From positions 124,001-188,000 of the forward strand of contig NZ_JAMPKY010000002.1 in the NCBI RefSeq assembly GCF_039962255.1: a stretch of DNA of 64,000 nucleotides, in the 5' to 3' direction. Source of the DNA: Leptolyngbya subtilissima AS-A7. GTDB lineage: Bacteria > Cyanobacteriota > Cyanobacteriia > Phormidesmidales > Phormidesmidaceae. Numbering within the stretch: the stretch's first letter is position 1; each line of letters opens with the position of its first letter. The notes under the pieces were generated by a model that had not been told where the DNA came from, made no database searches, and saw nothing but the letters and a program-made list of their open reading frames with translations. Shown piece by piece: positions 1 through 64,000 of the stretch. The position numbers and the translations under genes were made by a program.

Positions 1-2
1 AG

Positions 3-1496
3 GGCAAACCCTGGTCAGAAACGCGGGTGGTGCTGCTGCTCCAGGAGGTTCTGGAAATTCTCTCCTTTGTCCACCGCCAGCAGGTGATTCACCGCGACGT
101 TAAGCCCTCCAACCTGATCCGCCGCCACCGCGACGGCAAGCTGGTGCTGATCGACTTTGGGGCGGTCAAGCAGGTCACCTCATCGCCGCTGCTAGACGCC
201 GAGACCGGTGCCACTAACATCACCGTGGCTATTGGTACCCACGGCTATATGCCCAACGAGCAGTATGCGGGCAAGCCTCGTTTTAGCAGCGACGTGTATG
301 CCGTGGGCATTCTCGGCATTCGGGCCTTGACCGGCATCCATCCTCAAAAAATCGAAGAAGACCCCATCACCAGCGAGCTGTCCTGGCGCCACCATGCCCC
401 GACGGTGTCATCGTCGCTGGCGGCAGTGCTCGACAAAATGGTGCGCTACGACTTTCGCGATCGCTACCCCACTGCTCAAGAAGCCCTCGAAGCCCTACAA
501 AATCTGCCTAACCCCCTGCACGGCCTGCTGGGCACCCAAATCTACCAAACTTGGATGAAGGGAGCCAACGGTCGAGGGCCAACGTTTCCGGGAGACGACA
601 GCGACACCGCCGTAGGCCCCACCGAAACCTCGGAGCCCACGGCCTTTGCCGATGATCAAGAATCCACTTCACTGTTTCCAGTCGATTTAGCCTACGGTGC
701 CAGTGGAGCGGTGCCGCTGGTGTCTTCAGATCTGGCAGTAGAGGAGTTGAAGTCCCATCGCCACCGATCGATGGTGGTCAGCAGTTTAATCGGGGCGATT
801 AGCCTGCTAGTGCTCTGGCGCAGCGGCCTCACCATTGCCTTTGAACCGACCCCAGGGGCTGCCGTACCGTTTCAAGCAACGGCAATTCCTACCCTGACCA
901 CCGATTTTGGTCTGCTGCTGCCCCCCGAAGAGAAAGCAGTCTACCTAACCCGCCAGGGCGATCGCCTGCGCTACCAGGGCCGCTACCCCGATGCCCTCGT
1001 CACCTACAACCAAGCGGTTGAGAGCCAGCCCGACTATGCGCCAGCCTACCTAGGGCGCTGCCGAGCCCTCATTGCCCTCAAACGGCCTCTGGAGGCCATA
1101 GTTGCCTGCGACGACGCTCTGGCCTACAGCACCTACTACCCTGAGGCTGTCCGCAGCAAGGGCAATGCAGAAGAACAGCAAGGCAAGCTGCTGGCCGCCC
1201 TAGAGCTGTATGAGAGCACTAACCGCCAGATGCCAGCTATGTTTGAGGCTTGGCTCGACCGAGGTCGCGTGCTGCAAAAGCTAGGTCGCTCCGCCGAGGC
1301 CATTGCTGCCATCGACCAGGCGATCGCCCGCAACCGCGAGTCGGTCGAGGCCTGGACCGTGCGCGGCGAGGCTACCTGGGACCTCCAACGCTACGATCAG
1401 TCGATCATTGCCCTCGAGAAAGCCCTGCAGATTGACCCCGACTACGGTCCGGCTAAGGAGTTGCGCAAGCGGGCGCGGCAAACTTTGGGGAGATGA
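3..1496 (+). CDS. Serine/threonine protein kinase with C-terminal TPRs (5' end outside window)
   Basis: The frame is open to the left edge, so the N-lobe (P-loop, Lys, Glu) is missing from view. Visible are the catalytic loop VIHRDVKPSNL, the metal-binding DFGAVKQ and a GTHGYMPNEQ activation-segment end, all typical of cyanobacterial Hanks-type kinases. A low-complexity linker, one membrane-spanning segment (about nt 770-840) and at least four TPR units (about nt 940-1480) follow. Known of the family: membrane-anchored signalling kinases that phosphorylate Ser/Thr; the TPRs probably bind partners. No target can be inferred. The stop codon runs straight into a G-rich heptad repeat. Confidence 0.93.
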   Translation, partial: GKPWSETRVVLLLQEVLEILSFVHRQQVIHRDVKPSNLIRRHRDGKLVLIDFGAVKQVTSSPLLDAETGATNITVAIGTHGYMPNEQYAGKPRFSSDVYAVGILGIRALTGIHPQKIEEDPITSELSWRHHAPTVSSSLAAVLDKMVRYDFRDRYPTAQEALEALQNLPNPLHGLLGTQIYQTWMKGANGRGPTFPGDDSDTAVGPTETSEPTAFADDQESTSLFPVDLAYGASGAVPLVSSDLAVEELKSHRHRSMVVSSLIGAISLLVLWRSGLTIAFEPTPGAAVPFQATAIPTLTTDFGLLLPPEEKAVYLTRQGDRLRYQGRYPDALVTYNQAVESQPDYAPAYLGRCRALIALKRPLEAIVACDDALAYSTYYPEAVRSKGNAEEQQGKLLAALELYESTNRQMPAMFEAWLDRGRVLQKLGRSAEAIAAIDQAIARNRESVEAWTVRGEATWDLQRYDQSIIALEKALQIDPDYGPAKELRKRARQTLGR

Positions 1497-1590
1497 GGGT
1501 GACGGGGTGATGGGGTAATGGGTTGATGGAAAGTTCTGCACTCTCACCTTCTCCACCTCCTCACCCTCCTCATCTCCCTAACCTTCCCCG
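1494..1590. repeat. Gene-boundary G-rich/C-rich heptad repeat pair
   Basis: Directly at the kinase stop codon a purine-rich stretch of GGGTGA/TGATGGG-like units is followed about 20 bases later by a complementary CTCACC/CACCCTCC stretch. The two could pair as an imperfect stem between the convergent kinase and transglutaminase genes. Same family as the repeats near 22.9, 25.2, 32.0, 36.9, 50.1 and 51.1 kb. Confidence 0.6.
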
Positions 1591-1594
1591 CCTT

Positions 1595-2458
1595 CTAATC
1601 CCCCAGTACCTCTACCCGAATCTCGGTCTCTAGACTAGAGCCCACCCGGCTCCCCTCTTGAGTCGTGCCGCTGACAGGCAGAGTTTGCGCCGGAAAGGGG
1701 CTAGCCACTAGGGCAATGTGGCGATCGCTGACCGCTAGGCCTTGGGTGGGGTCAAAAGCGCGCCAGCCTCCGCCCGGTACGTAGGCCTCAGCCCAGGCAT
1801 GTAGGTCGCGATCGAGCATTGTGCGATCGCCCTCCTCATAACCGCTGACAAAGCGAGCCGCCACTCCTACCGCCCAGCAGGCTTCCATGAACAGCACGGC
1901 AAAGTCGCGGCAGCTGCCCTGCTTTTTGCCCCAGGTGATGCCCCCTGGCCAGGGAGCGCCCGTCGGTCGGTTGGTGTACTCACAAGTTTCGTAAATGCGG
2001 CCCACTAAAGCGGTCAAAAAAAGGCCGACGTTGCCCTCTACCTCGTGAGCCAGCGTCTGGGCCAGGTCGATCACTCCTGGCCCAAGGGTGGGAACGCTGA
2101 CTGAAGCCAAGTAGGGCGCTAGTGTGGTTCGCAGGCTGGTGGGGTAATCGATAAGCAACGTGGTGGCCCAGGGCTCAGCCAGGTAATCAAAGGGGTTGGT
2201 GCGGTAGGTCTCAACCTCAGCAGTAGTGATAATCTCAAACTGCTCTACCGGGTTGGGCGCAAACCACAAACCCACGGTGCTGTTGCCGTCAGTGTCTGCG
2301 ATCGCGCTCTGCTGAGTTGGCTTTGGGACAACCTCAAGGGTAAAATGCCGCAGCTGCTGAGCACCGTCACTACGGGGTCGCAGGCGCAGGGTGTGGGGCC
2401 GCAAGGTAACGGGCTGCTGATAGCAGTAGCGGGTTAGGTGGCGAATTTGATAGCGCAT
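1595..2458 (-). CDS. Transglutaminase-like cysteine protease family protein
   Basis: A 287-residue protein starting MRYQIRHLTRYCY, the usual start of the bacterial transglutaminase-like N-terminal beta domain. The catalytic triad of the core domain is visible: Cys183 in GSCRDFAVLF, His220 in DLHAWAEAYV and Asp236 in FDPTQG. No signal peptide, so probably cytoplasmic. Known of the family: papain-fold enzymes, many with unknown substrate, some acting as peptidases or amidases on peptide crosslinks. The open frame continues 76 codons upstream to 2686, but that stretch is Ser/Arg/Cys-rich and lacks family similarity, so I start at 2458. Confidence 0.85.
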   Translation of the reverse strand: MRYQIRHLTRYCYQQPVTLRPHTLRLRPRSDGAQQLRHFTLEVVPKPTQQSAIADTDGNSTVGLWFAPNPVEQFEIITTAEVETYRTNPFDYLAEPWATTLLIDYPTSLRTTLAPYLASVSVPTLGPGVIDLAQTLAHEVEGNVGLFLTALVGRIYETCEYTNRPTGAPWPGGITWGKKQGSCRDFAVLFMEACWAVGVAARFVSGYEEGDRTMLDRDLHAWAEAYVPGGGWRAFDPTQGLAVSDRHIALVASPFPAQTLPVSGTTQEGSRVGSSLETEIRVEVLGD

Positions 2459-2950
2459 AGCCAAATAAGAATTGAGCAGAAACCTAGCAGAGCACAGACA
2501 GGCAATAACGTCACACCAAGCTAGACAAACTTGTTTTCTGCTTCTGAGCCTAACTACAAGAGTCAACAAAAAACTAGCGATCCCCGAAATCAGAACAAAA
2601 AGGCGGGATCCGAACTCGGAGATTAAAGGGTAAGCACGATAACCGATCGATATCCGTCGACTCAGAATTGTAAACAGCCGTATCAATCCTTGGCTTGCTA
2701 GCTCTATCTAAAGGCGGGGATCATTGCCCCAAGCTTGATCCCAAGATTAAGGATTTATAAAATAAACTTACCCCTCTAATAAACGAGGCGATAATAAACA
2801 TCAGGGAAGATGAGATTTTGGCCTGTATTTTTTGAGTGCCACTCAGGTAATTCCCGTGATGTTTTGTCCATTGCGGGAGTTCTTTTTAATAAGATCTAAC
2901 CCCAATAATATCCCTTAATTGTTCTGTCAAAAAGCTGCCGGAGTTACAAA
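2459..2950. other. Intergenic region with divergent leaders and two small hairpins
   Basis: AT-rich non-coding DNA between divergent genes. It contains a perfect small hairpin TGAGTgccACTCA (2833-2845) and an eight-pair stem AATTCCCG/CGGGAGTT (2849-2856 with 2874-2881) followed by CTTTTTAAT, which looks like an attenuator or terminator about 60 bases before the zinc-ribbon gene. A ggag ribosome-binding site lies at about 2940. No other gene seen. Confidence 0.4.
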
Positions 2951-3139
2951 ATGATTGGTCATTCTCAACAAGTACACTGCCCCAACTGTGGACACCTAGC
3001 CGAAAGGCATCACACTTACCCCGACCAGCAGGTGCAAACTCAGTGCGCCGCTTGTGACTACCTCATGATTACCTGCGCCGTCACCGGCAATGTGATTGAA
3101 GCCCACGCACCAGGTATATTCGCCGCTTCAGCTTGCTAG
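2951..3139 (+). CDS. Small zinc-ribbon protein
   Basis: A 62-residue protein with two CxxC pairs, CPNCGHLAERHH near residue 10 and CAACDYL near residue 34, which should bind one zinc ion as a rubredoxin-like knuckle. Similar miniproteins are widespread in cyanobacteria and are sometimes mis-named as PriA fragments. The function is unknown. ATG has ggag about 10 bases upstream. It forms its own short unit, with a terminator-like hairpin in the leader and a strong terminator downstream. Confidence 0.75.
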   Translation: MIGHSQQVHCPNCGHLAERHHTYPDQQVQTQCAACDYLMITCAVTGNVIEAHAPGIFAASAC

Positions 3140-3206
3140 CTTAGGCTCGACCAATTGACCGGCAACCCCCTAGGGTTCTTCCCCCCTAGGTAATCTCAAA
3201 TTTGTT

Positions 3207-3246
3207 ATCCCCGGCATTGCCTCAGCGGCAGCGTCGGGGATTTTTA
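3207..3246 (+). terminator. Rho-independent terminator of the zinc-ribbon gene
   Basis: A stem of about 15 pairs (3207-3221 with 3227-3241, starting ATCCCCG and ending CGGGGAT, with wobble pairs inside) and a five-base loop, followed at once by TTTTTAAT. Confidence 0.8.
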
Positions 3247-3340
3247 ATAGGGGGCGCTCACTGGGGATGTCTCTGGCTGGGGCGAAGTTGGTATAGTCGA
3301 GGCCATAGCGATAGGGCAAACTGCGCCAAAGGGGCTAGCC

Positions 3341-4576
3341 ATGGACATGATTTTGCGAAACGGTAAGTTGCCCAGCGGCGAGTCAGTTGATATCGGCCTT
3401 GAAGATGGCCGCATACAGGCAATAGAACCCAATTTGGCCATCTCAGCCGCCCAGGAATTTGCCCTGGGCGGCAGGCTGGTAAGCCCACCCTTCGTAGAAT
3501 CGCATATTCACCTTGACTCGGCACTGACAGCAGGACAGCCCCGCTGGAACCAAAGTGGCACCCTATTTGAGGGCATTGAGATCTGGCACGATCGCAAACA
3601 GTCCCTCACCCTAGAAGATGTTAAAGCGCGGGCGATCGCCACCCTCAAACTCCAGGCCCAGCAGGGAGTGCTCTTTGTGCGCACCCATGCCGACATCAGC
3701 GAAACCAGCCTCACTGCCCTCAAAGCCCTGCTCGAAGTCCGCGACACTGTCAAAGATTGGATCACCGTGCAGGTTGTTGCCTTTCCCCAAGACGGCCTCT
3801 ACGGCAGCCCCGGCAATCTTGAATTAATGGAAGAATCCCTTAAGCTAGGAGCCGACGCCGTCGGTGGCATTCCCCACTACGAAATGACCCGCGAAGACGG
3901 CGTGCAGTCGGTACACCGCATTTTTGAGCTGGCGCAGCGCTACGATCGCCTGATCGACATCCACTGCGACGAAATCGACGACGACCAGTCGCGCTTTTTA
4001 GAAGTAGTCGCCGCCTGCGCCGTGCGCTCGGGCCTTGGGCCACGAGTCACCGCCAGCCACACCACCGCCTTTGCCAGCTACAACAACGCCTACGCCTTCA
4101 AGCTCATGGGTCTGCTGGCGCGATCGCAGATCAATTTCATCGCCAACCCCTTGATCAACATCACCCTCCAGGGCCGCACCGACACCTACCCCAAACGGCG
4201 CGGCGTCACCCGCGTCAAAGAACTCTGGCAGCAGGGCATCAACGTCAGCCTCGGCCACGACTGCGTGCAAGACCCCTGGTACAACCTAGGCACCGGCAAT
4301 ATGCTCGATGTCGCCTCCATGGCCGTCCATGTCTGTCAAATGACCGGCCAGGATGAAATCGCCGCCTGCTATGCCATGATCACCACCAACGGCGCCAAAA
4401 CCCTCGCCCTAAAAAACTCCTACGGCCTCGAAGTCGGCAAACCCGCCAACCTCATCGTTCTCGATGCCGACAGCCCCTACGACGCCATTTGCCGCCGCGC
4501 CACCGCCACTCATGTTTTCGCCCAAGGCAAGCTGCTAGTGCAGACGAAGCCAGCAGAGGTGAAGTGGCATGCGTAG
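3341..4576 (+). CDS. codA: Cytosine deaminase
   Basis: Hydrolyses cytosine to uracil and ammonia in pyrimidine salvage; metal-dependent amidohydrolase, cytoplasmic. The 411 residues track E. coli CodA along their whole length: HIHLD (metal His55 and His57), TAGQPRWNQSGTLFEGIE, VAFPQDGL, HCDEIDDDQSRF (His208, Glu211), TASHTT (His239), NPLINITLQGR and GHDCVQDPW (metal Asp306). The residue matching E. coli Asp314 is Cys307. Monocistronic by context; no permease (codB) next to it. Start at the first ATG; a second ATG two codons later is possible. Confidence 0.94.
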   Translation: MDMILRNGKLPSGESVDIGLEDGRIQAIEPNLAISAAQEFALGGRLVSPPFVESHIHLDSALTAGQPRWNQSGTLFEGIEIWHDRKQSLTLEDVKARAIATLKLQAQQGVLFVRTHADISETSLTALKALLEVRDTVKDWITVQVVAFPQDGLYGSPGNLELMEESLKLGADAVGGIPHYEMTREDGVQSVHRIFELAQRYDRLIDIHCDEIDDDQSRFLEVVAACAVRSGLGPRVTASHTTAFASYNNAYAFKLMGLLARSQINFIANPLINITLQGRTDTYPKRRGVTRVKELWQQGINVSLGHDCVQDPWYNLGTGNMLDVASMAVHVCQMTGQDEIAACYAMITTNGAKTLALKNSYGLEVGKPANLIVLDADSPYDAICRRATATHVFAQGKLLVQTKPAEVKWHA

Positions 4577-4763
4577 GAGGATAAAGTAGCTCTGGATGCC
4601 GTAGTTATGGAGCTAGCCTCGAAACGCTCTCTGATCACTCCATATTTCTAGCGGTGCTCAGGAGGTTTGCGGTATTTCTATAGACCTTTGCGGAATCTAA
4701 CTTTTTTAGCGTGGATAATAGCCGGAGCTATATCATGCTGGTGACGCTTGACGGTTGAAGTAT

Positions 4764-5333
4764 ATGAGATTGCAAGGCTTAGCGGTCGTAGTGCCAATGC
4801 TTGGATTGACTGCTCTTGTAGGATGCACAACCCCAACTTCTAGTCCTAGCCCAGAACCCAAACCAGATTCAACCATCACCCCAGTCTCAGAGCCTACCAG
4901 TAGCTCGCTGTCAGACAGCCTACTGGAAGCTCATAATCTCTATCGTTTTGAAGTTGGAGTGCCACCTCTGGAGTGGTCAGAAAGCCTAGCCAACTCTTCT
5001 CAAGCTTGGGCCGATCGCTTGTCATCTACAAATACCTTTGCGCATAGTGATGGCAATGGATATGGGGAGAATCTGTGGCAGGGTACTGCAGGTGCTTATT
5101 CTTTAGCTGACATGGTGAGGTCTTGGGGAGACGAGCAAGAGTACTTTATTCCAGATGCAGCCTTTCCGAATCTCTCAACAACCGGCAATTGGACGGATGT
5201 GGGTCATTACACCCAGATTGTCTGGAGAGACACCACCGAGGTCGGTTGTGGATTAGCCACGGGCAACGGTCAGGACGTATTGGTATGCCGCTATTCACCT
5301 CCTGGCAATTACCAAGGGCAGAAGCCTTTCTAG
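4764..5333 (+). CDS. CAP/SCP-domain lipoprotein
   Basis: Starts with a lipoprotein signal (hydrophobic stretch ending LVGC, Cys about residue 22), then a Ser/Pro/Thr-rich linker and one CAP domain. CAP signature pieces are visible: LEAHNLYRFEVGVPPLEWSE, FAHSDGNGYGENLW and GHYTQIVWRDTTEVGCG, with the His and Glu pairs that form the CAP cavity. Known of the family: secreted proteins of varied role, in bacteria mostly unknown. A TTG three codons upstream is open, but ATG 4764 gives the cleaner signal peptide. Base composition is less GC-rich than its neighbours. Confidence 0.85.
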   Translation: MRLQGLAVVVPMLGLTALVGCTTPTSSPSPEPKPDSTITPVSEPTSSSLSDSLLEAHNLYRFEVGVPPLEWSESLANSSQAWADRLSSTNTFAHSDGNGYGENLWQGTAGAYSLADMVRSWGDEQEYFIPDAAFPNLSTTGNWTDVGHYTQIVWRDTTEVGCGLATGNGQDVLVCRYSPPGNYQGQKPF

Positions 5334-5450
5334 AGCAAAGGCCTCTCCTGGTGTAATTCTAGCTACGAAATATCCGAGAATTTTGCTTCCTCTCAAGGGC
5401 ATAGAGCTATGCCGTTCTCTGGGGTATATTCTTTTATCCTGATGCGCTAG

Positions 5451-6215
5451 CTAGTGAAAATAAGACGCCCCATTCACATCAAACGTCGCCCCCGTCGCAT
5501 GGGGCGCTAACCCCGCCACCAAAAACACCACCAAATTGGCAATATCCTGCGGCTCCGCCGGTGCCCCCATCGGAATATCCCGCGTCACATACTCCGCCCC
5601 CCGCTCCGCCATCACCTGCTCAATGCGATCGGTACGCACAAAACCCGGCGCGATCGCATAGGCCCGCACCCCATCCGCCGCAAACCCCTTCGCGATCGTA
5701 CGAGTCAACCCGATCACCCCACCCTTCGACGCCGCATAGGCCATAAACTCTGGCCCATCACCCCGAAACGCCGCCCGACTAGCCAAATTAACCAACGTGC
5801 CGCCCCCTTGAGTCTGAAAGTAGCGAATCGCCTCTCGACACAGATCGGCCATAGCCACAAGGTTGACCTGAAGCGTGTCTTGCCAGGCCGTTGCCCACTG
5901 CTCCCACTCAGCCGTAATCGAGGCGGCGGGCATCGTCGCGGCATTGTTAATCACAGCATCCACGCTGCTTCGCCAGGCCAAGGACTGTTCCCACAACACT
6001 AGGGCCGCCCCCGGCACCGCCAAGTCAGCCTGAACCAAGTGAGTGCGCTCGTGCCCTAGGTCAGTGGCGAGCTGTTCAGCCTCGGCCTCACCTTGACTGT
6101 AGTGAAGAATAACTGCCGCTCCAGCATCGTGTAGAGTGCGAGCGATCGCAGACCCAATTCCTCGCGAGGCTCCCGTAACCAACACCGTGCTGCCCTGCAA
6201 ATCAATCAAAGTCAT
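5451..6215 (-). CDS. Short-chain dehydrogenase/reductase (FabG-like)
   Basis: A 254-residue classical SDR. Nucleotide-binding TGASRGIG lies near residue 14, the structural NNA motif near residue 90, and the catalytic Ser/Tyr/Lys in LASRAAF and YAASKGG. Likely an NAD(P)-dependent oxidoreductase acting on an alcohol or ketone. Substrate not deducible; it sits apart from fatty-acid genes, so calling it the biosynthetic FabG is not justified. Transcribed divergently from the hli gene. Confidence 0.85.
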   Translation of the reverse strand: MTLIDLQGSTVLVTGASRGIGSAIARTLHDAGAAVILHYSQGEAEAEQLATDLGHERTHLVQADLAVPGAALVLWEQSLAWRSSVDAVINNAATMPAASITAEWEQWATAWQDTLQVNLVAMADLCREAIRYFQTQGGGTLVNLASRAAFRGDGPEFMAYAASKGGVIGLTRTIAKGFAADGVRAYAIAPGFVRTDRIEQVMAERGAEYVTRDIPMGAPAEPQDIANLVVFLVAGLAPHATGATFDVNGASYFH

Positions 6216-6349
6216 AACCTTTGCCGTTAGTAGTTCAGCGCCCAGAGTTTTGCCGCTGCCCTGCTCTTCGCAACCGGGGACAGGGCAGCTATAGCCAATG
6301 TACAGCGCAGCTTAATTCATCAAAAATGTAAAGAGTATTGCAATATTTG

Positions 6350-6367
6350 TTTACATTGAGTCACAAT
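6350..6367 (+). promoter_or_regulatory. HLR1-like element (candidate RpaB site) of the hli gene
   Basis: TTTACATTGAGTCACAAT fits the HLR1 consensus of two (G/T)TTACA(T/A)(T/A) repeats separated by two bases, with one mismatch in the second repeat. An inverted TTTACAT half-site occurs about 20 bases upstream. It ends 28 bases before the hli start. HLR1 is the known RpaB target in cyanobacterial high-light promoters; binding here is inferred. Confidence 0.6.
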
Positions 6368-6395
6368 CGAGCCACAAAGCAAAGGAGAACAACCT

Positions 6396-6593
6396 ATGAC
6401 CACTAGCGGTTACACCACCGAAGAGGGCGGTCGTCTGAATAACTTTGCCGTTGAACCAAAAGTTTACGTCGATGACAGTCAGCAGTTTGGCTTTAACGAA
6501 TACCCTGAGAAGCTCAATGGTCGTCTAGCGATGCTGGGCTTTGCATCGGCGGTGCTGTTTGAAGCAGCCACAGGCCACGGCATTGTTACTTGA
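6396..6593 (+). CDS. High-light-inducible chlorophyll a/b-binding-like protein (65 aa)
   Basis: One-helix thylakoid protein that binds chlorophyll and carotenoid and dissipates excess energy around photosystem II assembly. The N-terminus carries the GRLNNFAVEPKVYV box shared with the Ssl1498-type family; the C-terminus carries the helix motif EKLNGRLAMLGF followed by a conserved Glu. A strong ribosome site aaaggag (6381-6387) precedes the ATG. An HLR1-like box upstream suggests light-stress control by RpaB. First of two hli genes in tandem. Confidence 0.9.
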   Translation: MTTSGYTTEEGGRLNNFAVEPKVYVDDSQQFGFNEYPEKLNGRLAMLGFASAVLFEAATGHGIVT

Positions 6594-6709
6594 CTAACTC
6601 ATCTATAGCCAAGGCCTTTGCTGAGTTTGGGCTAGCGCTAACGGCCTTAGCGATTAAATTACCCTAATCAAAAAGTCATTGTTTCCATACCCACAATCGA
6701 AAACACCTG

Positions 6710-6728
6710 TGTTACGTTAAGTAACAGG
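6710..6728. promoter_or_regulatory. Palindrome TGTTAC-N5-GTAACAGG upstream of second hli gene
   Basis: A 6+6 palindrome TGTTAC/GTAACA with five-base spacer followed by GG, 43 bases before the 47-residue hli gene. The same arrangement, including GG, occurs at 41972-41990. The GTTAC half resembles an HLR1 repeat. Regulator unknown. Confidence 0.4.
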
Positions 6729-6770
6729 ATATTGATTTTTGGCCCTCTTATCACTTAGGAAATATCCACC

Positions 6771-6914
6771 ATGGAAACCAACCAAACCAAGTTCGGCTTT
6801 GTAGACTTTGCAGAAACCTGGAACGGCCGTCTAGCCATGCTAGGCTTCGTCATTGGTGTAGCTACCGAGTTTCTAACCGGGCAAGGCATTCTGTCCCAAA
6901 TCGGCCTCATGTAA
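6771..6914 (+). CDS. High-light-inducible protein, short form (47 aa)
   Basis: A short gene starting METNQTKFGF. The single helix carries the chlorophyll-binding motif ETWNGRLAMLGF, then Glu33 and TGQGIL, as in minimal HliA/B/C-type proteins. These bind chlorophyll and beta-carotene in thylakoids as dimers or with larger partners such as chlorophyll synthase. The gene has its own 177-base leader with a palindrome and a strong terminator behind it, so it can be transcribed separately from the first hli gene. Confidence 0.88.
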   Translation: METNQTKFGFVDFAETWNGRLAMLGFVIGVATEFLTGQGILSQIGLM

Positions 6915-6959
6915 AGTTTCTACAACCCCATAGGTTAAAAAACTAAATAACAGATGAAA

Positions 6960-6992
6960 GGGGAGGCGCTAGTTTTAGCGCCTCCCCTTCAT
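6960..6992. terminator. Terminator behind the hli genes, between convergent hli and frp
   Basis: Perfect 12-pair stem (6960-6971 with 6976-6987, GGGGAGGCGCTA and complement) with a GTTT loop, followed by TTCATTT on the plus strand. On the minus strand CTTTCATC follows, so it may also stop frp transcripts. Confidence 0.8.
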
Positions 6993-7049
6993 TTATGTAA
7001 TTCCAAACTTGCCAAAATTAAGCAGCCCGTTCTGAATCTGCGAACCGGA

Positions 7050-7357
7050 TTAGAACATGCGGGTGAGGGCAGTAATCTGCGATAGTTTGGCTGGGTCTAG
7101 CCCCTCTAGCTCGTCTAAGCTCAGCCAGCCTTCTTTCACAAAACTCGAAAAGACAAACAGCAGCGCCGACTCGCGATCGTCATATTTGCCGTCGAGTTCG
7201 TGACGGCGCGCGCTAAGAAAGTCGTGGAGTTGCCAAAGGTCATCCATGCTGTTGAGGCTGTTGGCGCGATCGCGCACAACCTGGACTAATCCGTTGATCT
7301 CGCGGCTATAGGCCGTTGCGATCGCTGCCTTAGCAAGTCATTTTCCTCAGATACCAC
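7050..7357 (-). pseudogene. frp: Fluorescence recovery protein (FRP), apparently frameshifted near the start
   Basis: FRP detaches activated OCP from the phycobilisome and speeds its return to the orange form. The FRP core is clear: DLWQLHDFLSARRHELDGKYDDR holds the Trp, His, Asp and Arg matching W50, H53, D54 and R60 of the Synechocystis protein. The best open start is GTG at 7277 (75 residues), but family similarity continues upstream through AKAAIATAYSREINGL to a TGA at 7338-7340 with no start codon. One frame over, GTG at 7357 encodes VSEEND, which would join at one lost C (GACCTT to GACTT, near 7337). So I see either a one-base deletion, a sequencing error, or an N-truncated FRP. Confidence 0.7.
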
Positions 7358-7729
7358 TAGAGTTCACTGGTATGCATTGCAACTTTAAAAAAAGAATCTC
7401 GAGAAAAGATCGTTAAAAATGCCATAACCGCCATCGGCTAAGCCATTACTCAGCCAATGATTTTGTTTAACGTTTTTCTATATTAGAGACATGTTGCAAA
7501 ACTTTGCAATGTTGATTGGACGCTGAGCGAGCCTTAGCCACCGCCCTACACCTACCTTGGCCAGACCCAAAACAATGCTGGCTGCTGGGTCTTCCGTTTC
7601 GGGAGAGACCCAACAGCCAGGAAAGGATACACGGGTAGCCAGCGATGAGCCAGCCTCAAGTGAGCCTAGGTTGAATTAGACCCTCAGGCTGGCGATCGCC
7701 CGGCTAACCCACCCTCTACAACCATCGTC
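7358..7729. other. Non-coding gap between frp and the OCP-CTD gene
   Basis: About 370 bases without a convincing gene. The frp-proximal half is AT-rich and would hold the frp promoter. The other half contains a long hairpin (7578-7620) placed to end the OCP-CTD transcript. Confidence 0.5.
7578..7620 (-). terminator. Hairpin downstream of the OCP-CTD gene
   Basis: Two 15-base arms (7578-7592 and 7606-7620, CTGGCTG-TGGGTCT and complement) with one mismatch and a 13-base loop. On the minus strand it is followed by CATTGTTTTG, compatible with an intrinsic terminator about 110 bases after the extended stop. Confidence 0.5.
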
Positions 7730-8221
7730 CTAGCGAACCAGGTTAAGCAGTTCCTTCGGTGAGGCCAGCAGGTCAATGGCGACAAAGAAAATCTTGCCCT
7801 CGGGGTTGAGCAAAAATCACCAGGCAATATTCATGCCAACGCCAGCGCCAAACCAAGGCGTCTGCACCTTGCCGGTCACCTTGATTTGGGTAAAGCCATC
7901 TTCCGCCTGCTCGGTGACTCCGCGCTCTGGAATCAGCTTGAGATTTTGGCAATCTTCCTGAAAGAACCGAAGAATGCCTTCTTTGCCGGTAATGAGGCGC
8001 TGAAAGGGAAGCTGTAGCGCACCGTCAGGGGTGAAAAGTTCAATCAGCTCGTTGAAGTCGTTGGCATTGAGGTTGTCCATGGAGGCCAGCACGGTAGGGT
8101 TGGTGACCCCCTCAATGGTGACTTGGCTGCGCTTAGCCATATCCTGGGGCGGCGGAACCGGTTCAGAAACGCGGGTGTAGCTGCCCATTTGCTTGGCATC
8201 AAACCCCATGTTGTTTCCCAT
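7730..8221 (-). pseudogene. OCP C-terminal-domain protein (CTDH-like) with in-frame TGA
   Basis: The NTF2-fold carotenoid and FRP-binding domain of orange carotenoid protein. The protein begins at the NTD-CTD linker (MGF...EPVPPPQD) and continues through MDNLNANDFNELIELF, GALQLPFQR, CQNLKLIPERGVTE and VQTPWFG. No N-terminal (HCP) domain precedes it. The reading frame hits TGA at 7817-7819, right after NIAW, where OCP has Arg; the next 29 codons (FLLNPEGKIFFVAIDLL..., TAG at 7730-7732) keep the OCP C-terminus intact in the same frame. One C-to-T change (CGA to TGA) explains it. The residue matching OCP Tyr201 is Ser (TVLASMDN). Known relatives: CTDH proteins, which shuttle carotenoids as dimers. 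Without readthrough it lacks the last beta strand and C-terminal tail. Confidence 0.8.
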
Positions 8222-8348
8222 AGAGATTGCGCTAGGGAAGAGATAGCTTTTATCACTGGGGAGATCTGTGGATTAGATCAGGCTCTGGTTTGGGGCCAAA
8301 ATCCTTAGAATGGAGATGGCCTCTCAATACTTTTGGTAGCTATAGCCC

Positions 8349-8588
8349 ATGGAAACGCTTGCACTTACCCCTCCCAACGTGGAACAGGTTTTGGATGAAC
8401 TGCGCCCATACCTACTGGCCGACGGCGGCAATGTTGAGCTGGTCGAAATCGACGGCCCAGTGGTCAAACTCCGTCTGCAGGGCGCCTGTGGCTCTTGCCC
8501 CAGCTCGGCCATGACGCTGCGCATGGGCATTGAGCGTCGCCTGCGCGAGTTTATTCCTGAAATCGCTGAGATCGAGCAGGTATTTTAG
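8349..8588 (+). CDS. NifU C-terminal-domain (Nfu) iron-sulfur scaffold protein
   Basis: A 79-residue Nfu-type protein with the Fe-S binding CxxC in [18 protein letters not shown]. Known of the family: carries a [4Fe-4S] cluster for delivery to apoproteins such as photosystem I subunits; in cyanobacteria the stand-alone NfuA is essential. Full length for this family. Divergent from the OCP-CTD gene and 74 bases ahead of serS, with which it may be co-transcribed. Confidence 0.92.
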
Positions 8589-8662
8589 GAATGCTGATAT
8601 TCTGATTTATTGGCAAGGAGTTTTTTGTCAAAAAATCAGATTTCAGATTGTAGAGGGCTGCT

Positions 8663-9940
8663 GTGCTAGATCTAAAGCAAATACGAGAAAACCCGGAGCG
8701 GGTGCAGTCTGCTCTGGGTAAGCGGGGCAAGTATGATTTGACCCCGCTGCTAGAGCTAGACCAGCAGCAACGCCAGATCGAAACGGTGCGATCGCAGCTC
8801 CAGGCCCGCGGCAACGAGATCGGCAAGCAGGTCGGTCAGACTATCAAAGCCGGGGCCGCTCCCAACGGTCCAGAAGTCACCGCCCTTAAAGACGAAGGCA
8901 ACCAGGTCAAAACTGAGCTGCAAACCCTGGAACCCCAGGAGCGCGAGATCAAGGCCCAGATCGAGGCCATTCTGCTGGGCTTGCCCAACCTGCCTAGCGA
9001 CACCACCCCCGTCGGTAAAGACGAAACCGAAAATGTCGAAGTGCGCTGCTGGGGCGACGAGTATCTGCCCCAACAGCCCGCCAAGCCCCATTGGGAAATT
9101 GGCGAAACCCTTGGCATTCTTGACTTTAAGCGCGCTGCTGAGAAGATTGCCCAGAGCCGCTTTGTCGTTTTAAAAGGCGCAGGTGCGGCATTGGAACGGG
9201 CGCTAATTTCGTTCATGCTCGATCGCCACACCAAAGCAGGCTACTACGAAGTCATTCCTCCTTACCTAGTAAACTCTGCCGCGCTAACCGCCTCAGGCCA
9301 GCTGCCCAAGTTTGCTGAAGAAAGCTTTCAGTGCCGCAACGATGACCTGTGGCTTACTCCCACCGCCGAGGTGCCCCTCACCAACCTGCACCGTGACGAC
9401 ATCCTTGCTTCTGATCAGCTGCCAATTCACTATTGCGCCTATACTCCCTGCTTTCGTCGCGAGGCCGGCAGCTACGGCAAAGACACGCGCGGGCTAATTC
9501 GTCTTCACCAGTTCAATAAGGTGGAGATGTACAAATTCGTTCACCCGGACACCTCCTTCGACGAGCTAGAGGCGCTGGTGGGCGATGCCGAAGACATTCT
9601 GCAACAGCTCAAGCTGCCTTACCGAGTGCTGGCGCTTTGCACTGGCGATCTGGGTTTCTCCAGCTGCAAAACCTACGACCTCGAAGTGTGGATGCCCTCT
9701 TCCGACAGCTATCGGGAGATTTCTAGCTGCTCGAACTGTCTAGACTTTCAGGCCCGCCGCGCTAATCTGCGCTTCAAGGAAGCTGGGCAAAAAGGCACTC
9801 AGTACGTACACACCCTCAACGGATCTGGCCTAGCCATTGGCCGCACCATGGCCGCCATTCTCGAAAACTACCAGGAGGCCAACGGCTCGGTGCGAGTGCC
9901 TGAGGTGCTGCAACCCTACCTCAACCGCGAGTATCTGTAG
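8663..9940 (+). CDS. serS: Serine--tRNA ligase
   Basis: Charges tRNA(Ser) with serine. Normal 425-residue length: the N-terminal tRNA-binding coiled coil occupies about residues 1-105 ([15 protein letters not shown] onward), followed by the class II core with [10 protein letters not shown], motif 2 in [26 protein letters not shown] and motif 3 in [16 protein letters not shown]. The start is GTG at 8663 with agaggg about 8 bases upstream; the protein start fits the family exactly. Its stop is 4 bases from the convergent membrane protein gene. Confidence 0.97.
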
Positions 9941-9944
9941 ACGC

Positions 9945-10358
9945 CTACAGAGGAAAGCGATAGACGATCGCCCCAGTATCTTTGACATCAAAAGACGCGT
10001 TGAGCACCTGAGCTTTTTGATCGAGGAACGCTTTGGCCTGCTCAACCGGCATCTGCGCGGCGGCAGCAAACTGAATAATGGTGAGGTCTCCCTCTTGGTT
10101 TTGAAGCAGCTGCAAAAACATCTGCTCTTGCTGTAGTGACAGTGATTGGGATGTTTGCTGATTGCTGTGGCGCAGATTCCACGCTAGCCAGGAGCCCAGT
10201 GCCGTGGGAGCGACGCCAAACATGACCAACGCTAAACCAGTCTCGGCCCTGTCTTCCCAATCGTCGTCGGGGCTAACTAGTTGGGTTGTCGCTAGAAGGG
10301 TAATTGATAGGCCAAACAGCAGGCAAGTTCCAGCTAAGGCCTTCTGTAACATCCGCAT
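9945..10358 (-). CDS. Small membrane protein, tandem paralog 1
   Basis: A 137-residue protein of unknown function. Two hydrophobic segments (about residues 8-27 and 43-62) form an N-terminal hairpin, then a Gln-rich probable coiled coil (SLSLQQEQMFLQLLQNQ) and a small C-terminal domain (GDLTIIQFAAAAQMPVEQAKAFLDQKA) that resembles a winged-helix sensor. It ends VYRFPL. The neighbouring gene encodes a protein of the same length and more than half the same residues, and even the DNA around the stop codons is nearly identical. A recent duplication is therefore likely. Confidence 0.75.
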   Translation of the reverse strand: MRMLQKALAGTCLLFGLSITLLATTQLVSPDDDWEDRAETGLALVMFGVAPTALGSWLAWNLRHSNQQTSQSLSLQQEQMFLQLLQNQEGDLTIIQFAAAAQMPVEQAKAFLDQKAQVLNASFDVKDTGAIVYRFPL

Positions 10359-10546
10359 AGCCGTCTCCTCTACCGGTCGCTCTCGACTTTGACGGTTATC
10401 GTAGCCCTTGTTTCTCTATCTAGCCTACAGAGATTAGCCACGTCCAACCCTCTCCATAATAAGAAGCAACTGAGTTACCTTGGCAAGCTATGACCATCCC
10501 ACCAGAGACTCAGTCGGGCAGACCTATCCATCCGGCTCATAGACGC

Positions 10547-10960
10547 CTATAGGGGAAAGCGATAGACTACGGCTCCGTTGTCTAAAACGTCGAACGAGGC
10601 ATTTAGCTGCTGCGCTTTTTCGTCGAGGTAAACTTTGGACTCTTCGAGCGACAGTTGGGTTGCGGTGGCAAACTGAAGCACTGTCAGGTCGCCTTTGTGG
10701 TCTTGAAGGAGCTGGAGAAACCGCTGCTCTTGCTGATCGGCGAGGGTTTCCAGCGATCGCTCGTGTTGCTGGCGCAAGTTCCAGATCAGCCAGGCACCTA
10801 GAGCGGTCGGTGGCAGCCCAACAACCAGCAGCGCCGCGACAGAGTCCGCTCGATCCTCAGCGTCATTGGTAGGGTTAAGGATCTCAGCTGTTAACGCAAG
10901 CACAATGAACAGCCCAAGAGATAGACAAACCCCAGCCAACACCTTTTGTAGCAGCCTCAT
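10547..10960 (-). CDS. Small membrane protein, tandem paralog 2
   Basis: Sister of the gene at 9945-10358: the same 137 residues, membrane hairpin, coiled coil (ADQQEQRFLQLLQDHKGDL) and terminal VYRFPL. Most differences are in the first membrane segment and the loop, while the C-terminal wing-like domain is best kept. Transcribed in the same direction with a 190-base gap, so probably from its own promoter. Function unknown; a membrane-tethered regulator is only a guess from the domain order. Confidence 0.75.
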   Translation of the reverse strand: MRLLQKVLAGVCLSLGLFIVLALTAEILNPTNDAEDRADSVAALLVVGLPPTALGAWLIWNLRQQHERSLETLADQQEQRFLQLLQDHKGDLTVLQFATATQLSLEESKVYLDEKAQQLNASFDVLDNGAVVYRFPL

Positions 10961-11101
10961 AGCTATCCTTTACAGATCTCACATCGATTGTGGCAGTAAT
11001 TTTGCCCATCAATGTCCCTAGCTTACCCGCAGACCTTCCACCCGTTGAGGCGCATTCAAGTTGCTTAATTCGATGTGCAACAACTTGAAGAAATTTAAAA
11101 C

Positions 11102-11488
11102 TTAGGCTCGCAAAGCAAACAACTGCTTGAGCACCGACAGTCGAGAACAATCCCAATAGTCAATGTGGGATATCACCTTGCCATCTTCCCCTAGCCCAAG
11201 CTCACTGCGACCGGGGATGCTCATGCGCGGCTGCCAAGGTACCGGAGCTATCCAACTCAGCGTCCAGCGGGTGTCAATCTGGCTGGGGCTGGAGTACTCG
11301 ATTCCGTGCAGTTGCAGATTGACATCCTTAAACCAGTGGCTGATGAAGCCAATCATGAGCCGGTAGCGATCGACGCCGCGAAACTTGTTTAGCGGGTCTT
11401 TAAAGTACACATCCTCAGCGTAGAGGTGGTAGCTCTGGTCGCAGGGGAACCGTTCGTAGTCGATGCGAATCTGTTCAAGAATATCCAT
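11102..11488 (-). CDS. DUF2358 family protein
   Basis: A 128-residue NTF2-like fold protein of the cyanobacteria/plastid DUF2358 family. Recognisable stretches: YAEDVYFKDPLNKFRGVDRY near the N-terminus, the central WTLSWIAPVPWQPRMSIPG and the end HIDYWDCSRLSVLKQLF. No signal peptide or membrane segment. Function unknown; plant relatives are plastid-targeted. Monocistronic in this setting. Confidence 0.8.
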   Translation of the reverse strand: MDILEQIRIDYERFPCDQSYHLYAEDVYFKDPLNKFRGVDRYRLMIGFISHWFKDVNLQLHGIEYSSPSQIDTRWTLSWIAPVPWQPRMSIPGRSELGLGEDGKVISHIDYWDCSRLSVLKQLFALRA

Positions 11489-11592
11489 GGGGTTGAGCCC
11501 TCAGGGCAATGCCGTAGCTTAACCCTAAGTTTGCCTCATCTAGACCAAAGTCCTATTACCAACTGTGCAGAGGACAAGGTTTTGTCCTATAT

Positions 11593-12372
11593 CTACAAAA
11601 TCTGAGAAAGAAACTTTTGGGTGCGGTCTTCGCGGGGGTTGCTGAAAAACTCTTGGGGGGTGTTTTCTTCGATGAGGTAGCCGCCATCCATGAGCACGAC
11701 GCGATCGGCCACCTCACGGGCAAAACCCACCTCGTGGGTGACGCACACCATCGTGATGCCAGTCTTGGCTAGGCCTCGCATGACATCGAGCACCTCGCGT
11801 ACCATCTCAGGGTCGAGGGCAGAGGTGGGTTCGTCGAACAGCATGACTTTGGGCTGCATGGCGAGGGAACGGGCGATCGCCACCCGTTGCTGCTGCCCCC
11901 CCGACAGCTGACCGGGGAACTTGTGGGCCTGCTCTAAAATGCCCACCCGCTCTAGCAGCTGCATGGCGACTTCTTGGGCCTTGGCCTTGGGCCAGCGGCG
12001 CACCCAGATGGGGGCTAAAGTCACGTTTTGCAGCACCGTCAGGTGAGGGAACAGGTTGAACTGTTGAAATACCATGCCCACCTCACGGCGGATGGCCTCA
12101 ATATTTTTCAGGTCGTGGGAAATCGTGATGCCATCGACCTCAATAGAGCCCTTCTGATAGGGCTCTAGGGCATTGAAGGTGCGAATAAACGTCGACTTAC
12201 CTGACCCAGACGGCCCCATCACCACCAGCACTTCGCCCTTGTAGACCGTCATGCTGACGCCCTTGAGCACGTGGAAACCGTTGTCATACCACTTTTCCAC
12301 GTCGCGGGCGACGATCACTGGCTCGGTGCTGGTAGCGTGGGCCGATGGTTGCTCCGTCTGAAACTGTGTCAT
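11593..12372 (-). CDS. aapP: Polar amino-acid ABC transporter, ATP-binding protein
   Basis: ATPase of an amino-acid importer. Walker [11 protein letters not shown]-loop [14 protein letters not shown], signature [16 protein letters not shown], Walker [13 protein letters not shown] and the switch His in VTHEV are all intact in 259 residues, the normal GlnQ/AapP size. It is the last gene of the aapJ-aapQ-aapM-aapP order on the minus strand, separated from aapM by 184 bases, so it may also have an internal promoter. In Anabaena the corresponding neutral amino-acid permease is called NatFGH with BgtA. Confidence 0.92.
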
Positions 12373-12556
12373 GAAAGGTTTCCTCTTTATCGCGCCCTCG
12401 GGGCTGCTAACAACTCACGAAATGAACGTTTTCAACCTAGCTAAACCCAACAGGCCGGGGCGCTAGCGCAAGATAATGCTATTTTGCCTTAACCCTAGAA
12501 GGTTTCTAGATTTCAGACTGTCAACTGTTACACGGAGAGATATTTTGCCAAAGCAG

Positions 12557-13774
12557 CTAGTGTTCAGTGTTGAGCTTCTCCTCAATTTTGCGGCTGGCCA
12601 AGGACATGGCGTAGCAAAAGAACCAGTAGATCACCGCTAGGAACAGATAGACCTCGGCGTAGCGTCCTAGATAAGCCGGGTTGGCCAAGATTGATTTACC
12701 AATACCCAGCAGCTCTGCCAGACCTACAATCGATAGCAGCGTCGTGTCTTGAAACAGACTAATAAACTGCCCCACGATCGCCGGAATTGCTATCTTGAGC
12801 GCCTGGGGCAGAATAATCAGGCCCAGGGTGGTGGGGGTGTTGAGCCCCAAAGACATGGCAGCCTCGCGCTGACCGCGAGGCACCGCCTGCAAGCCCGCCC
12901 GCACGTTTTCGGCCAGGTAGGCCGCGCTAAACAGAGCCAGCGCAATGACCGCCCGTAAAATGCGATCGGGTCGCGACCCAATTGGCAAAAATAGCGGAAT
13001 CATCACCTGCCCCATGAATAGAAAGGCCACCAGGGGCACACCCCGCACCAGCTCAATGTATACGGTAGACAGCAAGCGCACCACCGGCAGCGCACTGCGC
13101 CGCCCCAAGGCCAGCAGCAGCCCCAGCGGAAAGCACAGCACAATACCGCTCACGGCGGTAAACAGCGTCAGCACCAGCCCGCCCCAATCGTTGGTGGACA
13201 CGGGGGTGAGCCCAAGGCCACCGCCAATCAGCCACAGGGCTACGAAGTACGACAAAAACCAGGCTAGGGACACCCATTTGCCAATGCCCGGGAATTTTCG
13301 CCCTACCTGGCGGCCCGCGGCGGCGGCGATCGCCACCAGTGCCACCATCGGCAGCAGCTTCAAGGAACTGGGTCGAGTCGGCGGAAACAGCACAATAAAG
13401 GCACATACTAGCCCCAGGCCAATCAGCACGCTGCGGCTAAACAGAGTAGAGACATTGCGCCCCAGCACTCCCCATGACAGCCCTGCCAAACCACAAACCA
13501 CAGCCAGCAGAGCCCAAATACGGGCATATAGCCCTGAGGGAAAGGTTCCGGTCATAAACAGGCCGAAGTTATTGGGTATGACCTGCCATTGGGCGACGGT
13601 TAAAGCCCAAGAAGCAAGGCGAAAAATACCCCAGCCGAGGATGCCGACAATAACGACGGTCAGTAGGCTGTTGAACCAGTCGCTAAACAGATTTTTTTTG
13701 GCCCAAGCTACCGGTCCCAGAGCCAATATCTCAGGGGGTGCAGAGGAGAGAGAGTCAGGCGTTACGGAGGTCAT
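12557..13774 (-). CDS. aapM: Polar amino-acid ABC transporter permease (AapM/NatH type)
   Basis: A 405-residue inner-membrane permease. The long N-terminal half with extra membrane helices is characteristic of AapM/NatH rather than of short HisM-type permeases. The C-terminal half holds the BPD loop contacting the ATPase: ENVRAGLQAVPRGQREAAMSLGLN. The start is 3 bases after the aapQ stop, so the pair is translationally linked. General amino-acid uptake is inferred; the exact substrate range is not visible. Confidence 0.9.
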   Translation of the reverse strand: MTSVTPDSLSSAPPEILALGPVAWAKKNLFSDWFNSLLTVVIVGILGWGIFRLASWALTVAQWQVIPNNFGLFMTGTFPSGLYARIWALLAVVCGLAGLSWGVLGRNVSTLFSRSVLIGLGLVCAFIVLFPPTRPSSLKLLPMVALVAIAAAAGRQVGRKFPGIGKWVSLAWFLSYFVALWLIGGGLGLTPVSTNDWGGLVLTLFTAVSGIVLCFPLGLLLALGRRSALPVVRLLSTVYIELVRGVPLVAFLFMGQVMIPLFLPIGSRPDRILRAVIALALFSAAYLAENVRAGLQAVPRGQREAAMSLGLNTPTTLGLIILPQALKIAIPAIVGQFISLFQDTTLLSIVGLAELLGIGKSILANPAYLGRYAEVYLFLAVIYWFFCYAMSLASRKIEEKLNTEH

Positions 13775-13777
13775 AGC

Positions 13778-14956
13778 TTAGCGCTCCTTAAACTGCACAG
13801 ATCGGTTGAATTGGTTCATCACTACAGTTATGAGTAGACAGAGGGTTAAATAGGTGGCCATCATGACCACAAAAACTTCAACCGGTCGGCCAGTTTGGTT
13901 GTAGGTGGTGGTGGCGATCGAATAAATTTCAGGAAAGGCGATCGCAAAGGCCAGGCTGGAGTTTTTAGTCAGGTTCATGTACTGACTGTTCATGGGTGGA
14001 ATGATCACCCGCAGGGCCTGGGGAAACACCACCAGCCGCATTACCATGCCCGCATTTAGCCCCAGGGTGCGGGCAGCTTCCCACTGCCCCTTCGATACCG
14101 ACTGAATACCGGCCCGCACAATCTCTGCCACAAACGCAGAGGTATAGAACACCAGCGCCGTCAGAGAGGCGACATACTCCCGCGACAGACGCAGGCCACC
14201 GGTAACGCCACCTCCCTCAACGCCCTCCGGTACAGTCCAGTTCATACCCAGGGTGATAATGGCCAGCCAGGCTAACGCCACTACCGCCAGAGCAATGGAC
14301 TGAGCCTGGCCGCCGACCCCAGTCTCAATGCGAATTTTGGTGCGCCAGCGCCAGAGGAAAAGGGCGGCGATCGCCGCCCCAACCGTAGCCGCAATGCCCA
14401 ATATTGCCAGCAGCGCACTACTGGCCCAAGGAATATAAACCCCTCGGTTGTTGAGAAAAGCCAGCCCCAGTATCCCAATCTGGTTAGCCGGGTTGGGCAG
14501 GGCACCAAAGATAGCGAAATACCAAAAGAACAGCTGCAACAACAGCGGAATATTTTGCACCAGCCCCACATAGACACGGCTGAGCTTTTGCAACAGCCAG
14601 TTCTTAGAAAAGCTTGCCACTCCAGCTACTACGCCTAGCAAAGTGGTCAAAACAATACCGCCTACTACCAGGGTCAAAGTATTGCCCAAACCCACCATCA
14701 GCGCCCGCCAGTAGGGGTCGTTAGGGCGATACTGAATCAAGCTTTCGCCAATGCTAAAGCCAGCCGGGTTCCGCAAAAAGCTAAACCCAAAGGCCCGCCC
14801 CTGCTGAATCAGGTTGCGATTCAAATTGCCCAAGAAAAAGCTCAGCAAGAGCAGGACAACGAGCAGCGTAATCACCTGGAAGGCAATCTTCCAAAAGCGC
14901 TCATCCCGCAGCATCGCCTTCAAGTCGAAGGATCTGCTACCGCTATCGTGGGCCAT
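13778..14956 (-). CDS. aapQ: Polar amino-acid ABC transporter permease (AapQ/NatG type)
   Basis: A 392-residue inner-membrane permease, partner of the following aapM. A first membrane helix near residue 30, the HisM-like TLTLVVGGIVLTTLLGVVAG region and the EAA loop EIVRAGIQSVSKGQWEAARTLG are seen. The long periplasmic and helical insertion in the middle is usual for AapQ. Located 187 bases downstream of the binding-protein gene. Confidence 0.9.
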   Translation of the reverse strand: MAHDSGSRSFDLKAMLRDERFWKIAFQVITLLVVLLLLSFFLGNLNRNLIQQGRAFGFSFLRNPAGFSIGESLIQYRPNDPYWRALMVGLGNTLTLVVGGIVLTTLLGVVAGVASFSKNWLLQKLSRVYVGLVQNIPLLLQLFFWYFAIFGALPNPANQIGILGLAFLNNRGVYIPWASSALLAILGIAATVGAAIAALFLWRWRTKIRIETGVGGQAQSIALAVVALAWLAIITLGMNWTVPEGVEGGGVTGGLRLSREYVASLTALVFYTSAFVAEIVRAGIQSVSKGQWEAARTLGLNAGMVMRLVVFPQALRVIIPPMNSQYMNLTKNSSLAFAIAFPEIYSIATTTYNQTGRPVEVFVVMMATYLTLCLLITVVMNQFNRSVQFKER

Positions 14957-15143
14957 TTACGTCACCTGCGTTGAGTCAGTGCAAAAGCTTTAAGCAAAAT
15001 AATCCAAGAGGGATGTCAAGAAAAGTTCAATTTGTTACAAGGATTTATGAAAAAGGCGCAGTCTAGCTGCGCCTTTCAACGGGTAGTTTGGAGTAGAAAG
15101 CTGCGGTGGGGGCTAGAGCCTCCTACCAATCAGCCGGCCTTCC

Positions 15144-16199
15144 CTAGCGGAAGGGGGGAGAGTACATCAGGCCACCCTCGCTCCACAGGGCGTTTTGGCC
15201 GCGCTCCAGGGCAAACTCAGAGTCAGCCCCTACGTTGCGATCGTAGACTTCGCCGTAGTTGCCCACCTGGGTAATCACCTTCACCATGAAGTCGTTGGGC
15301 AACCCCATATCGGTGCCCAGAGTGCCCTCTTGACCCAGGAAGCGAGCGATATCCGGGTTTTCAGTGGCTTCAAAGGTGGCAATATTCTCAGAGGTAATGC
15401 CAAACTCTTCGGCCTGAATCAACCCATAGGTGACCCATTTGACGACGTCGTACCAGCTGGAGTCGTTGTTGGTGGTCACAGGGCCCAGAGGCTCTTTAGA
15501 CATGGTGACTTCGAGCAGGGTATGCTCGTCGGGGTTGGGCAGGGTGCTGCGGCGGGCCACCAGCTGCGATTTGTCAGAGGTCATGCCCTCGCAGCGACCT
15601 TCGTCATAGGCAGCATAGGCGGCATCAGCATCTTGAAATACCACCGGTTCAAAATCGACCCCGAGCTGACGCATTTGGTCAGTCAGGTTGAGCTCAGTGG
15701 TGGTACCGGTTTCCACACAGATGGCCTTACCGGCGAAATCTTCCAAACCAGCGATACCGCTGTCTGCACGCACCAACATCCCCTGACCATCGAAGAAGGT
15801 AGTGGGCGCAAACTCAAGGCCCACGCTGGTGTCACGGCTGATGGTCCAGGTGGTGTTGCGCGAGAGCATATCAACTTCACCCCCCGAGAGAGCCGTAAAG
15901 CGCTCAGTCGAGTCTAAACGGCGATATTCTACGGCTTCGGCATCGCCCAAAACGGCGGCGGCTACGGCCTTGCAAATGTCGACGTCGAGACCAGTGTAGG
16001 TGCCGCTTTCATCCACAAAGCTAAAGCCTGGAATACCACCATCCACGCCACAAATTAGCTGTCCACGCCCTTTAACAACGTCAAGACGGCCACCACCAGC
16101 AGGAGCGGCCTCCCCATCGGCGTTGGTGGTAGTGGTTCCGCCACCACAGGCGGCCAGCGTTAGCCCGAGGGCAGCTGCAAGAAAACCCCACTTGCGCAT
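15144..16199 (-). CDS. aapJ: Amino-acid ABC transporter substrate-binding lipoprotein (AapJ/NatF type)
   Basis: A 351-residue family 3 solute-binding protein. Signal peptide with lipobox TLAAC (Cys18), so membrane-anchored in the periplasm. The body starts VKGRGQLICGVDGGIPGFSF and continues with YTGLDVDICKAVAAAVLGD and EVDMLSRNTTWTISRD, typical of AapJ/NatF, which bind a broad range of L-amino acids. First gene of the four-gene importer operon; a long perfect hairpin lies in its leader. Confidence 0.92.
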   Translation of the reverse strand: MRKWGFLAAALGLTLAACGGGTTTTNADGEAAPAGGGRLDVVKGRGQLICGVDGGIPGFSFVDESGTYTGLDVDICKAVAAAVLGDAEAVEYRRLDSTERFTALSGGEVDMLSRNTTWTISRDTSVGLEFAPTTFFDGQGMLVRADSGIAGLEDFAGKAICVETGTTTELNLTDQMRQLGVDFEPVVFQDADAAYAAYDEGRCEGMTSDKSQLVARRSTLPNPDEHTLLEVTMSKEPLGPVTTNNDSSWYDVVKWVTYGLIQAEEFGITSENIATFEATENPDIARFLGQEGTLGTDMGLPNDFMVKVITQVGNYGEVYDRNVGADSEFALERGQNALWSEGGLMYSPPFR

Positions 16200-16239
16200 G
16201 AATCAATCCTCACTCACAAAAGACACTGCAAAACTTATA

Positions 16240-16287
16240 CCCAAACCGTTGGAGTGTTGCACTTGGTTAACACTCCAACGGTTTGGG
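16240..16287. repeat. Perfect 19-bp inverted repeat upstream of aapJ
   Basis: CCCAAACCGTTGGAGTGTT at 16240-16258 is exactly complementary to 16269-16287, with a ten-base loop. It is followed by TTTTCATTTT on the plus strand; on the minus strand TATAAG follows. It lies between the stop of the 69-residue gene and the aapJ start (41 bases before it), so it could terminate the former or shape the aapJ leader. Confidence 0.75.
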
Positions 16288-16399
16288 TTTTCATTTTGCA
16301 TCAAAGATAACAATATACTGGCGGGGAATCCAAACCCTCCCGGATCCATCTACTTGACGGTTTAGGAGAGCCTCAACACTCGCGCCTAGTGAAATTGGT

Positions 16400-16609
16400 T
16401 TAGTGCTCCTGCGCCAGGTCGCGAATCAGAGGAATTTTGTTGCGAATGTAGTGATGCAGCTGATCGGTTTCGGCCTGGTTGATTGGCTGCTGCCCAGTGA
16501 ATTGCTCTAACAGCCAGCACACTAAACCGTTGTCATCTAGGGCGAGAAGATGACTGCCCTGGGACCGTTCTACCAAAGACCACAGGTGTCTCAGAAGCTG
16601 AGGGTTCAT
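16400..16609 (-). CDS. Conserved hypothetical small protein
   Basis: A 69-residue soluble protein, starting MNPQLLRHLWSLVERSQ, with a predicted helical pattern and no membrane segment. I recognise no domain. It looks coding because composition and codon use match neighbours and no competing frame is better. Upstream DNA is very AT-rich. It might share a transcript with aapJ, but the hairpin between them argues against it. Confidence 0.55.
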   Translation of the reverse strand: MNPQLLRHLWSLVERSQGSHLLALDDNGLVCWLLEQFTGQQPINQAETDQLHHYIRNKIPLIRDLAQEH

Positions 16610-16713
16610 AGCAGCTGTTAATAATTTCTTTAGATTTATATTAGTGCACTAGCCTTCTGGCGCAAGAGGACTAATAAATTATTAATATTTCCTAAGAGTG
16701 CCATAGCCAGCAT

Positions 16714-17457
16714 CTATCTAAGGGGCGAAGTTCTTTTGGGCTCAACGGGGGTGGCCCAAACCGTTGGGCGGGCGACGGTGCAGATGCCTTCCACAGCGAT
16801 GCCGCTGCGTCGCAGAACCTGGGCCGCAGACTGAGCAGTAGCCCCAGTGGTAAAGATATCGTCGAGCAGCCATACCGTAGATCGTTGGAGAGTCTTGATG
16901 TGGGCTGGGGCGACGGCAAAGGCCTGAGCTAGATTTTGCTGACGGCTGAGGCGGTTGAGGCTGTGCTGAGCCTGCGTGGACTGCACGCGCAAGAGGCCAT
17001 GGCTGTATAGCGGCAGCCCAGTTAGCCGACAAAACCACTGGCCGATCAGGTCGGCTTGGTTAAAGCCCCGCTGCTGCAATCGGGTGGGGTGGAGGGGAAT
17101 GGGGACGATCGCCACCGGGCGAGACGATGCCCTAGAGCCAGGGTTGTGATCAAGCCAGGTTTGCCCCAGCTCGGTGCCCAAAAACTGAGCTAGGCCAGTG
17201 TGGCCACTGTATTTGAGGCTGCCGATGGCCTGGCGCAGGCTGTCTTCGTAACGTCCCCAGCTCAGTACCGCCAAATCTGGAATACTGCGATCGCAGGGCG
17301 TTGGCGCCTGGCACTGCTGCACCTGGCGACAGCAGCTGGGGCAGAGCACTGCGGGCGTCGCTCGCTGACACAGAGGGCAGGGCTCGGCCAAAAACAGGCT
17401 GAGCATCTGGCGTTTGCCCTGGCTGAGCCAGGTCTGAACGGAGGAGCGGCTGTGCAT
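16714..17457 (-). CDS. comF: ComF family protein (phosphoribosyltransferase fold)
   Basis: A 247-residue ComF homologue. An N-terminal zinc finger (CPLCQRATPAVLCPSCCRQVQQC, residues about 28-50) precedes a type I phosphoribosyltransferase domain with the PRPP loop WLLDDIFTTGATAQSAA near residue 205 and the usual VPIPLHPTRLQQRGFNQADL. In naturally transformable bacteria, including cyanobacteria, ComF is needed for DNA uptake or processing of the incoming strand; its enzymatic reaction is unknown. Monocistronic and divergent from the PEP-synthase-like gene. Confidence 0.9.
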   Translation of the reverse strand: MHSRSSVQTWLSQGKRQMLSLFLAEPCPLCQRATPAVLCPSCCRQVQQCQAPTPCDRSIPDLAVLSWGRYEDSLRQAIGSLKYSGHTGLAQFLGTELGQTWLDHNPGSRASSRPVAIVPIPLHPTRLQQRGFNQADLIGQWFCRLTGLPLYSHGLLRVQSTQAQHSLNRLSRQQNLAQAFAVAPAHIKTLQRSTVWLLDDIFTTGATAQSAAQVLRRSGIAVEGICTVARPTVWATPVEPKRTSPLR

Positions 17458-17792
17458 GCGATCTGCCCTAATAGCTAAATGGCCGAGATGGCGCTGGATC
17501 TATTGTCGGAGCCACAGCGGGCCGGGGCGAGGGTAGAAATAGGGATCTCCGTTGGGAAAGCATCATTCCCACTAGCAAGGTAGAGGGCGAAGACGATGGC
17601 CATCGCGTAAACTCATAGATATAAGATATTGACTTCAGATAAAGCGCTTCGTTGCGATCGCTCCTCGGTACCGCCAATCTAGAGTTGGGGCAGGCTAAGC
17701 AGCCGCAGGGGCCAACGGTTCTGGCGTTATAAAACCGAATACCTTGGCCACCTCCCTCAGACAACAGCTGAGGGCTAGCCCTGTATCCCAGC
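17458..17792. other. Divergent intergenic region between comF and the PEP-synthase-like gene
   Basis: About 335 bases with no supported gene; must carry both promoters. I see no clear operator, repeat or RNA structure in it. Confidence 0.4.
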
Positions 17793-20162
17793 ATGACGTG
17801 GCTTCGACAACTGCATACGCTGAACATCGCTGATCTGCGGGACGTCGGGCAGAAAGCCTATTACCTGGGCTTGCTCGAGCAGCAGGGGCTACCCGTGGCT
17901 CAGGGTTGCGTACTGACGGCAGCAGCCTGGCACTACGGTTTGGAGCAGATGGTCTGGCCCAACGGCGACGGCGATCGGCTGGCTCCAGTGTGCCAAAACG
18001 GGTTTAAGACTCTACAGCAGAGCAGCCAGCAATGGCAAAAAGCTCTGCGAGACATTCCTACAATCGCGGCGATCGCAGCCGAGGGGCTAGCTTGTCCAGA
18101 GCCCGATGGCTTTATCCCCGCCGCTTGGATGCTGCGCGCATCGCTCTGGGTAGATGGTCTAGGCTTAGAGCAGGCAGCGTCTAGATTGCTAAGCCCTGGC
18201 CTGTTGTCGGCCCAGATCGAAGCCGACCAGGCAGATTTGGTTGGGGTGCTGCCACAGTTTTGGAGCCAGGCGCTAACGGCTCGCTGTCTACCGGTCTGGG
18301 ATCTTCACTGCCAGCGACTGCGCGATCTGAGCCTGGCCACACTGGTTATGCCGGTGTATCCAGCCCTGGTGTCCGGCACGCTCATTCTGAGCCAAGAGCA
18401 AATTACCGTGACTGCGGTAGCGGGGCTAGGGATGGCTCTCACCCAGGGAGAAGCTATTCCAGCCTCCTGCTGGGTCAGCTCTAGCAAAATCGCTGAAGCC
18501 ATCTGGCTACCAGGGTTTCAAGAGCGCGTTTACCAGCTCATGCCCGCCTCTAAGTATCGCCCTCGCCCCTTGGCCAGTGCCCAACCCATTCAGGTGATCG
18601 AGCGCGATCGCCCCAAGCTGAGTGCCCCCCTCAGCCATGAGCAGCTCGCCCGGCTAGTGCAGGTTGCAGAACGGGCCCATACGGCCATGGGTGAGGCAGG
18701 GGTACGCCTAGAATGGCTGCTGCATCCCAGCGCTAACCCCGACCAGCCAACTCTGATCATTACCGAAGCCGGCCCTTGGCCCCATCCTGCAGTGACGGCT
18801 GCGGACCCAGTGCGATCCCCTCCAGCCACGGCGCGGGCTCAGCCCCCCCTACTGCCCTCAGCTAGCACAGTCGTACGCGGTATTGGGGCTGCAGCGGGAT
18901 GCATTCAAGGGGTCGCCGTGGTTGCCCAACAGCCCCAAGACTTGCCGAGACCGCTCCCCGCGGGCTGCATTGTGGTGCTGCCTGACCTGCAACCCGATGT
19001 CTTTTTTCAGCTGCCATCGGTAGCGGGCATTGTCACCGAGCGCGGCGGCGCCACCTGCCATGCGGCTATTTTGGCGAGAGAGGTCGGCATTCCGGCGGTG
19101 GTGGGTGCCCCCCACGCCACTCAGCTGCTAGAGAGCGGCATGGTGCTATGGCTAGACGGCGATCGCGGTGTGGTCTATGGCCTCACTGACGAGGCTGCCG
19201 CGTCATTTCGTCCCCCGGTGGCCCCGGCACCTGAATCGCTACCCACCGATCAACCGGGTCGCTACCACCGACTGCGCACCCATGTCATGGTCAACCTCAG
19301 CCAGCGCCAGGGCCTGGCCAACCTTTCTCTCAACCATGTCGCGGGTATTGGACTACTGCGATCGGAATGGCTACTGCTGGAGGTGCTGGAGGGGCGCCAC
19401 CCGTGGGACTGGGTCAACCAGGGTCAGGAAGCAGAGCTGCAAAGTCGACTGGTGCAGCAGTTAGAGCCGATTTTGCAGACCCTAGGCCCCAGACCCTTAC
19501 GCTACCGCAGCCTCGATCTGCGATCGCACGAATGGCAGGCCCTGCGGGGCAGCCCTCCAGTGGAACCCAATCCGATGCTGGGGTTACGCGGCACCCTGAG
19601 CTACGAGATTGACGATCGCCTATTTCAGGTTGAGCTGAGGGCATTAGCCACCCTGCAACAGGCTGGCTATGGCAACCTACAGCTGATTTTGCCCTTTGTT
19701 CGCAGCGTTGAAGAAGCCATTGCTTGCCGCCAGCGAGTCGAGCGCGCTGGCCTCACCGACACCACCGGCTTTGCGCTGTGGATCATGGCCGAGGTGCCCT
19801 CGGTGCTGTTTTTGCTGCCCGCCTACGCTCAGGCGGGTATCCAGGGCATTGCCATCGGTTCCAACGACCTCACCCAGCTACTGCTAGCCATCGATCGCGA
19901 CCAGCCCACCATAGCCTCCGCCTACGACGAGCGCCACCCGGTAGTGCGCCTAGCCATGGCCCACCTGGTACAGGAGGCCCGCCGCAACGGCCTGCTCTGC
20001 TCGATCTGCGGCCAGGCTCCGGTACGCCACCCCGAACTGATCGCCGACCTAGTCGGCTGGGGAATTAACTCCATTTCGGTAGAAGCAGCGGCTCTACCCT
20101 TTACGCTGGAGGCAATTTGGCAGGCGGAGAATGGTGGGGAGAGTGAGGGAGTGGGGGGGTGA
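17793..20162 (+). CDS. PEP-synthase-like protein with degenerate ATP-binding domain
   Basis: A 789-residue relative of phosphoenolpyruvate synthase. The N-terminus aligns with the start of the family (DVGQKAYYLGLLEQQGLPVAQGCVLTAAAW), but the nucleotide-binding VRSSATxED region is reduced to LRASLWVDGLG and the SFAGQ-like loop is not evident. The phospho-histidine domain is intact (GGATCHAAILAREVGIPAVVG, His about 422), as is the PEP/pyruvate barrel: GIGLLRSEWLLLE, AIGSNDLTQLLLAIDRD and the catalytic-Cys loop SICGQAP. It therefore probably still handles PEP and His phosphorylation, but ATP use is doubtful. The last residues (ENGGESEGVGG) are encoded by a G-rich heptad repeat. Confidence 0.85.
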   Translation: MTWLRQLHTLNIADLRDVGQKAYYLGLLEQQGLPVAQGCVLTAAAWHYGLEQMVWPNGDGDRLAPVCQNGFKTLQQSSQQWQKALRDIPTIAAIAAEGLACPEPDGFIPAAWMLRASLWVDGLGLEQAASRLLSPGLLSAQIEADQADLVGVLPQFWSQALTARCLPVWDLHCQRLRDLSLATLVMPVYPALVSGTLILSQEQITVTAVAGLGMALTQGEAIPASCWVSSSKIAEAIWLPGFQERVYQLMPASKYRPRPLASAQPIQVIERDRPKLSAPLSHEQLARLVQVAERAHTAMGEAGVRLEWLLHPSANPDQPTLIITEAGPWPHPAVTAADPVRSPPATARAQPPLLPSASTVVRGIGAAAGCIQGVAVVAQQPQDLPRPLPAGCIVVLPDLQPDVFFQLPSVAGIVTERGGATCHAAILAREVGIPAVVGAPHATQLLESGMVLWLDGDRGVVYGLTDEAAASFRPPVAPAPESLPTDQPGRYHRLRTHVMVNLSQRQGLANLSLNHVAGIGLLRSEWLLLEVLEGRHPWDWVNQGQEAELQSRLVQQLEPILQTLGPRPLRYRSLDLRSHEWQALRGSPPVEPNPMLGLRGTLSYEIDDRLFQVELRALATLQQAGYGNLQLILPFVRSVEEAIACRQRVERAGLTDTTGFALWIMAEVPSVLFLLPAYAQAGIQGIAIGSNDLTQLLLAIDRDQPTIASAYDERHPVVRLAMAHLVQEARRNGLLCSICGQAPVRHPELIADLVGWGINSISVEAAALPFTLEAIWQAENGGESEGVGG

Positions 20163-20166
20163 AGGA
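20128..20166 (+). repeat. G-rich heptad repeat covering a gene's stop codon
   Basis: GAATGGTGGGGAGAGTGAGG-type purine run spanning the last codons and stop of the PEP-synthase-like gene; single-armed member of the gene-boundary repeat family. Confidence 0.45.
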
Positions 20167-20306
20167 TGGTTCTTGCGAAGCCGTTGGTGTAGGTTTCTGA
20201 GAGAACAGTAGGGACAGAGCAACGTTGTCCAGGGTTGGGAGGGAATTGGCCCAACAACCGGCAGGGATGACCGATAATAACAACGTTGTGCAGACCATTA
20301 CCCCCT

Positions 20307-20771
20307 ATGTCTCTTCCTTCTAACCTCGCCACCCTAGACGGTGCCCCTTTGGCTCCCGAGGTGCTAGCTGACAAGGTAATTCTCTTTGTAAATGTGGCCA
20401 GCAAATGCGGCCTGACGCCCCAGTACAGCGGCCTGGTAGAACTGGATAAGGCCTACGGCGATCGCGGCCTTGTGATCGTAGGCGTGCCCTGCAACCAGTT
20501 TGGCAAGCAAGAACCCGGCAGTCCTGAGGAAATCAAAGATTTCACCAAAACCAAATACGACGTTGACTTTACCCTGCTCGAAAAGCAGGATGTCAACGGC
20601 CCCGATCGCAGCCCCCTCTACCAGTTTCTCGTTGGCGAAGGCCCCGACATCGGCTGGAACTTTGGCAAGTTTTTGGTCGGTCGCGACGGCCAGGTGATCG
20701 GGCGCTTTGAGCCTCAAACCCCTCCCAACGACCCCGAACTCAAAGCTGCGATCGAGCAGGCCTTAGGCTAA
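20307..20771 (+). CDS. Glutathione peroxidase (Cys type)
   Basis: Reduces hydroperoxides, usually lipid peroxides in cyanobacteria, with NADPH or thioredoxin as electron source. The 154-residue protein has the peroxidatic site NVASKCGLTPQY (Cys34 in place of selenocysteine), the second motif VPCNQFGKQEPGS with Gln, and WNFGKFLVGRDG with Trp. Start chosen at ATG 20307; a TTG seven codons earlier is open but adds no family sequence. Glutathione reductase is encoded 2.5 kb away, but not in the same operon. Confidence 0.93.
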   Translation: MSLPSNLATLDGAPLAPEVLADKVILFVNVASKCGLTPQYSGLVELDKAYGDRGLVIVGVPCNQFGKQEPGSPEEIKDFTKTKYDVDFTLLEKQDVNGPDRSPLYQFLVGEGPDIGWNFGKFLVGRDGQVIGRFEPQTPPNDPELKAAIEQALG

Positions 20772-20821
20772 GGTGCGATCGCGTTCAAAGGAGCATTCCT
20801 GGCCCGAGGCAACTTAGAGCC

Positions 20822-20863
20822 GGTTTACAGGTTAGACCGTTTGAACGGTTCAACCTGTAAACC
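20822..20863. repeat. Long inverted repeat between convergent gpx and csaB
   Basis: Twenty-base arms GGTTTACAGGTTAGACCGTT (20822-20841) and complement (20844-20863), two mismatches, two-base centre. No T-run on either side, so a strong cruciform or rho-assisted stop signal rather than a classical terminator. Confidence 0.6.
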
Positions 20864-20917
20864 CAAATAGCAAAGTCAGGGCTTTGCGATCGGCCTAAAC
20901 CTTCCTTGAGGCAAAGA

Positions 20918-21976
20918 TCACGGCGACAGCACGTCCCGCAGCAGGTCTTGGTGCATCAGGGCGCGATCCACTCGCGAACTGATTTGTTCAGGCGACAGCG
21001 GGTCGCCGTTGGCATATACCTCTAGCCAAGCTTTGGTCATTTGCTCAGGGGTATCTGGCCAGCGGTGGCTCACTGCCTGAGGGTTGAGGTCAAACCCCGG
21101 CAGATCGAGGTCGGTCATCAGGTGGCTGACCTTGGGGTCGTAGCTGAGCCCAAAGCAGCGACAGCCCTCAGCCGCCGCCATAATCAGGGCGTGCAGCCGC
21201 ATGCCCAGCGTCATCTCGACGCCACGAAACAGCCCCTTGAGCTGGTGTGGGTTATCTAAAGCATAGATGCGGCTAGGGCCAGGTAGCCGCGGCTGAATGT
21301 ATTCGGCAATGGGCATGTCTTTGCTCGGCTGAAAGGGCACTAGCAGCAGGCAGGTCTGGGTCGCCTTCTGAAACGAGGCTAGAGCTTGGGTGAACTGGTC
21401 TAGGCGACTTTCGGTCAGCCAGGGGTGGGGACGCAGGGCAACGGCCACCCGAGGGGCAGGCAAATCCCATAGTCCGTTTACTGGCGCGGCATCCAAAGCC
21501 CACACTGGGTCTGGGGCCTGCATACCCGGCACCTGCCAGCGAGCCAGCCACGCTGCCGACCCGTTGTCTCTCACGCTGACGGCATTGCAATGCCCCAGGG
21601 CGTAGCGACCCAGCCCCTGACTGAGAGGGTGGTTGAGAGGGCCAATACCTTGCCCCCAGGCAATAGTTTTGAGCCCTAACCACTGAGCTAGCACCATCAG
21701 CCCGCCATAGTAAATGGGGTTTTGCAGACTGGTGGCATCTTGCAGCAGACTGCCACCGCCCCAAATCAGCACCTCAGCCCCCCGCAGAGCGCGAATGACT
21801 GGCCCCAGAGCCTTGCGGGGCACAGTTTCTACACCATAGCGCTGGGCGGTTTCGACGGGGTTGCCCGACAGCACCACGGGCGTTACCCCCGCAGGCAGCA
21901 TTTGCAGCAGGGTAGCGAGTAGAGCTTCATCGCCGCCGTTGCCCATACCATAGTAGCCACACAAAACCGCTCGCAT
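20918..21976 (-). CDS. csaB: Polysaccharide pyruvyl transferase CsaB
   Basis: Transfers pyruvate from PEP to cell-wall-associated polysaccharide, a ketal modification that anchors S-layer (SLH) proteins. The 352-residue protein starts MRAVLCGYYGMGNGGDEA, as usual for cyanobacterial CsaB, followed by LIWGGGSLLQDATSLQNPIYY, GQGIGPL and MRLHALIMAAAEG. The open frame extends 45 codons upstream to 22111 but would overlap the divergent ycf49-like gene and has no family similarity, so I start at 21976. Confidence 0.9.
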   Translation of the reverse strand: MRAVLCGYYGMGNGGDEALLATLLQMLPAGVTPVVLSGNPVETAQRYGVETVPRKALGPVIRALRGAEVLIWGGGSLLQDATSLQNPIYYGGLMVLAQWLGLKTIAWGQGIGPLNHPLSQGLGRYALGHCNAVSVRDNGSAAWLARWQVPGMQAPDPVWALDAAPVNGLWDLPAPRVAVALRPHPWLTESRLDQFTQALASFQKATQTCLLLVPFQPSKDMPIAEYIQPRLPGPSRIYALDNPHQLKGLFRGVEMTLGMRLHALIMAAAEGCRCFGLSYDPKVSHLMTDLDLPGFDLNPQAVSHRWPDTPEQMTKAWLEVYANGDPLSPEQISSRVDRALMHQDLLRDVLSP

Positions 21977-22068
21977 GCTCACCTGCCCCTGGTTAACCCG
22001 TGGGTTAAACGCTATACGCCATACACTGACCTCTCTACAATAGAGGCTGTTGTTACGCCCTGAACTCC

Positions 22069-22383
22069 ATGCACGCGCTCTCGCTACCCACCTGGATGAT
22101 TCATATTTCAAGTGTGCTGGAGTGGATGGCGGCGATGTGGTTTATTTGGCAATTTGCCACCGTGACCCAGCGGCCCGTGTGGCGCTGGCTGGCGATCGGC
22201 ATGTTTCCTGCTTTGGTGAGCGCCATGGCCGCCTGCACCTGGCACCTATTCGACAATGCCTCTGGTCTAGCCTGGCTAGTCACCCTACAGGCCGCGATGA
22301 CCGTGATCGGCAACTGCACCCTATGTCTCGCCGCCTGGTGGATCTGGCGACAGAGCAGCATTTCAGCCGCCAGCCCAAAGTGA
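22069..22383 (+). CDS. Ycf49-like DUF2499 membrane protein
   Basis: A 104-residue protein with three hydrophobic segments, beginning MHALSLPTWMIHISSVLEW, the signature of the DUF2499/Ycf49 family found in cyanobacteria and some red-algal plastids. Conserved pieces include WRWLAIGMFPALVSAMAACTWHLFDN. Membrane location is clear; function is unknown, probably thylakoid by phylogenetic distribution. In many cyanobacteria it neighbours the DUF3593 gene, as here. Confidence 0.88.
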   Translation: MHALSLPTWMIHISSVLEWMAAMWFIWQFATVTQRPVWRWLAIGMFPALVSAMAACTWHLFDNASGLAWLVTLQAAMTVIGNCTLCLAAWWIWRQSSISAASPK

Positions 22384-22600
22384 GCCCAAAATTAATACTT
22401 GAGAACGCTAAATGTGGCAGGCTCCAGCGGTCTAGGGTTCAGGGTTTAAGGTATACGGTTCAAGGACTGCTGTGAACCTTAGACCCTCGCCAACCCATCA
22501 CCATCGGCTTGGCAGACTACTAGTGAACTTTGGGATTACGAATTTCGAATAAAAGATTGTCTACCTAAACTCTCCTACCTATCTACTCCCCACTCCCCTC
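22384..22600. repeat. Short intergenic repeat-like sequence with C-rich end
   Basis: The spacer contains GGGTTCAGGGTTTAAGG-type runs and a partly complementary GAACCTTAGACCC, then a C-rich CTACCTATCTACTCCCC run that ends exactly at the ATG of the DUF3593 gene. Belongs to the gene-boundary repeat family. Confidence 0.45.
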
Positions 22601-22909
22601 ATGCTCGACAAAAACACTCTCTTCGCCATGTCCCTCTTCCCCTACCTAGGGTTTCTCTGGTTTATGAGCCGTACCCAGGAGACACCGCGGTTGGCGCTGA
22701 CTGGCTTCTACGCGCTGCTAGTGTTTGTGGCAGTAACCATTCCAGCAGGCATTTATGCCAAGGTGGGACTCGGGCAGGAGCTGGCCAACGTGGACTGGCT
22801 CCACGGCAGTGCAGAGGCGTTTTTGACGCTGTCAAATATTCTTGTGGTGCTGGGGTTTCGCCAGGCGGTTGTGCAGCATCGAGCTGGGGCGCAGGTGGAG
22901 GGCGATTAG
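22601..22909 (+). CDS. DUF3593 membrane protein
   Basis: A 102-residue protein of the cyanobacteria/plant DUF3593 family, starting MLDKNTLFAMSLFPYLGFLWF. Three membrane segments; conserved IPAGIYAKV and DWLHGSAEAFLTLSNI. Function unknown. The pairing with the Ycf49-like gene recurs in other cyanobacteria, suggesting a shared membrane role. Both boundaries of the gene are flanked by heptad repeats, which separate it from its partner. Confidence 0.87.
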   Translation: MLDKNTLFAMSLFPYLGFLWFMSRTQETPRLALTGFYALLVFVAVTIPAGIYAKVGLGQELANVDWLHGSAEAFLTLSNILVVLGFRQAVVQHRAGAQVEGD

Positions 22910-23021
22910 GTGCGAAGGGATGCGGATAGGGTAGTAGGGAAGGGTAAGGAGATCAGCATCAAGATTGTGCTTCATTCTTCTATCGCCTCATCCCCCTATT
23001 CCCTCATCTTCCCCATCTGTC
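22910..23021. repeat. Gene-boundary heptad repeat pair
   Basis: Purine arm (GGGATGCGGATAGGGTAG...) right after the DUF3593 stop and pyrimidine arm (CATCCCCCTATTCCCTCATC...) ending at the glutathione reductase stop. The arms are about 40 bases apart and partly complementary. Confidence 0.6.
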
Positions 23022-24377
23022 CTATCCCAGGCCGATCAGCTCCTCGGCGGTGCTGGGGTGAATTGGCAGGGTGGTATCAAAATCGGCTTTGGTGGCACCC
23101 ATGGTCACGGCGATCGCAACCCCCTGCATGAGCTCTGCGGCGTGGTTGCACACCATATGCGCCCCTAGCACTCGGTCGGTAGATTTTTGCACCACTAGCT
23201 TAATCAGGCCCTGGGGCTCTCGGTCAGAGGGCCGGTAGTACAGAGGCTGAAAGCGGGAGCAATAGGTTTGAATTTCGTCTTTGCCAAACTTTTTGGCGGC
23301 TTCTGCTTCGGTAAAGCCAACGGTGCCCATCTCAGGTGTGGTGAACACAGCGGTAGGAATGGTGCCGTAGTCGAGGGTGACGGCTTGGTGGCCAAATTCG
23401 GCGTCAGCGAATAGGCGGCCCTCCCGGATCGCTACGGGGGTGAGGCTGACGCGATCGATAACATCGCCGATAGCAAAGATGTGGGGGACGGTAGTGCGGT
23501 AGTGGGCGTCGACGGCGATCGCCCCGTGGTTAAGGGTGACACCGGTATTCTCTAGCCCTAGGCCCTTCACGTTGGGGTTGCGCCCGGTGGCCGCCAAACT
23601 CACCGCATCGCTGAGTACGGTCTTTTGCCCCTGCTCGGTAGTCACGGTCAGGGTTAAGCCTGACTCGCCGGGGGCGATCGCAATCTGTTCGCTGTGGGTC
23701 ACCATCGTGATGCCCTGTCGCTGCATCGCCCCGTGAATTTCGTTGCGTAGATCGTCATCAAAACCGCTCAGGACTTTGTCACCTTGAATAATTTGGGTAA
23801 CTTCGGTGCCCAACCCAGTGAGAATGCTCGCAAATTCGCAGCCGATATATCCACCGCCAATAATGACCATGCGCTTTGGCTGCTGGGGCAGATGAAAGAT
23901 ATCGTCGGAGGTGATAGCGTGCTCAATACCAGAAATGTTGTCGGGCCGGGTAGGTTGACCGCCGGCAGCAATCAAAATTCTGGCGGCGGTGACGGTGGTT
24001 TCACCCATAGCTAGGGTGTGCTCATCGACGAACTGAGCCTGGTGGCGAAAAATTTCTACACCTGATTTGTCGAGCAGGTCTTGATAGACACCCCTGAGGC
24101 GCTGCACTTCCTGATCGACGGCGGCGATTAGGGTGGGCCAGTCAAACTGTCGCTCGCCGACAGTCCAGCCGTAGCTGGTGGCCACTTCAGCCTGTTCTGC
24201 AAACTGAGCCGCATACACCATCAGCTTTTTGGGCAAACAACCGCGATTGACGCAGGTGCCACCCAGCTGCCTTGCCTCCACTAGACCCACATGGGCACCG
24301 TGGCTGGCAGCCCGCCGTGCCGCCGCTATACCGCCAGAGCCCCCACCAATTACCAGTAAATCAAAGTCGTAGGTCAC
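23022..24377 (-). CDS. gor: Glutathione-disulfide reductase
   Basis: NADPH-dependent reduction of oxidised glutathione. FAD site VIGGGSGGIAAARRAA at the N-terminus, redox disulfide GGTCVNRGCLPKK, NADPH site VIIGGGYIGCEFASIL, second FAD motif IFAIGDV and the terminal His-Glu pair in LPIHPSTAEELI. I start at GTG 24377 (451 residues, TYDFDLLVIGGG) because aggaa precedes it by about 8 bases; an ATG 14 codons upstream is possible. Together with the peroxidase at 20.3 kb it would form a peroxide defence route. Confidence 0.93.
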   Translation of the reverse strand: MTYDFDLLVIGGGSGGIAAARRAASHGAHVGLVEARQLGGTCVNRGCLPKKLMVYAAQFAEQAEVATSYGWTVGERQFDWPTLIAAVDQEVQRLRGVYQDLLDKSGVEIFRHQAQFVDEHTLAMGETTVTAARILIAAGGQPTRPDNISGIEHAITSDDIFHLPQQPKRMVIIGGGYIGCEFASILTGLGTEVTQIIQGDKVLSGFDDDLRNEIHGAMQRQGITMVTHSEQIAIAPGESGLTLTVTTEQGQKTVLSDAVSLAATGRNPNVKGLGLENTGVTLNHGAIAVDAHYRTTVPHIFAIGDVIDRVSLTPVAIREGRLFADAEFGHQAVTLDYGTIPTAVFTTPEMGTVGFTEAEAAKKFGKDEIQTYCSRFQPLYYRPSDREPQGLIKLVVQKSTDRVLGAHMVCNHAAELMQGVAIAVTMGATKADFDTTLPIHPSTAEELIGLG

Positions 24378-24529
24378 AGCATTTCCTAGGGTAGTATCGC
24401 TCTCTAGGATTGACCGCAATCTATCTTAAAAACATCCTCAGTTAGGCACAGTTTACGGCGATCGCCTTCAGGAGCGCGATTGCCAGGTAAACCGCTCACC
24501 CTGAGCTATGAGCCATGAGACCAAACGCT

Positions 24530-25165
24530 TTATTGAACAGCCTCAGCAGCGGTAAAGGCCATTTGCCAGAAGTCGGCTTCGAGATCAGCCACCTGCAAAA
24601 AGGCGGCTTCAGTCTGGGCCTCAACCTCTGGGCTAGCGGTGGCCAGGGCGGCATCGGCCTGGGTTGCCAGCAGGTGCACGTAGTCGGTAAAGCCGGGATT
24701 GCCCCAGCGATCGGCGAACTCGGTGTAGGGCTCGGGCATGGGGCCGGGTAGCTGCCAGCCCTGATTGTAGGCATACTCAATGGCCCATAGAGCAGTAGCC
24801 TGCACCGCATAGGGCTGCTGGGCCAGGCCAGCCATAAACTCACAGTAGCGCTGGCAGGTGGGCTGGGGTGAGGTAGACAGGTCGAGCGATCGCTCGGCGG
24901 CCTTAGCCTCAAACCACAGCAGCTCGTCTTTCAGAGCACCCAGCCCTGCCAGCAGCCCATCAATGTGGTCATCGGGGGCTGCCCCCAGCACCCGCCCCAC
25001 CATGCGGGTAAAGTCTTTGACAAACAAAAAATCCTGCACCAGCCAGGTGTTGAACTGAGCGGGATGCAGAGTGCCGCTTTGACAGCCGGTTAGAAACGAG
25101 TGGGTAGTGGCGCTGTGCCAGGCGGTGGGGTGGGCTTGCAGGAGAGATTGACAGGTCAGAGGCAT
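24530..25165 (-). CDS. TenA family protein, E-type (no active-site Cys)
   Basis: A 211-residue TenA/thiaminase II fold protein. Family pieces: FNTWLVQDFLFVKDFTRMVGRVL and the C-terminal AAFLQVADLEADFWQMAF. Where classical TenA has the nucleophilic Cys (PCxxLY), this one has ATALWAIEYAYNQGW, i.e. the TenA_E type with Glu. Known of TenA_E: salvage of amino-HMP or its formyl derivative for thiamin in plants and bacteria. A second, Cys-type TenA lies at 32041. Probable cytoplasmic thiamin-pyrimidine salvage enzyme; no thi genes adjacent. Confidence 0.85.
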   Translation of the reverse strand: MPLTCQSLLQAHPTAWHSATTHSFLTGCQSGTLHPAQFNTWLVQDFLFVKDFTRMVGRVLGAAPDDHIDGLLAGLGALKDELLWFEAKAAERSLDLSTSPQPTCQRYCEFMAGLAQQPYAVQATALWAIEYAYNQGWQLPGPMPEPYTEFADRWGNPGFTDYVHLLATQADAALATASPEVEAQTEAAFLQVADLEADFWQMAFTAAEAVQ

Positions 25166-25179
25166 GGAAATTTTCTTAG

Positions 25180-25292
25180 GGATGAGGGGTATTGGGGATT
25201 AGGTATAGGGTTCGGGTTTCAACTTGGCCTGACACCTTGTACCGCACACCCTACACCCTACACCTGCCCCCTGACACCCCACATCCCATCGC
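25180..25292. repeat. Gene-boundary repeat pair between lptC and tenA_E
   Basis: GATGAGGGGTATTGGGG and GGTATAGGGTTCGGG units followed by ACACCCTACACCCTACACC and ACACCCCACATCCC units. The latter ends at the lptC stop codon. Confidence 0.6.
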
Positions 25293-26441
25293 CTAATTCG
25301 GCACGATCTCGGTCACAACGCGGCCCCCGTCAACCACTATGGTCTGATCATCAATGCGGCCTACAGCGCGCACACCGTTGAGGTTGACGTTGGGGTTGAC
25401 CTGGCGATAGTTAACGCCACCCTCAGCGACTAAGGTTTGGGTGTCTACGTTCCAGTTGAGGCGATCGCTGGTCATGCGGGCTTGGTTAGCTTCGCCCACA
25501 GCCACTACATCTTGGGAGAGAAAAATTTGCTGCGCCGCCAAATCCATGCGGCCCTGGCGGGCGGTAACCCTGATTTTATTTTCGGGATGGATCAGAGTGA
25601 GGGGCTGGTTGACGGTTACCTGCTCTTCGGCCACCTGCCAATCTAGAGCTTCGCTGGCCATATTGAGCGGAATATCCAGCATCTGCATGGCCACCTGCCC
25701 GCGCAGGTTTACCAGCTGCGTAGCTAGGTTTACCGTGCCGCGCTGGCCAACTACCACATCGGTAATCGCGTTTTGCTTAAACTGCTCTACCCGCAGAGGT
25801 TGAGCACTGTCGATGCGTTCTTCCTCCCAAAACCAGGCGAGTTCCTGGGCCTGCAGCTTCAGCCAGGGCTCGGTTTTAGAATCGGCCACCGTACTGGCTA
25901 CCACGTTACCGGCTAGCTCCATGCGGTTTTCGCGGTTAAACACCCGCGCCTCGTCGGCCACAGCCCGCAGCTGCGGGTGGGTACCGGTAATTTGGTCGCG
26001 CATGATCAGCACATCGTTCTGAGGCCGCCACTCCATTTCGTTGCCCCGCAGCACAGAGCCATTCTTAACACCAGTGGCCACAATATTGCCGCGCAGCAAA
26101 ATTACGCTGCCGTTTTCGCGCACCTCGCCGGTGTCGGCCACCACTTGATAGATAACTTCGCCGTCCTGAAACAGGTCGCCATCGGGACGCGTAATAAACG
26201 CTACCTGCTGGTCAGGGCTGTAGGTGACCTCCTTACCCTTAACCCGCCAGAGCAGCTGCCCCTGCTCATCGGGCTGCTCTAGGGTGACATCCCGCAGGGT
26301 CAGGCCCGGTGCTGGGTCTCCAGCAGCCGGGCCTTCAGTGTTCGGCTTTGGGCCAAACCCAGGACCGATCAGGCTATACAACCCCACGGCCAGAGCTGCG
26401 ATCGCAGCACCACTAATCATCAACTGCCGCCATCGTGCCAT
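25293..26441 (-). CDS. lptC: LPS export protein LptC
   Basis: Inner-membrane-anchored component of the lipopolysaccharide transport bridge (LptBFGC-A-D). A single N-terminal membrane helix (residues about 8-27) is followed by a long beta-jellyroll built of repeated strands such as LRDVTLEQPDEQGQLLWRVKGKEVTYSPD. At 382 residues it is twice the length of E. coli LptC, as usual in cyanobacteria, where the region duplicates the OstA-like fold. A tag of repeats follows the stop. Confidence 0.88.
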   Translation of the reverse strand: MARWRQLMISGAAIAALAVGLYSLIGPGFGPKPNTEGPAAGDPAPGLTLRDVTLEQPDEQGQLLWRVKGKEVTYSPDQQVAFITRPDGDLFQDGEVIYQVVADTGEVRENGSVILLRGNIVATGVKNGSVLRGNEMEWRPQNDVLIMRDQITGTHPQLRAVADEARVFNRENRMELAGNVVASTVADSKTEPWLKLQAQELAWFWEEERIDSAQPLRVEQFKQNAITDVVVGQRGTVNLATQLVNLRGQVAMQMLDIPLNMASEALDWQVAEEQVTVNQPLTLIHPENKIRVTARQGRMDLAAQQIFLSQDVVAVGEANQARMTSDRLNWNVDTQTLVAEGGVNYRQVNPNVNLNGVRAVGRIDDQTIVVDGGRVVTEIVPN

Positions 26442-26460
26442 GGTGCTGCGCCTGTAAACA

Positions 26461-27126
26461 CTACTCGCTGATTGTCACGCCGTCATCTACCGCATCGTCG
26501 GCAGCCGCTAGGTTAGACAGAGGGCGGTAGGTGTAACTGTGACCTGCAGAGTTGCGGGGCATTTTTCTGATGTCGTCTTTGATCCCTTCGAGATCGATGT
26601 AGCGATCGGCCACATTGATCAAACTATCGCTGGTCATCGATCGCAGACTCACCACCTCGACCCGCGCCCCCCGGTAGCTAGCGGCATCGGCAGCGTAGGC
26701 CAGATCGCCATCACCGCTGACCAGCACAGCGGTGTCGTAGTAGCCGACCAAGGCCACCAAATCTACCGCTATTTCGACATCGAGATTGGCTTTTTTCGAG
26801 CCGTCGGGCAGCTGCACCAGGTCTTTGGCAATCACCCGGTAGCCGTTGCGCCGCATCCACAGCAAAAAGCCCTGCTGCTTTTCGTTCGTGCGGTCTACTC
26901 CAGTGTAGAAAAACGAGCGGAACAGCCGCGAGCCAGCCGTGAGCTTGCACAGCAGCTTGGTGTAGTCAATCTCAATGCCCAATTGCAGAGCCGCGTAGAA
27001 CAGGTTCGAACCATCAATAAAAATGGCTACCCGACCCCGATTTTCGAGCACTTGCTCAGGGGTGAAGATGGCGTCTTCGCCAAGTAAAGAGTGGTTGTTT
27101 AAGGAGTGGCTGTGACTATCTAACAT
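26461..27126 (-). CDS. NYN domain protein, LabA/DUF88 family
   Basis: A PIN-like (NYN) domain of about 160 residues: FIDGSNLFYAALQLGIEIDY near residue 37 with the first acidic residue, DVEIAVDLVALVGYYDTAVLVSGDGDLAYAADAA with the further acidic cluster, and TSDSLINVADRYIDL. Known of the family: predicted RNases; LabA in Synechococcus modulates circadian output, while others act in RNA processing. The C-terminal tail after residue 190 is disordered. Located 19 bases from lptC and 80 from metG, same strand, so possibly one operon. Confidence 0.85.
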   Translation of the reverse strand: MLDSHSHSLNNHSLLGEDAIFTPEQVLENRGRVAIFIDGSNLFYAALQLGIEIDYTKLLCKLTAGSRLFRSFFYTGVDRTNEKQQGFLLWMRRNGYRVIAKDLVQLPDGSKKANLDVEIAVDLVALVGYYDTAVLVSGDGDLAYAADAASYRGARVEVVSLRSMTSDSLINVADRYIDLEGIKDDIRKMPRNSAGHSYTYRPLSNLAAADDAVDDGVTISE

Positions 27127-27206
27127 GGGTTTTTATTAGGGTGTTAAATCGATTTGAAAACAAGCGAGCTAAAAACAAACGTGAAACGAGATGGAGCGGT
27201 TTTAGG

Positions 27207-28814
27207 CTAGGGGCTGCCCACGGGTTCGGGCAGTTCCAGGCGCTGAAATACGGGGGAGGCTTCTCCCAAAATCTGAGCAGGGGGCAAATAGCCCCAGGCA
27301 GCATGGTCGGCATAGCTAATCTGCTGACCGATGGCTTTGTCGTCAAAATCTATGGCAAAGCCGAGCTGAGCATAAATTTGGTTGCTAATGCCAGGGATCA
27401 TCGGTGACAGCAAGTAGGCGGCCTGCCGCACCGACTCCAGCACGGCGTATAGAACGGCTTCGGTTTCGGCCTGTTTGCCCTGTTTATAGAGACTCCAGGG
27501 AGCTTGCTCATCAAGGAACTTGTTGCTGGCCTGCACTAGCGCCAAAATTGCGGTACAGGCTTGGCTAAAGGCCAGGTGAGTGTAAGCCTCAAAGACAGTT
27601 TTAGGCAGCGCTGTGCCGATCGCCCGCAGAGAATGGTCAGCCGCAATGCTTTGCGGATCAACGTCAGGCACATGGCCATCACAATAGCGCCCAGCCATCT
27701 TCAAGGTGCGGTTGAGCAGATTGCCCAGATCGTTGGCCAGGTCAGCATTCAGCACATTGATGAAGCGGGTTTCGTTAAAATCGCCATCCTTGCCAAACTC
27801 GATTTCGCGCAGAAAGTAGTAGCGCACCGCATCGGGGCCGTAGGTTTCCACCAGTGCCACTGGGTCCAGGGTGTTGCCCTGGCTCTTGCCCATTTTTTGG
27901 CCGTCTTTAGTCAAAAAGCCGTGGCTAAATACCCGCCCTGGCAGCGGCAGCCCCGCCGACATCAGCATGGCTGGCCAGGAGATGGCGTGAAACCGCAGAA
28001 TGTCTTTTCCGGTCAGGTGAATATTAATAGGCCACCACTTGGCCACTGCCTGCTCCAGGCTCGGTGGTTCGCTGGGGTCTTGCAGAGCCGTCAGGTAACC
28101 TAGTAATGCGTCAAACCAGACATAGAGGGTTTGCTCAGGATCGGTAGGTACCGGAAAACCCCAATCGAGGTTGATGCGCGAAATTGAGAAGTCTTGCAAT
28201 CCCTGTTTCACAAAGCCCAGCACCTCGTTGCGACGGGCCTCAGGCTGAATAAAGTCAGGCTGATTAGCGTAGAGCTGCTCTAGCTGATCTTGATATTTCG
28301 ACAGCTTGAAAAAGTAGTTTGACTCATCACGCCACTCCACCGGCTTGTTGGTGTGAATGGCGCAGTGCTGGTTGGGCAGCAGATCGCGCTCTTCTTTAAA
28401 CTCTTCGCAGGAAACACAGTACCAGCCCTGCTGCTGGCCCTTATAGATGTCTCCCTGATCCCACAGGCGCTGAAAAAACTCGTTGACGATGGTGTTGTGG
28501 CGGGGGACAGTGGTGCGAATGAAGCGATCGCAGTCGATGTTCAGCAATTCCCACAGACGCTCAAACCCAGCCACAAACTCGTCGCAATGTTCCTGGGGTG
28601 AAACACCGCGCTCTTCGGCAGTGCGCTGAATTTTTTGGCCGTGTTCATCGGTGCCGGTAATCATCAGCACCGGATGCCCCATCAGCCGATAGAATCGAGC
28701 CACTACGTCGGCGGCAATGGTGGTGTAGGCGCTGCCGATATGGGGCAAGCCGTTGACGTAATACAGCGGCGTAGTAATAGCAAAGGGCGGTTGGTCGACA
28801 GGGGTAAAAGTCAT
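27207..28814 (-). CDS. metG: Methionine--tRNA ligase
   Basis: Charges tRNA(Met) and initiator tRNA. Class I signatures are PHIGSAYTTIAADV (HIGH variant) and KMGKSQGNTLDP (KMSKS variant). A single zinc knuckle (CVSCEEF...NQHCAIH) marks the one-zinc MetG subtype; there is no C-terminal tRNA-binding Trbp111 extension, and 535 residues fit this short form. The start at ATG 28814 matches family FAITTPLYYVNGLPHIG. Confidence 0.96.
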   Translation of the reverse strand: MTFTPVDQPPFAITTPLYYVNGLPHIGSAYTTIAADVVARFYRLMGHPVLMITGTDEHGQKIQRTAEERGVSPQEHCDEFVAGFERLWELLNIDCDRFIRTTVPRHNTIVNEFFQRLWDQGDIYKGQQQGWYCVSCEEFKEERDLLPNQHCAIHTNKPVEWRDESNYFFKLSKYQDQLEQLYANQPDFIQPEARRNEVLGFVKQGLQDFSISRINLDWGFPVPTDPEQTLYVWFDALLGYLTALQDPSEPPSLEQAVAKWWPINIHLTGKDILRFHAISWPAMLMSAGLPLPGRVFSHGFLTKDGQKMGKSQGNTLDPVALVETYGPDAVRYYFLREIEFGKDGDFNETRFINVLNADLANDLGNLLNRTLKMAGRYCDGHVPDVDPQSIAADHSLRAIGTALPKTVFEAYTHLAFSQACTAILALVQASNKFLDEQAPWSLYKQGKQAETEAVLYAVLESVRQAAYLLSPMIPGISNQIYAQLGFAIDFDDKAIGQQISYADHAAWGYLPPAQILGEASPVFQRLELPEPVGSP

Positions 28815-29067
28815 ACAAAAACTGAAACATCAGCCCACTCAGGGGCCCAGAGATAACAGCAACGATCGGCGCGCTAGCCTCTAGACAAAAGGCTGTAGAC
28901 TAAACCCGACAAATACTAAGGATAGCAGCGCCAGGAAAAAGCTAAACCGAGGCCCCTTGCAAACCCAAAAGCCCAAGCTAGAATCTTAGACTGCTATGTT
29001 AAGGTTCCCTGAATAAGCCCCAGAAGTTTTAAGCATCTGGCTTGACCCCCGCCCTAAAAATTGTCAA

Positions 29068-29676
29068 TCAATCGTCAAGCAGGCCCAGGCGATCGGGCGG
29101 CCAAAACCGTACCACTGCTTTACCAATGATGTTTTCCTGGGGCACAAATCCCCAGGCGTGGCTGTCGTAGCTGCTGTTGCGGTTGTCGCCCAGCACTAAA
29201 TACGAAGCTTCGGGCACTTCTTCAGGCCCCCACTGGTAATCAGGCGCAGCTTTGATGTAGGGCTCAGTCAGCACCTCACCATTGCGAATCACCTCACCAT
29301 TGCGTACCTCGACCACGTCACCCGGCAAACCAATAATGCGCTTGATAAACGCGTCTCGGCGCTTTCCGGGGGGCGTGAGGCTGTCGGGCGGCCAAAACAC
29401 TACAACATCCCCATGTTCGGGGGGGTTGAGGTGATAGCTAATCTTTTCGATCACTAGGCGATCGTTAATTTGCAGCGTGGGCTCCATTGAGCCCGAGGGA
29501 ATGTAGCGCGCCTCTGCCACAAAATGTCGGATACCCAAAGCCAAGAACACACTCAGCACAATGGTTTGCAGCCCTTCCACCCAGGGATTTGGTTGGGGTG
29601 CCTGCTGCTTTTGAGTCGGACCTGCATTGGGGGATGACTCGGGCGGCAGCGAAGATTTATCAGACTGATCGGTCAC
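29068..29676 (-). CDS. lepB: Signal peptidase I
   Basis: Membrane serine peptidase that removes signal peptides. One membrane helix (LQTIVLSVFLALGIRHFVA) is followed by box B SGSMEPTL with the nucleophile Ser, box D with the general base Lys in KRIIGLPGD and box E GDNRNSSYDSHAWGFV. I start at GTG (VTDQSDKSS), giving 202 residues as in other cyanobacterial LepB; the frame remains open to an ATG at 29745, which would add 23 mostly hydrophobic residues of uncertain reality. Confidence 0.9.
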   Translation of the reverse strand: MTDQSDKSSLPPESSPNAGPTQKQQAPQPNPWVEGLQTIVLSVFLALGIRHFVAEARYIPSGSMEPTLQINDRLVIEKISYHLNPPEHGDVVVFWPPDSLTPPGKRRDAFIKRIIGLPGDVVEVRNGEVIRNGEVLTEPYIKAAPDYQWGPEEVPEASYLVLGDNRNSSYDSHAWGFVPQENIIGKAVVRFWPPDRLGLLDD

Positions 29677-29857
29677 AGGTGTGTCCCCGAAGATACAGAG
29701 AAAGATTAGCCCCAGTAGCTCCCAGGGCAGAGCCGCCCCAGACATACCCGCTAGGCCTGTCCTAGTGTAGTCGATCTACTTTGCAACCATCTGTCTCGGG
29801 TGGACGGTTGGTTACAGAGGTAACAGACAACAGATTTAGCTTCCTCAAAGCGCTTTT

Positions 29858-30853
29858 TTAGGTGGTGGCGGGAGCCAAATCCTCAGACCACAGCCCCTTT
29901 TCTTCTAGCCAGGGACGGCTGTAGATGCGCGACTGGTAACGGGAGCCGCCATCGCACAGCACGGTAACAATTTTGTGGCCGGGGCCAAGCTGCTGGGCTA
30001 GTTTTACCGCCGCCGCTACGTTGATGCCTACTGATCCACCCATGAACAGCCCGTCGTTATAGAGCAGCTGATAGATGGTGCGCAGCGCTTCGGGGTCTTC
30101 GATTTGAATAGCATCGTCGATGGGCACCCCCTCCATGTTGGCGGTGATGCGGCTGTTGCCAATGCCCTCGGTAATGGAGCTGCCCTCGATGTGGACTTCG
30201 CCGGTTTTGACGTAGCTATAGAGGCCGCTGCCCATGGGGTCAGCCACTACGCAACGAATGCTGGGGTTTTTCTCTTTCAGAAACATGGCTACGCCAGCGT
30301 AGGTGCCACCGGTACCCGTAGCCGCCACCCAGCCGTCAATGGTGCCCCCGGTCTGCGCCCAGATTTCGGGGCCGGTAGTTTCATAGTGGGCCAAGCGGTT
30401 GGCCAAATTGTCGAACTGGTTGGCCCAAACGGCGTTGTCGAACTCCGCCGCTAAGCGACCTGAGAGCCTCACGTAATTGTTGGGGTCGCGATAGGGCACG
30501 GCGGGTACGGTGCGGACCTCAGCACCGAGGGTGCGCAGCAGATCGATTTTTTCTTGCGATTGGGTGTCGGGGATGACGATGAGGCAGCGGTAGCCCTTGG
30601 CATTGCAGATGTGGGCCATGCCAATACCGGTGTTGCCGGCGGTGCCTTCCACCACGGTGCCGCCGGGCTTGAGCAGTCCCTTTCTTTCAGCGTCTTCGAC
30701 AATGTAGAGCGCAGCGCGATCTTTAACCGAGCCGCCGGGGTTGAGAAACTCTGCTTTGCCCAGAATGTCGCAGCCGGTGGCCTCGCTCACGCTGTTGAGG
30801 CGAATGAGGGGAGTGTTGCCAACTGTGGCGACAAAACCTTGTTTGATATCCAT
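29858..30853 (-). CDS. cysK: Cysteine synthase A
   Basis: PLP enzyme making cysteine from O-acetylserine and sulfide. Start MDIKQGFVATVGNTPLIRLN. PLP lysine in PGGSVKDRAAL, the AGNTGIG substrate loop, GTGGTYAGV phosphate cradle and the terminal CDGGSRYQSR are seen. The length, about 331 residues, is that of the longer cyanobacterial CysK. The open frame runs 13 codons further (30892), without support. Confidence 0.94.
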   Translation of the reverse strand: MDIKQGFVATVGNTPLIRLNSVSEATGCDILGKAEFLNPGGSVKDRAALYIVEDAERKGLLKPGGTVVEGTAGNTGIGMAHICNAKGYRCLIVIPDTQSQEKIDLLRTLGAEVRTVPAVPYRDPNNYVRLSGRLAAEFDNAVWANQFDNLANRLAHYETTGPEIWAQTGGTIDGWVAATGTGGTYAGVAMFLKEKNPSIRCVVADPMGSGLYSYVKTGEVHIEGSSITEGIGNSRITANMEGVPIDDAIQIEDPEALRTIYQLLYNDGLFMGGSVGINVAAAVKLAQQLGPGHKIVTVLCDGGSRYQSRIYSRPWLEEKGLWSEDLAPATT

Positions 30854-31142
30854 GCCTTTCGTAACCGTTGACAACAGCCTGTTCGGGGCCAAGCAATCGC
30901 CCAGCCTAGAGCCTGACTAAGGCTATATCCTCAGTGCAGGTTACCTCTTCATCCTACGGTGAAACGGCTGGCTTCTCGGCTAGAATTGGCAGTTTTCTGA
31001 GGTTCTATTGACAAGTTCAGCTTATCGGTAGAGTTTTCTGACCGGCAAAATTCCCCTTCTGGATTTGGCCCTTCTAGACGTAGATTTGGTTTATTGTTGC
31101 GATCGCTTACGCTATTATCCTTGCCCCCTGCCTTGTGCCACG

Positions 31143-31916
31143 ATGAAAACCCTTGAGGCGCTAATTTTTGATGTCGATGGCACCCTGGCCGAAACCGAGC
31201 GCGATGGCCACCGCGTTGCCTTTAACCAAGCGTTTCAAGAGTTTGGTCTGCGCTGGCACTGGCCCGTGGGTCTCTACGGGCAGCTACTGCGGGTCGCGGG
31301 GGGCAAAGAGCGGATTCGCCACTACGTTCAGCGCTACCAGCCCAAGTTTGAAACTGAGAATATCGACGAACTAGTGGTGGCCCTACACCAAGCCAAGGCC
31401 AAGCACTTTCAAGCTCTGGTCGAGAGCCACGTGATTCCGCTGCGGCCAGGGGTGCGGCGGCTGATTGAAGCGGCCCAGAGAGAGGGGGTGCGGTTGGCGA
31501 TCGCCACCACCAGCGCCAAAGACAGCGTCATCCCTCTGCTCGAGCACCTGCTGGGGCCAGACTCACCCACCTGGTTTGAGCTGATCGCGGCCGGAGATAT
31601 GGTGCCCACCAAAAAACCTGCCCCCGACATCTACAATCTGGTGATCGACGCGATGAATCTCAACCCCGCCACCTGTTTGGTGATTGAAGACAGCCCACAG
31701 GGCCTAGAAGCCGCGACTGCCGCCGGGCTCCCCACCGTGGTTACCGTCAACGACTACACCCGCAACTATGCTCTGCCCGGCGCTCGCCTCGTCATCAGTC
31801 ATTTGGGCGAACCCAGCCTCCCCTTTGAAGTCCTTTGGGGCAAGGCCAACAACGCCTACTATTTCTCTTTAGATCTGGCCCAGGCACTGTTGTCGCCCCA
31901 AGCCGCCCAAGGGTAA
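31143..31916 (+). CDS. HAD-IA hydrolase, CbbY/Gph-like
   Basis: A 257-residue HAD phosphatase. Motif I IFDVDGTLAETE with the nucleophile Asp, motif II AIATTSAKDS, motif III Lys in PTKKPAPDIY and motif IV VIEDSPQGLEAA. The cap domain is the C1 type of CbbY. Cyanobacterial and plant relatives act on sugar phosphates such as xylulose- or ribulose-1,5-bisphosphate analogues; substrate here is inferred only by family. I start at ATG 31143 because the upstream open stretch looks like leader. Confidence 0.9.
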   Translation: MKTLEALIFDVDGTLAETERDGHRVAFNQAFQEFGLRWHWPVGLYGQLLRVAGGKERIRHYVQRYQPKFETENIDELVVALHQAKAKHFQALVESHVIPLRPGVRRLIEAAQREGVRLAIATTSAKDSVIPLLEHLLGPDSPTWFELIAAGDMVPTKKPAPDIYNLVIDAMNLNPATCLVIEDSPQGLEAATAAGLPTVVTVNDYTRNYALPGARLVISHLGEPSLPFEVLWGKANNAYYFSLDLAQALLSPQAAQG

Positions 31917-31959
31917 AGACTTTCATAGACCCAAGTTTTTTGGCAAGCCTCCCTCATAG

Positions 31960-32040
31960 ACACGCCATGCGCCCCTACCTTAAGTATCTCAGCCATCTCC
32001 CTACCCCTTCACCCATCCACCCATCTACCCATCCATTCCC
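31960..32040 (+). repeat. C-rich heptad repeat ending at the tenA start codon
   Basis: TCACCCATCCACCCATCTACCCATCC tandem heptads abut the ATG at 32041. Single C-rich arm of the gene-boundary family; there is no standard ribosome-binding site. Confidence 0.65.
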
Positions 32041-32682
32041 ATGTCCCTCTTCCTAGCCCTCTGGCAAGCCAACGACGACCTAGCCCAGGCTTGCCTGCAC
32101 CATCCTTTTGTCCAGGGCATTGGCGACGGCACCCTGCCGGTGGAAAAATTTGCCTACTACGTGGGGCAAGACGCCTTTTTTCTTGAAGCCTTTGCCCGTG
32201 CCTACAGCATCGCTGCCGCCAAAGCGGAAACCTGGCAAGACTTTCAGGTATTTCATCAGCTGGCCGACGGGGTGCTGGCCGAGCTAAGTCTGCACGGCGG
32301 CTACGCCCAGGAATGGGGAGTAGACCTAACTACCGTTACCCCTGGTGCCGCCACTCGTCGCTACACCGATTTTTTGCTCAGCACCGCCTGGGGTCAAGCG
32401 CCTAGAGCAACGGCGGTGGCGATGGCTCCCTGCATGCGGCTTTACGCTTTTTTGGGTCAGTCTCTGGCAAAGCTTAGCCCGCCGCCCCACCGATACAGCC
32501 CCTGGATTGACACCTACAGCAGCGACCAGTTTGAACCCTTGGCCGCGCAGCTCGAAACGCTGATGGATGATTCAACAGCAGATGACGCCAGCAACCAGAC
32601 GGCCTACCGCTATGCAATGGAATGCGAACTCGCCTTTTTTGAGGCCGCTTGGCAGATGGACAGCTTACAACCACAAGAATGA
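32041..32682 (+). CDS. tenA: TenA family aminopyrimidine aminohydrolase, Cys type
   Basis: A 213-residue TenA fold. Family pieces: FAYYVGQDAFFLEAFARAYSIAA at the N-terminus, the nucleophile region MAPCMRLYAFLG with Cys, YSPWIDTYSSDQFE and the final Glu-rich ECELAFFEAAWQM. Known of the Cys type: hydrolyses aminopyrimidine to HMP for thiamin salvage, and weakly thiamin. No operon partners are visible. A CCC-rich repeat immediately precedes the ATG in place of a Shine-Dalgarno sequence. Confidence 0.9.
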   Translation: MSLFLALWQANDDLAQACLHHPFVQGIGDGTLPVEKFAYYVGQDAFFLEAFARAYSIAAAKAETWQDFQVFHQLADGVLAELSLHGGYAQEWGVDLTTVTPGAATRRYTDFLLSTAWGQAPRATAVAMAPCMRLYAFLGQSLAKLSPPPHRYSPWIDTYSSDQFEPLAAQLETLMDDSTADDASNQTAYRYAMECELAFFEAAWQMDSLQPQE

Positions 32683-32881
32683 CATCCTTAAGGATGGCTC
32701 AAGAGATAAACGTAGGTAGGACAAGGTTTTAGCGCATTGATAGCGGCTGATAGCCTAGAGGGTAGCAGGTCAAATGTCTCTGCTAGTTGCCAGGTTTTGT
32801 ATGCAGGCGATCGCTGTCCAGGTAATAGCTTCCAACAACTCTAACGTTCACCACTGGGCAAATCTCAGAAAGTTTAAACAT

Positions 32882-33259
32882 TCAAACCATCGCGGTAACG
32901 CTGCCACCAACAATTTGCCAACCGCTTTTGTGTCTACGCCAAACTCTCATGTAGCGGTAATCCCCCGCGAAGGCATTTCCTAAATACGTGCCGCTCAAGA
33001 AAATGTGAGCCGACGCAAGAGCAAAGTGTTCGCTCAAAATTCGTATCTCTAACCCCTTAGGCACAAACTCGTGAAACTGAGTACCACCAGTACGATGCAA
33101 GTCTAAATCCATCGCTTTGGTTGCCAGTTCACCAGTTGGCCCAGCGAAAAGTAGATCGTCGGCAATGAGCAGATCTAATTCAGCTACGTCGGAGGCTGAC
33201 ATTGCGGTGTAAAGTCGCGCCTCACACTCGCGAATTTGAGTTTCAATTTCTGAATCCAT
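32882..33259 (-). CDS. NTF2-like (DUF4440-type) protein
   Basis: A 125-residue SnoaL/NTF2-like protein: helix EIETQIRECEARLYTAMSASDVAELDLLIADDLLF followed by a curved sheet ending YRYMRVWRRHKSGWQIVGGSV. Family members are small-molecule binding or isomerase proteins of unknown role. No signal sequence. The base composition is clearly less GC-rich than in the flanking HAD and tenA genes, which may indicate transfer. Confidence 0.75.
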   Translation of the reverse strand: MDSEIETQIRECEARLYTAMSASDVAELDLLIADDLLFAGPTGELATKAMDLDLHRTGGTQFHEFVPKGLEIRILSEHFALASAHIFLSGTYLGNAFAGDYRYMRVWRRHKSGWQIVGGSVTAMV

Positions 33260-33439
33260 ATTTCTTGCACAGTCCTGACTACATTTAGCTAATCATTACC
33301 GATCGCTCTATCAATGTGCCTCCGCCAATTGCTTTTGGGACTGTGATGATGCCATTTAGTGTGGCTATTGCACTGTTCACTAGTGGTGAAATTGTCTCGG
33401 CCAGAGATAATAGACGCGGAACCCTCTACTGGTTGACCC

Positions 33440-34273
33440 ATGACCGCCGATATTCGTCTACTCGTGCTCGACATCGATGGCACCCTGGCTGGCGTGTCTA
33501 ACCAGATCAGCGAGCCGGTGCTGGAGGCGGTGCGAGAGGTGCAGCAGCGGGGGATTGCGGTGGCGATCGCCACTGGCCGCATGTACCAATCGGCCCTGCG
33601 GTTCTACGAGGTGGTTGGCTCTACCCTGCCGCTGATGGCCTACCAGGGAGCGTTCATTAAAGACCCCAACACGCAGAAATTGCACCGCCACACCCCGCTG
33701 CCCCGGCGGCTGGCCCTCGAAATTCTTGCCTACCTGGCGCCGATGGAGGCCAACAACGACCTGTCGATTCACCTCTACATCGACGACCAGCTCCACGTGC
33801 GGGCGATTATTGAAGACACTAAGGCCTACGCTGTGCGATCGGGCGTTAATCCGATCGCAGCAGGAGATCTGGCCGCGCTTCTGACGGGCAACGTCGCCAT
33901 TGAAACTACCAAGGTGCTGACCCTGAGCGAAAACGTGGACTTACTAACCGATATTCTCAGCGATCTGGGGCAGCGCTACCCTCTCGATGACCTGTATCTG
34001 ACGCGATCGGTGGAGTATTTTGTCGAGGCCACCCATCCCAAGGCCAACAAGGGCGAGGCGGTGCGGTTTTTGGCCGAAGACCTGCTGGGCCTCAAGCCCG
34101 ACCAGGTGATGACCGTGGGCGACAACTACAACGACCTCGAAATGCTACGCTACGCGGGCATTGGCGTAGCCATGGGCGATGCCCCGGAGCCGGTTAAGCA
34201 GGGGGCTGACTGGGTGGCACCGGGGGTTGAGGCGGATGGGGTGGCGGTGGCGCTGCGGGAGTTTCTGCTGTAG
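33440..34273 (+). CDS. Cof-type HAD-IIB hydrolase
   Basis: A 277-residue Cof family phosphatase. Motif I VLDIDGTLAGVS, motif II AIATGRMYQSALRF, HPKANKGEAVRFL (Lys region), and motif IV VMTVGDNYNDLEML. C2b cap in the middle. Such enzymes hydrolyse sugar phosphates, FMN or PLP; the substrate is unknown here. Its last 80 bases overlap the convergent deacetylase gene, so both C-termini are encoded by the same DNA. Confidence 0.9.
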   Translation: MTADIRLLVLDIDGTLAGVSNQISEPVLEAVREVQQRGIAVAIATGRMYQSALRFYEVVGSTLPLMAYQGAFIKDPNTQKLHRHTPLPRRLALEILAYLAPMEANNDLSIHLYIDDQLHVRAIIEDTKAYAVRSGVNPIAAGDLAALLTGNVAIETTKVLTLSENVDLLTDILSDLGQRYPLDDLYLTRSVEYFVEATHPKANKGEAVRFLAEDLLGLKPDQVMTVGDNYNDLEMLRYAGIGVAMGDAPEPVKQGADWVAPGVEADGVAVALREFLL

Positions 34274-34997
34274 GTTGGGTCGGGCTGTCGACCGGCAGGC
34301 TGTCATACAGTTCCGAGAGGGTGCCAACGCGGTAGCCCTGGCGATCGATCAGCGCCAGCAGAGTAGGTAGGGCGTAAGCGGTTTGAACGCAGCGCTCCAT
34401 CGAGCCGCCGTGCATGACAAAAATTGCCCCCGGAAAAATAAACTGCGCCAGGTACCAGGTATTGAGGTTGGGCTTGCTAAGGCTTCGCATAGTGTCGAAG
34501 GGAATCATTGAAGCTAAGGCCACTAGCGACTCGTAACCGGGAGCAAGCCGAATGTGATCAACCATGGCCCGGTTGTAGAGGCCCCGCCCAGGGCGATACC
34601 AGCGCAGGGGTTGCTGAATCAGGTCGGTGATGCGATCGTGGGCCTCTTGAAAGTGGCGAGCAAACTGAGCCGGCTGCAAGATAGCTGGGGTAGTGTCGGT
34701 GGTGCCGTGGTTAGCAATTTCGTGGCCGCTAGCGAGAATGTCTTGCAGAATGGTGCTGCCAGGGTTGAGGTGGTCGGTAATGACGAAGAACGTGGCGCGC
34801 ACCGGCTGTTTGGCGGTGCGGTTGTAGGTATCCAACGCGTTGAGAATCAGTCGGGTAGAGGCATCGTCGCGATCGCCCGGTGTCGGCACATCGTCAATGG
34901 TCAGCGCCACGAGGGGAGCTTTAGTCGGCGCATAGAACAGCGCATCCGGAAACATCCGGGCGACCTGGGTCAGCAGTTGATGGTGGGGAGGAGCCAT
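34194..34997 (-). CDS. Polysaccharide deacetylase family protein
   Basis: NodB-homology (carbohydrate esterase 4) fold: ALTIDDVPTPGD with the catalytic and metal Asp pair, HEIANHGTTD with metal His residues, and WYRPGRGLYN. 267 residues, without a clear signal peptide. Substrate possibly N-acetylated wall sugar; family knowledge only. Placed 4 bases after the oligopeptide-type permease, suggesting co-transcription. A Pro-rich C-terminal tail lies in the 80-base overlap with the convergent HAD gene and is probably not structured. Confidence 0.82.
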   Translation of the reverse strand: MAPPHHQLLTQVARMFPDALFYAPTKAPLVALTIDDVPTPGDRDDASTRLILNALDTYNRTAKQPVRATFFVITDHLNPGSTILQDILASGHEIANHGTTDTTPAILQPAQFARHFQEAHDRITDLIQQPLRWYRPGRGLYNRAMVDHIRLAPGYESLVALASMIPFDTMRSLSKPNLNTWYLAQFIFPGAIFVMHGGSMERCVQTAYALPTLLALIDRQGYRVGTLSELYDSLPVDSPTQPTAETPAAPPPPHPPQPPVPPSQPPA

Positions 34998-35001
34998 AGC
35001 A

Positions 35002-35913
35002 TTAGCGGCTGGTAGGATCTAGACTATCGCGGAGGCGATCGCCCAGCGTGTTGATGCAAAGGACTGTGAGAAAAATTGCTAGGCCAGGGGCCAACACCAG
35101 GTAGGGAGCGCTCTCAATATAGTTTTGGGCATCGTAGAGCATGCGTCCCCAGGTGGGCACGTCAGGGGGAAATCCAACCCCTAAAAAACTCAGGGTCGAC
35201 TCGGCCAAGAGGGCGTTGCCAACACCAATAGTCGCCGCCACAATCACCGGCCCGAGGATGTTGGGCAGCAGATGGGTTTTAACAATTCCCCAGGGTCTCG
35301 CCCCCAATGCCACGGCCGCCTGCACAAAGGTGCGCTGCCTCAGGCTCAAGAACCCAGCCCGCACCAGACGAGCTACCGACATCCAGCTCAGGCCGCCAAT
35401 CAGCAGCACAATCAGCAAAAAAATGCCCCGCTCTGGCCCCAGGGCACGGCGCACCGGGTCGCCCAGCAGATAGACCACCAGCAACACCAGCGGCAGCTGC
35501 GGCAGTGCCAAAAACAGGTCGGTGACCCGCATCAAAACAACATCCACCCAGCCGCCGCAGAATCCGGCTAGAGCACCAATAGCCACCCCTAAACTAATGC
35601 CCACCAGGGTAGCCGCTAGCCCCACCGCTAGCGAAATGCGGCCCCCGATCAGCAGCCGCGCCAGTTGATCTTGGCCCAGGTCGTTGGTGCCAAAGGGCTG
35701 ACCCGAACCAGGCGGCAAAAAGGCGCGGCCAAAGTCGATGGTGCTGGGAGAGCCAGGGTAGAGGATGGGGCCGAGGGCGATCGCCAGCATCAAAATCCCC
35801 AGCACCACCAGGGCAAGTTGGGCCGTGCGATCGCCCCACAACCGCTCCCATACCCGGTTTTTGCTTCCCACAGGAGCCACAGCTCCCGGCGCTAGGTCGG
35901 TATTAGTGGCCAT
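35002..35913 (-). CDS. Peptide/nickel-type ABC permease (DppC/OppC family)
   Basis: Second permease of an Opp/Dpp-like importer. N-terminal OppC_N helix (LALVVLGILMLAIALGPILYPG), GRAFLPPGSGQPFGTNDLGQDQLARLL, and the loop ARLVRAGFLSLRQRTFVQAAVALGA that contacts the ATPase. Start at ATG 35913 overlaps the dppB-type stop by 11 bases, a typical coupled pair. No ATPase or peptide-binding protein gene is found in the window, so these permeases must use parts encoded elsewhere. Confidence 0.9.
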   Translation of the reverse strand: MATNTDLAPGAVAPVGSKNRVWERLWGDRTAQLALVVLGILMLAIALGPILYPGSPSTIDFGRAFLPPGSGQPFGTNDLGQDQLARLLIGGRISLAVGLAATLVGISLGVAIGALAGFCGGWVDVVLMRVTDLFLALPQLPLVLLVVYLLGDPVRRALGPERGIFLLIVLLIGGLSWMSVARLVRAGFLSLRQRTFVQAAVALGARPWGIVKTHLLPNILGPVIVAATIGVGNALLAESTLSFLGVGFPPDVPTWGRMLYDAQNYIESAPYLVLAPGLAIFLTVLCINTLGDRLRDSLDPTSR

Positions 35914-36865
35914 AGCGCACCCGAGGGTCAATGATGCCGTAGAGAATGTCGGCTACCAAGTTAAACGCCACCACCAGCACCGCGTAGATAAACGCAATTC
36001 CCATCACCACCGGCGTATCGCTGCGGTAGATCGACTCGATCAGCAGCGCCCCAATCCCCGGCACCCGAAACACTTGCTCTGTCACCAGCGCCCCCGTAAA
36101 AATCGTTGGTATGTCCAGCGCCACCAGCGTCACCACCGGAATCAGCGCGTTGCGCAGCATGTGCAACGTGACGATACGCCAGCGGCCCAGCCCCTTCGCC
36201 CGAGCCGTTTTGACATAGTTCTGCGGAATTTCTTCAAGCATGGCAGCTCGCACAAAGCGCAGCAGCACCGCCGTTTGAAACAGCACCAGGGTTGTGATCG
36301 GCATAATTGACTGCTTCAGCCACCGCCCCAAGGTCGCGGCATCGCTCACTACCAGCTGGTTGTCGTAGATAAAGGGCAACCACCCTAGCCGCACGCTCAG
36401 CACAATTATCAGCACCAGCCCCGAAAAAAACGGCGGCGTCGAAAACCCCATAAACGCCAGCGTCGTAATCGCCCGGTCAACCCAGGTATTGTGCCGCAGC
36501 GCCGCCACAATACCCAGGGGCAGAGCCAGGGCCACGCTTAACAGATAGGCCACCCCAATCACCCACAGCGTCACCGGCAACCGTTGGGCAATCAGCTCCG
36601 CCACCGGCAGCCGACTGGTAAACGAATAGCCCAGGTTGCCGCTAAACAACGCCACCGTCCATTTCAGATAGCGAATGGGAATAGGCTGGTCAAGACCGAG
36701 CGATCGCATAATATTCTCCCGCACCTCCGGTGTAATCGCCGGATTCGTCGCCAAATCCCCCAGGGGATTGCTGGGTGCCAGCGCCAGAATGAAGAAGATC
36801 ACCGCGCTAATCGCTAGCAGCGTGGGAATAGCGATCAGCAGGCGTTTGAGTAGGTAGCCAAGCAT
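35903..36865 (-). CDS. Peptide/nickel-type ABC permease (DppB/OppB family)
   Basis: First permease of the pair. A 320-residue protein with an N-terminal membrane helix (LLIAIPTLLAISAVIFFILAL), LGLDQPIPIRYLKW, the membrane core and the EAA-type loop MLEEIPQNYVKTARAKGLG. Likely imports peptides or similar small compounds; the substrate is undetermined. Just upstream lies the largest heptad-repeat block of the window, immediately preceding the start. Confidence 0.9.
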   Translation of the reverse strand: MLGYLLKRLLIAIPTLLAISAVIFFILALAPSNPLGDLATNPAITPEVRENIMRSLGLDQPIPIRYLKWTVALFSGNLGYSFTSRLPVAELIAQRLPVTLWVIGVAYLLSVALALPLGIVAALRHNTWVDRAITTLAFMGFSTPPFFSGLVLIIVLSVRLGWLPFIYDNQLVVSDAATLGRWLKQSIMPITTLVLFQTAVLLRFVRAAMLEEIPQNYVKTARAKGLGRWRIVTLHMLRNALIPVVTLVALDIPTIFTGALVTEQVFRVPGIGALLIESIYRSDTPVVMGIAFIYAVLVVAFNLVADILYGIIDPRVRYGH

Positions 36866-37073
36866 TGGCAGGTAGATGGGTAGGAGGGTGGATGGGTAGG
36901 GGGTAGGAGGGTGGATGGGTAAAGGGATAGGGGATTGGAAAGGGAATTAGTGGTATCTTCACCGCTGCACGGCCCGGTATTTTCATCGCTGCGCGGCCCA
37001 GCCTCTTCCCCTTTCCATCGCTTCACTTACCCACTCATCCACCCTCCCACTCTCCCACCCATCCACTCCCCTA
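36866..37073. repeat. Large gene-boundary heptad repeat block with inverted arms
   Basis: GGTAGATGGGTAGGAGGGTGGATGGG units (36871-36950) and, about 70 bases on, CTTACCCACTCATCCACCC units (37024-37073) ending at the pgpH-like stop codon. The arms could form a long imperfect stem. In between, GCTGCACGGCCCG and GCTGCGCGGCCCA form a near direct repeat. Confidence 0.75.
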
Positions 37074-39599
37074 CCCCGCCCTCGGAGCCAGTGCCGCCTT
37101 CGGGTAGGCAATCCGCTTGTGGTTATACTGCTGCCACACCTGCACAAAAATCTCAGCGATTAGGGTCATGTGGTCGCGGGTGAGGCCCGATTCTACCAGC
37201 TGGTTATCTTTCCAGCGGGCGCGGAGAATACGGTTGACCATGGCTAAAGCCTCGTCGGGGGTGGCGTTGGTAAGCGATCGCAGCGCTGCCTCGCAGGAGT
37301 CAGCCAGCATGACAATGCCGGTCTCAGGCGATTGAGGAATGGGGCCATCGTAGCGGAAGTCAGATTCTTGCACCGTCAGGGCCGGTTCATGTTTGGCCAA
37401 TTCTTGCGCTTGGTGGTAGAAGTAGCTGATCAGCATCGTGCCCTGGTGCTCGGGGATGAACGATCGCACCGCCTTAGGCAGCCGGCATTTGCGGGCCATC
37501 ACAATGCCCTCGGTAACGTGCTTTTTAATAATGGTGGCGCTGAGCCAGGGGTCGTTGAGTTCGTCGTGCTTGTTGGGGCCGCCCATCTGGTTTTCGATAA
37601 AGCCCTGAGGGTCGTGCATTTTGCCGATGTCGTGGTAGAGCGTACCGGCCCGCACCAGCTCGACGTTGCAGCCCAGGGCGCGGGCAGCGGCCTCGGCCAG
37701 GCTCGACACAAACACCGTGTGCTGAAAGGTGCCCGGCGCTTCGGAGGCCAGCCGCTTCAGCATGGGGCGGTTGGGGCTCGATAGCTCAGCTAGGCGAATT
37801 GGGGTAACTAGGTCAAATAGGTGCTCTAGGTAGGGGCTCAGGCCTTGGGCGGCAATGCTAGAAATCACGCCATAGATGCCCTGAAGAGCAGCCCCGGTGA
37901 GCATAACTGACCCAGCAGAAATTAAAGACACTGGGCTCACTACCAGAGTCAGCAGCAGGTAAACCACGCCCTGAGTGAGGCCGACACCACCGCCCAGCAG
38001 GGCCAGCTCTTCGCGCGATCGCATGCGGCTCGCCAGCAGACTGCACACCAGAGCCCCTGCCGCCCCCGCCATAAACGAAATGCTGCTTACTGCCGACCCC
38101 ACCGGCAGCAGCACTGCCACCAGCACCACCAGCGTGCCGCCCAGCACCGGGCCGTAGAAGCTGCCCGCCAAAAGACCAATGGCCGGTAGCCCATAGGCCG
38201 CCACTCCAAAAATTTGCATCACTCCAGTGCTGACCACCATCGCCGACAGCAGCAAATAGTCTTTTTGACGCAGCCGCTGGGGCACCCAGTGCTCAACCAG
38301 CAAAAACAGACCCACCCCACCCGCCACTAGCCCGCCAAACATGGCCAGTCCCCAGTAGTTAAAGCGGCGCTGGCTGAGGTTAAAGCTGTCGAGCAGCACA
38401 AACTGTTCTTGGCTGATGGGTTCTCCAGACGAGACAATTAGCTCGCCCTGCTGCACCTCTATGATTACCGGCTTCACGGCCTCTGCGGCCATGTCAGCCT
38501 GCTGCCGAGTGCGATCGCTATCTTCGACCAGGTTTGGCTCTAGGGTTGAGAGCAAGAGCTGGCGAGCCAGCGGCTCGATTGGGCGAGGCAAGGTGTCTTT
38601 GAGCTGAAGGTAGGCCGCCCGGTCGAGCATTTCGGGCGGCAGTCCAGCATGAATGCCCTGGGCTAGCATGCGCTCTGCGGCTTTGCGAATCTCGACTTGA
38701 GCGTTGACCCAGTCTTGCAGTGGCAGATCAAACAGGGGAGGAGCCTCGGCAACACCTTCAGCCTGGGCCGCCAGCAGGGTTAAATTGGCCATCGCCTCTT
38801 GATAGCTCTGGCGAGACTTTTCCACCGCCGTCAGCAGTTTTGCCAGCTCTTGACTACTAGACCGCTGACCGTAGGCCCACAGTTCCCCCAGGGCTATCTG
38901 CTGATCGGGGGTGATGGTTTGGTTGCGCAGCAGCATTGCTAAGGGCACCTGCTCGCCCCTGGCGCTGTCGTCAGCCAGGGGGTCGATAAGGCTGCGCAGC
39001 TTGAGCCAAGTAGCATCGTCGGAGCGGCGCAGATAAACCTGCACCTGAGTCGACAGTTTGCTGGTGGGCACAAAGGGCACCCCACCAGCCTGGCGGCGAA
39101 TATCGCCCACCTGATCCATCAAAGCGTTGAGCGATCGCAGTACCGAGTCATCAACGGTGGGGTCAACCCGGAGCACTTGAAGGGCACCGTTGCGGGCATC
39201 GCGACGACGCTCTTCGGTGGTTTCTTTGTCTTCTACTCGCACCGTGCTTGGGGCCAGCACGGTATTGGGGGCAATGCTGCCCACCTGCAATCCTGGCTGA
39301 TTGTAGAAACGCTGCCCCAGAATGGCCGTCAGCCCTAGCGCAGCGATCGCAAAGGCAAACTGGGGATGGCGGATATTTTTGCGTCGACGCAGGGGGCGAC
39401 AGGGCTGAGGCCAGCCCTCAAAACGGCGTTGGGCTGAGGTAGCGATCGCCTCCGTATCCACCGCCTCCACATTCAGGGCTAGCGATCGCGGCGACAGCGT
39501 AGAACGTGGTGTAGTCCGCTTCATAGCCTGCTGCTCTAGGGCCCACCAGCGCTCGACCGCAGCCACAATGTCCTGAATTGCCTTCATAAATTGAGACAT
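37071..39599 (-). CDS. PgpH-type 7TMR-HD phosphohydrolase
   Basis: 842-residue membrane phosphodiesterase. N-terminal membrane helix (about residue 85), a large extracytoplasmic 7TMR-HDED domain (about 110-400), seven membrane helices (about 410-600) and a cytosolic HD domain with HDIGKMHDPQGF (about residue 654), NKHDELNDPWLS, KKHVTEGI and FIPEHQGTMLI. This matches PgpH, which hydrolyses cyclic di-AMP, a potassium/osmotic signal in cyanobacteria. Activity is inferred from HD residues and architecture. Confidence 0.9.
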   Translation of the reverse strand: MSQFMKAIQDIVAAVERWWALEQQAMKRTTPRSTLSPRSLALNVEAVDTEAIATSAQRRFEGWPQPCRPLRRRKNIRHPQFAFAIAALGLTAILGQRFYNQPGLQVGSIAPNTVLAPSTVRVEDKETTEERRRDARNGALQVLRVDPTVDDSVLRSLNALMDQVGDIRRQAGGVPFVPTSKLSTQVQVYLRRSDDATWLKLRSLIDPLADDSARGEQVPLAMLLRNQTITPDQQIALGELWAYGQRSSSQELAKLLTAVEKSRQSYQEAMANLTLLAAQAEGVAEAPPLFDLPLQDWVNAQVEIRKAAERMLAQGIHAGLPPEMLDRAAYLQLKDTLPRPIEPLARQLLLSTLEPNLVEDSDRTRQQADMAAEAVKPVIIEVQQGELIVSSGEPISQEQFVLLDSFNLSQRRFNYWGLAMFGGLVAGGVGLFLLVEHWVPQRLRQKDYLLLSAMVVSTGVMQIFGVAAYGLPAIGLLAGSFYGPVLGGTLVVLVAVLLPVGSAVSSISFMAGAAGALVCSLLASRMRSREELALLGGGVGLTQGVVYLLLTLVVSPVSLISAGSVMLTGAALQGIYGVISSIAAQGLSPYLEHLFDLVTPIRLAELSSPNRPMLKRLASEAPGTFQHTVFVSSLAEAAARALGCNVELVRAGTLYHDIGKMHDPQGFIENQMGGPNKHDELNDPWLSATIIKKHVTEGIVMARKCRLPKAVRSFIPEHQGTMLISYFYHQAQELAKHEPALTVQESDFRYDGPIPQSPETGIVMLADSCEAALRSLTNATPDEALAMVNRILRARWKDNQLVESGLTRDHMTLIAEIFVQVWQQYNHKRIAYPKAALAPRAG

Positions 39600-39747
39600 T
39601 TAAAGGGGGCGGGCAGAGGCCGGGGGAACCCCAGACTAAAGCTATAAGAGCACCGCTTCTCTGCAACCGTCAGGGCTTTGAACTCAATCAGGACCTCTCA
39701 GAAGCTATTATAGGCGGCGGCTGTGGTCAGCGCCTGCACCCGTCAAG

Positions 39748-40506
39748 TCAGCCCCTCAATCCCAGGGGCAAAGTGGAGGATAGGATGGGGGGCGCTATTC
39801 CCGCCCAACGGCGATGCAGCGTCGTTGCCAGGACCGCCAAGGCATCGGCATCTACCTCCCGCCAGGGGTCGGGCTGGGCAGGGTGGTAGTCAAGTAGCCA
39901 GCGCTGGCGCAGCGCAGCACCTAGCCCAGCACGACCGCTAGCCAGCCCCGTCAGCAGACCCACTAAGGCAATCGCCGTCGCCGACCATTCTCGATGACGA
40001 GCCAGTCCTAAGGCGATCGCAAACTGCCCCTGGCTCTGGACCACTAGGTTAAGGGCCTGTGCTACAAGGCCAGCGTCATCCCAAGAGCTTGTTGCACCGG
40101 GCAGAACGCGGGCTAGAGCACTGAGGCTGTGAGCGGCTCCCATCTGTTGGCACAGGACGGCAAACATCTGCTCGCAGGCCACCGCCGCCGTTGGGCACAG
40201 CTCCAGCTCTTCTACCCAACGATGTACCGCGCCCCGGTGGTGGCCATGGACATCGGCCATTACCCACAGATAGGGTAGGGCGTTAATCACCACCGCCGGG
40301 CTGGTCAGCGACTGAAAATGGGTTTGCCAGCGCTGCGACAGCAGCCGCTCTCCCCTAGCGCAGACGGCGGTCGCTTGTAGCAGGCCCTCCTGCCACCCCA
40401 AATCTTCGGTGACACTGGGACGAGGAGCGCTGCGATCGCTAATCACTACAGCTTCCAGGGCCGCCATCAGGCGATCGTATTGTGAACCGGCTTGAATCAT
40501 CCCCAT
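39748..40506 (-). CDS. Hypothetical protein, weakly ADP-ribosylglycohydrolase-like
   Basis: About 252 residues when started at MGMIQAGSQYDRLM. The C-terminal half (FAIALGLARHREWSATAIALVGLLTGLASGRAGLG) has the rhythm of the ADP-ribosylglycohydrolase DADT region, AL...GGDADTxAAIxGALxGA, but the Asp residues that bind magnesium are absent. So it looks like a catalytically dead or very diverged member, and the assignment is tentative. The open frame extends further 5' (to 40653) into the promoter of the divergent gene; I reject that part. Confidence 0.65.
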   Translation of the reverse strand: MGMIQAGSQYDRLMAALEAVVISDRSAPRPSVTEDLGWQEGLLQATAVCARGERLLSQRWQTHFQSLTSPAVVINALPYLWVMADVHGHHRGAVHRWVEELELCPTAAVACEQMFAVLCQQMGAAHSLSALARVLPGATSSWDDAGLVAQALNLVVQSQGQFAIALGLARHREWSATAIALVGLLTGLASGRAGLGAALRQRWLLDYHPAQPDPWREVDADALAVLATTLHRRWAGIAPPILSSTLPLGLRG

Positions 40507-40626
40507 GAAGACCCTGTTGAATTTTGAGGGGTGTAGTAGTCTATTTGCTGACAGCAATCCTATAATGCTTGCTGTCAAGCCCTTGGGGTTCTCTTGCGTT
40601 CTGTTACCCTGCCTGGAGCCAAGTCT

Positions 40627-41409
40627 ATGTTCCGCGTCTCCCCTTTTATACAACGGATGACTCCAGGGGGGGCCAGCCAGCGCGTCTGGGGAGCAGTCGC
40701 TGCGATTCCCTTTTGGGGAGGCTGCGCCATTGCCCTCGGCGTAAGCCTAACCGCTTCCGTCACCTGGGCTCAAGCCCCAGCTGAGGAAAAGCCCCCGGCT
40801 AGCCAACCCGCTACACCCACGGTGAGCGGCGGTCGCATTGTCCGGCCTACCCTCCAGCTGGGCAGCCAGGGAGAGTCGGTACGAGAACTACAGTCCATGC
40901 TGATACTGCTAGGCTACTACCCCGGCCCGGTAACTGGCGTCTACCAAGAAGACACCGCCGCCGCCGCCCGACGGTTTCAAACCGCTGCGAGCGTCACCGC
41001 CGATGGCATTGTTGGTCCCGCCACCTGGAGTCGCCTATTCCCGACCCCGCCAGGAGAGGCCAACCCACCAACAGCCACGGCCCCTAGCAGTACAACCCCA
41101 CCAGCAACCACTCCCTCGGCTACGGCTCCTGGCAGTACAACCCCACCGGCAACTACTCCCCCAGCCACGACCACTCCCGCAACCCCTAGCAGCGGTACCC
41201 CAGCCGCTCTCCCTGTGCTGCGCCCTGGCATGGAAGGAGACGCCGTGCGGCAGCTCCAGCAGCGCCTGCGCACCAAGAAATTTTACAACGGTACCGTCGA
41301 TGGGGTGTTCGGCAGCCAAACCGAGGCTGCCGTGCGTGCTGCCCAGGCCGCCAATAACCTAACCGTAGACGGCATTGTTGGCCCAGCCACGTGGCGAGCG
41401 CTCAATTAA
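40627..41409 (+). CDS. Peptidoglycan-binding protein with two PG_binding_1 domains
   Basis: An N-terminal hydrophobic segment (signal anchor or signal peptide, ending about residue 48) is followed by domain 1 (LQLGSQGESVRELQSMLILLGYYPG...DGIVGPATWSRL), a Thr/Pro/Ala-rich linker of about 55 residues and domain 2 (LRPGMEGDAVRQLQQRLRTKKFYNG...DGIVGPATWRALN). No catalytic domain, so a cell-wall-attached protein. The linker is encoded by a tandem 45-base repeat. ATG start at 40627; a TTG at 40594 is open but less likely. Confidence 0.88.
   Translation: MFRVSPFIQRMTPGGASQRVWGAVAAIPFWGGCAIALGVSLTASVTWAQAPAEEKPPASQPATPTVSGGRIVRPTLQLGSQGESVRELQSMLILLGYYPGPVTGVYQEDTAAAARRFQTAASVTADGIVGPATWSRLFPTPPGEANPPTATAPSSTTPPATTPSATAPGSTTPPATTPPATTTPATPSSGTPAALPVLRPGMEGDAVRQLQQRLRTKKFYNGTVDGVFGSQTEAAVRAAQAANNLTVDGIVGPATWRALN
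41080..41169 (+). repeat. Two 45-bp tandem repeats in a Thr/Pro linker
   Basis: 41080-41124 and 41125-41169 are imperfect copies encoding APSSTTPPATTPSAT and APGSTTPPATTPPAT. In-frame expansion of the linker between two wall-binding domains. Confidence 0.75.
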
Positions 41410-41552
41410 ATAGTGCTGTAGAGTTACAGTCGAGCCTGAACCTGCTACAGCAGGCTCAGGGTAACGGTCAGCGGTCCTAATTCTTAACCAGGTCATGGTG
41501 GGCCAGCGCTAAAACGGCTGCATCTAAGGCATAGTTGTCTACCGCAAACGGC

Positions 41553-41592
41553 CACTAAAAAGCCGCCGAAAACGTAAATTCCTCGGCGGCTT
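41553..41592 (-). terminator. Terminator of the 99-residue membrane protein gene
   Basis: Perfect ten-pair stem AAGCCGCCGA/TCGGCGGCTT (41583-41592 with 41560-41569), followed on the minus strand by TTTTTAGTGG. Confidence 0.75.
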
Positions 41593-41617
41593 AAGCGTAG
41601 TGCTGGCAGGCGCAATA

Positions 41618-41917
41618 TTAGTCTGGTTGAACGAACCAGTCATTTAAAGTATTGGCCGACTCAGGCAGCGTAGCGCTGGCGTAGGTGAAATAGGGAATAT
41701 CTAGAGCTTCCATAGTGGACATCTGCTGGCCAGCATGATCCATATAGATCATGTAGTTACCCATCAGGAAGTAGACCCCCATCAAGGCAGCAGCAGAAGA
41801 TGCTACTAAGAAGCCCGCCAACATCAGGGAAAATTCCTGACCTTTGACGGCCTGCTCCATGAGGCGGAGCGCCCAAGCCACCAAAGCAATAACAATAGTC
41901 AGGATGAGCAGCAGCAT
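41618..41917 (-). CDS. Small two-helix membrane protein
   Basis: A 99-residue protein: N-terminal membrane helix (residues 1-16), charged connector MEQAVKGQEF, a second helix (LMLAGFLVASSAAALMGVYFLMG) and a soluble C-terminal tail. Not recognised. Monocistronic: it has its own terminator, and a palindrome about 55 bases before the start matches one upstream of an hli gene, which hints at shared stress regulation. Confidence 0.65.
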   Translation of the reverse strand: MLLLILTIVIALVAWALRLMEQAVKGQEFSLMLAGFLVASSAAALMGVYFLMGNYMIYMDHAGQQMSTMEALDIPYFTYASATLPESANTLNDWFVQPD

Positions 41918-41971
41918 GGAACAATAACTGTTGTAACGATATGAATAGTCAGATTAATGACTGAGTCTATA

Positions 41972-41990
41972 TGTTACACATCGTAACAGG
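41972..41990. promoter_or_regulatory. Palindrome TGTTAC-N5-GTAACAGG upstream of membrane protein gene
   Basis: Same 6+6 palindrome, spacer length and trailing GG as at 6710-6728. Lies 55 bases before the start of the divergent-looking 99-residue gene, beyond the hisF stop. Candidate operator, regulator unknown. Confidence 0.4.
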
Positions 41991-42053
41991 CATTCATAAA
42001 ACTGGCGTAGCATCCACAGAATGTCTTTAGGTTTGCCTGGTAAAGGGAGAAGA

Positions 42054-42824
42054 CTAAGTCAAACGCACGGGTACCTGGCGATCGCGCAAATGCTCCTTCA
42101 CCTGCTGCACCGTCAGCTGCCCGTAGTGTAGCAGCGAGGCCAGCAGGGCCGCTTCGGCTTTCCCCTCGGTAAGAGCCTGGTGAATGTGGTCGCAGTTACC
42201 GGCCCCACCCGAGGCAATTACCGGCACCGGTACGCGATCGGCAATAGCGCGAGTGAGATCGAGGTCGTAACCCGCCTGGGTACCATCGGCATCCATGCTA
42301 GTAACCAACAATTCGCCTGCTCCTTGGCTGACGACTTCCTCAGCCCAAGCTAAGGCATCAAGCCCTGTATTCTCGCGACCGCCGCGCACATAGACATCCC
42401 AACCGGGATTGCTGGAATCAAGGCGGCGGCGGGCGTCGATCGCCACCACAATGCACTGGGCGCCGAAGCGATCGCTGGCCTCTTTGATCAGCTCAGGCCG
42501 CTTCACCGCCGCCGAGTTAATGCTGACTTTGTCGGCTCCGGCCCGTAACAATTTTTTAATGGTCTCTAAGGATTGTACGCCCCCACCCACCGTGAGAGGA
42601 ATGAACACCTGCTCCGCCGTGCGGTAAACCACGTCATAGATGATGTCGCGGTCCTCGTGGGTGGCGGTGATGTCGAGAAACACCAGTTCATCGGCTCCCG
42701 CTTGGTTATAGGCCTGGGCTAGCTCCACCGGATCGCCCGCATCGCGCAGGTCGACAAAGTTGACCCCTTTTACCACCCGGCCGGCTTTCACATCGAGACA
42801 GGGCACAATCCGTTTGGCCAGCAT
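42054..42824 (-). CDS. hisF: Imidazole glycerol phosphate synthase subunit HisF
   Basis: Cyclase half of the HisFH enzyme in histidine biosynthesis. 256-residue TIM barrel with [17 protein letters not shown] (catalytic Asp11), [34 protein letters not shown] (Asp130 equivalent) and [14 protein letters not shown]. Length and start are canonical. No other his genes are adjacent. Confidence 0.96.
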
Positions 42825-42964
42825 TGCGTTCTCCTTGCCCTAATGGCAAATTAACCCATTCCCCGGTTCCACAATAGAGGATTATGACGATCATCAGGGG
42901 TCAAGACGCTGATACACTGTCTCTTGGTTTATCGTTGGAAACGCAGTTGGAGCCCTTATTGAGC

Positions 42965-43165
42965 ATGGCTTTAGAGATTGGCCAGAAGGTGAAAGTATCC
43001 CGTCTTCGCGATCGGGTTTCTAAGAATGTGGCAGCTTACCTCGGCAAGCGCGGCGTCGTGAGCCAATTCAAAATGGTGGACGGCAGCGACGTTGGCGTCG
43101 TGGTCGAGTTTGAGGATAGCTACACCACCTGGTTCTTTGAAGATGAGCTGTCTGCAGTTCAGTAG
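42965..43165 (+). CDS. petP: Cytochrome b6f subunit PetP (DUF2862)
   Basis: A 66-residue SH3-like protein: MALEIGQKVKVSRLRDRVSKNVAAYLGKRGVV, then DGSDVGVVVEFEDSYTTWFFEDEL. This matches the Ssr2998/PetP family, a peripheral b6f subunit whose loss shifts linear versus cyclic electron flow. I start at ATG 42965; the ORF extends 27 codons upstream, but those lack similarity and overlap the hisF promoter side. Confidence 0.8.
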   Translation: MALEIGQKVKVSRLRDRVSKNVAAYLGKRGVVSQFKMVDGSDVGVVVEFEDSYTTWFFEDELSAVQ

Positions 43166-43222
43166 TGGGCAGCTGCGCTGAGGCGGCTTTTACGGCTGCT
43201 ACGCTCCTTGAATAATACCGTT

Positions 43223-43244
43223 TGCCCCCTTGCTCAAGGGGGCA
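43223..43244. repeat. Small perfect hairpin after petP
   Basis: TGCCCCCTTG/CAAGGGGGCA ten-pair stem with CT loop, 58 bases after petP. No T-run, so terminator function is uncertain. Confidence 0.4.
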
Positions 43245-43460
43245 GGCGCTAGGCTTCTAAATGTGGGGTTCTGAAAGCGAAAAGGGGAAAATCTGAAGCC
43301 AATCTCCTCTTTTGGAGAGATTCCACAGCTATCAGGCCCCGAGATGATCGGTATTGATTCCCTTGGTTTTGACTTGGATGCAGAGCAGTTTTGCTTCAAC
43401 GCATCCTTGGCAATCAGGGGAGCAGCGACGACCTGACTAACGCAAAGGCCCCGTTTTTCT

Positions 43461-44561
43461 ATGGCATTAATTCTCACCTACTTGGGTAAGGGCGGCAGCG
43501 GCAGTACGACTGTAGCCATTGCCGCCGCAAAACAGCGGGCGCGGTCTGGACAGCGGGTGCTGCTGGCCATTCAAGATGTGACGCCAGCACCGGCGCTGCT
43601 GTTGGAACAGGCTCTAAGCGTGGAACCCCAGGAGCTAAAGTCCAACCTGTGGGTCATGCAGTTTCAAAGCGCAGCGCTGCTAGAGCAAAGCTGGGATGAG
43701 GTTAAAGCCCTGGAATCTCAGTATCTGCGCACGCCCTTTCTCAAGGCGGTCTATGGTCAAGAGCTGGGAGTGATGCCGGGCATGGATAGTGCCCTGGCTC
43801 TAAACACCCTGCGGCAGCTCAATGCCAGCGATCGCTACGACGTGATCATTTACGACGGCAGCGACGCCCTGGCGACCCTGCGCATGCTGGGCATGCCCGA
43901 AATTTTGGATTGGTATCTGCGGCGGTTTCGCGGTGTGTTTCAGCAGTCCGATGTAGGGCGGGTGCTGTCGCCCTTTTTGCAGCCCATGGCCGCAGCGGTG
44001 CTCGCTGTTGACTGGTCAGGGGATGTGCTCGATCAGCCCACTGGACAGGTGCGATCGCAGCTTGAAGAAGGTCGCCAAGCAGTGACCGATCCGAGTCGCA
44101 TGGCAGCTTTCTTAGTCACGACGCCCACCCCTGGGTCGGTGGCGACGGCCCGCTACCTGTGGGGCAGCGCTCAGCAGATTGGCCTTACCGTAGGCGGCGT
44201 GGTGGTGAATGGCGGCGACCTGGGCGATGAGCAGGCCGCAGCCTTTGCCCCCCTGCCCCAGGTGGCGCTGCCCTCGGTAGTCGATCAGGGCTGGGAAAGC
44301 GCGATCGCCGCCCTGCCCGACCCGGCTCAGTGGGCGACATCGGCACCACGCCCGGTCAGCGTAGATGCGGCGGCCAAGACCGTGAGACTCTTCCTACCCA
44401 GCTTCGACAAAACCCAGGTCAAGCTCACCCAGTATGGCCCCGAGGTCACCATCGAAGCGGGCGATCAGCGGCGCAACCTGCTGCTGCCCCCTACCCTCCA
44501 GGGCAAAGCGGTGGCCGGAGCCAAGTTTCAAGACCAGCACCTGGTGATTTCCTTTAGCTAG
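43461..44561 (+). CDS. Get3/ArsA-like ATPase with deviant P-loop
   Basis: A 366-residue SIMIBI-class NTPase. The N-terminal P-loop reads LGKGGSGSTTVAIAAAKQ (residues 8-25): the signature Lys10 is kept, but the Lys expected before TT (GGVGKTT) is Ser15. The middle part has the switch-like IIYDGSDALATLRMLGMPE. The C-terminal 90 residues form an Hsp20-like beta domain (LTQYGPEVTIEAGDQRRNLLLPPTLQGK), as in cyanobacterial ArsA-HSP20 proteins. Role in membrane-protein targeting or in chlorophyll-protein assembly is inferred from its Get3 kinship and its position directly before chlG. Arsenite pumping is unlikely without arsB. Confidence 0.82.
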   Translation: MALILTYLGKGGSGSTTVAIAAAKQRARSGQRVLLAIQDVTPAPALLLEQALSVEPQELKSNLWVMQFQSAALLEQSWDEVKALESQYLRTPFLKAVYGQELGVMPGMDSALALNTLRQLNASDRYDVIIYDGSDALATLRMLGMPEILDWYLRRFRGVFQQSDVGRVLSPFLQPMAAAVLAVDWSGDVLDQPTGQVRSQLEEGRQAVTDPSRMAAFLVTTPTPGSVATARYLWGSAQQIGLTVGGVVVNGGDLGDEQAAAFAPLPQVALPSVVDQGWESAIAALPDPAQWATSAPRPVSVDAAAKTVRLFLPSFDKTQVKLTQYGPEVTIEAGDQRRNLLLPPTLQGKAVAGAKFQDQHLVISFS

Positions 44562-44757
44562 GGCGCTCGCGGCTAAGTGCTCAATGTCACAGGTTCGGAG
44601 GAAAATCTCCCCTCCCCTTGATCAGGGTTTGATTCTGACCCGAAAAATGTGGCACCGTGGGTAGTGATCGCGTTCCCCTCATGGGGAGGTTGCGCGATCG
44701 CCCTAGTTTTACCTAAGTTCCGATCGACGTTGTATCGACCCGTAGCATTCCATCACC

Positions 44758-45795
44758 ATGGCTGAACCACCGTCCTCCACTCCGGTCAACGACGCTCCAG
44801 ACCAAACCCCTGCTGCTGAGATTGCTGCTGAAATCGCACCCGAAGCCCAGGGCAATGCCGCCCGCCAGCTCTTGGGTATGAAGGGTGCCAAGTCGGGCGA
44901 AACCTCGATCTGGAAGATTCGCCTTCAGCTGATGAAGCCGATCACCTGGATTCCGCTGATTTGGGGCGTGGTGTGCGGGGCGGCCTCCTCGGGCAACTAC
45001 CGCTGGAGTTTAGAGCACGTGCTGATCGCCGCCGCCTGCATGCTATTTGCGGGGCCGCTGCTGACGGGCTACACCCAAACCCTCAACGATTTCTACGATC
45101 GCGACATCGACGCTATCAACGAGCCCTACCGCCCCATCCCCTCGGGGGCAATTTCCATTCCCCAGGTGGTGACCCAAATTCTGGTGCTGCTGGTGGCCGG
45201 CATCGCCATTGCCTTTAGCCTCGATCGCTGGGCTGGGCATAGCTTCCCAATCATTACCGCCCTGGCTATTGGTGGCTCGTTCATATCGTATATCTACTCA
45301 GCCCCACCGCTGAAACTCAAGCAGAACGGCTGGTTGGGCAACTACGCCCTAGGGGCCAGCTACATCGCGCTGCCCTGGTGGGCGGGCCACGCCCTGTTTG
45401 GCACCCTCACCTGGAAGATTGTGGTGCTCACTCTGTTCTACAGTCTGGCGGGCTTGGGCATTGCGGTGGTTAACGACTTTAAGAGCGTGGAGGGCGATCG
45501 CCAGATGGGCCTCAAGTCGCTGCCGGTGATGTTTGGCATCACCACTGCCGCCTGGATTTGCGTACTGGCGATCGACATTTTTCAGGGGGGCGTCGCCGCC
45601 TACCTGATGGCGATTCACCAGAACCTCTACGCGGTGCTGCTGGTGCTGCTGATCATTCCCCAGATCACCTTCCAAGATATGTATTTTCTGCGCGACCCTC
45701 TGGGCAACGACGTCAAATATCAGGCCAGCGCCCAGCCTTTTTTGGTGTTAGGTATGCTGGTAACAGGGCTGGCCTTGGGGCATACGACGCTTTAG
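44758..45795 (+). CDS. chlG: Chlorophyll synthase
   Basis: Attaches the phytyl or geranylgeranyl tail to chlorophyllide a, in the thylakoid membrane. UbiA-family polyprenyltransferase of 345 residues: MKPITWIPLIWGVVCGAASSGNY, first Asp-rich motif NDFYDRDIDAINEPYRPIPSG, and second motif VNDFKSVEGDRQMGLKSLPV with eight or so membrane helices. Located 196 bases after the Get3-like gene. In Synechocystis, ChlG forms complexes with HliD and YidC; here hli genes are in the same window but 38 kb away. Confidence 0.96.
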   Translation: MAEPPSSTPVNDAPDQTPAAEIAAEIAPEAQGNAARQLLGMKGAKSGETSIWKIRLQLMKPITWIPLIWGVVCGAASSGNYRWSLEHVLIAAACMLFAGPLLTGYTQTLNDFYDRDIDAINEPYRPIPSGAISIPQVVTQILVLLVAGIAIAFSLDRWAGHSFPIITALAIGGSFISYIYSAPPLKLKQNGWLGNYALGASYIALPWWAGHALFGTLTWKIVVLTLFYSLAGLGIAVVNDFKSVEGDRQMGLKSLPVMFGITTAAWICVLAIDIFQGGVAAYLMAIHQNLYAVLLVLLIIPQITFQDMYFLRDPLGNDVKYQASAQPFLVLGMLVTGLALGHTTL

Positions 45796-45879
45796 GGATC
45801 CGCGTAATCACGGCTGTACCCTTGAAGAAATGACCGAAACCCCATACAGTTCACAGAGGATGTGAAAGGCAACGCTGCT

Positions 45880-48267
45880 ATGGCTCGATCTTGGTTAACC
45901 CGGCTGCCGTTTCCTTCGAGGAAGTCGTCGCGGCCCTCAGGACGCAGCAGATCTGGGAGCGGTGTGGTCAAGGGTTCGCGAGTCTCTCCTCAGCGGGTGG
46001 AGTCTCAACCTGGGCCATCGGGCGAAAAGCCAGAGTCACCGCGTAGCTATCGGCCGCTGTTTTTGCGCCCCCTGTTCTGGGCAGTGCTACTGGCCGGGGC
46101 GAGCATAGCCGGAGGCGGCACCCGCGCCTACCGCGTCATTGAGGCGACTAACGCCAACCTACCCGATCCTACTCAAGCCCTCACCTACCAGCGCGACGGC
46201 ACCATCACCATGACGTCGGCGGACGGGGTGATTTTGCAAAAGCTGGGCCCCGCCTCCCGTGAAACCATCACCTACGACGCCATGCCCAAGCACCTGGTGC
46301 AGGCGTTCATTGCTTCGGAAGACCAGCGATTCTACGAGCACAGCGGCGTTGACTACCGGGGCATCGCCCGCGCCGTCTGGGCCAACGTGCGAAACCGCGA
46401 TCTGGTGGAAGGGGCTAGCACCATTACCCAGCAGCTGGCTCGCATCGTCTTTCTCGACCAAGAGCGAAGCTTTCAGCGCAAGATCAAAGAGGCCATGATG
46501 GCCTCCAAGCTTGAAGAGGGCTTGACTAAAGAGCAGATTATTGAGCGCTATCTCAACCTGGTCTATTTGGGCTCTGGAGCCTACGGTGTAGCCGACGCCT
46601 CCTGGGTGTACTTCGGCAAAACCATTGACCAGCTCACTGTGGCCGAGGCCGCCATGATTGCCGGTATGGCCCCTGCCCCCAGCCTGTATTCGCCAACGGT
46701 GAATGCTGAAGCTGCCAGCAGCCAGCGCAACCGAGTTATTCGCCGCATGTTGGCGACCGGAGCCATCAGTGGCGTCGAAGCCGAAGAAGCGATCACGGCG
46801 GAGGTGGAGGTGGCCCCTAACCAGCCTAAGTTTCTCTACAGCGAGTTCCCCTACTTCACGATTTACGTCCAAAAACAGCTAGAGGCGCTGCTGCCCCCCG
46901 ACCAGCTAGAAGCAGGCGGGTTGACGGTAGAAACCACCCTCAACGTAGTTTGGCAACGCCGGGCTGAGGAAACCGTTGAGGAGGCCGTCGCCAACTACAG
47001 CGGTTGGCAGAATGTGGGGCAGGTATCGCTGGTGGCGGTGGATCCTCGCAACGGCGAAATTAAAGCCATGGTGGGGGGCACCGACTTCACCAGTGAAAAC
47101 CAGTTCAACCGGGTGACCCAGGCGCAGCGACAGCCGGGCTCTACATTTAAGACGTTTGTGTATGCAGCGGCGATCGCCGGGGGCATATCACCCTACAGAA
47201 GCTACATGGATGCCCGCTACGTAGTTGACGGCTACGAGCCGAAGAACTACGGCAAAAACTACAGCGGCAGCATGGATTTGCTCCAGGCCCTGCGCAACTC
47301 GGTCAACATTGTCGCGGTGAAGCTACTGGTGGATGTGGGCTTTGACCCGGTGGTGAAGCTAGCAGAGCGCATGGGTATTGAGTCACCGCTGCTGCCCGCC
47401 TATTCCCTCGCCCTGGGCACCTCTGAGGTCAACCTGCTAGAGCTCACCAGCGCCTATGGCACTCTGGCTAACAAAGGCATTCATCGCCCCGCCCACGGCA
47501 TTCGCCGAGTGCTGAACAGCAGCGGCGAGGTGATCTACGAGCGCCCTAACGAGTCGGAGCAGGCGATCGATGCCGACAGCGCCGCCATTATGACCTGGAT
47601 GCTGCGCGGAGTTGTGGAGGGCGGCACCGGCAGCAATGCCTATATAGGGCGGCCAGTCGCGGGCAAGACTGGCACCTCCGAGGAGTATCGTGATTTGTGG
47701 TTCGTCGGTTATATTCCCCAGCTGGTGGCTGGCGTGTGGATGGGCAACGATGACAATACCCCCACCAGCGGCGCTAGTAGTATGGCCGCTGGGGTGTGGC
47801 GCAATTTTATGGCTAAGCTCACCGACGATATTCCCGTCGAGGAGTTTCCCAGCCTACCTCGGCTGGGTGGGCGTGAGGGCAGCATTACCCTCAGCCCGGT
47901 CAAGCCCGGTCGGGTGGTAGCTGAAAACGGCCCGTCGCGATCGTCAGAGGCGGCCTCTAGCTCCGGTGGCGGGGAAAGCCGCCGATCGCGACGGTCAGAA
48001 AGTAGTTCTGGCGGTGGCGGTGAACCAGCGGCGGCCCCGGCACCCGCTTCTAACAGAAGCTATAACAGCAGCCCACCAGCAGCACCCGAACCAGCAGCCC
48101 CTGTTGTGACAGAAGATCCCCCGGCCCCGGCTCCGGCCCCAGCTCCAGCCCCGGCCCCGGCCCCGCCGGCTCCCGCTCCCCCGGCTCCAGCTCCCGCTCC
48201 GGCCCCACCGCCACTTGTGGCACCGCCGCCGCCCCTCGAAGCGCCGCCGCCAGCCGGTGGGGAATAG
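45880..48267 (+). CDS. Class A penicillin-binding protein (PBP1A-like)
   Basis: Bifunctional peptidoglycan glycosyltransferase/transpeptidase. A cytoplasmic basic tail and one membrane helix (LFWAVLLAGASIAGGG) precede the GT51 domain with EDQRFYEHSGVDYRGIARA (catalytic Glu) and EGASTITQQLAR. The transpeptidase domain has SxxK in PGSTFKTF, SxN in RNSVN and KTGTSEEYRD. The C-terminal 130 residues are Ser/Gly/Arg then Pro/Ala low complexity (PAPAPAPAPA). The ATG at 45880 has aaagg 11 bases upstream; GTG 45862 is the alternative. Confidence 0.93.
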   Translation: MARSWLTRLPFPSRKSSRPSGRSRSGSGVVKGSRVSPQRVESQPGPSGEKPESPRSYRPLFLRPLFWAVLLAGASIAGGGTRAYRVIEATNANLPDPTQALTYQRDGTITMTSADGVILQKLGPASRETITYDAMPKHLVQAFIASEDQRFYEHSGVDYRGIARAVWANVRNRDLVEGASTITQQLARIVFLDQERSFQRKIKEAMMASKLEEGLTKEQIIERYLNLVYLGSGAYGVADASWVYFGKTIDQLTVAEAAMIAGMAPAPSLYSPTVNAEAASSQRNRVIRRMLATGAISGVEAEEAITAEVEVAPNQPKFLYSEFPYFTIYVQKQLEALLPPDQLEAGGLTVETTLNVVWQRRAEETVEEAVANYSGWQNVGQVSLVAVDPRNGEIKAMVGGTDFTSENQFNRVTQAQRQPGSTFKTFVYAAAIAGGISPYRSYMDARYVVDGYEPKNYGKNYSGSMDLLQALRNSVNIVAVKLLVDVGFDPVVKLAERMGIESPLLPAYSLALGTSEVNLLELTSAYGTLANKGIHRPAHGIRRVLNSSGEVIYERPNESEQAIDADSAAIMTWMLRGVVEGGTGSNAYIGRPVAGKTGTSEEYRDLWFVGYIPQLVAGVWMGNDDNTPTSGASSMAAGVWRNFMAKLTDDIPVEEFPSLPRLGGREGSITLSPVKPGRVVAENGPSRSSEAASSSGGGESRRSRRSESSSGGGGEPAAAPAPASNRSYNSSPPAAPEPAAPVVTEDPPAPAPAPAPAPAPAPPAPAPPAPAPAPAPPPLVAPPPPLEAPPPAGGE

Positions 48268-48396
48268 GCCTTGGGGTAGAGAGTTAGGGTTTAACACAAG
48301 CCTACAGACCTCCCAAGGGTCAGACCTGGGGGTGATCCCTGGTAGTAACCTGCCGTCGTAGGATGATACACAACTGATTTTGGAGTTTAGTTAGCT

Positions 48397-48600
48397 ATGT
48401 CACTCTATTTTGCGACCGCAGCGACCGCAGGTGAGGCTGGTGCAGGTTCATCTCTTGTGCTGGTGTATGTAGTGGGCTTTATCGCCGCAGTTACCCTTGG
48501 CTCCGTCGCCTGGTATAACTCCAAGCGCCCCGCAGGTTGGGAAAACAAAGAGAAGCCTGACTTCGTTCCTACTGTTGATGCAGAGGAAGGCAAAGAGTAG
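48397..48600 (+). CDS. Small single-helix protein, candidate PSII assembly factor Psb35
   Basis: A 67-residue protein: short Ala/Gly-rich N-terminus, one membrane helix (LVLVYVVGFIAAVTLGSVAWYN, residues about 20-41) and a conserved basic/acidic tail NSKRPAGWENKEKPDFVP. The pattern resembles the Psb35 (Ssl2148) family of thylakoid proteins that interact with photosystem II assembly intermediates. I recall this family rather than having compared it, so the name is provisional. Own promoter likely, 130 bases after the PBP gene. Confidence 0.65.
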   Translation: MSLYFATAATAGEAGAGSSLVLVYVVGFIAAVTLGSVAWYNSKRPAGWENKEKPDFVPTVDAEEGKE

Positions 48601-48764
48601 ACCATCCGAAACCGCTACAGCTTCGGCCTCACCGTAGGCTAGAGGCATTTGGGATGGCGTTCTAGCGATCGCGCTGCCGTCTGAGCTACGAGCTTGGGCG
48701 GCGTTTGTTTTAACTTTTTTGTTGCGGCCTGTCTTTGGTAGGGCAAGTCATCAGCTAGACAATA

Positions 48765-48959
48765 TTAATCAACCACCCGTAGTCGTCCCTGACGAATCGC
48801 ATCAAACACCCGCTGGGCCGTCGCATGGTCTTGATTGCTCAGAGTGGGTTGGCTGAGCAGAATCTCCATCAACTCTCGCTGCACTTGGCGACTTATGCGG
48901 CGTTCGGCAAAGATTTGATCGACGAGAGCTTTAAGCGACTGGCTAGTGGTTTGAGGCAT
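48765..48959 (-). CDS. Conserved small hypothetical protein
   Basis: A 64-residue soluble, all-helical protein (MPQTTSQSLKALVDQIFAERRISRQVQRELMEILLSQ...). Proteins with this start are common in cyanobacteria but without known function. Two amphipathic helices and a basic C-terminus (IRQGRLRVVD) are visible. I prefer ATG 48959; the frame is open to 48998. Confidence 0.6.
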   Translation of the reverse strand: MPQTTSQSLKALVDQIFAERRISRQVQRELMEILLSQPTLSNQDHATAQRVFDAIRQGRLRVVD

Positions 48960-49253
48960 AGTGACGACCCGAGCTATTGAGGCTATACCCAATATCACCT
49001 GTAACTCTCAATTAAAGAGTGATACAGCCTTTTGCCAAGCATGATCCTAAGCTGGTCAAACGGTGATAGAAAGCAGCTCTGGTTGTGGTTTAAATCACCA
49101 CAAAACAGCTTCTATGCAGTAAGCGAGCCACTGCTGAATTGAGCGACACAAATTAATCAAACCCAATGAGGTGAGCGGCCTGACTATTGCATTTCCTCTA
49201 TAGAAGCTCAAACCTCCCAGCAGGTTCCCCAGACCGGCAGGTCGATTGTGGCC

Positions 49254-50048
49254 CTAGATTTTCTGGCGCTGGCGATCGCCCCAATAGCGCACATATTCAG
49301 CTATTCCGGCCAGCAGAGCTGAGCCCAAAATTAGCATCACGCTCAGGGCATTGATGTCGGGCTTGACGCCAGTGCGTACCCGGCTAAAGATCTCAATGGG
49401 CAGAGGGTTAGCACCGCCCCCAGCGGTAAAGCTAGAGATCAGCAGGTCATCCATGCTGAGCACAAAGGCCAATAGACAGCCCGCCAAAATACCGGGTGCT
49501 AGCTGGGGTAGCAGCACTTTGAGCATCGCCTGGGTATGGGTTGCCCCCAGATCTAGGGCAGCTTCTTCGAGGTTGGGGTCGAGGCGCTGGATGCGGCTAG
49601 ACACCACCACCGCAATGTAGGCCAGGCAAAATACCATATGCGCGGCGATGATGGTGCCCAGGCTGAGGGGCACCGCTACCGATGCCAAAAAAACTAGGGT
49701 TGCCACCGCGATCGCAATATCAGGAATAATCAGCGGCAGATACGACATGCCCCGATATAGCCCTTTGCCTGGGAACCAGTGGCGGGCTAGGCCAATCGCC
49801 ATTAGCGTGCCCAGCACCGCCGAAATGGCCACTGCTACGATCGCGATGATCAGACTATCTTGCAGGGCGGCCAGCAGGCGGCGATCGCTAAACAGCGCTC
49901 GGTACCACCGCAGGCTAAAGCCTCCCCAGCTGGCGCTGTAGCGCGAGTCGCTAAAGCTGTACGCCCCCAGCACAATGATCGGGAAGTACATGAAGGCGTA
50001 CATCAGCGCGGTGAAGAGGCTGGGCCAGGTGACGGAGCGGGAGGGCAT
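49254..50048 (-). CDS. potC: Spermidine/putrescine ABC permease PotC
   Basis: Inner-membrane permease of a polyamine importer. 264 residues with six membrane segments; SFSDSRYSASWGGFSLRWYRALF near the N-terminus and the EAA loop EEAALDLGATHTQAMLKVLLPQLAPGI. Last gene of the potA-potD-potB-potC cluster on the minus strand; a heptad repeat separates it from potB. Confidence 0.9.
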   Translation of the reverse strand: MPSRSVTWPSLFTALMYAFMYFPIIVLGAYSFSDSRYSASWGGFSLRWYRALFSDRRLLAALQDSLIIAIVAVAISAVLGTLMAIGLARHWFPGKGLYRGMSYLPLIIPDIAIAVATLVFLASVAVPLSLGTIIAAHMVFCLAYIAVVVSSRIQRLDPNLEEAALDLGATHTQAMLKVLLPQLAPGILAGCLLAFVLSMDDLLISSFTAGGGANPLPIEIFSRVRTGVKPDINALSVMLILGSALLAGIAEYVRYWGDRQRQKI

Positions 50049-50099
50049 GGGGAGGGGGATGGGTGGGAGGGTAGGAGGGTGGATGGGTAGGGGGCGAGC
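50049..50099 (-). repeat. G-rich heptad repeat between potC and potB
   Basis: GGGATGGGTGGGAGGGTAGGAGGGTGGATGGGTAGGG-type run filling the whole 51-base spacer, single arm only. Lies inside the pot operon. Confidence 0.7.
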
Positions 50100-51002
50100 T
50101 TAGGTTTCAGCGACGGTGTTGCGATCGCCGTAGCGGATGAGGAGGGCGATCGCCAGACTGACCGCCAAGATCAGCACCATGCTGAGGGCTGAGCCAAATC
50201 CCCAAGCGCGGGTAGGACCAAGAAACTGGTTGTAGATGAGCCGCGAAATATTCATTGATGAGGCGCCCCCAAGCAGTGTAGGCACCACAAAATCGCTGAG
50301 GGTGCTGATGAACACCAGCAGACTGGCGGCGGCGATGCCGGGTAGGGTTTGGGGTACGGTAATTTTCCAAAAGCTTTGGCGGGGGGTGGCCCCCAGGTCA
50401 GCGGCTGCCTCTAATAAGCGGGTGTCGAGCTTCTCAAGTGATGCGTAGAGAATCAGCACCATATAGGGCAAAAAGCTGTAGGTCAGGCCAATAAACACCG
50501 CCGTAGGCGTGTTTAGCCAATTTTGGGCGGGTAGCCCGATCGCCGTCAGCATCGCGTTAAGCACGCCGCTAGGGCGCAGAATGGTCGTCCAGGCGTAGGC
50601 CCGCAGCAGCGACGAGGTCCACAGGGGCAGAATAAAGGCTACCAACAGCAGGTTGCGCCAGCGCTGGGGCGACATCAGCGCCAGCCAGTAGGCCACCGGA
50701 AACCCCAGCAGTAGGCACAGCGCCGTGGAGCCCACCGCAAACGCCACCGATCGCCCGATCACTCGCAGATATACCGGCTGCAAAATTTGCAGGTAGTTGC
50801 CTAGACCATAACCGCCGCTGGGCTGCCCCAACCGCAGCCCCGGCACTAGGCTGATCTCAAGAATTAGCAAGGTGGGCAGCACCAGCAGCACCAGTAACCA
50901 CACCCCCGCTGGCCCCAGCAGTGCCACCGGCCCCAGCCAGCGCCGAGGAGCGAAGCGATCGGCCCAGGTTACAGCGGGAGTCGGTGAAGGGGCAGGGGTC
51001 AT
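50100..51002 (-). CDS. potB: Spermidine/putrescine ABC permease PotB
   Basis: 300-residue permease, first of the PotB/PotC pair. Six membrane helices (WLLVLLVLPTLLILEISLVP at the start), YLQILQPVYLRVIGRS and the EAA loop EAAADLGATPRQSFWKITVPQTLPGI. ATG at 51002 lacks a good Shine-Dalgarno sequence because a heptad repeat block lies directly upstream. Confidence 0.9.
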   Translation of the reverse strand: MTPAPSPTPAVTWADRFAPRRWLGPVALLGPAGVWLLVLLVLPTLLILEISLVPGLRLGQPSGGYGLGNYLQILQPVYLRVIGRSVAFAVGSTALCLLLGFPVAYWLALMSPQRWRNLLLVAFILPLWTSSLLRAYAWTTILRPSGVLNAMLTAIGLPAQNWLNTPTAVFIGLTYSFLPYMVLILYASLEKLDTRLLEAAADLGATPRQSFWKITVPQTLPGIAAASLLVFISTLSDFVVPTLLGGASSMNISRLIYNQFLGPTRAWGFGSALSMVLILAVSLAIALLIRYGDRNTVAET

Positions 51003-51160
51003 AGGGGAATGGGGATAGATGGGTTAGGGAGTGGATGGGCAGGGAATGAATGGGTAGAGATAGGGCATTCGAACTGCTACTGCTTCGTTCATCATTTATT
51101 TAACCCACCCATCCACCCATCTACCCATCTACCCATCCACTTACCTACCCATCTACCCCT
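51003..51160. repeat. Heptad repeat block with inverted arms between potB and potD
   Basis: G-rich units (GATGGGTTAGGGAGTGGATGGGCAGGG) at 51015-51062 and C-rich units (ACCCACCCATCCACCCATCTACCC, 51109-51160) about 45 bases apart. The second arm ends exactly at the potD stop. Confidence 0.75.
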
Positions 51161-52350
51161 CAAGCGCTGGTCACTTCAGTCCAAAATTGGTCAAAGAGAT
51201 CGGTGCTGGCGGTATTGACAGCCACAATGCCTTCGCTCTTAGCCAAAATCTCATCGGAGGGGTACAGGTCAGCGTTGTTTTGAATTTCGGCAGGCAGCAG
51301 GTCAAAGGCAGCCTGGTTAGCGGTGGCAAAGAACAAGCGCTCCACGGCGGCACTGGCCACCTCTGGCTCCAGCAGGAAGTTAATCCACTGGTAGGCGGCA
51401 TCAACGTTGGGAGCGGTGGCGGGGATAGCCAGGGTATCGGTCCACAGCGACGCCCCGCTGGCGGGAATGATGTACTGCATACGGTCATCTTCGAGGGTGA
51501 GGGCGATCGCATCGCTGGAGTAGGCCATCGACACACTCAGGTCACCACTGAGCAACTCATTCTCAAAGCCTGTGGTCTTAAAGGCAGCGATATGGGGTCT
51601 CAGCTCTAGCAGACGGTTGTAAGCCGCTTCAATCTCCGCTAGATTGTTGGAGTTGTAGGAGTAGCCCAGCGATTTGAGGGTGGCTCCTAGGGTTTCGCGC
51701 ATATCGTCCAACATGGTGATGCGGCGGGAGAGCTTGGCCTGGTTATCCCAAAGAAAGTCCCAGTCGGTGGGTTCGCCGGGGGAGGCCTCACGGTTGTAGA
51801 GCAGACCTGTGGTGCCCCAGCAGAAAGGCACACTGTGAGCGTTGTTGGGGTCGTAGGCGGGGTTGCTCCACTGTGCTCTAAGGTTTTCTAATCCGGTGAG
51901 GCGACTTTGATCGAGTTCGGTGAGCAGGTCTAGCTCCAGCATTTCCGACACCATGTAGTCGGAGGGATAGATGATGCTGTAGGCGTCGCCGCCCCCCGCT
52001 TGCAGGCGGGTGAGCATGACCTCATTAGAATCGTAAATATCGACCACCACCGGAATGCCTGTGCGTTCGGTAAAGGCTTGGGCCAGGCCATCATCGGTGT
52101 AGTTGGCCCAGGTGTAAATGTGCAGAGTGCCGTCGTTTGCGCCCCCGCCCGCCGGTGGCCCCGCCAGGTTTTGGCGACAGTTGGTCGCCGCTAGGCTTGC
52201 CATGACCGCTGCTGACCCCTGCAAAAACCGCCGCCGGCTCACGGCAGAAAGGCGCGAGAAGGAGGGAGTTTGTAGTCGCGTTCCAGGCACAGGCATTCTC
52301 CGGGAGGCTAGGGGGCTAGGAATAGCAGTGGTCGACGCCGACTTTAGCAC
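51160..52350 (-). CDS. potD: Spermidine/putrescine-binding protein PotD
   Basis: Periplasmic family 1 binding protein. N-terminal twin-arginine signal RRRFLQGSAAVMASLAATNC suggests Tat export and possible lipid attachment at the Cys. Body: LHIYTWANYTDDGLAQAFTERTGIPV, SIIYPSDYMVSEMLELDLL, PFCWGTTGLLYNR and SMAYSSDAIALT. The start may be ATG 52350 or 52296; the Tat motif is kept either way. Confidence 0.92.
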   Translation of the reverse strand: MLKSASTTAIPSPLASRRMPVPGTRLQTPSFSRLSAVSRRRFLQGSAAVMASLAATNCRQNLAGPPAGGGANDGTLHIYTWANYTDDGLAQAFTERTGIPVVVDIYDSNEVMLTRLQAGGGDAYSIIYPSDYMVSEMLELDLLTELDQSRLTGLENLRAQWSNPAYDPNNAHSVPFCWGTTGLLYNREASPGEPTDWDFLWDNQAKLSRRITMLDDMRETLGATLKSLGYSYNSNNLAEIEAAYNRLLELRPHIAAFKTTGFENELLSGDLSVSMAYSSDAIALTLEDDRMQYIIPASGASLWTDTLAIPATAPNVDAAYQWINFLLEPEVASAAVERLFFATANQAAFDLLPAEIQNNADLYPSDEILAKSEGIVAVNTASTDLFDQFWTEVTSA

Positions 52351-52445
52351 TCAGAGGGAGCGACCTTATCTTTAGCTTCTAAGTATATGGCGATCAGCCC
52401 GGGGTAACGCGCGCGCTGCGATCGCCTGCCTAGATCAACATGTCC

Positions 52446-53570
52446 TCAGGCTGGGTCGAGCACTAGGCAATCGTCGGCAGCCCAGTGCACATACACAGCA
52501 GCATCGACGCCCAGCGATTCGGCCCGGTTGGGCTGGCGCACCATCAGGGTCTCGCCTGAGCCCAATCGCACCACGCAGTGCAGGTGCGTACCGAGGTACA
52601 TCAGATGGGTGATGTGTCCCTGGTAGCAGTTGTTGGCGGTGGCCGGCGCGCTGAGACTGAGGTTGATTTTTTCGGGTCGCACGCTCACAACCACGGTCTG
52701 GGCATCGCTGCTGCCGGCCGAGCAGGCCAGCACTCGCAAACCACTGTCAGTGGTGACCTGCACCTGGCTGGGGTAGGTCTGATCGATGCGCCCGGACAGC
52801 AGATTGGTATCGCCAATAAAATCAGCAACAAAGGCGGTGCGAGGACGATCATAGATATCGCTGGGGGTGCCGATTTGCTCGATCTGGCCATTGTTCATCA
52901 CGGCGATGCGGTCAGAGAGCGACAGGGCCTCCTCTTGGTCATGGGTGACCATAATAAAGGAAATGCCCAGCTGACGGTGCAGGTTGGCTAGCTCGACCTG
53001 CATCTGCTTGCGCAGCTTTTGATCTAAAGCGCCGAGGGGCTCATCGAGCAGCATCACCGCTGGATGGTTAACCAAGGCGCGGGCCAGGGCCACCCGCTGC
53101 TGCTGCCCACCAGAAAGCTGGGCGGGATAACGGGCAGCCATAGATTCCATACGCACCAGGCGCAGGGCTTCGGCAACGCGATCGCGCACTTGGAGCGACC
53201 CCATGCGACGAATTTTGAGGCCAAAGGCAATGTTGTCTTTAACCGTCATATGGTCAAAGAGAGCATAGCTTTGAAAGACAGTATTAACAGGGCGACGGTG
53301 GGCGGGCACCGTGCTCACATTGGCCCCCTGAATCAGGACATCGCCAGCGGTGGGAGTTTCAAAACCTGCGATTAGACGCAGGGTTGTGGTTTTGCCGCAG
53401 CCTGAAGGGCCCAAGATACTAAAGAATTCGCCCTGGTGCACCGTCAGGTCGAGGTCGCGCACGGCTACCTCTGTTCCAAAGGCCTTAACTACCCGCCGCA
53501 ACTCAACATCTGCCTGGGTTGCTGGTGTCGCCGTCACCGCCGCAGAACGCACCGTCTGAGCCATAGCCAT
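52446..53570 (-). CDS. potA: Spermidine/putrescine ABC transporter ATP-binding protein PotA
   Basis: ATPase of the polyamine importer. Walker [11 protein letters not shown]-loop [13 protein letters not shown], signature [15 protein letters not shown], Walker [12 protein letters not shown] and a C-terminal TOBE domain with sensing role ([23 protein letters not shown]). I start at ATG 53570 because AGGAGAC sits just before it; the open frame extends 16 codons further. Promoter-proximal gene of potADBC. Confidence 0.93.
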
Positions 53571-53814
53571 GTCTCCTGGGTTCACCCCAACTGTAGCGAT
53601 CGCCCCTGGTATAGACAAATCGCTCCGATCACAACCACCGCCCTAGTTCAGACCGAGGCCAGAGCAGCACTGCCTCTACTTTACCCACCTTGGCGATCGC
53701 CAACGCATCCTGCCCCAAAAAAGCCATTATTCCGCGTCTTAGCCGCCAAAAATACGGCATCGACAAGTCAGCAAAACGTTACCATGGCACCAAATAGTGC
53801 TCGGGAGTACAGTT

Positions 53815-54372
53815 ATGCCCGCGAAACCTGACCATTCGCCGCTTCAGCGCCGTCGGTCTACCCTAGCAAGGTGGGCCATGGCGATCGCCGCTGGGGTTGC
53901 GATCGTCGGCTGCCGGCCCAACTCCTCACCCCAGAACGAAGCTATCAACCCTGCTCCAGCAGCTCCTACCGACTCTGCCCCTGAGCCCGCCGCACAGCCC
54001 ACCGAGCCGCCAACAGCTACTCCAGCCGCCCCGGCAACTACGCCTACCGCCACTCTGCCTAACTCCCTCATCAAAGAGTGGCAGCCCCTCAGCGACGTAC
54101 TGCTCGCCTTTGGCCCCATGACTCTAACCCCCGACCAAGTGCAGTGGGGCAGCGGCCAAACCAGCCCCTACACTTTAGTCAGCACCGAAGACGGCTACTT
54201 GCTGGAGTTGGGGGCCAACCCCAGCTTTTACGACACCCAAAACCGCTACATCAAGCTCATTCCTAAGGCCGACGCCAACGCAGCCAACTCCATTGAGGTC
54301 GCCTTTTACACCAACGCGGACCAACTTCAGAGCGACGAATACGTTATGTACGGCGGCTACTTTGCCGAGTAG
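53815..54372 (+). CDS. Hypothetical lipoprotein
   Basis: A 185-residue protein: basic N-terminus RRRSTLARW, hydrophobic stretch and lipobox AIVGC (Cys about 33), then a Pro/Ala/Thr-rich linker to about residue 83 and a folded domain of about 100 residues (IKEWQPLSDVLLAFGPMTLTPDQVQWGSGQTSPYTLVSTEDGYLLEL...). The domain is not recognised. gggag lies 8 bases before the ATG at 53815. Probably an envelope lipoprotein with its own transcript. Confidence 0.75.
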   Translation: MPAKPDHSPLQRRRSTLARWAMAIAAGVAIVGCRPNSSPQNEAINPAPAAPTDSAPEPAAQPTEPPTATPAAPATTPTATLPNSLIKEWQPLSDVLLAFGPMTLTPDQVQWGSGQTSPYTLVSTEDGYLLELGANPSFYDTQNRYIKLIPKADANAANSIEVAFYTNADQLQSDEYVMYGGYFAE

Positions 54373-54511
54373 GCACTCAGCCCTGTTGCAAATCGACGAC
54401 TCTGAGGACATAAGCCATTACCACCGATAAAACGGAGGCAGCGCGATGGCTATGGACCATTACGATCGAGGGTGATGCAGGATGGCTTAACTTGGCGAGC
54501 GCTATAGAAGC

Positions 54512-54559
54512 AGAGAAAAAATTGGGGCAAAAGCGACAATAAGTGCTTCTGCCCCTTTA
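54512..54559. terminator. Bidirectional terminator behind pilQ and the lipoprotein gene
   Basis: GGGGCAaAAGC and GCTTcTGCCCC arms (54524-54534 with 54545-54555), one mismatch. On the minus strand AATTTTTTCTC follows; on the plus strand TTTAATTAA. Confidence 0.75.
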
Positions 54560-54633
54560 ATTAACCGTCTTCTTTACAAAAGAACCGTGAACCTTAACCC
54601 ACCGAAATAGTCATTCCTCGGGAAGAAACCAGC

Positions 54634-56841
54634 TTATTCTTCCTGACGACCTCGATTTTCTAGAATCTCTTGCACAGACTCACTGGGGGTGTACTGATAC
54701 CCAAAGGTCGACTGATCCGAGTCGTCTAATATTTGCGGCGTCAGTAGCACAATTAGTTCTCGCCGCTGGTTATCGGTTACCGTGCTGCGGAACAGCGCTC
54801 CCAAAATGGGAATATCGCCCAAAATGGGAATTTTGTTGACGCTATTGCGCTCCGACTCTTGGATAATGCCGGAAAGCAGCAGGGTTTGACCATCGCGAAT
54901 TCGCACCTGACCAGAGCTAATTTGGCGCTCTGATAGCAGGAAGAACGTACCCGCGTCACTGGTAAAGCTGTCGGTTGGTGCCGAGATACTAGGCGCTACC
55001 GAGAGCGACACAAAGCCATTGTCATCGATGCGATCGACGTCAATTTGCAGAATCAAGCCGGCCGGCTCAGTTTCAATATCCAAGGTGGTCAGGGTTCCCG
55101 TCTCGGTCACCTCGATGGTTTGCGTCAGCTCAGTTACCACATCCTGAGTTAGCTGAACCGTAGCCGTCTGGCCCTCTTGCACAATCAAAGTGGGGTCAGT
55201 AATAATCTTGCCGTTGCCGTTTTGCACCGTTCCCAGCAGCTGAGCCAAGAAGTTGCCGGAGGTGGCATTGGTACCGGGGCCACCTAACGTACGTGGCAGG
55301 ATAGGTGTGCCCGTGGGGGTTGCCTGGCTTGCAGGGTTGGGAGTACCACCATCGCCAATATTGAGAATACCGAGACCGCCAGAGCTGAGTACCCCAAACA
55401 GCCCGTTCTGGAACGAGAAGCTGGTGCCAAAGGCATCGAGGGAGTTGAGATCGATATCAATGACTCTGACGTTGACCGCAACCTGCCGTCTACGCAGGTC
55501 AATGCGGGTGAGCTGCTCGGTGGCAATAGCGATCAGATCAGCCCGGCCAACGAGCGTCACTGAGTTAGTGCGCTCGTCAGCAACTACCTGCAACCCGCGA
55601 AGAATTCCTTGGCTATCTTCATAGTCAACTCGGCTCACCTCAATCTGATCAACCGTTGAAGTCTGGGTTTCCGTAATTGGGGGGGTTCCCTCTGCAACGG
55701 TCACAGCATTGACGTTAGTGACTAGGCGCTCTCGGCTGACGGCGCTCTCCGCACCTAGGGCTACCAGAAAGTTGGTGGCCACAGTGGCGTCAACTTGATT
55801 CAGCCGTAGGGTTCTAGCAGAGACATTCTGAGCTGAAACTGGCAGAGTGGGGCCAACATAGACACTGCGGCCTACTCGGTTAGCCTGCAAGCCAGTGACT
55901 CGCAGAACGTGGTTAAACACATCCTGCACAGACTCATTTTCAATATCTAGACTGACGGGCGGACCATCGGCGCTGGCCCCTTCTGCCCCAGCCTCAGCTC
56001 CTCCTCCGGCGGGAGTAAACACTAGGTTGAGTCCTGCAGCCCGAGCCAGAAGCGACAAAACCTCGCGGGCTGGGGCATCCCGCAGCAGCAGCTTGGGAAT
56101 CCGCTCGTTGCTACCTAAGTTGATGTTGTTGAAGGAGGGCACTCCCTCCGCTACAGCAATGTCGCCAATTGGCGGCGCTACAGCACGGGGCAAAAAGGGA
56201 GGTGTTTGCTGCACCTGGGGACGAGGCACGGGGGCACCGTCGATGGTGACTTCAGGGTTGGGTACCAGCACATCGGGGCTGGCTGGGGTCGGCACCTCTG
56301 GGGCGGCTTCGGGAGCCGGCTCTGGGGCAGCTTCAGGAGATGGCTCTGGAGCGGCTTGGGCCACAGCGGGGGGAGCAGCCGGAGCAGGCACAGTCTCGAT
56401 CTCAGCAGGCACTGGGGTAGGGGCTTGGGCGGTCTCGCCATCGTTGCGGATCGATAGCACTACCTGATTATCGCTGGATTCTACTGCCCCAGTGGGGGGC
56501 TGGCTGGTGCCACTAACGGTGATGCGAACGCTGTTGGCATCGAGGGGAACCACGGATACCTGACTGATGCCGGGGGCAGGGTTAGCCTGGTTGAAGCTGC
56601 CTCCATCGGGCAGGTTGAGCTGAGCACGGGTAATATCGGCCTGCAGGGTATTGCCCTGACTGACTGTAAAAACGCTGCTGTTATCGCCTCCCTGGGTTTC
56701 AAAAACCAGGTCTAATCCCGTGGCGGTGGGGTTTAGGCGGACGTTAGTAATGCTGGTTACTGAGGCCAGGCCAGGCTGGGCAGCTAGGGCAACGAGGGTG
56801 CTGCCAAGCAAAAATGGTTGCAGGTTCATTAGACGGTTCAC
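54634..56841 (-). CDS. pilQ: Type IV pilus secretin PilQ
   Basis: Outer-membrane channel for type IV pili. 735 residues: signal peptide, AMIN domain (residues about 25-130; SITNVRLNPTATGLDLVFET), a Pro/Ala/Glu-rich linker, STN domain (LLLRDAPAREVLSLLARAAGLNLVF), NolW repeats (LRLNQVDATVATNFLVALG) and the secretin core, ending ELIVLLTPQILDD. Essential for twitching, phototaxis and DNA uptake, which also fits comF in the window. Last gene of pilMNOQ, with a terminator behind. Confidence 0.95.
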   Translation of the reverse strand: MNRLMNLQPFLLGSTLVALAAQPGLASVTSITNVRLNPTATGLDLVFETQGGDNSSVFTVSQGNTLQADITRAQLNLPDGGSFNQANPAPGISQVSVVPLDANSVRITVSGTSQPPTGAVESSDNQVVLSIRNDGETAQAPTPVPAEIETVPAPAAPPAVAQAAPEPSPEAAPEPAPEAAPEVPTPASPDVLVPNPEVTIDGAPVPRPQVQQTPPFLPRAVAPPIGDIAVAEGVPSFNNINLGSNERIPKLLLRDAPAREVLSLLARAAGLNLVFTPAGGGAEAGAEGASADGPPVSLDIENESVQDVFNHVLRVTGLQANRVGRSVYVGPTLPVSAQNVSARTLRLNQVDATVATNFLVALGAESAVSRERLVTNVNAVTVAEGTPPITETQTSTVDQIEVSRVDYEDSQGILRGLQVVADERTNSVTLVGRADLIAIATEQLTRIDLRRRQVAVNVRVIDIDLNSLDAFGTSFSFQNGLFGVLSSGGLGILNIGDGGTPNPASQATPTGTPILPRTLGGPGTNATSGNFLAQLLGTVQNGNGKIITDPTLIVQEGQTATVQLTQDVVTELTQTIEVTETGTLTTLDIETEPAGLILQIDVDRIDDNGFVSLSVAPSISAPTDSFTSDAGTFFLLSERQISSGQVRIRDGQTLLLSGIIQESERNSVNKIPILGDIPILGALFRSTVTDNQRRELIVLLTPQILDDSDQSTFGYQYTPSESVQEILENRGRQEE

Positions 56842-56951
56842 GGTTCACTCCTCCATCACAGATGCGGCTGGGCCGCGCGGGGTTTGACTGGGCTAGGTGG
56901 GTAGATTAGGCCACTGGGGTAGCAGTAGCAACGGGGCTGGAAAGGTTGGGT

Positions 56952-57857
56952 TTAGCCGCCTTCAGGTGGAGGCGCACCTTCGACGGGGGCTGCACCCTCG
57001 GCGGGGGCAGGCGGCGGTGGTGGCTCGGGCGGTACGCTCGGGTCGCCGACGGGCACGAGCACTTCGAGGGTGTAGTCGGTGAGCAGCAGTCGGCTAATGC
57101 CTAGGAGCTCCTCTTCGGTGGTATCAGCCGGCGGCGGCGCAATACTCTGCTGCACATCTTTAATGATGATCAGCGGCTCTAAGCGCTCAATATTGCGCAT
57201 GATGCTGAGCGTCTGGGGAAACAACGCCTGCATCGATACATCGACGGTGACGCGCTCTAGCTTGCCGTTGAGCTCTGGGCCAAGGTCAGTAACCGGCTCC
57301 GCCGGGCTGGGATTAAAGCGCAGCAGCTCCGAAGAGAAGAGTTGCTTTTGCACCTGGGGAGTAGCGGCAAACTGGGTCTTGACCCGCTGAATTTGTTCTC
57401 GGGTGAGCCCCAGAGCAGCTAGCTGGGCGTTGTCGAGGCGAGCTGAGTCGGCCCGCAGCACATCGGCGATCGCAGCGTTGCTGTTCTGAATCTGCTGATT
57501 GATGTCGAGCAGCAGAGTGTCGAGGGTTTGAGCGCCACCCAACAGGCTGTAAACGCCCACCCGCTGCTCCAGGGCCGAGTTTAGTTCAGCCTGTAGCGCA
57601 GCGCGGTCTTGAAGACTGGCCCGTTGCTGGTCAACCTGAGCCTGCTTTTGGGCAACTTCACCCTCCAGAGCAGTTTTTTGCTCTACTACAGGCTTGACCA
57701 CAAAGTTATAGAGGACAAAGGAGCCGATCAACCCCAATACTGCTATGCCAATTCCCTGCACCTTGGGGGTGAGCTCAATACCAAAGGCTGTAGGGTAAGT
57801 GGGGCCGACGTCTAAGGCCTGGTCGTCGGCGGGAAGGAAATCACCCGATGCGGTCAT
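56952..57857 (-). CDS. pilO: Type IV pilus alignment protein PilO
   Basis: Inner-membrane protein of 301 residues: cytoplasmic tail, one helix (GIAVLGLIGSFVLYNFVV), long coiled coil (VVEQKTALEGEVAQKQAQVDQQRASLQDR) and a periplasmic ferredoxin-like domain. The C-terminus is Pro/Gly-rich. It pairs with PilN to connect PilM with the secretin. Start overlaps the pilN stop by 4 bases. Confidence 0.9.
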   Translation of the reverse strand: MTASGDFLPADDQALDVGPTYPTAFGIELTPKVQGIGIAVLGLIGSFVLYNFVVKPVVEQKTALEGEVAQKQAQVDQQRASLQDRAALQAELNSALEQRVGVYSLLGGAQTLDTLLLDINQQIQNSNAAIADVLRADSARLDNAQLAALGLTREQIQRVKTQFAATPQVQKQLFSSELLRFNPSPAEPVTDLGPELNGKLERVTVDVSMQALFPQTLSIMRNIERLEPLIIIKDVQQSIAPPPADTTEEELLGISRLLLTDYTLEVLVPVGDPSVPPEPPPPPAPAEGAAPVEGAPPPEGG

Positions 57858-58633
57858 TCGATCACTCCTTTTTCTCTCAGGGCCTGAATACGGGTTACTA
57901 AACCGACAGTACCCTGGCGCTCTAGCTCATCCACCAGCTGGGAGGCTGGGGTATCAGTAATGTTGGCTCCGATGGTGTAGTCGATCAAAAAGTCAGGATC
58001 ACCCACGGCAGTGCCTGGGCAGCGGCCCTGGGTTTGGGGGTCGAGCAGAGTGGGTTGCTGCTGGGCCTGACTAATCGCTACAGTCTCGGACTGCAACAGG
58101 GGCGATCGCTGTAGTACCAGGGCAAAATCGTTGATCTCGTCGTAGGAACAGGCCACACCGTTGATGGAAATTCCCTCAGACGACTCCGGCACAACGTTGG
58201 GATCAGTTGCTTCGGGGGTGGTCGTGGTCTGGCTGAGGCCAACGATTTGAACGCGGGCCGGAGTGCGGGTGCGAATATCTTGCAGCAGCGCCGACCAAGG
58301 GAGAATATCGTTGAAGACCGTCACGAAAGCGTTGATTTCAGATCGAATGAGGTCGATCTGCCCCTGAATACCGCTAATCTCCTGGAGCTGACTCTGTAGC
58401 TGAGCCGTCTCGGCGTCTAGTTCGGCACTACGAGCCCGAAGCTGGTTGACCTGACTTTTCGTCACCGCCCAGTAGCCCCCCACCAACGCCAAGGGTATCA
58501 GCGCCACCGCCAACCCCAAAACTAGCGGTCTGCGATCGCCCGGGGCTACCCCGCCGCCACCCCGAGCTCGGGGTCTGGCCTCAAAGACGCGAACTTCGCG
58601 GTCCTTGAGAAAATTAATATCGAGACCGTACAT
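57854..58633 (-). CDS. pilN: Type IV pilus assembly protein PilN
   Basis: 259 residues. N-terminus MYGLDINFLKDRE carries the PilN motif INFL that docks into PilM; then a membrane helix (LVLGLAVALIPLALVGGYWAV), a coiled coil (VNQLRARSAELDAETAQLQSQLQ) and a periplasmic domain. Two bases after the pilM stop and overlapping pilO by 4, so translationally coupled. Confidence 0.92.
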   Translation of the reverse strand: MYGLDINFLKDREVRVFEARPRARGGGGVAPGDRRPLVLGLAVALIPLALVGGYWAVTKSQVNQLRARSAELDAETAQLQSQLQEISGIQGQIDLIRSEINAFVTVFNDILPWSALLQDIRTRTPARVQIVGLSQTTTTPEATDPNVVPESSEGISINGVACSYDEINDFALVLQRSPLLQSETVAISQAQQQPTLLDPQTQGRCPGTAVGDPDFLIDYTIGANITDTPASQLVDELERQGTVGLVTRIQALREKGVIE

Positions 58634-58635
58634 AG

Positions 58636-59736
58636 CTACACCTCCCGCATGCCAAGACCGATTACCGTTGCCAACCCTGCCCGCTGACTCTCGGGAATAT
58701 CCTCAGCCACTTCCAACGACAGCGCTGAGATCGGGTCAATTTGGCTGGCAGGCAGACTCAGCCGCTGGGCCAGAAACTCGTCGAGCTGACCAATGGAAGC
58801 TCCCGGTCCGGCCAGCAGCAGCTGCGCCACCTCCATGTCTTCGCCCTGGTTGAGGTAGAAGTCGATGGAGCGGCGCAGTTCGTCAGACAGCTCGCCTAGC
58901 ACCCGCAGCATGGCAGTAGTGCCAGGGTTGGTGTTGCCCATCTGGGGCGCACCCACGGTATCCATCGTTTGAATAGGCACCGTCATGCCCTGGAGCAGCT
59001 CCGTGTTGCGGGAGGGAGGTAAATTCATGGCGCGGCTGAGGGCGCTTTGAATTTGAAAAGTGCCAATGGGTACGGTGCGCGAGAAGTGGGGCACCCCGTC
59101 AACCACAATGGAGATTTCGGTGTTTTCAAACTCGATATCGACTACGGCGGCGGCCTCCTGGGGCGTAAACTGCCGCAGCTGCTCCCGAATCGTGCGAATC
59201 AGGGCAAAGCTGGAGGTCTCAAGCACGTTGAGCGCCAGCCCCGCCTGCTGAAACACTTCAATATATGGATCGGTGAGGTCTTTACGCACCGCTACCAGCA
59301 GCACCTGCACCTTCTCAATGCCATCTTCGTCGACAAAATAGCCGAGTTTTTGATAGTCAACATCGGCCTCCTCGCGGGGGAAGGGCAGATAGAGACTGGC
59401 CTCTTGGTTGAGCACCATTTCGCGCAGCTCGTCGTCGTCGAGCTCGGCGGGCACAGGAATGACGCGGGTAATCGCCCGCCCTGGAATAGCAGTGGTGGCC
59501 TGCCTGACCTTGAGCTTGCTTTCAGCGAGCACCGTTTGAATGGCGTCGGCCATGGCGGCGGTGTCTAAGATTTGGCCTTCCTCGTAAATGCCCTCGGCCA
59601 GTTCTACCGAGGCCAAGGCTTCTAATTTAAGCGAGGCTCCCTGCTTTTTTAGGCGGGCCAAATTAACTCTTTCAGGGGTTAGCTCAATGCCAACTCCCCG
59701 AGGCTTGCGACTAAAAATGGCTTTGAGACTATCCAC
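58636..59736 (-). CDS. pilM: Type IV pilus actin-like ATPase PilM
   Basis: Cytoplasmic actin/FtsA-fold protein that binds the PilN tail. 366 residues when started at GTG 59736 (VDSLKAIFSRKPRGVGIELTPERVNLARL), which matches cyanobacterial PilM starts. Phosphate-loop regions: VVDIEFENTEISIVV and LLLAGPGASIGQLDEFLAQRL. The open frame extends 20 codons upstream to 59796. First gene of the pil operon. Confidence 0.92.
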   Translation of the reverse strand: MDSLKAIFSRKPRGVGIELTPERVNLARLKKQGASLKLEALASVELAEGIYEEGQILDTAAMADAIQTVLAESKLKVRQATTAIPGRAITRVIPVPAELDDDELREMVLNQEASLYLPFPREEADVDYQKLGYFVDEDGIEKVQVLLVAVRKDLTDPYIEVFQQAGLALNVLETSSFALIRTIREQLRQFTPQEAAAVVDIEFENTEISIVVDGVPHFSRTVPIGTFQIQSALSRAMNLPPSRNTELLQGMTVPIQTMDTVGAPQMGNTNPGTTAMLRVLGELSDELRRSIDFYLNQGEDMEVAQLLLAGPGASIGQLDEFLAQRLSLPASQIDPISALSLEVAEDIPESQRAGLATVIGLGMREV

Positions 59737-60165
59737 GGTAGTATCCGAAAAACAGGTGGGTATATAGAAAACCTGCCCGGCCAAAGTGACAACCAAGCAG
59801 ACCCAAACGAGCCCGTTTCTTCCTTCCCAAAAAGACCTTTTCAGGTACTCAAGAAGAGATTCAGCGGCCCAGCAATTATCCCTAGGGGAAAAGTGCTAAC
59901 GAATGGTACACAATTTAATTCAGATTTTCCACTTTTCTTTCTAAGCACTTTTTCTGGGCTGAGAGATAGCCGATGATGTATCTCCTGCCCGCACACCTAA
60001 TGGTCTCGCCGTTGCTCCTGAGGTAATACCACCCAACTAAAGCTTGGTATCACCAGCGATGTTACACACAATTCTGAAAAGTGAGCACTTAATATTGAGA
60101 AACTATGGCCCTGTCGCTGTATTTCTTTACGCGCTGTCTTTCTTATCCGCCTGGAGCAACTTGTT
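59737..60165. other. Divergent intergenic region between pilM and purT
   Basis: About 430 bases, AT-rich compared with flanks (TTAATTCAGATTTTCCACTT and similar), which would hold the pil and purT promoters. Nothing coding or structured recognised. Confidence 0.45.
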
Positions 60166-61383
60166 ATGACTACTCCTCCATCGCCCCTAGCACCCCTGGG
60201 CACTCCCTTAAACGACGATGCCCAGCGGTTGATGCTGCTGGGGTCGGGTGAGCTGGGTCGTGAGGTGGCCCTTGAAGCGGTGCGCTTAGGGCTGGAGGTA
60301 ATTGCCGTCGATCGCTACGACCAAGCCCCAGCGATGACAGTAGCTCACCGCCGCCACGTGATTGACATGCTCGATAGTGCGGCATTGCGGCAGGTGATCG
60401 AGCAGGAGCAGCCAGGGCTGATCGTGCCGGAGGTGGAGGCGATCGCCACCGATACTTTAGTAGCGCTAGAAGCCGAAGGCTGGCGAGTCATCCCCACCGC
60501 CCGCGCCACCCAGCTGACTATGAACCGCGAGGGCATTCGGCGGCTGGCGGCAGAAGAACTGGGCCTCAAGACTTCGCCCTTTCGCTTTGCCGGCACTGAG
60601 GCGGAGTATTTAGAGGCTATAGAAGCCATCGGTCTGCCCTGCGTGGTCAAGCCGATTATGAGTTCGTCGGGCAAGGGCCAGAGCACGGTACGTCAGGAAT
60701 CTGAGGTGTTGGCGGCGTGGAGCTATGCAGGAGAAGCGGGTCGGGGCAAGAGCGATCGCGTCATTGTTGAGGGCTTTGTGCCCTTCGACACGGAGATCAC
60801 GCTGCTGACGGTGCGGGCGATCGACGGCACCCACTTTTGCCCTCCTATCGGCCACCGCCAGGAGGCGGGCGACTACCGCGAGTCTTGGCAGCCCTGCGCC
60901 CTGCACCCCGACACCTTAGCAGCCTGTCAGGAGATGGCGAAAGCGGTCACCGATGCCCTGGGCGGCTGGGGACTGTTTGGGGTGGAGCTATTCATTGCTG
61001 GAGAAGCGGATCAACCTCAAACCGTGTACTTTAGCGAGGTCAGCCCCCGCCCCCACGACACCGGCATGGTGACGATGGTGAGCCAGCACCAGTCGGAGTT
61101 TGAGCTGCACGTACGGGCGATTATGGGTCTGCCCATCGGCGAGATTACCCTGATGCAGCCGGGGGCCTCGGCGGTGATTTTGGCATCTGGGAAGAGCGAC
61201 AATCCTCAGTATTCTGGCCTGGATAAAGCCTTACAAGTGCCCACCAGCAAGGTGCGGCTGTTTGGCAAGCCCACCGCTCACCCCAACCGCCGCATGGGGG
61301 TGGCCCTGGCATTGGGCGAGACGGTGGAAGAGGCTAAAGAGCGGGCGATCGCCTGCGCCAGCGCCGTCCAGGTGATTCTATAA
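60166..61383 (+). CDS. purT: Formate-dependent GAR transformylase PurT
   Basis: ATP-grasp enzyme making FGAR from GAR, formate and ATP in purine biosynthesis. 405 residues: N-terminal [48 protein letters not shown]-grasp loop [33 protein letters not shown] and [15 protein letters not shown]. The C-terminal domain ends with [18 protein letters not shown]-like sequence (here [15 protein letters not shown]). Canonical length; a folate-independent alternative to PurN. Confidence 0.96.
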
Positions 61384-61475
61384 ACCCCCGCCACAACTGC
61401 ACAAATTAAGCGAAAATGAACAACCGTAACTGGGTGCGCCCTGTTTGCCCCTTCGTTCTTCCTTCTTTTTTCGCC

Positions 61476-62759
61476 ATGAGACTTCGCCTCTACGCCCGCT
61501 TTGGTCTGTTTGCCCTACTGGGCCTAATGATGAGCTGGCTCGTGGCGTGCGGGGGTGGGCAGCCCAACGCTACTGCCCCTGCTGAGGGCGGCAGTCAAGA
61601 GGTCGAGTTTTGGACGATGCAGCTCCAGCCCGACTTTACCGACTACTTCAACGGGCTGATCGCCGACTACGAGGCGCAAAATCCCGACACCACCGTACGC
61701 TGGGTCGATGTGCCCTGGGCTGACATGCAAAGCAAAATTCTGACCGCCGTCACCGCGGGCACGGCCCCTGATGTGGTCAACCTCAACCCCGACTTTGCCG
61801 CTCAGCTGGCTAGCCGCAACGCCTGGATGCCGCTGGATGACAAAGTGCCCGCCGAGGCCAAGCAGGTCTACCTGCCCAACATTTGGGAGGCCAACACGCT
61901 TAACGGCCAGAGCTTTGGCATTCCCTGGTATCTGACTACCAACGTCACTCTGCACAACCAGGCCCTCTTGGACGAGGCCGGGGTGGCTCCGCCCACCACC
62001 TACGCTGAGCTAGCCGAGGTAGCTCGCCAGGTGAAAGAAAAAACTGGCAAGTACGCCTACTTCACCACCTTTGTGCCCGAAGATTCTGCCGACGTGCTGC
62101 AATCCTTTGTGCAGATGGGGGTCGAGCTGGTGGATGACCAGGGCCAGGCCGCCTTCGACACCGACGCGGGCCGCGCCGTCTTTCAGTATTGGACTGACCT
62201 CTACCAGCAAGAACTGCTGCCCCAGGAGGTACTGACCCAAGGCCATCGCCGGGCGATCGAACTGTTTCAGGCTGGGGAAGTAGCGCTGCTGTCTACCGGG
62301 GCAGAGTTTTTCCCCACCATTGAGGCCAACGCCCCCGACATTGCCACCGTCACCGGCAGCGGACCCCAGATTACCGGCGACACCGGCAAGACCAACGTCG
62401 CGGTGATGAATGTGGTGATTCCGGCGGGTACCGACGTGCCCGATGCAGCGCTGGATTTTGCGCTGTACGTCACCAACGACGCTAACCAACTCAGCTTTGC
62501 CAAAGCCGCCAACGTCCTGCCTTCCACCACTGGAGCGCTTGAGGATGGCTACTTTGCTGCCGAGGGCACCAAGGGTGTAGAGAAGGCGCGATCGGTCAGC
62601 GCCGAGCAGATGAACCAGGCCGAGGTGCTAATTCCCGCTATGGATGGGGTTAAAGAGCTGCAAGCAATCATCTACGACAACCTGCAAGCGGCGATGCTGG
62701 GCCAAAAACCAGTAGACCAGGCGGTCAGTGATGCAGCCGCAGCGTGGAACGCTCGGTAG
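61476..62759 (+). CDS. Sugar ABC transporter substrate-binding lipoprotein (UgpB-like)
   Basis: A 427-residue family 1 binding protein. Signal with lipobox SWLVAC (Cys about 25); VEFWTMQLQPDFTDYFNGLIADYEAQNPDTTVRWVDVPW, AGTAPDVVNLN, FGIPWYLTTNVTLHNQALLDEAGVAPPTTYAEL and the C-terminal helix region ALDFALYVTNDANQ. Probably binds a sugar or glycerol phosphate. The permeases and ATPase are not within the window on either side. Start chosen at ATG 61476, ahead of the signal peptide; the frame is open to 61416. Confidence 0.88.
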   Translation: MRLRLYARFGLFALLGLMMSWLVACGGGQPNATAPAEGGSQEVEFWTMQLQPDFTDYFNGLIADYEAQNPDTTVRWVDVPWADMQSKILTAVTAGTAPDVVNLNPDFAAQLASRNAWMPLDDKVPAEAKQVYLPNIWEANTLNGQSFGIPWYLTTNVTLHNQALLDEAGVAPPTTYAELAEVARQVKEKTGKYAYFTTFVPEDSADVLQSFVQMGVELVDDQGQAAFDTDAGRAVFQYWTDLYQQELLPQEVLTQGHRRAIELFQAGEVALLSTGAEFFPTIEANAPDIATVTGSGPQITGDTGKTNVAVMNVVIPAGTDVPDAALDFALYVTNDANQLSFAKAANVLPSTTGALEDGYFAAEGTKGVEKARSVSAEQMNQAEVLIPAMDGVKELQAIIYDNLQAAMLGQKPVDQAVSDAAAAWNAR

Positions 62760-62800
62760 TGATGTCTCTGGGCAGCGATGTTCCCTTTGCCAAAGCTCGG

Positions 62801-63721
62801 CTAGATGCCGCTGTCTCCAGCTTCGGCAATTCGTCGCAGCGTTTTCTCACCGATTGCAGCATATCCCGAGTGATCGACCAGCCCGGTATCCAGCAGCACC
62901 ACGCCAAAGAAAATCGCCCATCCCAGGGCTCGCTGTAGGGTGGCCTCAGAAATGGGGCCATAGGCGGCGATCGCCCTTCGTCTAACCATCCCATCCTCAA
63001 ACAGCATCCACACCGCCGCCAGGTCGGTAGCGCGATCGCCCGAGGTGATGTCGCCCCAGTCGATGATGCCGGTCAGCAGGCCGTTTTCGACCAGAATATT
63101 GCGGGGGTGAAGATCGCCGTGGAGCCAGGTTGCCGGGGTGGCGATCGGCGCATCCAAAGCTGACTGCCACAGGGTTTTGAGGGCAGGTGTGATCAAATCG
63201 GTTTTGGTCTTTAGGCGGGTCAGGCGTTCTGCAACTGCCGCCGCCCGGTCCTTCAACGGCACGCCACGAAAGGGATTTTTGGGCGCATCGGCTGGCACGG
63301 GAGTGTGCAGGGCCCGAAGGAATTCCCCGAAGCAGTTTGCCTGGCTGGGATGGGGCGGTTCTAGATCGGCGGGGCGACCGCTTAGCCAGGGCAAGACACT
63401 CCACCGCCAGGGGTAGCCGCAGGCCGGGACGCCCAAGCGGTAGGAGGCAGGAACGGCGATCGACAATTGAGCGGCAAGGCGCGGCAGCCAAGTCTGCTCA
63501 TGCTCGATTAGGGCAGCGGCGATCTGGCGGCGGGGGAGGCGGACCGCGAGGTAGTCGCCCAAGCGAAACATGGCATTATCCCAACCTGAATCAACTAGCA
63601 CAATGTCTAGGCGCGCCAAATCGGGGTGCTGGTCGTGCAGCAACCGTCGAACGAGAACGTCGTCGATGAAGACTTCAACGTCTGGTGTTTTAGCTAAACG
63701 CCCAAAATCTTTTGGCAGCAT
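62801..63721 (-). CDS. Aminoglycoside phosphotransferase (APH) family kinase
   Basis: About 306 residues of the APH/choline kinase fold. VDSGWDNAMFRLGDYLAVRLPRR holds the N-lobe with the ATP-Lys-like Arg region; LHGDLHPRNILV is the Brenner-type catalytic loop and IIDWGDITSGDRATDLA the metal-binding DxD equivalent. Such proteins phosphorylate small molecules, not necessarily antibiotics, so resistance should not be assumed. The start may be ATG 63721 or 63769. Convergent with the sugar-binding gene. Confidence 0.87.
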   Translation of the reverse strand: MLPKDFGRLAKTPDVEVFIDDVLVRRLLHDQHPDLARLDIVLVDSGWDNAMFRLGDYLAVRLPRRQIAAALIEHEQTWLPRLAAQLSIAVPASYRLGVPACGYPWRWSVLPWLSGRPADLEPPHPSQANCFGEFLRALHTPVPADAPKNPFRGVPLKDRAAAVAERLTRLKTKTDLITPALKTLWQSALDAPIATPATWLHGDLHPRNILVENGLLTGIIDWGDITSGDRATDLAAVWMLFEDGMVRRRAIAAYGPISEATLQRALGWAIFFGVVLLDTGLVDHSGYAAIGEKTLRRIAEAGDSGI

Positions 63722-63805
63722 AGCCAGTTCCCGGGTGCATGACGGTGGAGCATTTGAATAGCTAGCCACCTGACTACAGACCGGCCAAGGACACCCTGCA
63801 AATAA

Positions 63806-64000
63806 TTACGACTTGAGCAGCTGATCCAGAATCGCTCGGGCCGGTTGGGCGCGCTCCAGTGCTCCTTGGTAATCGCTGTAGAGCTTCAACAGCTTAGAAA
63901 GGCCGCTAATGCCGCCGCGCAATTCTTCTAGATCGTCTCCAGATACTAGTTCGCCGTCGAGCAGTCGCACAATTAGAGGCTTGATATCACCCACGTCTTG
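63806..64000 (-). CDS. C-terminal part of an unrecognised protein, cut by the window edge
   Basis: The frame is open to the right edge, reading QDVGDIKPLIVRLLDGELVSGDDLEELRG and ending ILDQLLKS. It is helical and acidic. The only internal start is a GTG at 63994 without ribosome site, so I take it as the tail of a longer gene. Function not determinable. Confidence 0.5.
   Translation of the reverse strand, partial: QDVGDIKPLIVRLLDGELVSGDDLEELRGGISGLSKLLKLYSDYQGALERAQPARAILDQLLKS

Follow-up and report, generated by a model that had tools for sequence, protein, structure and literature searches.

In Leptolyngbya subtilissima AS-A7, a TGA codon interrupts the reading frame of an OCP C-terminal domain, raising the question of whether the stop is an error, is bypassed, or marks a gene that no longer works. 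The DNA analyzed here (the window) is a 64,000-nucleotide stretch of this genome; the frame lies on the minus strand, from 8221 to 7730, and reads MGNNMGFDAKQ...NIAW-TGA-FLLNPEGKIFFVAIDLLASPKELLNLVR-TAG. The original prediction placed the TGA directly after NIAW and the normal OCP C-terminus in frame behind it, and both statements agree with the reading of the frame, in which 28 sense codons, or 29 codons with the TAG, follow the TGA. Judged from sequence comparison, the locus is very probably an ocp pseudogene within a lost ocp-frp photoprotection module; an apparent recoding puzzle thus turns into one of gene loss. The features are as follows:

8212..8221, minus strand: accidental start ATGGGAAACA, formerly upstream noncoding DNA (alignment, by eye)
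8208..8211, minus strand: deletion junction, with ACAT at both breakpoints in L036 (alignment)
7733..8209, minus strand: ocp remnant, comprising the linker and the C-terminal NTF2-like domain, residues 161 to 319 in L036 numbering (Pfam, PDB, synteny)
7817..7819, minus strand: in-frame TGA replacing Arg, residue 291 of L036 (alignment; same TGA in G010)
7730..7732, minus strand: original ocp stop TAG, frame kept (frame reading and alignment)
7050..7377, minus strand: frp pseudogene (alignment with L036, L037, and L039)
5680..8799, no strand: tract near-identical to G010, with 6 differences (window alignment; the rest is ∼5% diverged)

The TGA codon and the missing front half

The codon at the site of the TGA was compared across 110 homologous rows, which are the loci fetched by then and include some genomes entered twice via two collections. 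It encodes Arg in 108 rows (CGG, 32; CGC, 32; AGA, 26; CGT, 9; CGA, 8; AGG, 1) and is TGA in only two, the window and G010, another species of the genus with its own assembly; given Arg in 108 of 110 rows, the TGA is not a chance observation. The four closest distinct relatives (L036 to L039, namely, Leptolyngbya sp. FACHB-60, Phormidium tenue FACHB-1052, a Leptolyngbya MAG, and a Nodosilinea MAG) all have CGG at this site, so that at least two substitutions lie between CGG and TGA. A single C-to-T change from CGA, as first proposed, is therefore not the whole explanation.

Comparison with the orthologous locus, which had been suggested as a check, was informative: in all four relatives, a full-length OCP of 319 codons, with the codons downstream of the TGA site present, occupies the slot that is flanked by the nifU-like/serS genes on one side and the HLIP/SDR genes on the other (gene order taken from L036). 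Relative to L036, ∼610 bp are missing from the window (about 4386 to 4996 in L036, read by hand from the coordinates of an alignment of the locus that comprised L036, L037, and L039), the exact ends being uncertain owing to the 4-bp repeat ACAT and to upstream divergence. The lost stretch consists of a 128-bp leader and ocp codons 1 to 160, that is, the whole N-terminal domain. Gone with the leader is the likely ribosome-binding site CAGGAAACT, which stands in front of the ATG in L036 to L039; in contrast, no purine-rich stretch was seen by eye directly before the ATG at 8221. The start of the ORF at 8221 is accidental, in DNA that in the relatives lies upstream of the gene and is noncoding.

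Decay of the remnant and of its partner gene

What is left of ocp is recognizable. A Pfam scan of the ORF matched NTF2, the best PDB matches of the remnant are OCPs (E values down to 8e-64), and its identity to the closest relatives, that is, to the C-terminal domain of their intact OCP, is 93 to 94% over 158 residues. The gene order is likewise that of L036 (nifU-like, ocp, frp, HLIP genes). FRP acts on OCP1 (PMC10172135), and the remnant is probably of the OCP1 type, judged from the adjoining frp. Nevertheless, it differs from a functional OCP1 in several respects. An OCP1 combines Carot_N (PF09150) with NTF2 (PF02136), whereas here codons 1 to 160 are deleted, together with the native leader, and Carot_N has no Pfam match in the ORF. 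The C-terminal domain is incomplete, the TGA having cost it the Arg and all 28 residues that follow. The frp gene nearby, which has 109 codons and is intact in L036, is broken by a change of codon 7 from CAG to TAG (7357-7359) and by frameshifting deletions of 1 bp each at 7352/7353 and 7336/7337; a TGA at 7338-7340 is present in the window genome and absent from G010. With both genes hit, the whole ocp-frp module is disabled.

The remnant also appears to have evolved under relaxed constraint. Five missense changes polarize to the window branch (A179P, Y203S, A214E, P227L, and P232L in L036 numbering), whereas a sixth difference, D213N, polarizes to the sisters' side. A site was assigned to the window branch when the four sisters share one state that is also found in both outgroups (L040 and L042); for changes private to one of the four sisters, the rule differed slightly, the remaining three having to match each other and the two outgroups. 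On this basis, 6 nonsynonymous and 3 synonymous changes fall on the window branch, and the sisters have 3 nonsynonymous and 19 synonymous private changes (Fisher P = 0.007; with the stop site excluded, 5:3 against 3:19, P = 0.016), counts that are small, that on the window branch also cover the time before the deletion, and that leave out 2 ambiguous synonymous sites as well as 1 nonsynonymous and 3 synonymous sites on the sisters' side. Three of the changed remnant codons, 42 (Tyr to Ser), 66 (Pro to Leu), and 71 (Pro to Leu), each correspond to a position at which 92 of 92 distinct homologs have the same residue; positions 18 and 53 vary within the family, with Glu at 53 in 7 of the 92. Codon 42 aligns with Tyr201 of the Synechocystis OCP (PDB chain 7sc9), and Trp288 is retained as the last codon before the TGA. 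In Synechocystis numbering, the keto carotenoid accepts hydrogen bonds from Tyr201 and Trp288, and one of these two donors is reported to be enough for photoactivity (PMC9909426), so that losing Tyr201 would not by itself have to inactivate an intact OCP. The locus thus combines disabling lesions, evident from comparison with the intact orthologs that occupy this slot in relatives, with a raised proportion of nonsynonymous changes, as expected of a pseudogene. The original prediction took the intact downstream codons as a sign of a very recent loss, and they are indeed still well preserved; together with the high identity, they indicate that decay is recent or that constraint was lost only late. 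The missing front of the gene, the broken frp, and the lost invariant residues had escaped it.

Comparison with the relatives shows the following. A deletion of ∼610 bp, whose ends in L036 bear the 4-bp repeat ACAT, removed the leader and the N-terminal effector domain, leaving the linker and the C-terminal domain; the latter carries the TGA as well as missense changes at residues that are otherwise invariant. It is likely, though not proved, that the deletion came before the TGA. The neighboring frp was hit by a nonsense change and two frameshifts, and a tract of ∼3.1 kb carrying these lesions was probably exchanged by recombination between two species. Deletion, nonsense, and frameshift lesions commonly pile up in bacterial pseudogenes once a function is no longer needed, and partner genes decay together. 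The locus in the window is of this usual kind; less common are the graded series within the genus and the probable exchange of a dead haplotype, both described below.

Alternative readings of the open frame

The stop had originally been attributed to a recent nonsense mutation, a sequencing error, or readthrough. Only the nonsense change in the C-terminal domain has stood. That a sequencing or assembly error disrupts an otherwise working gene might be supposed from the fact that a single codon splits the two halves of the frame, but such an error has next to no probability: the same TGA is found in the separately assembled G010, which is a different species and only 95.2% identical over the window, and the TGA is not the sole lesion, given the missing N-terminal domain and the broken frp. 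Readthrough or recoding of the TGA into a functional C-terminal-domain protein would agree with the 28 intact and well-conserved codons past the stop. However, it would gain little, with the N-terminal domain and leader deleted, three invariant residues lost (Tyr201 and two prolines), and frp broken, while the accidental ATG has no purine-rich site before it and TGA works as a normal stop in this DNA, where it closes 9 of the 43 long ORFs in a mechanical list for the window. Readthrough is accordingly regarded as extremely improbable. The TGA is genuine and can be explained without recoding, as one of several lesions that the dead OCP-FRP module has suffered.

The truncated ORF up to the TGA is open over 134 codons and could be misannotated as a working OCP or CTDH. 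Its likeness to a CTDH/CCP lies in being a lone NTF2-like OCP-CTD reading frame, and since OCP is thought to be a fusion of an HCP and a CTDH (PMC10172135, PMC7512017), the reverse, fission of an OCP into a new single-domain CTDH/CCP kept for carotenoid transport, is conceivable. CTDH/CCP proteins are described as binding and transferring carotenoids and as having Phe or Cys at position 105 (PMC7512017). Yet the ORF is the product of a deletion within an OCP, without visible start signals, rather than an intact lone domain with start signals of its own: it ends exactly at Trp288, with the last 28 residues absent, the Tyr that binds the keto group is lost, and the ratio of nonsynonymous to synonymous changes is raised. 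A model of the sister OCP in its intact form puts position 291, and with it the stop, within a strand (286-294, followed by a second strand at 299-307 and a helix spanning 311-318), although this fold, built from a 6-row alignment, is poor (mean pLDDT, 44.4) and its secondary structure serves as a hint only. Moreover, the genome already has a separate CTDH-like gene, an open frame of 137 codons and the one other CTD homolog found. Fission into a new CTDH is thus very unlikely, and the pseudogene remains the preferred reading.

Other OCP-related genes were sought in the remainder of the genome (total, 5.66 Mb over 18 contigs; listed completeness, 100%). Its four Carot_N matches all lie at other loci, in open frames of 214, 185, 167, and 187 codons that are too short for an OCP, and neither the Carot_N nor the CTD homolog search found an intact OCP elsewhere in the assembly, and rescue by a second copy was set aside. 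A megablast search of 7730-8221 against a plasmid collection gave no match. Phycobilisome quenching by OCP-FRP, the best-studied cyanobacterial quenching system, is probably absent from this organism. A tie between loss of OCP and loss of the antenna was rejected, as nine phycobilisome-linker matches are present. Against the PDB, two of the four putative HCPs were compared, one being closest to 5fcx and the other to 8qx5; HCP4 and HCP5 are reported to quench phycobilisomes in vitro (PMC12059629). OCP genes were found in 90% of 690 genomes (PMC12059629), so that genomes without OCP are already known. Among the literature matches listed, titles and abstract openings contained no description of an ocp-frp pseudogene, and passages of PMC12587747 treat several OCP copies and not loss. 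Elsewhere in the window, the minus strand carries two adjacent ORFs (9945-10358 and 10547-10960) of 137 codons each that are related to one another; neither has a Pfam match at E 0.001, and L037 is among the relatives in which this DNA is conserved.

Graded loss across the genus and probable exchange between species

The interest of the locus lies in the repeated, graded loss of OCP-FRP in one genus and not in the stop codon. The genus was sampled with 26 genomes (G000 to G025, G000 being the window genome), which form a natural series: a full-length OCP with an intact FRP frame in 18, a broken OCP with an intact FRP in one (G006), both broken in two (G000 and G010), and neither found in five (G014, G016, G018, G021, and G025). 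In G016 and G025, the neighboring genes are in order, with only ∼180 bp between HLIP1 and nifU (L131 1800-2010 and L132 5484-5685), and tblastn at E 1e-4 found no match to ocp or frp in the stretches fetched. For G014, G018, and G021, the last of which is 87% complete, only nifU was matched in the stretches fetched, and the slot itself lay outside the check.

The interruption in G006 is a separate loss. In its ocp, codon 106 is followed by a 107-bp MITE-like element (L120 5998-6104, contig C169) whose inverted ends are 19 nt long and which has three other matches in the G006 genome, partial or diverged. The remainder of ocp was not found at this locus; frp, behind the element, is intact. In a more distant relative, G040 (L121, C3:163500-167500), the OCP C-terminal domain is frameshifted and the normal C-terminus continues in another frame, which may reflect an error or a pseudogene.

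In a midpoint-rooted tree of rpoB DNA, G000 and G010 group together with a support of 100. The tree implies six state changes, whether these are counted by Fitch parsimony or by starting from an intact root and allowing nothing but losses, with the Fitch root state ambiguous, several nodes weak, and a single gene not amounting to a species tree. No clustering of the losses on this tree beyond chance was detected (478 of 2,000 label shuffles gave six or fewer changes). At least one Carot_N match is present in all 26 genomes, including those without OCP, and replacement of OCP by HCPs and a CTDH therefore becomes testable. It is a tentative and rather doubtful idea that loss of OCP-FRP has been favored in part of the genus, through about six events in the 26 genomes, with ocp dying before frp and the dead haplotype spreading by homologous recombination, and with HCP-type quenchers and a CTD homolog perhaps taking over.

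The two doubly broken loci are unusually alike. Over the window, G000 and G010 differ at 3,021 of 63,117 aligned positions (4.8%, with gaps in G010 counted), compared with only the 6 differences within the ∼3.1-kb tract at 5680-8799, which takes in intergenic DNA as well as the pseudogenes; serS, just past it, is strongly diverged. Shared within the tract are the ∼610-bp deletion, the TGA, and three frp lesions (the TAG at codon 7 and both 1-bp deletions). The broken haplotype probably recombined recently between the two species, or both took it from a third source. A second recent recombination tract is seen at 51153-53192, where 2,040 bp show 0 differences to G010; its genes, named by eye, are presumably ABC-transporter genes. 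The existence of this second identical tract weakens the claim that the dead allele was favored. Finally, the segment at 4568-5450 of the window has no match in the G010 counterpart and contains a 192-codon ORF (4755-5333), which we take to encode a CAP/SCP-type secreted protein.
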